Source: a virus. From it: a DNA stretch of 24,517 nt. The translations under genes were made by a program, and so were the position numbers. The notes beneath the pieces were generated by a model, which saw nothing but the letters and a program-made list of their open reading frames with translations, searched no databases and was not told the DNA's origin. Position 1 is the stretch's first letter. Every line of letters starts with the position of its first letter. Below are positions 1 to 24,517 of this stretch, piece after piece. Where the stretch lies: the IMG/VR virus record IMGVR_UViG_3300010316_000044, positions 1 through 24,517 of that record. One strand, written 5' to 3'.

Positions 1-1382
1 TCTACAATATATCTCCCAGACAGTTGTTTATTAACTTCGTTCACATTTGAAGATGAATCAAATTCGCTGATAGTCATATTCACTACATCACCACACGTAA
101 TATCTAATCTACCATGACCTTTTGTATTTAGGACAATGCTATTTAAGTGGTGTCTATATGCGAGTCTATTTGAAACAATATCTGAGAAGTGTTGTTCACC
201 TCTTAATTGACCACCACTTTGTTCATCATAATCTTTTACAATCAAAAATTGTTTTGCAGTTTCATCTGTAAAAGTTTGATTTATGAAATTGTTTGTATGG
301 CGATCTGACAAAGTTTCTTCTGCATCCAAATCTTGATAATTTGCACTATTTTCTGTATATTTCCATGGCGTATCTTTAAGATTAACGCTTCTTTTTAATA
401 TGTCAATGATTATTACTTTATTGTGATATCCACCACCATGCAAATCATTGAAGGTGTCAAATCTTTCAGTGTTGGTCAATTCGTAAAAATTATTCATGTG
501 TATATCAAAATAGTTTGGTGTACTTGGTATATCAATAGAATATGTGAAATCAAATTGGGTTCCATTATTGAATATATATTCGTCACTTACGAAATAGAAT
601 GCATTCGAACTCTCAAAAAATCTAAAAGAACAGGAGGGACTTGAAGTGCTATATGCTCTTGATTCAAGGAATTTCATTGCCCTTGTTGGAGTGAAATTTG
701 GTATAATAAGTCTAAGTGGTCCTTCTGTGGGTTCTACCACGATACTTTTTTCTCTTTGATCTTCGACATATACGCCACTGCCACCAATTATATTTGATGA
801 TCTTCCTGCCCTTTCGGAACCATTATTTGATAATAAATTTGTGACATTACCTATAACATCTTGCACATCACTCACCACGCTTCCTATATTAGAAATCATT
901 TCGTTTGTTATGCGACGAAATGGGGATGCTGACACACCATTATTTCCTAAGTAATATGTGGAAAAAACGTCATTGACAATATCAGATACTGTGGTTTCGT
1001 ATGCCTTTATTATTTTGTGTTTATCTGATTCAAATCTTTTGTAAGATACAAAATGAAATTTATAATAAAGACCATCATTTATTTCTGTTGTTGTAACGTT
1101 GTCAATTCTATAAAGAAACAAATCATATATCTTATTATTACCCAACACGTCTTCAACTTCAAGGTTTATTCGTTCTTCACCTCTTAAAGGATATTGTTCC
1201 AGAACACCAACTGTGTCTAGAACATCCATAGAACCTCTTATACTATCATTTTTTATTGATTCAACTATATTGAATTTCGGATTAAGTGCCGAAATTTCTA
1301 ATGGTATACTACTACCATCAACTGGATATACCATGACGCTCTTTAACGTATATTTACCAGGATATGTAACTTCATTCGTCAT
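1..1382 (-). CDS. Baseplate hub protein, gp27/gpD-like (partial, 3' end outside window)
   Basis: An uninterrupted minus-strand frame runs from ATG at 1382 to the left edge, giving about 460 visible residues. It begins MTNEVTYPGKYTLKSV. An early beta-rich section (IVESIKNDSIRGSMDVLDTVG, about residues 40-60) and a late stretch reading LDITCGDVVNMTISEFD followed by LSGRYIV resemble the hub/late-control-D fold shared by T4 gp27, P2 gpD and the VgrG N-terminus. In that family the protein is the trimeric hub joining tail tube and spike. The start overlaps the stop of the upstream small gene as ATGA, so the two are translationally coupled. It is the fourth gene of a minus-strand baseplate block with gp48 and gp53. 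T4 gp27 is 391 residues; this one is longer, so it could carry extra domains. The assignment rests on pattern and context, not on a strong motif. Confidence 0.6.
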   Translation of the reverse strand, partial: MTNEVTYPGKYTLKSVMVYPVDGSSIPLEISALNPKFNIVESIKNDSIRGSMDVLDTVGVLEQYPLRGEERINLEVEDVLGNNKIYDLFLYRIDNVTTTEINDGLYYKFHFVSYKRFESDKHKIIKAYETTVSDIVNDVFSTYYLGNNGVSASPFRRITNEMISNIGSVVSDVQDVIGNVTNLLSNNGSERAGRSSNIIGGSGVYVEDQREKSIVVEPTEGPLRLIIPNFTPTRAMKFLESRAYSTSSPSCSFRFFESSNAFYFVSDEYIFNNGTQFDFTYSIDIPSTPNYFDIHMNNFYELTNTERFDTFNDLHGGGYHNKVIIIDILKRSVNLKDTPWKYTENSANYQDLDAEETLSDRHTNNFINQTFTDETAKQFLIVKDYDEQSGGQLRGEQHFSDIVSNRLAYRHHLNSIVLNTKGHGRLDITCGDVVNMTISEFDSSSNVNEVNKQLSGRYIV

Positions 1383-1630
1383 CGTGTGATCAATTTCCTA
1401 AATTCTTTGTCTATTTGTTTGTAATATGATTTATCGACCAAAACAATTTCTCTTTTATTTTGGTTCAATTGGTTTTCATATTCATAAACTCTTACTGGTT
1501 TCCATTCTGGTGGTATTACTCTTTTTATGATAATCCTTTTACCATTTTCTGTTTCAATGATAGTCCCATCTTCTTCTCTCAAATAAAGAGTTTCGAAACT
1601 TTCTGGTGTTATTTTTACTACATCTAACAT
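1379..1630 (-). CDS. Small conserved-looking protein in baseplate operon (83 aa)
   Basis: This 83-residue protein has an ATG three bases after the gp53 stop (TAATAATG) and its TGA overlaps the ATG of the hub gene. It is mixed charged and hydrophobic, with a KRIIIKRVIPPEWKPVRVYEYE stretch in two parts (about residues 31-51), and no cysteine pairs, signal peptide or membrane segment. I do not recognise the family. Its tight position between gp53 and the hub gene argues for a role in the baseplate, as a minor component or assembly helper; that is inference from context only. Coding is supported by the conserved spacing and the two overlapping junctions. Confidence 0.7.
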   Translation of the reverse strand: MLDVVKITPESFETLYLREEDGTIIETENGKRIIIKRVIPPEWKPVRVYEYENQLNQNKREIVLVDKSYYKQIDKEFRKLITR

Positions 1631-1632
1631 TA

Positions 1633-2151
1633 TTAAACACTTTCTTGTTGAACGAAATATTCAATCCCATTTATTGTTATAACTTGTTCTGTAAAATCAG
1701 CAGGTAGATTATTCAATACATAATCGACAACAGATTCGGGTACAAAACTGGTTGGCAATTCAGGGTTATCTTTGTCTATTTCCCTATAATAATAAACAAT
1801 ATTGTCTTCTATTGTTTCATTTCTTGTCCAATCTAAAACTTTATATCCTGTTTGACCTGAAACGTCTTGATATTTATTGATTAGATATTTATTGAATTGA
1901 GCATCATCCATGGTCCAACCATAATATGGATCAATTATATTGTTTGCTAGGAGAACCAACCAAGTTGCATCTACAGTTCCATAATACAAATCTGCAATAT
2001 CTTCTGGTCTTTGACCTTCTGTAGCAGTATAAGGTAAGAAAAGTTTAGGATCACCCAAATTTTCTTCGACAAACTTGTTTCTTCTTGTTATATCTCTAAC
2101 AAAAACTTCATTATATTGTATTATTGGAAATTTTGAAAAATATTGTGACAT
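1633..2151 (-). CDS. 53: Baseplate wedge protein gp53
   Basis: This 172-residue protein starts MSQYFSKFPIIQYNEVFVRD and continues with an aromatic-rich central region (PEDIADLYYGTVDATWLVLL, then ANNIIDPYYGWTM). This is the recognisable pattern of T4 gp53, whose LysM-like domain lies in the wedge and helps join wedges around the hub. T4 gp53 is about 196 residues, so the length fits. The start is three bases after the stop of the gp48-like gene, with a CAGGA ribosome site overlapping that stop. In T4, gene 53 lies next to gene 4; here gp4 is just across the divergent promoter gap, which supports the call. Confidence 0.9.
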   Translation of the reverse strand: MSQYFSKFPIIQYNEVFVRDITRRNKFVEENLGDPKLFLPYTATEGQRPEDIADLYYGTVDATWLVLLANNIIDPYYGWTMDDAQFNKYLINKYQDVSGQTGYKVLDWTRNETIEDNIVYYYREIDKDNPELPTSFVPESVVDYVLNNLPADFTEQVITINGIEYFVQQESV

Positions 2152-2154
2152 GTT

Positions 2155-3096
2155 TTATCCTGCCCCTGCACTTATTTCTGCATCGCTCTTATAATCGTCT
2201 GCGGTATGAATATCCATTTCTGCTAATTGTATGCTCATATTAACAACAGCAGGTTTTCCACCCTTCAATATGGAAACGCCTTGTGGTGCATAATTCATGC
2301 TAAACTGTTCTACCATACATGTTTTAAAATATAAGTAATATGAGGGATCAATACCCAAGAAATATATATCAACAGTTGACGGATATCTTAACATTGCTCT
2401 TTGTATGCCACCCACATTTTGGTATTCAGGGAGAACATTTCGCTTAATCGTATTTGATATTTCTCTAATCCTATCGGACTCATTAGGCGTTCTTGGTGCC
2501 AGAACCCAATCAAATGAGTGTTTTTTCATTTCAACACCTTCAAAGGAAAGTGCCGCTTTTGGGTTTATTGTGGAACCGAAACCAGCATCCACATTTCTTG
2601 CAACATTTGGTCCGAATGAGTCTAAACCCTTTCTCAGTAAAAAGTTTGCACTTCTTCCAAGATCACCAGCAATAGAATCCATTGAAAATTGACCGCCTGA
2701 TATAGCATTCGCCACATCAGCACCATTTGGAAGTGCATCTCTCAACGCACTATGCAAACCAGCGATCATATTTTCGCCACCTCTTTCTGAACCAGCAGCG
2801 CCAGCAGCACCAGTAGAAATCAAATCACCAAATGTGCCCTGATCAAATCTTTGTACACGCATAGAAAATGAATCTTGTATGCTATTTGGAATAGGTAATA
2901 GAATTGAACTTCCAATATTAGCAGTTGATCTTTGCTCGGTTAGCAATCCTCTTGTCGCCTGATATTCATAGTTTCTAAATATCATAAGCAACCCATGAGG
3001 ACCAATGTCTTCTGGGAATGATAAATTGTTTGCGTAATTTCTTGTAGTGTTTCTTCTTATTTCAACACTAGGTGGTAATGATTGATTTATCGCCAT
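2155..3096 (-). CDS. 48: Baseplate tail-tube cap protein, gp48-like
   Basis: This 313-residue protein is the first gene of the minus-strand baseplate block. The N-terminus (PSVEIRRNTTRNYANNLSFP) is followed by a region on membrane-free, glycine/alanine-rich residues (about 90-150), and the C-terminal half carries a tail-tube-like domain (KKHSFDWVLAPRTPNESDRI, then YPSTVDIYFLG, then NMSIQLAEMDIHTADDY). That ending is typical of the gp48/gp54 group that caps the hub and starts tube polymerisation. T4 gp48 is 364 and gp54 320 residues, so gp54 cannot be excluded. Translation starts after an AAAGG site, and transcription probably starts from the late promoter at 3132-3139. Confidence 0.72.
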   Translation of the reverse strand: MAINQSLPPSVEIRRNTTRNYANNLSFPEDIGPHGLLMIFRNYEYQATRGLLTEQRSTANIGSSILLPIPNSIQDSFSMRVQRFDQGTFGDLISTGAAGAAGSERGGENMIAGLHSALRDALPNGADVANAISGGQFSMDSIAGDLGRSANFLLRKGLDSFGPNVARNVDAGFGSTINPKAALSFEGVEMKKHSFDWVLAPRTPNESDRIREISNTIKRNVLPEYQNVGGIQRAMLRYPSTVDIYFLGIDPSYYLYFKTCMVEQFSMNYAPQGVSILKGGKPAVVNMSIQLAEMDIHTADDYKSDAEISAGAG

Positions 3097-3106
3097 GAAA
3101 AACCTT

Positions 3107-3114
3107 TATAAATA
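3107..3114 (+). promoter_or_regulatory. T4-type late promoter for gp4 operon
   Basis: The exact octamer TATAAATA lies 45 bases before the gp4 ATG. It is the -10 element recognised in T4 by RNA polymerase with the gp55 late sigma and needs no -35. Start of RNA is expected six or seven bases after it, near 3120. The plus-strand genes 4 to tape measure lie downstream with no other promoter seen, so this site probably serves the whole block. Confidence 0.75.
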
Positions 3115-3131
3115 TGATTAGATACTATTGT

Positions 3132-3139
3132 TATTTATA
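3132..3139 (-). promoter_or_regulatory. T4-type late promoter for gp48-gp53-hub operon
   Basis: TATTTATA on the plus strand reads TATAAATA on the minus strand, 36 bases before the gp48 ATG. RNA should start near 3125 and run left. It points into the opposing late promoter at 3107-3114, with only 17 bp between the two octamers. Confidence 0.72.
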
Positions 3140-3158
3140 ATAAAAAGTGAGAATAAAA

Positions 3159-3617
3159 ATGGCATATAGAGGTAAATTTAGACCAAATAATCCTGAGAAA
3201 TACAAGGGCGATCCGACTAAAATAACATACCGATCATTATGGGAATTAAAATTTTTTCGTTTTGTAGATGAACATCCTGACGTGATATGGTGGCAAAGCG
3301 AAGAAATTGTTGTGCCGTATATTTCACCAATTGATAATAAATATCATAGATATTATCCTGATGTCATTTTGAAAAAAAGAGTTAGTGATAATAAATACGA
3401 AATATTGATGATCGAAATTAAACCAGATAAACAGACAAGACCGCCGGATATTAGAAATAAAAACAAAACACCTACAGGTAGAATTTCCACTAGATACCTT
3501 AAAGAAGTAAAAACATACGGTATAAATGAAGCAAAGTGGAATGCAGCAAAAAAGTATTGTAATGAAAGAGGATGGCATTTCAGAATTATGACGGAAAATC
3601 ATTTAGGAATTAAGTAA
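3159..3617 (+). CDS. 4: Head completion protein gp4
   Basis: The 152-residue product starts MAYRGKFRPNNPEKYKGDPT and continues ITYRSLWELKFFRFVDEHP, closely matching what I recall of T4 gp4 (MAYSGKF, KYKGDPTK, YRSSWELKF). The family has a nuclease-like fold; in T4 gp4 acts after packaging to complete the head so that a tail can join. The core has EEIVVPY, YYPDVIL and LMIEIKP, consistent with a PD-(D/E)xK arrangement (PD, then ExK). An in-frame GTG at 3147 would add four residues, but the family start is MAY, so I choose the ATG at 3159. It begins the plus-strand tail block. Confidence 0.92.
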   Translation: MAYRGKFRPNNPEKYKGDPTKITYRSLWELKFFRFVDEHPDVIWWQSEEIVVPYISPIDNKYHRYYPDVILKKRVSDNKYEILMIEIKPDKQTRPPDIRNKNKTPTGRISTRYLKEVKTYGINEAKWNAAKKYCNERGWHFRIMTENHLGIK

Positions 3618-3621
3618 AAAT

Positions 3622-4224
3622 ATGGCAACTACATTCGAAAATATTTTGAATAGAGCAAAACAACAAGGCGTTTCTGACAAAAAATCAGAAGAATCCATTA
3701 AGTGGTTTCGAAACTCTATTAGAAAAACTGCCATAAGTCCTTCAAGAATTATACGTGAAGAAAGAGATAGTCTTGTCAATTCTTGGACAAATGTCGCGAT
3801 AGGCAAAATGTATTTCGCATATTATGATCCAAAACACAAAAAGACATTACCATATTATGACACTTTTCCTCTAGTCATTCCTATAGTAAAATACAAAGAT
3901 GGTTTTCTTGGTTTAAATTTACACTATCTTCCACCTGTACTAAGAGCGAAACTATTGGATCAACTTTACGACACACTTAACAATGACCGTTTTGATGAAA
4001 AAACTAAAATGCGTATTACATACGGCATACTCAAAACCGCTTCTTCAAATCCATGGTATAAACCATGTGTGAAAAGATATCTGGGAAAACATTTTAGATC
4101 AAGATTTGTTAGATTACAACCAGAAAATTGGACACCAGCAGTATTTTTGCCAACAGAGTCTTTCGAAAAGGCAACAAGAAAAACTGTATGGGCAGATTCA
4201 AGAAGAATTATAAGAGAAAGTTAA
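3622..4224 (+). CDS. Unassigned virion-cluster protein (200 aa)
   Basis: This 200-residue basic protein follows gp4 by four bases. Visible marks are YFAYYDPKHKKTLPYYDTFP (about 69-88), a LGLNLHYLPP stretch near 103-112, and NPWYKPCVKRYLGKHFRSRF near 146-165, with an aromatic, arginine-rich C-terminus (VWADSRRIIRES). This looks like a conserved myovirus family I have seen next to structural genes, but I cannot name its function. In T4 gene 2 (DNA end protector) neighbours gene 4, so gp2-like is one possibility, unconfirmed. Its basic nature would suit DNA or capsid-vertex contact. No membrane segment or enzyme motif is seen. Confidence 0.8.
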   Translation: MATTFENILNRAKQQGVSDKKSEESIKWFRNSIRKTAISPSRIIREERDSLVNSWTNVAIGKMYFAYYDPKHKKTLPYYDTFPLVIPIVKYKDGFLGLNLHYLPPVLRAKLLDQLYDTLNNDRFDEKTKMRITYGILKTASSNPWYKPCVKRYLGKHFRSRFVRLQPENWTPAVFLPTESFEKATRKTVWADSRRIIRES

Positions 4225-4227
4225 CAA

Positions 4228-4989
4228 ATGGCGTTCAATATTCAAGAATTTAAATCAAGAATGGACCGTTATGGCGGTCCTGCAAGAACAAACCTTTTTA
4301 TGGTAGAATTGGCAGCACCCAATGACTCAAATGTTCCTATGCCTAGTAGAGATTTGAGATTTTTCTGTAAAACAGCAACAATACCAAGCATAACAATTGA
4401 AACAACAGATTATAAACCTAACAACATAGGGTTATCTCAGTCAATGCCAACAGGCATTTCTAATGATGCAGTAGAATGTGTTTTTATGCTTGATAGCAAC
4501 CACCAAGTGCTTTCATTTTTCCATGAATGGATGCAAAACATTGTCAACTACGACACATCAAACGGTTTATTTTCACCAAATGCTAGAGATGCCGACCAAT
4601 TGCCTTATGAGATAAATTACAAAAAAGGTGCAAATGGTTATTCAATGAGAATGATCATAAAAATGTTTTCTGTCCATGATTCATCTTTGATATATGAATG
4701 TGTTCTTGAAAATGCATACCCTAAGACAGTAGGATCATTGAGTCTTTCATGGGAAGAAAATGATACACCAGCAACACTGCCTGTTAGTTTTTCATATAGC
4801 GAAATGAAAATGAGTGGAACCAGACCAAGTAATAATGCGCTTGCAAGTCCTAGGGGTGTTGGTGGGGTGGATTTCTTTACTTCTGTAGGCGAAACAGTCC
4901 AAACAATATCAACAAACCTACAAACATCTGTCAATAGATTCACGACTGTTGCGAACAATGCGATTTCACCATTTACACGATTTTTTTAA
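4228..4989 (+). CDS. Tail-tube-fold baseplate protein (gp54/gp19-like)
   Basis: This 253-residue protein follows the previous stop by three bases. It starts MAFNIQEFKSRMDRYGGPAR and then NLFMVELAAP, with DLRFFCKTATIPSITIETTD, a line typical of tail-tube-fold proteins (short helix, beta strand, then the K-x-A-xx-P-x-I-xxE element). The middle (HQVLSFFHEWMQNIVNYDT) and the late CVLENAYPKTVGSLSLSWEE also fit the gp19/gp54 family. In T4 gp54 sits on the gp48 cap and starts tube assembly; gp19 itself is the major tube and is shorter (163 residues). Length and position before gp26 favour an initiator or baseplate role over the main tube. The last 50 residues are Thr/Asn-rich. Confidence 0.65.
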   Translation: MAFNIQEFKSRMDRYGGPARTNLFMVELAAPNDSNVPMPSRDLRFFCKTATIPSITIETTDYKPNNIGLSQSMPTGISNDAVECVFMLDSNHQVLSFFHEWMQNIVNYDTSNGLFSPNARDADQLPYEINYKKGANGYSMRMIIKMFSVHDSSLIYECVLENAYPKTVGSLSLSWEENDTPATLPVSFSYSEMKMSGTRPSNNALASPRGVGGVDFFTSVGETVQTISTNLQTSVNRFTTVANNAISPFTRFF

Positions 4990-5007
4990 TAATTGAAAGG
5001 AATAATT

Positions 5008-5706
5008 ATGTCACTACCTAAAATTCAATCTCCTATATTTGAAATGATGCAACCATCAACAGGCAAAAATATTAAATACAGACCATTCACCGTAAAAGAA
5101 GAAAAAATTCTTTTGATAGCACAAGAAACGAATGACATTGATCAAGCAATTTTATCAATAAAGCAAATTGTTAATAATTGCCTGATAGACTGCAACATTG
5201 ATAAACTATCAATGTTCGATTTGGAATATGTTCTATTAACACTAAGATCAAAATCAGTTGATAACAACGCAGAATTTGTAATAAAAGACCCTGATACTAA
5301 TGAAAGTGTAAAACTTCAATTAGATTTAAATGATGTTGTTTTAACTAAAGATGAAAAACACACAAACGAAATAAAGATAAATGATGAATTTGTTTTATAT
5401 ATGAGATATCCAACAATAAACGAATTTTTGGATGTTGTAAAAAGTAAAAGTGACCCACAAGTATCATTTAACGTAATGGTTTCTTGTATGGACAAATTGG
5501 CATCAGAGGATGAAGTTTTCAAATTTGATGAATACACACAAGAAGAAAAAGAAGCCTTTATTGATGATTTAGATGCGAATGTAGTCAAACAAATAAACAC
5601 TTTTTTCGATACTACCCCCAAATTGCGCCACGAAATGAAATATATAAACTCAAACAAAGAAGAAAAAACATTCGTGATAGAAGGAATGGAAACTTTTTTT
5701 ATCTAA
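5008..5706 (+). CDS. 26: Baseplate hub assembly protein gp26
   Basis: The 232-residue product starts MSLPKIQSPIFEMMQPSTGK and then KYRPFTVKEEKILL, the signature opening of the T4 gp26 family (T4_baseplate; T4 gp26 is 208 residues). An upstream in-frame TTG at 4993 would add five residues; the ATG at 5008 has an AAAGGA site at the right distance and is preferred. The last codons are ACT TTT TTT ATC TAA, giving a T TTT TTT heptamer two codons before the stop. The next ORF starts inside this stop codon (TAATG) in the -1 frame. In T4, genes 26 and 51 are needed to build the hub. Confidence 0.85.
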   Translation: MSLPKIQSPIFEMMQPSTGKNIKYRPFTVKEEKILLIAQETNDIDQAILSIKQIVNNCLIDCNIDKLSMFDLEYVLLTLRSKSVDNNAEFVIKDPDTNESVKLQLDLNDVVLTKDEKHTNEIKINDEFVLYMRYPTINEFLDVVKSKSDPQVSFNVMVSCMDKLASEDEVFKFDEYTQEEKEAFIDDLDANVVKQINTFFDTTPKLRHEMKYINSNKEEKTFVIEGMETFFI

Positions 5707-5708
5707 TG
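5693..5708 (+). promoter_or_regulatory. Candidate -1 ribosomal frameshift site at end of gene 26
   Basis: Seven T residues (5694-5700) sit in the gp26 frame as T TTT TTT, a perfect X XXY YYZ heptamer. After a -1 slip the next codons are TAT CTA ATG, with no stop before the following 57-codon ORF, so a gp26-gp51 fusion can be made. Without the slip, the TAATG overlap allows reinitiation. Both routes couple the two proteins. Confidence 0.5.
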
Positions 5709-5879
5709 CTGTGTCATATGAATTTGGGAATGTATTATCAAATGATATTCGCATTGGCACAGCACCACAAATATCAGATTTCAGAAATAGAAAACCTTAT
5801 ACCATATGAAAGAGATGTATACTTTGCCATGTTAGTTGAATATCTTAAAAAAGTAGAAGAAAGTAAAAATAGGAAGTAA
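5706..5879 (+). CDS. 51: gp51-like small protein downstream of gp26 (57 aa), possibly made by -1 frameshift
   Basis: This 57-codon ORF in the -1 frame relative to gp26 starts at ATG 5706, sharing one base with the gp26 stop. A second ATG at 5718 is possible. It reads MLCHMNLGMYYQMIFALAQH, then HKYQISEIENLIPYERDVYF, then AMLVEYLKKVEESKNRK: all helical, with the 'E-I-E-x-L-x-P-x-E-R-x-x-Y' pattern typical of small tail-assembly proteins. In T4, gene 51 lies directly after 26 and is needed for hub assembly. The gene order chaperone / overlapping chaperone / tape measure copies the G/GT/H order of lambda-like tails. It ends two bases before the next ATG and carries that gene's AGGAAG ribosome site. 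Confidence 0.65.
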   Translation: MLCHMNLGMYYQMIFALAQHHKYQISEIENLIPYERDVYFAMLVEYLKKVEESKNRK

Positions 5880-5881
5880 AA

Positions 5882-7792
5882 ATGGCAGATTCGGAAAAGG
5901 AATTAATTGACCGTATAAAAGCAGAAGGTCAATTAACAAGAAATACAGGAACAAATTCAATCAAGTCTATCAATTCAAGACTTGATAAATTTTCTGTTGT
6001 TTTTTCTTCTATAGAAACTAATCTAATGCAACAAACTAAAATGATGGAAGACACATTAAAGTTGCAATTAGAAAGCAATGAAACATCAAAAAGAATGGAA
6101 CAACTTGCAAAGTTGAATAGAGAGCAATCACCACAAGGCAATCCATCACCCTCACCAATCCCACCAAGCAATGCACCAGACGCTGCAAAAAAAGGAATAT
6201 TTTCAATGCTAGGTGGCATACTGGCATCTTTTCCAACGGGGTTCATGGCAACAGCGGGTGGACTTACAGCATTAAAAATGTCACCATTCACATTTGCCAG
6301 ATTTTTGGTACGTGGTGGTTTGCTTCTTTCTATAGCACCATTAATAGGAGAATTCGTAGGTGATTTTGTAGGACAGACACTTTCCAATTTTGAATTCGAT
6401 CAAGAGACAGTAAATAATATTGTACCGACAGCAGAAAGAACTGCAATGTTTGGTGCGTTTGGCGCAGCACTAGGAAAACGTTTCATTATACCAGGAATGT
6501 TGGCAGGATTAGCATCATCGCTATCAGAAGAACTTTTAACAATGATGGGGTTCACAGAAGAAGAAATGCAAAGACAAGTAGATTTGTTTGGGCAGGAAAT
6601 TTCTATTGATGATTTAACCGGAACTGGTCTTGCAGTAGGATCACTTGTCGCATATAAATTGTTTAGATCAAAATTATTAACAAATGTGTCTAGACTTCGT
6701 TTGGGTGTGGCAGGTGCTGTACTTGGAATATATATGGCATATGGTGATGAAGCGAAAGAATATCTATCAGATAATGTTGGGTTGCCAAGTGGGTTTGCTG
6801 ACATGGCAGTTGATGGGTTAGCATTTGCAGCAACAGGCGCTTCTTTGGGCAGAATGTTTGGTCCAATTGGAATGATTGCTGGTGCTGCGATAGGTCTTGC
6901 GGTAGGTTTTGGGTGGAATTTATATGACTGGATGGTAGATGCGAGAGATAGAACAACAGATAAGTTTTTAAATGAATTGGATGATTTGAGTGATGTATTG
7001 GACAGAGCGGCAAGTGGCGAAGAAATACCAGAAGAAGAAAGAAGAAGACTTGCGATACAAGCATCAGAAGGACAAAGATTAGGTCAAACACTAAGACCGC
7101 AGGAAGACTTAGATGCAATCGCGCAAGTCACAGAAGAAGCTAGACAGGCATTAGCAGCACAACCATTAAAACCCGAAGGAGTGTCACGGGATCAGTTAGA
7201 CAGAAGAGTCGAATTGGCACTGAGTGGTGATAGTCAAGCAATGAGTGAGTTACTTGATTGGGCAAGAGCAAACGAAGAAATGAGAGGTAGTATTAGTAGG
7301 TGGTGGAACCCTGATTCAGAATCTTACGTACAAGACCTTCTTGATGGTCTTATATTAACAAATCCAAACTTATTAATGGACCAAAATGCTATGAGTGAAT
7401 GGACACGCATAATCGAAAATGCAATGTCAGAAACTCCAATAATCGAAAATGTAATGCCAGAAACTCCAATAGCAACAAACCAAGTACCAATATTCCCCAC
7501 AACATTTGCAGAACAAGAATTACCAGAAGTAAATTTGCCTTCTTTATATGAGAATAACCCATTTTTAAATAATTTGGAGGAATATGAAATGGGAAAATAT
7601 GGAAGATTGTTAAATGAAATTGAAAGGGCGGCAACTGAAAGCGAACGTCCTACAACTGTATTGGTGAATGCACCTACTACTTATGGACCAAGATACACAA
7701 ATGTTCAAGGTGGAACGAATGTGCAATCAAACTCCGTATATGGTGGTGGTGGTGGATCACTAAATCACGGTTTACCAAGTAACGTAAAATAA
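5882..7792 (+). CDS. Tape-measure-like tail protein (636 aa)
   Basis: The product begins with about 85 charged residues forecast as coiled coil (SRLDKFSVVFSSIETNLMQQ onward), then a Pro/Ser-rich linker (about 85-100), then several long hydrophobic, Gly/Ala-rich segments (about 103-165, 190-220, 245-290, 305-350), then an acidic helical region and a Thr/Asn/Gly-rich tail with GGGGGS. The hydrophobic middle, large size and site directly after the gp26/gp51 pair all fit a tail length tape measure; T4 gp29 is 590 residues. Sequence likeness to gp29 is not obvious to me, so the call rests on architecture and order. A 30-bp tandem repeat lies in its late part. Its TAA runs into the palindrome at 7793. 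Confidence 0.6.
   Translation: MADSEKELIDRIKAEGQLTRNTGTNSIKSINSRLDKFSVVFSSIETNLMQQTKMMEDTLKLQLESNETSKRMEQLAKLNREQSPQGNPSPSPIPPSNAPDAAKKGIFSMLGGILASFPTGFMATAGGLTALKMSPFTFARFLVRGGLLLSIAPLIGEFVGDFVGQTLSNFEFDQETVNNIVPTAERTAMFGAFGAALGKRFIIPGMLAGLASSLSEELLTMMGFTEEEMQRQVDLFGQEISIDDLTGTGLAVGSLVAYKLFRSKLLTNVSRLRLGVAGAVLGIYMAYGDEAKEYLSDNVGLPSGFADMAVDGLAFAATGASLGRMFGPIGMIAGAAIGLAVGFGWNLYDWMVDARDRTTDKFLNELDDLSDVLDRAASGEEIPEEERRRLAIQASEGQRLGQTLRPQEDLDAIAQVTEEARQALAAQPLKPEGVSRDQLDRRVELALSGDSQAMSELLDWARANEEMRGSISRWWNPDSESYVQDLLDGLILTNPNLLMDQNAMSEWTRIIENAMSETPIIENVMPETPIATNQVPIFPTTFAEQELPEVNLPSLYENNPFLNNLEEYEMGKYGRLLNEIERAATESERPTTVLVNAPTTYGPRYTNVQGGTNVQSNSVYGGGGGSLNHGLPSNVK
7411..7470 (+). repeat. Two-copy 30-bp in-frame tandem repeat
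   Basis: Positions 7411-7440 and 7441-7470 are the same 30-bp unit with two C/T differences. They encode two copies of a ten-residue unit containing IIEN, a Met, and ETP. The repeat keeps the reading frame, so it lengthens the tape-measure-like protein without breaking it. Confidence 0.85.
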
Positions 7793-7818
7793 AAAAGGGG
7801 GTCATATGACCCCCTTTT
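7793..7818. terminator. Bidirectional terminator between convergent genes
   Basis: This is a perfect 26-bp palindrome: AAAA, GGGGG, TCAT / ATGA, CCCCC, TTTT, with CATATG at the centre. Either strand gives a GC-rich stem preceded by A and followed by T, the form of an intrinsic terminator. It begins directly after the tape-measure stop and ends two bases before the hsp20 stop (7821). Confidence 0.88.
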
Positions 7819-7820
7819 CT

Positions 7821-8261
7821 TTATTCTGTAAGAAAAGTCTTTTCAACTTTTGAAATAGGAATTTTCTTAGGTTTCTTTTCATCTGCTATCACATTATCAA
7901 GTTTTATTGTCAACATGCCTTGGTGTAGGGAAACATTTTCCACTTCAACAGTATCTGCAAGTGTGAACTTACGCTCAAAACTTCTTGCTGCAATTCCTTT
8001 ATGGACGTAAACCGTTTCGGTTTCATCATTCCCTATTTCAGCACGAACAGTTAAAACACCATCATGCAATTCAATATCAAAATCATCTTCATCGAAACCA
8101 GCAACTGCCAATTCGATTAGATAAGAATTCTCACCAGTCTTGATGATATTGTATGGTGGATATTTTGGTTGTGTTATTAGTCGCATATCATCCATACGGT
8201 CAAAAATGCGATCAAAACCAACAAATAGTGAATTATTACGTAGTGCGTCTTCTATAGTCAT
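7821..8261 (-). CDS. hsp20: Small heat-shock protein, Hsp20/alpha-crystallin family
   Basis: This 146-residue protein has a full alpha-crystallin domain: YLIELAVAGFDEDDFDIELH, then DGVLTVRAEIG (about 46-78), FERKFTL near 94, and GMLTIKL near 114, followed by the C-terminal anchor KKIPISK, an IxI motif. Such ATP-independent holdases form oligomers and keep unfolded proteins soluble. They are frequent in marine T4-like phages, where a role in protecting virion or host proteins is assumed. An AGGAGA site precedes the ATG. It is the last gene of the minus-strand block and has its own late promoter at 8360-8367 after a long structured leader, so it is probably expressed late. Confidence 0.93.
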   Translation of the reverse strand: MTIEDALRNNSLFVGFDRIFDRMDDMRLITQPKYPPYNIIKTGENSYLIELAVAGFDEDDFDIELHDGVLTVRAEIGNDETETVYVHKGIAARSFERKFTLADTVEVENVSLHQGMLTIKLDNVIADEKKPKKIPISKVEKTFLTE

Positions 8262-8298
8262 TTGCTATCTCCTTTTTAAGCAAGATTTACATTTTTTT

Positions 8299-8353
8299 GA
8301 GTTGTCTTTTGACCAACTCTGGTATAAAGTAAAGACCCATAAGGCGTCTTTAC
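8299..8353 (-). promoter_or_regulatory. Structured 5' leader of hsp20 mRNA
   Basis: Two hairpins follow the late promoter. The first pairs GTAAAGAC (8329-8336) with GTCTTTAC (8346-8353), 8 bp with a 9-base loop, and would begin at the expected first base of the RNA. The second (8299-8319) pairs GAGTT+GTC with GAC+AACTC around a TTTT loop with one bulge. An A-rich single-stranded stretch and the AGGAGA site follow. Confidence 0.55.
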
Positions 8354-8359
8354 GATATT

Positions 8360-8367
8360 TATTTATA
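8360..8367 (-). promoter_or_regulatory. T4-type late promoter for hsp20
   Basis: Plus-strand TATTTATA reads TATAAATA on the minus strand, about 100 bases before the hsp20 ATG. It touches the base of the hairpin that follows dut. RNA should start near 8353. Confidence 0.72.
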
Positions 8368-8394
8368 TGGGGAATAGTCAAACACTATTCCCCA
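8368..8394 (-). terminator. Hairpin after dut, terminator-like
   Basis: TGGGGAATAG (8368-8377) pairs perfectly with CTATTCCCCA (8385-8394) over a 7-base loop. It lies nine bases after the dut stop. There is no clear T run after it on the minus strand, so it may stabilise the 3' end rather than, or as well as, terminate. Confidence 0.6.
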
Positions 8395-8402
8395 CAATAT
8401 TT

Positions 8403-8912
8403 TTATTCAGTTCCAGTAGAACCAAAACCACCTACACGGTCTGTTTTTTGTGATGGTCGTCTTTGTGCTTCTTCAAGTGTATAAGTGATTGTTTTTTCAA
8501 GCATTGCTTGCGCAAGACGATCACCGTCATAAATTGTGATTGGAGTATCATTCATGTTATACAATGAGATAAACACTTCATCAACATAATCAGAATCAAT
8601 AATTCCTGTTCCGTTAGTAAGTGCAAGACCATATTTAATTGACATCCCAGAACGAGAATAGCATTTAAGAACATGGTTCTTGGGAATGTTAAAAATCAAT
8701 CCAGTAGGGATTAGTGTTCTGAATTGTGGTTGTGCTTGAATCTGCAAACCATTAGCGCCACTCTTTACAGGCAATTGAATTTTCTTATTATGAGGATTAT
8801 ACGTGGTGATAACCATACCTTCATCAAAACATGCGCGAAGATCAAAACATGCAGAACCTTCTGTTGCGAATTCTGGCATTGCGGCGTTAGGGTTTAATCG
8901 AAAAACTTTCAT
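8403..8912 (-). CDS. dut: dUTP pyrophosphatase (dUTPase)
   Basis: This 169-residue trimeric-type dUTPase hydrolyses dUTP to dUMP and PPi, keeping uracil out of DNA and feeding dTMP synthesis. All five motifs are visible: 1 ATEGSACFDLRA (16-27), 2 SRSGMS (86-91), 3 GTGIIDSDYVDE (101-112) with the catalytic Asp and the sugar-stacking Tyr, 4 GDRLAQ (130-135), and 5 RVGGFGSTG (159-167). It is somewhat longer than usual (about 150) through an insertion near residues 38-60. It starts three bases after the regA stop, with an AAGGTGAA site inside the regA end. It works with the dCMP deaminase at 12751. Confidence 0.95.
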   Translation of the reverse strand: MKVFRLNPNAAMPEFATEGSACFDLRACFDEGMVITTYNPHNKKIQLPVKSGANGLQIQAQPQFRTLIPTGLIFNIPKNHVLKCYSRSGMSIKYGLALTNGTGIIDSDYVDEVFISLYNMNDTPITIYDGDRLAQAMLEKTITYTLEEAQRRPSQKTDRVGGFGSTGTE

Positions 8913-8915
8913 TAT

Positions 8916-9329
8916 TTATTCACCTTTCTTTTTTCCAATATTATATTTTGTTTCAAGTTCCCAACTACTTTTTTCTTTGTGTGGGATAATTTTTATTTGA
9001 TTTAAAGGCGCAATTGGGTCTTCTGTTTTAGAAGCATCTACTACTTCTAGTAGTTCCCATTCCTCTAGTAGATTGACTATAGTATTGCGTCTTCCAGCAT
9101 CTTCTTCTGAAAAATTATTATCTTTACCATCTAAGATAAATAATTCTTTAAAGTGTAGTATAGCATATCTTCCCTTCTTGTGCAAGATATGACATGACTG
9201 GAACAACTTCTTTTCTTTCTTTGAAGCAATACCAATTCTGGTTAGTGTCTCTTTTATTTTTAGGAAATTGTCTGGTTCTGGTAATATAATTTCAACACCA
9301 ACACCTCTGAAAATATCTTCATTTTCCAT
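8916..9329 (-). CDS. regA: RegA translational repressor
   Basis: This 137-residue protein has the T4 RegA pattern: NFLKIKETLTRIGIASKKEK, LFQSCHILHKKGRYAILHFK, EEDAGRRNTIVNLLEEWELL and a C-terminal WELETKYNIG. T4 RegA (122 residues) binds around start codons of early mRNAs, including 44, 45, 62 and its own, and blocks ribosome entry. Here it lies directly after 44 and 62, as in T4. This version has about ten extra residues at the N-terminus. The gene start (AAGGGTGAAAAATAATG) is A-rich, as expected for an autoregulated site, but I cannot prove binding. Confidence 0.94.
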   Translation of the reverse strand: MENEDIFRGVGVEIILPEPDNFLKIKETLTRIGIASKKEKKLFQSCHILHKKGRYAILHFKELFILDGKDNNFSEEDAGRRNTIVNLLEEWELLEVVDASKTEDPIAPLNQIKIIPHKEKSSWELETKYNIGKKKGE

Positions 9330-9360
9330 TATTTTTCACCCTTTTTTTATTATTGTTACA

Positions 9361-9765
9361 TCATTTATGACCACCTTTAGTCATACTGATATTTATGGTT
9401 TTTAACATTTCGGGTGAAATTACTTTCATACACTGCTTTGCAACAGTCCTATTACATTGGTAGTATTCTTGAATAATATCAATGTCTGCATCGCTTTCCA
9501 ATTTATTCCATTTTTTGAAACGTTTTCTTGGGCGCAAAACATCAAGGTAATAATGATATTGCGCACCATTTGGTATCTCATGCAAACGGTTCATTTCATT
9601 TGCATGTAAAATTGTATCTGCGAAGTTAGAAAACCCCTTGTTGACGATATAAGGCACATATTGATTTTCTACATACTCTGGATTGTCTGCACTTTCCAGC
9701 AAGTCATTTTTTTGATGACTCGCTGAATTCATGAAATCGAAAGGCGTATATTCTTTATCACTCAT
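9361..9765 (-). CDS. 62: Clamp loader small subunit gp62
   Basis: This 134-residue protein has the gp62 pattern around YHYYLDVLRPRKRFKKWNKL (T4: FNYLMAAVPRGKRYGKWAKL). In T4 one gp62 joins four gp44 subunits to load the gp45 clamp on primer-template DNA. It is shorter than T4 gp62 (187) and keeps mainly the N-terminal half. Its ATG overlaps the stop of the zinc protein by eight bases. The run of orf64, 44, zinc protein, 62 and regA parallels the T4 order 45-44-62-regA. Confidence 0.85.
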   Translation of the reverse strand: MSDKEYTPFDFMNSASHQKNDLLESADNPEYVENQYVPYIVNKGFSNFADTILHANEMNRLHEIPNGAQYHYYLDVLRPRKRFKKWNKLESDADIDIIQEYYQCNRTVAKQCMKVISPEMLKTINISMTKGGHK

Positions 9766-9943
9766 TTCTCATACTTTCTGCCATATCTGCTATTTGATTT
9801 AAACTGTCTGCACATGTAGGACATACATTTTGCGAATGTTTACCATCTTTAGACTGATAATCAAGGATATATGTTTCTTTTTCTTTATGCAATTTTCCGC
9901 AAAAGAAACATGAGATTTGATTTTTCTTTAAATTATTAAACAT
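9758..9943 (-). CDS. Small ClpX-type zinc-finger protein (61 aa)
   Basis: The 61-residue product starts MFNNLKKNQISCFFCGK. Cysteines at 12, 15, 41 and 44 form CFFC and CPTC pairs 25 residues apart, followed by ADSLNQIADMAESM. This is the pattern of the ClpX N-terminal zinc-binding domain (CSFCGK...CDEC followed by a helix). A start at 9958 would add five residues; I prefer ATG 9943, which overlaps the gp44 TAA as TAATG. It lies inside the clamp-loader operon. A role in recruiting or blocking a host AAA+ protease, or in binding the loader, is inference only. Confidence 0.72.
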   Translation of the reverse strand: MFNNLKKNQISCFFCGKLHKEKETYILDYQSKDGKHSQNVCPTCADSLNQIADMAESMRNE

Positions 9944-10884
9944 TATTTGAACTGACAATTAAACATGATTTCTGTTAGACATGCAGTCATATTCAAAACA
10001 GGGTTTGCAACAAACGCATGTTTGTATTGATATTCACCCAACAACACAATATAATCTGGTTTTGTCTTTACACTATCACGCATGTAGAACATTTTTTCAA
10101 AGATCACGTTCATGTCTTGATCTGAATTATCAATGACCCATTTTGTCATACCATCGAAATTCTTTTCTTTGAGCATTCCGAAAAGTTCATTCATATTACC
10201 ATCATTGAACGAAGTTAGAATGCCACTATCAATTTTACCATGTGCTGCATATGCTTGTAGTTCATTGAAAACTCTACGAAAGTCAGGGAAAAACTTGGTG
10301 ACAACCTCACTAACAACACGCTTATCATATTCTACATTTTCTTGATTCAAAACAGAAATAACACGCTTAAAGAAACTTGCCGCAAGTGCTGGTTTTTCGC
10401 CATTTTCAATATTGAATTCTATGTTAGAAAAACGACCGCGCAACGGTTCAATAATCTTGTTTTTGTAGTTACATGTAAAAATGAAACCACAATTTTTAGA
10501 ATATTCTTCAAGGAAGTTTCTAAGACTTGCTTGCGTTTTTTGTGTAAGATAATCCGCTTCGTCAATAATCACATATTTACGACCACCAGAAAGTGATACA
10601 GAAGAAGCATATCTTGAAATGTCATAACGCAAAGTATCAATATCACCCTTCAATGACCCGTTGATGATCATGTAGTCACAATCAAGTTCACGCAACATTG
10701 CTATTGCAGAAGTGGTTTTGCCCGTTCCTGGTGGTCCTGATAGAAGCAAATTAGGAACATTTTTATCATCTACAAATTTTTGAAACATGGATTTTGTTTT
10801 TGCGGGTAGAATTGCTTCTGATACTTTTGATGGTCGGTATTTTTGTGCCCACAAAAATTCACCATTCACACCTTCAATTGTCAT
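9943..10884 (-). CDS. 44: Clamp loader ATPase subunit gp44
   Basis: This 313-residue AAA+ ATPase has Walker A GPPGTGKT (50-57), Walker B VIIDEAD (105-111), and a GRF element near residue 155 in the place of the SRC arginine finger (LRGRFSNIEF). It opens with LWAQKYRPSKVSEAILP, the family start (T4 gp44 is 319 residues). With gp62 it loads the gp45 clamp using ATP. The ribosome site GAGG is nine or ten bases before the ATG. RegA probably represses it, as in T4. The gene follows a hairpin at 10917-10944. Confidence 0.96.
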   Translation of the reverse strand: MTIEGVNGEFLWAQKYRPSKVSEAILPAKTKSMFQKFVDDKNVPNLLLSGPPGTGKTTSAIAMLRELDCDYMIINGSLKGDIDTLRYDISRYASSVSLSGGRKYVIIDEADYLTQKTQASLRNFLEEYSKNCGFIFTCNYKNKIIEPLRGRFSNIEFNIENGEKPALAASFFKRVISVLNQENVEYDKRVVSEVVTKFFPDFRRVFNELQAYAAHGKIDSGILTSFNDGNMNELFGMLKEKNFDGMTKWVIDNSDQDMNVIFEKMFYMRDSVKTKPDYIVLLGEYQYKHAFVANPVLNMTACLTEIMFNCQFK

Positions 10885-10916
10885 AATATAATACCTCTTT
10901 CATCATAATTTAAAGT

Positions 10917-10944
10917 AGAAGCAGGGAATTATTCCCCTGCTTCT
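10917..10944 (-). terminator. Hairpin at the end of the 64-aa ORF, before gp44
   Basis: AGAAGCAGGG (10917-10926) pairs with CCCTGCTTCT (10935-10944) over an 8-base loop. The stem includes the last codons and stop of the 64-aa ORF (TAA at 10931-10929 on the minus strand). No T run follows, so it may be an attenuator, an RNA processing site or a 3' stabiliser rather than a full terminator. Confidence 0.5.
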
Positions 10945-11123
10945 GTTTCTTCTTGTACTTCTTTAGGCATATTTGCTTCAACAATACTGTTAAATTTTTC
11001 TCGCAAAGCACCTACTGTTGCCATCTCATTTCCTTTAAATGCGCCACGTTCACTACACGCATCAATGATTTGAACAACCACAGCAATATCTTGTAGGTTT
11101 ACTGAATTTGCAGTTTCTGTCAT
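10929..11123 (-). CDS. Small conserved protein between clamp and clamp loader (64 aa)
   Basis: This 64-residue acidic protein (LQDIAVVVQIIDACSERGAF, then ALREKFNSIVEANMP) looks wholly helical. I recognise it only as a type of small protein seen in marine T4-like phages near gene 45, without known function. It starts three bases after the gp45 stop, using an AAGGATAA site that overlaps that stop, so it is made with the clamp. The short acidic tail (EVQEETEAGE) lacks a clear clamp-binding peptide. A part in late transcription or clamp handling is only a guess from position. Confidence 0.75.
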   Translation of the reverse strand: MTETANSVNLQDIAVVVQIIDACSERGAFKGNEMATVGALREKFNSIVEANMPKEVQEETEAGE

Positions 11124-11126
11124 ATT

Positions 11127-11789
11127 TTATCCTTTGTTAAATGTTGATTTTGACTCAATTGCGATGAAGTATTTCATAGTTTCAGATTCGAACATAGAAA
11201 TACCTTTTGAACTAAGTGACACTGTATAGTTTGAAGGAATGATCTTAGCATTCTCCAACTTGATAATCAAGACAAAATTGTCTTCGGTATCACCCAATTC
11301 GATTTGGAAGTTGTCAGCAGTCGGATTTTGACTATCGTAAGTAGAAATAACACACTTACCATCTTTACCAATAAACGCCATTTCTGGTTGCTGCAAAACA
11401 CCACATGCCTTTAGAACAGATTTCAAATCTTCCAAATTTATGTTTACTGTAACATCTGGTGTTGGAATACTGATTTCTTTATCTGGTGGAGCGATCACCA
11501 TTGATTGGTCAGCAAAGAAATATCGTGTCTTACGATTTTTTTCTGAAATTATAAGGTTTTTTTGTTCAAATGAAATATCAGCGTCATCATATAGAGCATA
11601 TACCGCCAAAAGGCGAGACAAATCATAAATCACTGCATCACTTGGGATTTCTTCATCAATCGTAGCAGATGCCATGACGGTTTTTTGTGGACTAATTGTC
11701 TTTAGAACATTACCCTTTTTGAGAATAATTGATTGGTTAATTGCTGAGAAATTGCGCAATATTGTTAGTGTTTTATCGGAAAACTTCAT
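11127..11789 (-). CDS. 45: Sliding clamp gp45
   Basis: The 220-residue product starts MKFSDKTLTILRNFSAINQS, matching T4 gp45 (MKLSKDTTALLKNFATINSG; 228 residues). Two clamp domains follow, with SDAVIYDLSRLLAVYALYDD (about 50-69) and a late KYFIAIESKSTF. In T4 the trimer encircles DNA, tethers gp43, and activates late transcription with gp33 and gp55. The frame is open 21 codons upstream, but an AGGAGTGAAA site sets the start at 11789. A TTGACA promoter lies just upstream at 11824-11852. Confidence 0.95.
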   Translation of the reverse strand: MKFSDKTLTILRNFSAINQSIILKKGNVLKTISPQKTVMASATIDEEIPSDAVIYDLSRLLAVYALYDDADISFEQKNLIISEKNRKTRYFFADQSMVIAPPDKEISIPTPDVTVNINLEDLKSVLKACGVLQQPEMAFIGKDGKCVISTYDSQNPTADNFQIELGDTEDNFVLIIKLENAKIIPSNYTVSLSSKGISMFESETMKYFIAIESKSTFNKG

Positions 11790-11820
11790 TTTCACTCCTT
11801 TTTTTTCATGATGTAATTGT

Positions 11821-11852
11821 TTGACAGTAGCATGTATATGTGATACTGTCAA
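11821..11852. repeat. Inverted repeat forming the gp45 promoter
   Basis: TTGACAGTA (11821-11829) is mirrored by TACTGTCAA (11844-11852), 14 bases apart. The minus strand reads TTGACA, 17 bases, then TACTGT with TG one base before it (extended -10), leading to gp45. The same can be read on the plus strand. The TGA in TTGACA is also the stop codon of the glycosyltransferase. Confidence 0.7.
11824..11852 (-). promoter_or_regulatory. Sigma70-type promoter for gp45 operon
   Basis: The -35 TTGACA (11852-11847) is perfect and the spacing is 17. The -10 TACTGT is weak, but a TG dinucleotide gives an extended -10. RNA would start near 11817, leaving a short leader before the clamp gene. Confidence 0.55.
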
Positions 11853-12709
11853 GGTTTATTCTTATATGCTTTGGGATTAGACGATTTGTCTGTTGTCAAT
11901 GGTGCATCAATAGATGCCATTGCTGCAAGAGAACCTTTATAAACATACGACCCCACATGACTCAATTCTACCCATGGGCATGTGTGGAGATTGATACCTG
12001 CTTTTATAGCATTTTTACAGAAGAAATAATCTTCTGATAGATATCGTCTTGTATCTGGATCAATGATACAATCAAAATATGCAGTAATTTCACGCGACCC
12101 ATCAAAGTTAGCACTTCTTGAATGGTCAGGAAGATATTTAAGTTCTGGATATGCTTTTTCATATTTTTCGAAAGTTTCCCGTGGTATCAACATAAAACCA
12201 GTGCCGGACTCTTTCACTTGTACTGGTTCATCAAGACGGAAACTTTTCTGACCAGTTTCAGCAAGGTTTAGAACATAATCAGCAGTGTAGAATTGAAGAT
12301 GGAATGGGTTTTCTGCTTTGCCCATTTCAACTGCTTTCTTAATCTTTTCCCATGCAATAGTTTTTTTAGGATATGGTCCTGTCAAGACATCATATTTGTC
12401 TTTATTTTGTGTTTGTAGCGCAAGAAGATTCAACACATCATTTGGTCTAAAAAAAATGTCCGCATCAATGAACATCAAGTGTGTACAATCAGAACGCAAA
12501 AATTCATCCACAACATAATTTCTTGCTCTTTGAACTAATGATTCATTGAATAGGTAATAAAATTCTACATTAATACCGTATTTTGTAGACATTTTTGCCA
12601 AATCAGCAGTTGCTTTAGTGTATAACCCTGCACACTCACCACCATACATCGGTGTTCCTACAAATATAGAGTATTCTCTAAGTTTTTCTATATCTACTTT
12701 TAATTCCAT
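11849..12709 (-). CDS. Glycosyltransferase, GT-A fold
   Basis: This 286-residue protein begins with a GT-A-like strand (YSIFVGTPMYGG, 13-24) and has the metal-binding DxD in HLMFIDADIFFRPND (about 77-91). Later GTGFMLIPRETFEKY and LSEDYFFCKNA resemble the acceptor and catalytic part (E-D-Y) of family 2-like enzymes. It should transfer a sugar from a nucleotide sugar. The acceptor is unknown: modified phage DNA, a virion protein or a host surface glycan. No base hydroxymethylase is in the window. It lies between dCMP deaminase and clamp, yet it has its own late promoter at 12748-12755 and an AAGG site before the ATG. It is not related in length to T4 alpha- or beta-glucosyltransferase. Confidence 0.82.
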   Translation of the reverse strand: MELKVDIEKLREYSIFVGTPMYGGECAGLYTKATADLAKMSTKYGINVEFYYLFNESLVQRARNYVVDEFLRSDCTHLMFIDADIFFRPNDVLNLLALQTQNKDKYDVLTGPYPKKTIAWEKIKKAVEMGKAENPFHLQFYTADYVLNLAETGQKSFRLDEPVQVKESGTGFMLIPRETFEKYEKAYPELKYLPDHSRSANFDGSREITAYFDCIIDPDTRRYLSEDYFFCKNAIKAGINLHTCPWVELSHVGSYVYKGSLAAMASIDAPLTTDKSSNPKAYKNKP

Positions 12710-12747
12710 AATATACCTTTCATAATTAAAACTTCATTTCATTCCAC

Positions 12748-12755
12748 TATTTATA
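12748..12755 (-). promoter_or_regulatory. T4-type late promoter for the glycosyltransferase
   Basis: The minus strand reads TATAAATA here, 38 bases before the ATG. It overlaps the stop codon of the dCMP deaminase (ATA TAA ATA). RNA should start near 12742. Confidence 0.68.
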
Positions 12756-13203
12756 TGTCAGCATCAAGAAGATATTCCACTTTTATGTTACTTTCTTGAA
12801 ATAATGGGAGTGATTTTTTTGTCCATTCACTAAACCATCTAGAGTTTTCATCGGGTTGCATGACAACTACTTTTGATATACCAGACTGCGAAACAGATTT
12901 TGCGCATTCACTACAAACAGGAAGACCATATACGAATATAGTAGCACCATCTACAGGAACACCATTTTTCAATGCATTTAAAATTGCATTCATTTCGGCA
13001 TGTATGATTAATGGGTATTTTTCTTCTTTGACATTTAATCGGTCATCATCAGCAATTGTTTTAGGAAACCCATTATATCCAGTAGCAAGTATACGGCGGT
13101 TTTCATTAACGATTACTGCACCTATTTTACTACTTGGGTCTTTACTCCACGAACCAACTTCTTTTGCGACACGCATAAAACGTATCATCCATTTTTCATT
13201 CAT
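12751..13203 (-). CDS. cd: dCMP deaminase (zinc-dependent)
   Basis: This 150-residue protein has the zinc site H-A-E (IIHAEMNAIL, His68, Glu70) and C-x2-C (LPVCSECAKS, Cys97, Cys100), plus KDPSSKIGAVIV and ATGYNGFPKTI from the family. It turns dCMP into dUMP for thymidylate synthesis. T4 Cd is 193 residues and allosteric; this shorter form may lack part of the regulatory section. The residue before the first Cys is Val, not Pro, as in some proteobacterial relatives. The ATG overlaps the dexA stop (ATGA), so both are read from the promoter at 13866-13894. Confidence 0.9.
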   Translation of the reverse strand: MNEKWMIRFMRVAKEVGSWSKDPSSKIGAVIVNENRRILATGYNGFPKTIADDDRLNVKEEKYPLIIHAEMNAILNALKNGVPVDGATIFVYGLPVCSECAKSVSQSGISKVVVMQPDENSRWFSEWTKKSLPLFQESNIKVEYLLDADI

Positions 13204-13832
13204 TTGAGCAACATCTCCATATCATGTTCCAACATAAACATGGTTTGCATCCGCATCAAATCAGCAGCAAGTTCATGTTTACTATTATGTTCTTGAAAAG
13301 CACTTTCCCAATATTCTGTATCTTTTACAGGGATAAATCTATTTTGTTGCCTAAAATCAAGTTTTGTATCAAGATGTGTGGCAATATCTCTTACTTTCCA
13401 CGTATTCAAATATTCACCCATCAAATTTTTATTTCCTGCTTTTTTGAAAGCATTTAATAAAATCACACCATCAAATGTGTTGTTCCTAGACCACCAGTAA
13501 TCTATTTTTTCAGAATTTGACAAAAAAGTGTTTATTTTTTTACAAAAATCAGAAAGAGACAAATCGTCTTTTTTTGGTTTAATCAACGCTCTCAATTCAG
13601 GCGTTTGCTTTTCCCAAAAATTAACAGTGCTTTCTTCTATCGAATACCCATGATTTACAACTTGATCTTTCACACTTACTTTAAATGTTGTCGAGTTCTT
13701 CACGATTTCTTCAAAAGAGTATGGATCAACTTTGAACCTGTCCCATTCAAAAGCGAACAAAGAACAATTTATGATTGGGCATGTGAATTGATCCTGTCCA
13801 AATGTCTGAAAATCTATCATTAAATCTACCAT
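13200..13832 (-). CDS. dexA: DexA-like 3'-5' exonuclease, with Gln in place of a catalytic Glu
   Basis: The 210-residue product starts MVDLMIDFQTFG, comparable with T4 DexA (MFDFIIDFETMG, 227 residues). Motif I of DEDD exonucleases is D-x-E; here it is Asp7-Phe-Gln9. Motif II Asp121 (WSRNNTFDGVILL) and motif III His186/Asp191 (HNSKHELAADLMRM) are kept, and WEKQTPELRALI is shared too. T4 DexA degrades DNA 3' to 5'. The Gln would remove a metal ligand, so activity may be low or the protein may act as a binder. An open frame upstream adds eight residues, but AGGAAAAATA before ATG 13832 sets the start. Confidence 0.8.
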   Translation of the reverse strand: MVDLMIDFQTFGQDQFTCPIINCSLFAFEWDRFKVDPYSFEEIVKNSTTFKVSVKDQVVNHGYSIEESTVNFWEKQTPELRALIKPKKDDLSLSDFCKKINTFLSNSEKIDYWWSRNNTFDGVILLNAFKKAGNKNLMGEYLNTWKVRDIATHLDTKLDFRQQNRFIPVKDTEYWESAFQEHNSKHELAADLMRMQTMFMLEHDMEMLLK

Positions 13833-13858
13833 TATTTTTCCTTTTTTATGTGGCATAT

Positions 13859-13894
13859 TTGACAGATCATACCATTTATGATATGATCTGTCAA
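13859..13894. repeat. Perfect 13-bp inverted repeat with a promoter on each strand
   Basis: TTGACAGATCATA (13859-13871) is mirrored by TATGATCTGTCAA (13882-13894) around a 10-base loop. Each strand reads TTGACA, 17 bases, TATGAT, with TG one base before the -10. It lies nine bases after the gp43 stop. In RNA it would also form a strong hairpin, so it could end gp43 transcripts as well as start dexA ones. Confidence 0.85.
13866..13894 (-). promoter_or_regulatory. Sigma70-type promoter for dexA-dCMP deaminase
   Basis: The -35 TTGACA (13894-13889), a 17-base spacer and -10 TATGAT (13871-13866) with TGG before it make a near-consensus extended promoter. RNA would start near 13859, 27 bases before the dexA ATG. 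Confidence 0.75.
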
Positions 13895-13903
13895 CCCTTT
13901 ATA

Positions 13904-16453
13904 TTACATAAAGAAACTTTCAATCGTATCAACTTTCTCAGCAGACCAACCAAGAGATATCATGATAGACTCCAAAGGTTTTAAAAACACTTTGTCGAAT
14001 TGCATATCGTAATCAATATACTTTTCCATACCCATCTCTTTTGGTAGGACACTTGGGAAAGATATAATATTCTCTTTGATCGGGTTTGGTAATTTCAAAT
14101 AAACAAACTTGATCTTATCACCAGATTTAATTTCCTCATATTTCTTATCAAACCCAAGTTGTTTTAGATGTTTGTTGTATACAATAGCACCTCTAACGTG
14201 TATAGGAGTTCCTTTTTTATACACAGTTTGCTTATTCATGAATTTGTCGATATCATCCGTACCGGAGTTCTTAGCAATATCTTCCACAGGAAGTTTTGAA
14301 AATTCTTGACGGAAGTCTTCAATGAATTTTTGTGTGTCCGCTTCGGTTCCATTCATGATAACTTTGAAAACATCTTGCATTTTCTTCCTACAAATCTCAG
14401 GCGTTGAAGACCTAACAGATTCAAGACCAGTAACAGAAATCTTTGGAATTTCATAGTGGACACCCTCACTATTCAATGTATTCAAAACATAACGCTTTTT
14501 AGCAACAAAGACTGCTTTATCGGTAATCTTTTCACGCTTCATCACCATGGCATTACGATATGCACCTAGATAGTCTGCTAGTTTTTTGTAACCATCTTCA
14601 ATGATACCTTCGATCTTACCTTGGCACACTTCATCAAGGAATTTTTCACCTTCTTCACGACTAATATCAGAAGTGCCAAATACTTTTTCTACCAATGGTT
14701 CCATATTGACATAAATGGAGTCAGTATCAATGTATACGATATAATCTACATTATCTGTATCAAGAACTGAATTCAGATAAGAATTTACACTCTTTTGCGC
14801 ATAACGAATTGACAATTGCCCAGATGTTGTAATTGCTTCTGCCATTTCTGCAATATAGTAAATAAAATATGGGTTTGCACATGCGCCGTAAAGACTGTTC
14901 ATGCTAATTTTAATCGCCATCTGCGAATTGTGCAATTGAGTGATTTGCTTTTTCAGTTCTTTCTTTTTAACCGGATCGTGTTCGTCTTCTGCCAACTGTT
15001 CAACTCTAAGCATTTCTTTTTTTATCTTAGACCGATTGCCATAATATTCTTCAATGATTTCAGGAATTACACCTAGTTTGCTATTAGAGAAACACACCCC
15101 ATTTGCACAAACCGACTTGGTTTTGTCGTTGTTTTGGTATGTGCCATTAAGTACCATCTCTTGCGAAACATTTTCACGAAAATTAGGGATGAATGTTTCA
15201 GGTGACATATTATATTGCAACATAAGGTGAGGATACAATGAATTAAGGTCAAACGATACAACCCATTTATACATACCCGCAACAGGGTCTTTCACATAAC
15301 CACCTACCAGATCGGATGACCTTTGCCCAGCATCACCTTTAACAAAAGGAACTATGTTATGTGACATAAGTTTGCGGTACAAAGTAGTATCCCATATACC
15401 AACTGTCCCAAATGCTTCTGAATAGTTTACGCCACCACCATAGGCAACAGTAAGAACCAATGAAAGCAATGCAGTTTCATCTTCAAATCTTTGAATAAGA
15501 TGTGTGTCTTTAAGGTTATAGTCTAGATATAATTGTGGATTTTGATCATAAAGGTTTGTTAGATTGCCATATTCATCATACGATAGTTTCTTTTCACCCA
15601 ACACAACATGTGCGATATTATCCAGTTTGTATGAATTCTGTGTTCCGTATTTATATCCAAATTTCTTAAATGCGTCCATGTAGTCGATTACAACCATACC
15701 ACTTATAGCATAAGTGGATTGCTCTTTGCCGTAAAATTCTCTTGTTTTTTTGCGGATCATTCCCCAAGGCGATAGTTCTTTTGCCTTCGCTTCACCCAAC
15801 ACATTTATGATGCGAGTGATGATATACATAATATCGAAGTATTCTACGTTCCACCCTGTAACAATATCTGGATAGTTTTTTGTCCAGATTTGAATAAATC
15901 TCAGTAGCAACGCCGCTTCACTATCAAATTTCATGAATTGAATATCGTCTGGATCAATACCCGTAACTGTTTTGGTTTTGTCATAATCTTTGAGACCCAA
16001 AAGATGATACGTATCACTTTTAGATGATTTTACAGCAATAGATGTGATTGGTTTGTCTGCGGTTTCCATATTTGGATATCCATCTCTAATATCCACCTCA
16101 ATATCGAAAGAGAAGATATTAATCTGCGACATATCAAATTTTATGTCATTAGGATATTTTTCTTGAATAAATTGCGCAGTGTAATTCGTATTTCCAAATA
16201 CTTGAAAATTGTCTACGTCTTTATATTGTTCAACATCATCTCTTGCATCATTCATACTTTCATAAACTTTAGGAACAATAGGATGATTGCCTATAAGTGA
16301 CGTGTATTCTGCTTCGTGTTCAAAACCTCTTTTCGCCTTGAAAAAAAGTGTAGGTTTGTATTTAATTTTTCTTGAAAAGCGTTTACCGTTTTCATATCCT
16401 CGCCATAAGATTGAATTACCATATTTTTCAACGCTTGTGTAAAATCCGCTCAT
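13904..16453 (-). CDS. 43: DNA polymerase gp43 (family B)
   Basis: This single-piece, 849-residue replicative polymerase (T4: 898) shows exonuclease motifs FSFDIEVD (114-121), GWNVEYFDIMY (200-210) and YNLKDTH (312-318). The polymerase motifs are A DLNSLYPHL (402-410), B KISMNSLYGA (515-524) and C YIDTDSIYV (574-582). All catalytic acids are present, so it should copy and proofread. The C-terminus VDTIESFFM fits a clamp-binding tail; T4 gp43 uses its own C-terminus on gp45. The ATG follows an AAGGAG site. A TTGACA promoter lies at 16487-16516. No intein or split is seen. Confidence 0.98.
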   Translation of the reverse strand: MSGFYTSVEKYGNSILWRGYENGKRFSRKIKYKPTLFFKAKRGFEHEAEYTSLIGNHPIVPKVYESMNDARDDVEQYKDVDNFQVFGNTNYTAQFIQEKYPNDIKFDMSQINIFSFDIEVDIRDGYPNMETADKPITSIAVKSSKSDTYHLLGLKDYDKTKTVTGIDPDDIQFMKFDSEAALLLRFIQIWTKNYPDIVTGWNVEYFDIMYIITRIINVLGEAKAKELSPWGMIRKKTREFYGKEQSTYAISGMVVIDYMDAFKKFGYKYGTQNSYKLDNIAHVVLGEKKLSYDEYGNLTNLYDQNPQLYLDYNLKDTHLIQRFEDETALLSLVLTVAYGGGVNYSEAFGTVGIWDTTLYRKLMSHNIVPFVKGDAGQRSSDLVGGYVKDPVAGMYKWVVSFDLNSLYPHLMLQYNMSPETFIPNFRENVSQEMVLNGTYQNNDKTKSVCANGVCFSNSKLGVIPEIIEEYYGNRSKIKKEMLRVEQLAEDEHDPVKKKELKKQITQLHNSQMAIKISMNSLYGACANPYFIYYIAEMAEAITTSGQLSIRYAQKSVNSYLNSVLDTDNVDYIVYIDTDSIYVNMEPLVEKVFGTSDISREEGEKFLDEVCQGKIEGIIEDGYKKLADYLGAYRNAMVMKREKITDKAVFVAKKRYVLNTLNSEGVHYEIPKISVTGLESVRSSTPEICRKKMQDVFKVIMNGTEADTQKFIEDFRQEFSKLPVEDIAKNSGTDDIDKFMNKQTVYKKGTPIHVRGAIVYNKHLKQLGFDKKYEEIKSGDKIKFVYLKLPNPIKENIISFPSVLPKEMGMEKYIDYDMQFDKVFLKPLESIMISLGWSAEKVDTIESFFM

Positions 16454-16486
16454 TATATTCTCCTTGCCGGTTTTTTCAATTTTATC

Positions 16487-16516
16487 AATATATCATATCA
16501 CTCTGTCTTATGTCAA
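16487..16516 (-). promoter_or_regulatory. Sigma70-type promoter for gp43
   Basis: The minus strand has TTGACA (16516-16511), 18 bases, then TATATT (16492-16487); a TATGAT overlaps slightly upstream. The TGA of TTGACA is the stop codon of the methyltransferase, the same nesting as at the gp45 promoter. Confidence 0.6.
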
Positions 16517-17790
16517 GTTAAAAACTTGTCTAGACTAGATTTTTCTTCTTCAACATAGTTGGGGTTATTTTTTCTAAAAACCCATATTGGTTCAATGAAA
16601 ACACCTCTCAACTCATTTTTATCTGTATTAGGTCTTGCCATCATTCGCATACCTATTTTCCCAATATAGTTAGAACCATCAAATTCCTTGAAGGCATCTA
16701 CCATATCATCACAAAGATTCAATCTGGTATTTTCTTTAGTTCTTGGTTCTATTATGTTTATCATCATATAACCATCTTTCTTTATGGTTGTCCAAACATC
16801 TCTAGTCACTTTAAAAAAGAAATCATTTTTCCATTTTTCGAAATTATCATATCTATTCCAAGACTGTTCTTTTTCGTTCAATCCACCTTTTCCGTATTTT
16901 TCTGTTTCATAATATGGCGGTGAAGTAAAATAAAAATCAAAAAAGTCATTATACAAAGTCCAATCTACATCTTCTGACGGTTTACGCCATATTTTAACAG
17001 TTTTCACGCCAGAGCATTCGAAATAGTCTTCGCGCTCGGTTAGTACAGGATTGCCGCCTAAAATGCGATCATAGTACAGGCATTGCTGCTTATATACTTC
17101 AAAAACATCTGGATTTGGATCACATCCAACATACACTTTAGTATTTGGCGTTGCATAGAAACCTGCTAGTCTATCCCCCCAACCACAAGATGTATCCAAT
17201 ACATTAACAGCATTATGTTTTTGATATAATGCCTTTGCAACACTAGGTTTGAATTGTGTTGCAGTATAAGTTCCTAGACGAAAACTTGTTCTTATTGATT
17301 TTTCATTAATATCACACCCATCTAGAACAGTAAGACGCCAAAAATGCCAATTCATTTTCTCTAGCATTTTCACATCATTCCATATGCCAACTGGCGATGT
17401 AGTAGTATTTGAACCACACTGCAATCTATTTTTTTGCTGAAAATAATCACTTACGATATTGTAATAGTGACTTTTATCAATCACTCCTAACGGATTGTCT
17501 GCATATGTGTATTTGTAATCATACCTTTCACGGACATCATCAAAATCTTTATACATGTCAAGCATAGATTTCCTATTAAACTCATAGAAATATCTATTCA
17601 AATCATATTGATCAACTTCCTTGAAAGGGAATGTGATATTATTGTCGTGGATGTATCTGGCAAATGTTTGTCTTATGTCATCTTTCTCATATTTTTTTAT
17701 GACATTAATCCACATGTCATTGGGTATAACTGGAATACCTCTTGAATCCGAATTATTCAAGAGGTATTCCATAAATTCATTTATAATCAT
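16513..17790 (-). CDS. DNA methyltransferase with TSPPY motif
   Basis: This 425-residue protein has the AdoMet-binding motif VLDTSCGWGDRLAG (197-210) and the catalytic motif FTSPPYYETEKYG (288-300), typical of N4-cytosine or N6-adenine exocyclic-amine methylases. The binding motif comes first, then the catalytic one. The first 170 residues have no known motif and may hold target recognition. The last eight residues, SSLDKFLT, resemble the T4 clamp-binding peptide SLDFL found at the ends of gp43 and gp55. It follows gp46 by one base. No restriction partner is present, so host-restriction escape or marking of phage DNA is more likely than a restriction system. Confidence 0.85.
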   Translation of the reverse strand: MIINEFMEYLLNNSDSRGIPVIPNDMWINVIKKYEKDDIRQTFARYIHDNNITFPFKEVDQYDLNRYFYEFNRKSMLDMYKDFDDVRERYDYKYTYADNPLGVIDKSHYYNIVSDYFQQKNRLQCGSNTTTSPVGIWNDVKMLEKMNWHFWRLTVLDGCDINEKSIRTSFRLGTYTATQFKPSVAKALYQKHNAVNVLDTSCGWGDRLAGFYATPNTKVYVGCDPNPDVFEVYKQQCLYYDRILGGNPVLTEREDYFECSGVKTVKIWRKPSEDVDWTLYNDFFDFYFTSPPYYETEKYGKGGLNEKEQSWNRYDNFEKWKNDFFFKVTRDVWTTIKKDGYMMINIIEPRTKENTRLNLCDDMVDAFKEFDGSNYIGKIGMRMMARPNTDKNELRGVFIEPIWVFRKNNPNYVEEEKSSLDKFLT

Positions 17791-17791
17791 G

Positions 17792-19504
17792 TTAACTTTC
17801 TATTTGAGAAAAATTCTTTTGTTTTTCAACTTTAATTGTGCTGTCAAAATGATCCATCAAAGCATCACCTTTGTGACTGATAACGAATATATTATCACCA
17901 CCTGTCATACCATTAAGAACTTTGATTAGACTGTCCACACCAACATTATCAAGGGAACCGTCAAATATTTCATCAAAAATCAGTAGATTTGTCGAAACAC
18001 TGTTTCTCATTTTAGAGACTGACCGCCAAGTCAAAAGTATGGCAAGATTGATACGCATCTTTTCACCTTCTGAAAATGACATGTATGAAAATTCATCTCT
18101 AAAACGAGATTTGATAACCTCATTAAAATTTTCGTCAAGATGAAATTCTACAAATAATTCAAATTCAGCAAGATATTTGTTGATTAGTTTGTTCATGACT
18201 GGTATATATTGCTTAATAATCCTAGTCTTGATACCACCATCTTTAAGCATGGAAGATACAATATTAAGAGTTTCTTTATCTTCATAAAGACCTTCTTGTG
18301 CCTTATGCGCTTCTTTTAGTTCATCTGACAATTCAACGATTTTACTTTCATCAATAGTTCTTACTTCTTTTTCTGCTTCATTCAATTCATTTTTATATTC
18401 AGAAAGAGTAGATTTCGCCATACGAATATCCCCACGGTGTTCGCCTATAGTTATATTCTTTTTTTGAATTCCATCTTCTGTTTTCGATATTTCTATTAAT
18501 CTAACATTAACTTCATCCATCTTTATATCAAGTTTGGAGATGCCATCTATTATAGTTTGAACTTCACTTTTCTTGTTTGTGACGGTTTCATCTTTGAATA
18601 CATGAGCAATTCCTTGTTTGCATGTTGGGCAGTTGTCATGATTATCATAGAATGATATTTCTTTGATAATGTTATTTTTATTTGTTTCAAGAGAATACCG
18701 CAACTCTTTCATCTTATCATATTTGTTCTTCATGACCTGCTTGTCAGATATACTTTCAATTAAAAGAGCGATTTCATCTTGTATGGTTTCTACTGCGTAA
18801 GTTTCTTGTTCTATAATTTCAAGTTGCTTTTTGACTTTTTCTTTGATATCATCAACCTGAATTTGTTTTATTTTTTTGATTGAATTATTGTTATCTCTGG
18901 CGGATTCAATCTTTGTTTCAAGTACATTAATCTCATAACCATTTTCTTGTATAAGGTTTTTATTGTCCGAAATCTTCTGTTTAAGTAAGACATTCATTGT
19001 GCTGAATACCTGAATATCAAGCAAGTCTTCAATAACTTCACGTCTATTCTGTGCAGTCAATTGCATGAATGGTACATATGTTGCACTACCTAAAATCACA
19101 ATTTGGACAAAAGATTTGAGGTTCATTTTTAGTATGTTTTGTTCAAGGAAGTCTTGATATTCTGCCATAGTAGAATTTTGATCTATCATTTTTCCATTTT
19201 TGAATATTTCAAAGATGTTTGGTTTTGCACCACGTCTGATCATATATTGATCATCAAGGATATAAAATTCAACTTCAACCAGCATGTCTTTTTTATTAAT
19301 ACTGTTTATAAGTTGTGGTTTGGTAATCTTCCTAAATGGTTTACCATACAGTGCAAATACAATAGCATCAAGAATGGTGGATTTGCCAGCACCATTCTTG
19401 CCTACTATCAACGTAGTTTTATGCTTCAACAACTCAATCTCTGAAAAAATATTTCCAGAAGATAAAAAGTTTTTGTACCGTATTTTACTAAATCTGATAT
19501 TCAA
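17792..19504 (-). CDS. 46: Recombination endonuclease subunit gp46 (Rad50/SbcC-like)
   Basis: This 570-residue SMC-like ATPase (T4: 560) has Walker A VGKNGAGKST (34-43), the zinc hook CPTC (292-295) at the tip of two coiled-coil arms, ABC signature MSFSEGEKMRIN (475-486) and Walker B LLIFDE (507-512). With gp47 it resects double-strand ends for recombination-dependent replication. The ATG overlaps the gp47 stop by four bases (ATGA), as in many SbcD-SbcC pairs, giving balanced subunits. Confidence 0.97.
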   Translation of the reverse strand: MNIRFSKIRYKNFLSSGNIFSEIELLKHKTTLIVGKNGAGKSTILDAIVFALYGKPFRKITKPQLINSINKKDMLVEVEFYILDDQYMIRRGAKPNIFEIFKNGKMIDQNSTMAEYQDFLEQNILKMNLKSFVQIVILGSATYVPFMQLTAQNRREVIEDLLDIQVFSTMNVLLKQKISDNKNLIQENGYEINVLETKIESARDNNNSIKKIKQIQVDDIKEKVKKQLEIIEQETYAVETIQDEIALLIESISDKQVMKNKYDKMKELRYSLETNKNNIIKEISFYDNHDNCPTCKQGIAHVFKDETVTNKKSEVQTIIDGISKLDIKMDEVNVRLIEISKTEDGIQKKNITIGEHRGDIRMAKSTLSEYKNELNEAEKEVRTIDESKIVELSDELKEAHKAQEGLYEDKETLNIVSSMLKDGGIKTRIIKQYIPVMNKLINKYLAEFELFVEFHLDENFNEVIKSRFRDEFSYMSFSEGEKMRINLAILLTWRSVSKMRNSVSTNLLIFDEIFDGSLDNVGVDSLIKVLNGMTGGDNIFVISHKGDALMDHFDSTIKVEKQKNFSQIES

Positions 19505-20562
19505 AGAGAAATTGCCTCCGCATAAAGTTCATCGACTACATTTTTTATCTTGTTCTTTTCCACACCAGTCTCTATACTATCAACATATGCATGGAGAATA
19601 TGTTTGGTATCTTTACTTTCATCAATAAATTCATCCATATCAATGCTTTCAAGATTCAAACTATCTTCTACTATTTTAATATCTGCACACCCACTATCAG
19701 AAAGTTTGTCTGCAAATAAATCAAAAATATATGGATTGGTCTTATTTTTCACAATCAATTTTATGAATGTGTTTTTCAGTGGAGAAACGTCAAGGTTAGT
19801 AACGTCTTCCACGGTAAAATCAGTATCATCATATTCTATCTTGTGATGTACACTATACGGATTATGAACAAATGTCAAGTCCCTTTTTTCAGTATCAAAG
19901 ATATGAAAACCACGTTTCCCATCAAAATCTGACCAATCCATTTCATAAGGCGCACCTAGATATTTCACATTACCATTTTCAGAAGGATGGTGAAAATGTC
20001 CAGAATAGATTTGATCAAATTTACCAAAATCCTGTTTATCCAAACCATGGTCACACAAAGAACCTTTACTCATTTCAAACCCTTTAAATTCAAAATGACC
20101 CATCAACATCTGTGCTTTTGTTTTATTGAAAAAATCCATAGAAACCTTGAAGTTGTCTTTAGTTATCCATGGTGACAGCAGTATATCACACGAACCAAGT
20201 TTCAATTCTTTTGGTTCATTCCAATATACATTCCAATTATCATATTCTTTCATCAACAATGATAAGGCATTTGTCTCATTCGTGTTTTTATGAAAGACCG
20301 TATGATTTCCAACAATGCTATGAACTGTTACATTTCTTTTTTTCAGTTTATCAAAATACATCTCTTTTGAACGCTTTAGAGTAACAAAATTTATAAATCT
20401 ACGACGATCAAATGTATCACCAAGATCAATAACAGTGTCTATATTTTCTTTGTCTAGAGTAGGAAAGAAAATATCATTATAAAATTTATCTTGGTGGTCC
20501 AAAAAAACTTGACTATCACCACGGACACCAAAATGTTGGTCTGTTATTATTGCGACTTTCAT
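19501..20562 (-). CDS. 47: Recombination endonuclease subunit gp47 (Mre11/SbcD-like)
   Basis: This 353-residue metallophosphoesterase (T4: 339) shows the metal motifs DQH (8-10), DLGDTFD (46-52), GNH (85-87), and GHFEF and SGHFHHP further on. It is the nuclease partner of gp46 in the end-processing complex. Its ATG overlaps the stop of the 52-aa ORF (ATGA), and its stop overlaps gp46, so the whole run from gp55 to gp46 is translationally coupled. Confidence 0.97.
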   Translation of the reverse strand: MKVAIITDQHFGVRGDSQVFLDHQDKFYNDIFFPTLDKENIDTVIDLGDTFDRRRFINFVTLKRSKEMYFDKLKKRNVTVHSIVGNHTVFHKNTNETNALSLLMKEYDNWNVYWNEPKELKLGSCDILLSPWITKDNFKVSMDFFNKTKAQMLMGHFEFKGFEMSKGSLCDHGLDKQDFGKFDQIYSGHFHHPSENGNVKYLGAPYEMDWSDFDGKRGFHIFDTEKRDLTFVHNPYSVHHKIEYDDTDFTVEDVTNLDVSPLKNTFIKLIVKNKTNPYIFDLFADKLSDSGCADIKIVEDSLNLESIDMDEFIDESKDTKHILHAYVDSIETGVEKNKIKNVVDELYAEAISL

Positions 20563-20717
20563 TTTTTAAAATTCTTTTCTCTTTCATAGTCTTTCAATGA
20601 TTTTTCTACTTCCTCTTTTATCTTTAAGAGTGACGTGTAGTAAAACTGTCTACGTTCTATATGAGTAGACTTATCGTTCAATTTTCTTATATAATCTTCT
20701 ATAATTACTGGTATCAT
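20559..20717 (-). CDS. Small helical protein between gp55 and gp47 (52 aa)
   Basis: This 52-residue ORF starts MIPVIIEDYIRKLNDKSTHI and ends in a charged helix (IKEEVEKSLKDYEREKNFKK). Its ATG overlaps the gp55 stop (ATGA) and its TGA overlaps the gp47 ATG (ATGA). Two exact overlaps of this type, with no gap, make it very likely to be translated. It looks like a short coiled coil. I do not recognise a family; a small adaptor or a translational relay between gp55 and gp47 are both possible. Confidence 0.75.
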   Translation of the reverse strand: MIPVIIEDYIRKLNDKSTHIERRQFYYTSLLKIKEEVEKSLKDYEREKNFKK

Positions 20718-21256
20718 TCGTCTTTCTCCAAGTCATTTTCTTTTGTTTTCTTCTTTTTAGACTTTTCCATTTTTGTTTCATAGTCTTCAATAAAACTATT
20801 GATATAATCAACATCTGTTTTAAGAGTTAAATGCATGTCTCCTGAATCAGATGTACCCCCTGTTGAAATTAGGTGATGTGAAGATTTATATCTTATGTAC
20901 ATTTGCTTTTTTTCTTTATCAATCCGTCTAAGAAACGCATACCATATTATTTGTGTAAAATAAGCAAATGGGTTTTCTGTTTTTTGGGGATCAAAGTTAT
21001 GCATGTATAGTAGACAGTTTTCAACGCCATCCATAACCATATCTTCTCTAAATGGATAACCGTAAAAATTTGGTCTTGTTGACAACCTATTCGATATGTC
21101 GTATATACATTCTGCTATATAATTCGGGACCATAGGTTTTTCCTCTCCTTGGTCCTCTGCTTCTCTACATATTCTTTTGTATTCTATAATTGCATTGAAA
21201 AGGTCAGTATTATTTACATAGTCTGTCTTTTTTCTTCTTCTTTGCTTTTCTGCCAT
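20714..21256 (-). CDS. 55: Late-transcription sigma factor gp55
   Basis: This 180-residue protein keeps the T4 gp55 core: DYVNNTDLFNAIIEYKR (12-28), LSTRPNFYGYPFREDMVMDG and HNFDPQKTENPFAYFTQIIW, then AFLRRIDKEKKQ. This is the compact sigma region 2 that reads TATAAATA. The C-terminus is lysine-rich (MEKSKKKKTKENDLEKDE) and lacks the SLDFLYE-type clamp-binding end of T4 gp55 (185 residues). YINSFIEDYE near residue 151 is a possible substitute. The five TATAAATA sites in this window are its expected targets. Confidence 0.93.
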   Translation of the reverse strand: MAEKQRRRKKTDYVNNTDLFNAIIEYKRICREAEDQGEEKPMVPNYIAECIYDISNRLSTRPNFYGYPFREDMVMDGVENCLLYMHNFDPQKTENPFAYFTQIIWYAFLRRIDKEKKQMYIRYKSSHHLISTGGTSDSGDMHLTLKTDVDYINSFIEDYETKMEKSKKKKTKENDLEKDE

Positions 21257-21285
21257 TGCCTATCCTTTTTATTATTGTTAGTTTT

Positions 21286-21314
21286 ACACTACACCATATC
21301 AGTTCATCTGTCAA
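21286..21314 (-). promoter_or_regulatory. Possible promoter for gp55
   Basis: The minus strand has TTGACA (21314-21309) and, 17 bases on, TAGTGT, a poor -10. It lies 30 bp before the gp55 ATG and faces away from the strong plus-strand promoter at 21347. Confidence 0.35.
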
Positions 21315-21346
21315 GTATTTTTTTTATTATTTTGTCCATTTTTCTC

Positions 21347-21374
21347 TTGACAAAACAAAAAAAGTTGTTATAAT
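21347..21374 (+). promoter_or_regulatory. Strong sigma70 promoter of a small plus-strand unit
   Basis: A perfect TTGACA (21347-21352), a 16-base A-rich spacer and a perfect TATAAT (21369-21374). It is the only plus-strand promoter inside the 15.7-kb minus-strand replication block. RNA would start near 21381. Confidence 0.8.
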
Positions 21375-21405
21375 CCTTAATGTAGTAAGGGGAAATAGGA
21401 TACAA

Positions 21406-21438
21406 ATGATTCTAGATTCTAATATTGAATCACTATGA
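21406..21438 (+). CDS. Ten-codon leader ORF in plus-strand unit
   Basis: ATG after an AGGA site (21397-21400) opens a ten-residue ORF, MILDSNIESL, whose TGA overlaps the ATG of a second small ORF (ATGA). It may be a leader peptide or coupling device; it may also not be meaningful as a protein. Confidence 0.35.
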   Translation: MILDSNIESL

Positions 21439-21515
21439 GTCATAGGGAAATTATATCAAAATGTGTATTGAATGAACAAAATCAAAGATTTTGGAGTGAA
21501 ATGGGGTTCAAATGA
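21435..21515 (+). CDS. 26-aa ORF in plus-strand unit
   Basis: The ORF reads MSHREIISKCVLNEQNQRFW then SEMGFK. It starts in the stop of the ten-codon ORF, has no ribosome site of its own, and its end lies inside the terminator hairpin at 21502-21521. The pattern is mixed charged with one Cys and a Trp. I recognise no family. A perfect promoter and a hairpin delimit it, so the unit is transcribed either as a tiny early gene or as a small RNA of about 140 bases. Confidence 0.4.
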   Translation: MSHREIISKCVLNEQNQRFWSEMGFK

Positions 21516-21521
21516 ACCCCA
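21502..21521. terminator. Hairpin between plus-strand small unit and uvsW
   Basis: TGGGGTTC (21502-21509) pairs with GAACCCCA (21514-21521) over AAAT. It lies 13 bases after the uvsW stop on one strand and at the end of the 26-aa ORF on the other, so it can serve both. Neither side has a long T run. Confidence 0.6.
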
Positions 21522-21534
21522 AATCTATAACTAA

Positions 21535-23037
21535 TCAGACTAATTTTTTAAACAAATCAACGTTGAATATTTTAAAATCAAAGTTTTCAACACTGTAAAT
21601 GTTTATACGTTCTCTAAAGTGTTGTAAGGTATAGTTTTCTTTTTTAGTTGTTGATAAATTATCTGCTATATCATATAGTGTTGCTTTATCTGCACCATTA
21701 CCTTTACGTAACGATCTTCCGATTGATTGTAACACCTTTATTTCTGATTTTGAACCAGATGCAAATATAACGTTGTCCAATTTTTTCAAGTTAATGCCTG
21801 TGGAAAATGTTCCATAAGATGCCAATATATTATGCTGTTTGATTGGGTCATTTTCGACAAGGTTTCTAACACGTTCACGTTCTTCACCTTTAACACCACC
21901 ATGTATAAAATGAAGAACTCTATCTTCTTTTTCGAAAATATCTTTGAGTATGACACCATGCTTTTCAACTCTATCAAAAAGTATCAAATTATTTTGGTTT
22001 TCAAGTGACCACAATAAATTTCTCAAAAATATATTTCTATCATGGTTGTTGTTTATGAAATCAATTTCTGTAGGATATCTCTGGTTAGGTTCTACATCTT
22101 TGAAGCGTTTTCTAAAATCTTTTTTGACTTGTGGATAATAATTTAAAACAATTGCTTTGACATTAAAATCTGCGACTGTACCATCATCTATCAAGTCTTT
22201 GGTAGATATGATTTTTTTATATCCTCCAAACAAACCTTCAAGTATAAGTTTGTTTACTTTTGACTTTGAAGAAACTGTTCCTGTGAAACCGAAACGGTAT
22301 TGACAACCAGTAAGTTTTTCCATTATAGTAGTGAGTGATTTTGCTTTGAATGTGTGTGCTTCATCACCTACAATAACATCAAATTGGTCAAACCATTCTT
22401 TATCCATGTTGACAAGAGACTGCCAAGTTGATATGACGATAGGGCAATTTGTTTCTTTTGTCACACCACCTTGTATTTTATGTATCATATCTGGATTAAC
22501 ACCATAGTCTTTGAAGTCACCTGCCATTTGATGTACAAGTCCGATACTTGGGACTACAACAAGTGTTCTATGTTGAAATGCTTGGTAATAATGCTGTTGT
22601 ATCAGATGTATGATATAAGATTTTCCAGAAGATGTGGGAGAAATGATTAATGCTCTTTTATTTCTTAATGCATGAACAACATAATCATTTTGATAATCTC
22701 TTGGAACAAAAGGAGAATTTATTTCTTTTGCGAGTTGATACCCATAATCATCATCTATTTTTTCTTTTTGTGAAAGTTTGTCATCTATGTCTAATTTATA
22801 ACCACGACCTTCTGCAAATTTATATATGTATGATAACAAACCTACATAAAGAAAAGGTTTGAAAGGAGTGTATAGACGCAAATAACCATCCCATTGCCTT
22901 GTTTTGTAGGATGGAACAAACTGATAACCTTCTGGTCTGAATGAGAAATATTCATAAAGTTCTTGGCGAATGCTGGGATCAGCAGTCACCTTCATATGAA
23001 CTTCATTTACGTATTCTACTTTAATTATATCTGGCAT
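21535..23037 (-). CDS. uvsW: UvsW recombination helicase
   Basis: This 500-residue superfamily 2 helicase (T4 UvsW: 587 as annotated there) has Walker A SPTSSGKS (133-140), DEAH (225-228), FTGT near 250 and the late QSIGRSLRKG motif VI near 440-450. The N-terminal domain YFSFRPEGYQFVPSYKTRQW-DG matches T4 (FFSFEADGYRFNP...NWDG), a DNA-binding region peculiar to UvsW. It unwinds D-loops, R-loops and Holliday junctions and switches replication from origin- to recombination-dependent mode. It follows uvsY by eight bases with only a poor ribosome site, so coupling to uvsY is likely. Confidence 0.96.
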   Translation of the reverse strand: MPDIIKVEYVNEVHMKVTADPSIRQELYEYFSFRPEGYQFVPSYKTRQWDGYLRLYTPFKPFLYVGLLSYIYKFAEGRGYKLDIDDKLSQKEKIDDDYGYQLAKEINSPFVPRDYQNDYVVHALRNKRALIISPTSSGKSYIIHLIQQHYYQAFQHRTLVVVPSIGLVHQMAGDFKDYGVNPDMIHKIQGGVTKETNCPIVISTWQSLVNMDKEWFDQFDVIVGDEAHTFKAKSLTTIMEKLTGCQYRFGFTGTVSSKSKVNKLILEGLFGGYKKIISTKDLIDDGTVADFNVKAIVLNYYPQVKKDFRKRFKDVEPNQRYPTEIDFINNNHDRNIFLRNLLWSLENQNNLILFDRVEKHGVILKDIFEKEDRVLHFIHGGVKGEERERVRNLVENDPIKQHNILASYGTFSTGINLKKLDNVIFASGSKSEIKVLQSIGRSLRKGNGADKATLYDIADNLSTTKKENYTLQHFRERINIYSVENFDFKIFNVDLFKKLV

Positions 23038-23045
23038 TTTTCAAA

Positions 23046-23486
23046 TTACATTCCACCGCTTTGGAATTTAAAGAAATCAATCATGTTTTTGATAACGAAA
23101 TTCCTATTGTTTATTTGTCTGATAATGTCTTCCAAATACTTTGTTGCTGCTTCATTATAAGCAATTCTCAAACTCATTTGGATGTAATCACTATCACCTT
23201 CTATGTATTTATCTATATCTGTTCTGAGGATTTTTAGAGGATTTGGTTTCCAATTGCGCTTTTTAAGTTCACTATCATCCATCTCACCTTTATAATACTC
23301 AATTTTTGACTTTTTCAACTCTTTCAATTCTTCTTTTAATTTTGTGGTTTTCAGACTTTGAGTGATATACATCATATAATACTTGTGATGTAATTTTGGT
23401 ATTTTTGCTGATTCACTAACCAAATTTATTTCATCAATCTTACTGTCTTCTGCCCATTCTTTGTTGATTTTTTCGACAATATCCAT
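23046..23486 (-). CDS. uvsY: UvsY recombination mediator
   Basis: This 146-residue helical, charged protein has the UvsY pattern: a central KIEYYKGEMDDSELKKR (T4: LDYYSGRGDGDEF) and a late NNRNFVIKNMIDFFKFQSG (T4: SRGFAIKHIQDMRAFEAG). In T4 (137 residues) it loads the UvsX recombinase on gp32-coated single strands. It starts after an AAGG site and a near-perfect promoter at 23526-23554, and is followed by uvsW, as in T4. Confidence 0.92.
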   Translation of the reverse strand: MDIVEKINKEWAEDSKIDEINLVSESAKIPKLHHKYYMMYITQSLKTTKLKEELKELKKSKIEYYKGEMDDSELKKRNWKPNPLKILRTDIDKYIEGDSDYIQMSLRIAYNEAATKYLEDIIRQINNRNFVIKNMIDFFKFQSGGM

Positions 23487-23519
23487 AACATAAACCTTCT
23501 ATAAAAATAATATTTTTCA

Positions 23520-23555
23520 CTTGACATTATATAACCTTCCATGGTAAATGTCAAG
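23520..23555. repeat. Inverted repeat forming the uvsY promoter
   Basis: CTTGACATT (23520-23528) is mirrored by AATGTCAAG (23547-23555), 18 bases apart. On the minus strand the arms hold the -35 TTGACA and, after TATAAT, the bases GTCAA; the plus strand has TTGACA but no good -10. Confidence 0.75.
23526..23554 (-). promoter_or_regulatory. Consensus sigma70 promoter for uvsY-uvsW
   Basis: TTGACA (23554-23549), exactly 17 bases, TATAAT (23531-23526): a perfect match to the bacterial consensus. It begins two bases after the stop of the tail-tube-fold gene. RNA would start near 23519, 33 bases before uvsY. Confidence 0.85.
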
Positions 23556-23556
23556 T

Positions 23557-24042
23557 TTATTTGATTCCAATTTCATAATAATCGTATCTAAATGTGACAC
23601 TAGATTCTGGATAAATTACATCTGTATTGGTAGTATCTAGTTCTACACCAGACAAAGAAGTTGGGAAGCAGTTGTAAAATGTGAATTCTATATTTGCATT
23701 TTTGTTGCTGTTTAATATCATTACGGATATATCAGAATATAGACCATCATCAGATTCATTTGTCCTTCTATATTGATCAAAACTCTCTGGTGCAGATATT
23801 CCCTTTAACCAGTTAAATATTTCCAAATAATTTGTCATTTTTTCATCAACTATAAAAGACAAAGAAAGTTCGTCATATGTCATTTTATCTGGCGTTTGGA
23901 ATACTTTGTTCATTGGTCCACTTCTTTCTACAGGTGTCACATTCACCGCAGGAAGTGATATTTTTTGTGTAAAAAACTCCACGTTGGGTATACGTTTTAT
24001 AGCAATCTGAAACTCCAATGGAGATAGATAATTTGTAATCAT
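23557..24042 (-). CDS. Tail-tube-fold virion protein (gp19/gp54-like, 161 aa)
   Basis: The 161-residue product starts MITNYLSPLEFQIAIKRIPN and has FFTQKISLPAVNVTPVERSG, then YDELSLSFIVDEKMTNYLEI and FNWLKGI, then FYNCFPTSLSG and FRYDYYEI. This layout (short helix, K-x-x-LPxV, P-x-x-M-TYD-LSLSFxVDE, NWL) is typical of tail-tube-fold proteins; the length is near T4 gp19 (163), but the main tube protein would be expected beside the sheath gene, so a baseplate or minor tube role is also possible. The open frame continues upstream to 24159 over the divergent gene; the GAGGAAAATT site and family start favour ATG 24042. A late promoter lies at 24078-24085. Confidence 0.7.
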   Translation of the reverse strand: MITNYLSPLEFQIAIKRIPNVEFFTQKISLPAVNVTPVERSGPMNKVFQTPDKMTYDELSLSFIVDEKMTNYLEIFNWLKGISAPESFDQYRRTNESDDGLYSDISVMILNSNKNANIEFTFYNCFPTSLSGVELDTTNTDVIYPESSVTFRYDYYEIGIK

Positions 24043-24052
24043 AATTTTCCTC

Positions 24053-24081
24053 TTGACAAAACTGATTCTTCTGTCTATATT
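24053..24081 (+). promoter_or_regulatory. Sigma70-type promoter for the gene at 24108
   Basis: TTGACA (24053-24058), 17 bases, TATATT (24076-24081). RNA would start near 24088, 20 bases before the ATG. The -10 shares bases with the late promoter of the opposite strand. Confidence 0.65.
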
Positions 24082-24085
24082 TATA
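24078..24085 (-). promoter_or_regulatory. T4-type late promoter for the tail-tube-fold gene
   Basis: Plus-strand TATTTATA reads TATAAATA on the minus strand, 36 bases before ATG 24042. It overlaps the plus-strand -10 at 24076-24081. Confidence 0.7.
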
Positions 24086-24107
24086 TGGAATGAAAAGGAT
24101 AATTTAT

Positions 24108-24437
24108 ATGTTGATTGAAGACAAACTCCCGCATAACGATGATTGGGATGGTATGACATTAGATGATGTCAGAAAAAATCTTGACACGTGGGAAGAAAAA
24201 TGTATAAAATTAGGTGCCGTTGGTGAAGTGAAAATTGATTATGATTTTCATGGATATGATGGCGCATATGAAGTCTGGTTTGTGTTTCAACGTGAAGAAT
24301 CTGGTAAGGAAAAGATTGTTCGGTTGGAACAAGAAAGAAAAGCAAAAGAAAGAAAACAGAAATCTGATTTCAAAAAGCGCGAAAAAGAACTGAGAGAACT
24401 TAAACGCCTTAAAAATAAGTATGAGAAGGATACATAA
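24108..24437 (+). CDS. Small charged protein of unknown function (109 aa)
   Basis: The product starts MLIEDKLPHNDDWDGMTLDD, has a compact alpha/beta first half (VGEVKIDYDFHGYDGAYEVW, then FVFQRE) and ends in a long Lys/Glu/Arg-rich helix forecast as coiled coil (about 68-109). An in-frame ATG at 24090 would add six residues, but AAGGA at 24095 suits ATG 24108. I have the impression of a conserved marine T4-like phage protein, without known role. It is the first gene of a plus-strand unit with a sigma70-type promoter and overlaps the next gene as TAATG. Confidence 0.78.
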   Translation: MLIEDKLPHNDDWDGMTLDDVRKNLDTWEEKCIKLGAVGEVKIDYDFHGYDGAYEVWFVFQREESGKEKIVRLEQERKAKERKQKSDFKKREKELRELKRLKNKYEKDT

Positions 24438-24517
24438 TGACTTTCTATTATGCAATGATGTTTATCATCCCATTGATTATATGGATTGGTGTTGCGAAGG
24501 TATTTCTACATTTCGAA
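24437..24517 (+). CDS. Start of a small membrane protein (partial)
   Basis: The visible 27 residues read MTFYYAMMFIIPLIIWIGVA then KVFLHFE, one hydrophobic segment starting at the N-terminus. The ATG shares one base with the preceding TAA (TAATG). The frame is open to the window edge. It could be an inner-membrane protein or a signal-anchored one; too little is visible to say. Confidence 0.6.
   Translation, partial: MTFYYAMMFIIPLIIWIGVAKVFLHFE

Follow-up and report, generated by a model that had tools for sequence, protein, structure and literature searches.

A probable programmed -1 frameshift linking gene 26 and the gp51 reading frame of a T4-like phage, with candidate stimulatory stem-loops

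The locus analysed here raises the question of whether gene 26 and the short open reading frame (ORF) that follows it are two genes or one tail-assembly chaperone (TAC) gene read through a programmed -1 frameshift. The window, i.e. the whole stretch of 24,517 nucleotides that was analysed, is an IMG/VR virus record (24.5 kb), to which an 8.7-kb contig (L089) is identical at 4971 of 4972 bases. Gene 26 occupies positions 5008-5706 (+ strand) and encodes a 232-aa protein, assigned to the zero-frame, short TAC (TAC-N, gp26) by its matches to Pfam PF12322 (E 2e-51) and phrog_150 (E 3e-56). The gene ends with the codons GAA ACT TTT TTT ATC TAA (TAA at 5704-5706), which include the slippery heptamer T TTT TTT in the gp26 frame (5694-5700, + strand), in agreement with the preliminary description of this DNA. 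A single codon, ATC, separates this heptamer from the stop. The same description had placed a 57-codon ORF (5706-5879, + strand) in the -1 phase, open from the heptamer onward and with its ATG overlapping the gp26 stop. All three points were confirmed in the sequence, the overlap reading TAATG and the -1 frame being free of stops from 5568 to 5876.

Read from the heptamer, the -1 frame gives an extension of 59 residues (YLMLCHMN...NRK) plus the stop codon (5700-5879, + strand), assigned to the gp51 domain (TAC-C). Its homology to T4 gp51 is continuous, and the 57-aa ORF matches phrog_634 (E 1.5e-20), a family labelled 'baseplate hub assembly catalyst'. By these matches both parts of the locus belong to the T4 gp26/gp51 sequence families. 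The -1 ORF is open across the end of gp26, and a conserved heptamer lies close to where TAC-N terminates. PF12322 was matched only once in the 24.5-kb record, which is a fragment, and a separate full-length gp51-type long gene, the mark of a split TAC of the T4 type, was not found in this record. Judging from the sequence data, we consider it very likely that gene 26 and the gp51 ORF constitute one tail-assembly chaperone gene, expressed with a programmed -1 frameshift. The majority of ribosomes would terminate at TAA and give the 232-aa short form, and a minority would slip by -1 on T TTT TTT, where tRNA-Phe would re-pair TTT-TTT; a stem-loop that begins 7 nt past the heptamer would stimulate the slip. 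The slipped ribosomes would read 59 more codons and give a long form (TAC-NC) with a predicted length of 290 aa.

In the window, TTTTTTY is found 62 times (65.7 expected from shuffled sequence) and X XXY YYZ in-frame heptamers number 67 in 7188 codons. The TTTTTTY count is at chance level, and the case for the heptamer must therefore be comparative. This count would also suit a T run that arose by chance in AT-rich DNA, with gp26 and gp51 expressed without relation to it, as would an in-frame decoy (T TTT TTC, 5601-5607) located within gp26, 35 codons upstream of the stop. This decoy sits at a conserved internal Phe-Phe, and decoys of this kind are seldom seen in relatives (4 of 91). Seven annotated or single-cell relatives (Cr30, P-SSM2, phiM19, Mosig, DLP6, Aeh1 and AG-345-L05) were compared, 82 further loci were obtained by a scan of viral contigs, and 29 non-redundant representatives with less than 60% identity formed the statistical set. 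In all seven annotated or single-cell relatives the aligned site reads NNT TTT TTY, with the stop 1-8 codons later. The terminal Phe-Phe codons are T TTT TTY in 29 of 29 representatives, against 2 of 25 internal Phe-Phe pairs (Fisher 3e-13), and the joint log10 P calculated from the codon usage of each genome, with the sequences treated as independent, is -16.5. GAT TTT TTC is kept in distant phages (KVP40-like V09, YB07, a Variovorax phage, Ci1, ORM_20 and IC12), and in the GC-rich DLP6, where TTT makes up only ~10% of Phe codon use (P 0.10), TTT is still the codon present at the slip site. This conservation contradicts a chance T run, to which we give practically no credence.

The preliminary description had proposed a survey of relatives for the heptamer and the -1 phase of gene 51, and both proved to be conserved. 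Two loci, from Vibrio phage K469 (L094, 4720) and Pseudomonas phage Cygsa01 (L099, 4306), speak against the frameshift reading in that they lack a canonical heptamer and still have the -1 phase, their ATG overlapping the gp26 end or lying next to it. In Rhizobium phage RL38J1 (L102, 4642-4651) the site reads T TTT TTG, with the second Phe replaced by Leu; since the heptamer type is kept despite this replacement, selection seems to act on the nucleotides and not on the residues.

The same fusion could be obtained if RNA polymerase slipped on the T run, so that a small share of the mRNA was longer by one base. The seven consecutive Ts of the window are in line with this mechanism, but most relatives have six Ts only (TTTTTTC), runs of six are short for transcriptional slippage, and the stems located downstream are assigned no role by it, so that we regard polymerase slippage as very improbable.

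Across gp26-gp51 gaps ranging from overlap up to 29 nt, the phase of gp51 stays at -1. This holds also where the ORFs do not overlap, which argues against gp51 being a small protein in its own right, translated by stop-start coupling at TAATG, with a phase that merely follows the overlap. Most loci, the window included, do have an ATG from which a separate gp51 could be started, and in the window it overlaps the gp26 stop; in about three quarters it lies no more than ten codons from the slip site, and L094 and L099 retain the overlap without the heptamer, as coupling would allow. However, 21 of 95 loci (e.g. Aeh1, Ci1, L013 and L021) lack an ATG among the first ten -1 codons, and codon 19 is the earliest start codon of any kind in the -1 part of Aeh1. 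Moreover, the residues encoded 5' of the gp51 ATG are conserved and can be aligned to T4 gp51, and coupling leaves the heptamer and the stems unexplained. Independent translation is thus quite improbable, and the 57-codon ORF, whose counterparts in relatives carry the annotation of a gp51 gene of their own, is probably no independent gene.

In T4, the 208-aa gp26 and the 249-aa gp51 are encoded on opposite strands. When a profile of in-silico fusions was used, T4 gp26 aligned up to the slip site, and T4 gp51 aligned over almost all of its length, the join included. The end-to-end comparison of T4 gp51 with the in-silico fusion gave an E value of 1e-10 with hhalign and 2e-13 with hmmsearch. T4 gp51 also matches phrog_150 over positions 13-280 of 282, in addition to phrog_634, and PF12322 matches T4 gp26 and T4 gp51 alike. 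Since T4 gp51 is homologous to the fusion and T4 gp26 to the short form, gp26 and gp51 correspond to TAC-N and TAC-C, and on homology the short chaperone of T4 is gp26 and its long chaperone gp51. Each form had a gene of its own at every T4-type locus checked, some of these genes being cut or broken. The slippery heptamer was found in none of the 13 readable T4-type gp26 ends, T4 itself reading GAG TTC TTT. Hence, the suggestion that T4-type gp26 and gp51 are tail-assembly chaperones is sustained by the homology across the junction, but T4 itself does not frameshift, the genes being separate and the heptamer broken. T4 differs from the window in its paralogous separate genes on opposite strands, with the heptamer lost and mostly without the stem, whereas homologous short and long forms are common to both. 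T4 would have two genes in place of a frameshift, or the change went in the reverse direction; in a tree of the gp26 domain the frameshift group and the T4 paralogues were separated with a support of 54, either direction of the T4 split being compatible with it. The T4 order is divergent, whereas in RB43 (L096, 3983-5291) a 51-type long gene lies on the same strand as a 26-type short gene, ahead of it and overlapping it. T4 gp26 (L007, 5803-6429) also gave a weak match to the gp28 family phrog_1140 (E 9e-4), and gp28 might be a further paralogue.

Structures of unexpected stability were obtained when the sequence 3' of the heptamer was folded. For the clade of the window, the RNAalifold consensus downstream of the slip site is a long-range stem of 9 bp, whose first base lies 7 nt after the heptamer. 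In the window its 5' arm (GCTGTGTCA) spans 5708-5716 and its 3' arm (TGGCACAGC) spans 5755-5763, both on the + strand; the two arms are recovered by the RNAalifold consensus, the pair counts and the fold, and they form a candidate frameshift stimulator. Standard pairs are present in 94.4% of the cells of this stem and 13 cells are altered on both sides. None of 500 shuffles reached this level, and sliding of the arms gave at most 39% of paired cells. The pair at columns 19/66 alternates between A-U and U-A, its partners being position 1 of a Ser/Cys codon and position 3 of an Ala codon. Two groups of marine phages have other covarying hairpins, of 11 bp and 5 bp (91.9% and 91.3% paired), and in one of these groups Glu/Val/Ala changes go together with position 3 of an Ala codon (Fisher 3e-5, the sequences not being independent).

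The mean folding z score was -2.4 at the slip site, against -0.4 in gp26 and neighbouring coding windows (P 2e-28 for all loci and 1e-9 for the representatives). A protein-preserving null, in which 93 loci were recoded synonymously with the -1 protein held constant, gave a mean z of -3.0, with P <= 0.05 in 76% of the loci and P 0.005 for the window, the control in the body of gp26 being -0.4. With this null the stem was not significant in 12 of 13 homologous stretches of T4-type gp51, and no significant stem was found in the heptamer carriers L049, L062, L093 and L097. Since some heptamer carriers do not have it, the stem appears to be a common, but not universal, helper. In folds of single sequences, the distance from the heptamer to the first paired base was 4-10 nt in 63%. 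Nothing in Rfam matched at the slip site. GGAGGG-like purine stretches were seen by eye upstream in many relatives, but conserved EG residues are encoded there, and for this reason a Shine-Dalgarno stimulator is not claimed.

We lean towards the view that, in those T4-like phages which fall outside the T4 group, the TAC-N:TAC-NC ratio is tuned through at least three independent stem-loop designs, namely the 9-bp long-range stem of the window clade and the 11-bp and 5-bp hairpins of the two marine groups, which would have been kept by compensatory changes that alter amino acids and lost when the T4 lineage split the gene. No report of stem-loops downstream of the slip site was found in the literature compared, in which Vladimirov et al. 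2022 was represented by papers that cite it, and these stem-loops may be new.

The next ORF (5882-7792, + strand) encodes a 636-aa protein with two hydrophobic segments and is likely the tape measure, the probable client of the TAC. It follows gp51 in relatives, and the copies of some of them match PHROG tape-measure families (best E 4e-11), and the assignment is weak for the copy in the window (E 0.018), although the position of gp26/gp51 upstream of it fits. Kinship of this ORF family with T4 gp29 was also considered; the alignment was weak (hhalign probability 11%), and the identity as tape measure is therefore based on position and on the PHROG matches of the relatives. If lambda gpG/gpGT is taken as the model, the tape-measure protein, probably that encoded at 5882-7792, would be coated by the short form, and the helical C-terminal domain of the long form would recruit tail tube or baseplate parts. 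The slippery sequence of lambda G/GT differs from T TTT TTY. In lambda G/GT/H a short chaperone and a -1 long form precede the tape measure (PMC5009743); the window phage would resemble it in this, with a probable tape measure, and it carries T TTT TTY and a downstream stem.

The AlphaFold model of gp26 was confident (pLDDT 90.7) and matched annotated gp26 proteins in BFVD. A fold search of the PDB with this model gave no significant match, the HK97 tail chaperone 2OB9 being listed at E 1.4-1.7, and a sequence search of the PDB with the gp26 profile returned nothing. A T4-type gp51, taken as a stand-in for the fusion, was used to model the long form (pLDDT 87); its gp51 part consists of three C-terminal helices, and the fold search of the PDB with this model gave no match.

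The work of Vladimirov, Gautam and Davidson from 2022 is said to name genes 26 and 51 and to report that frameshifting is conserved in several T4-like groups. According to the passages on T4-like phages in PMC10885494 and PMC12846349 (citing Vladimirov, Gautam & Davidson 2022, Virology 566:9-15), these phages have short and long TACs, encoded by two genes in some of them, and their TAC-N genes are known to contain slippery poly-T signals. The core idea of T4-like tail chaperones made by frameshifting is thus correct but not new. A review from 2016 described G-T frameshifting as a conserved trait of the long-tailed phages and exempted T4 from it ('except T4'; PMC5009743). Outside this group, the TAC of Vandenendeviridae and Andersonviridae is described in PMC12846349 as using a -1 frameshift at a T-rich motif (GTTTTT) at the 3' end of TAC-N; these are other families, with another motif, and the passages on them describe no stem. 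In the annotation of Acinetobacter phage Stupor, gp26 and gp51 are tape-measure chaperones, and T4 gp51 has been reported not to be in the particle (PMC3004832).

The conserved heptamer, the -1 phase, the homology across the junction, the gp51 loci without a start, the covarying stem-loops and the long and short paralogues of T4 support the gp26-gp51 fusion, and from them we infer the slip, its rate and the chaperone roles. On this sequence basis, the window phage should make the 290-aa fusion by -1 frameshifting, and the 57-aa gp51 annotated in numerous marine phages of the T4-like kind probably represents the end of a frameshifted protein, without a separate gene. This would account for the gp51 of cyanophages, described as ~20% of the normal length, and for the gp51 'missing' in Aeh1 (PMC3037559). 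Since T4 has two genes where its relatives have one slippery gene, there would be two ways of setting the chaperone ratio, a point open to direct test, and the candidate stimulatory stems are targets for measuring or altering the TAC-N:TAC-NC ratio.

Other tail genes were observed in the window. Two tail-tube paralogues, both matching phrog_45, are located at 4228-4989 (+ strand) and 23557-24159 (- strand), the former just upstream of gp26, in the position of the baseplate tube initiator. A gp53 homologue extends over two adjacent ORFs in different frames (1379-2151, - strand); 1633-2151 matches phrog_232 positions 1-130 and 1379-1630 matches positions 154-193, which could reflect a true gene split or an indel.
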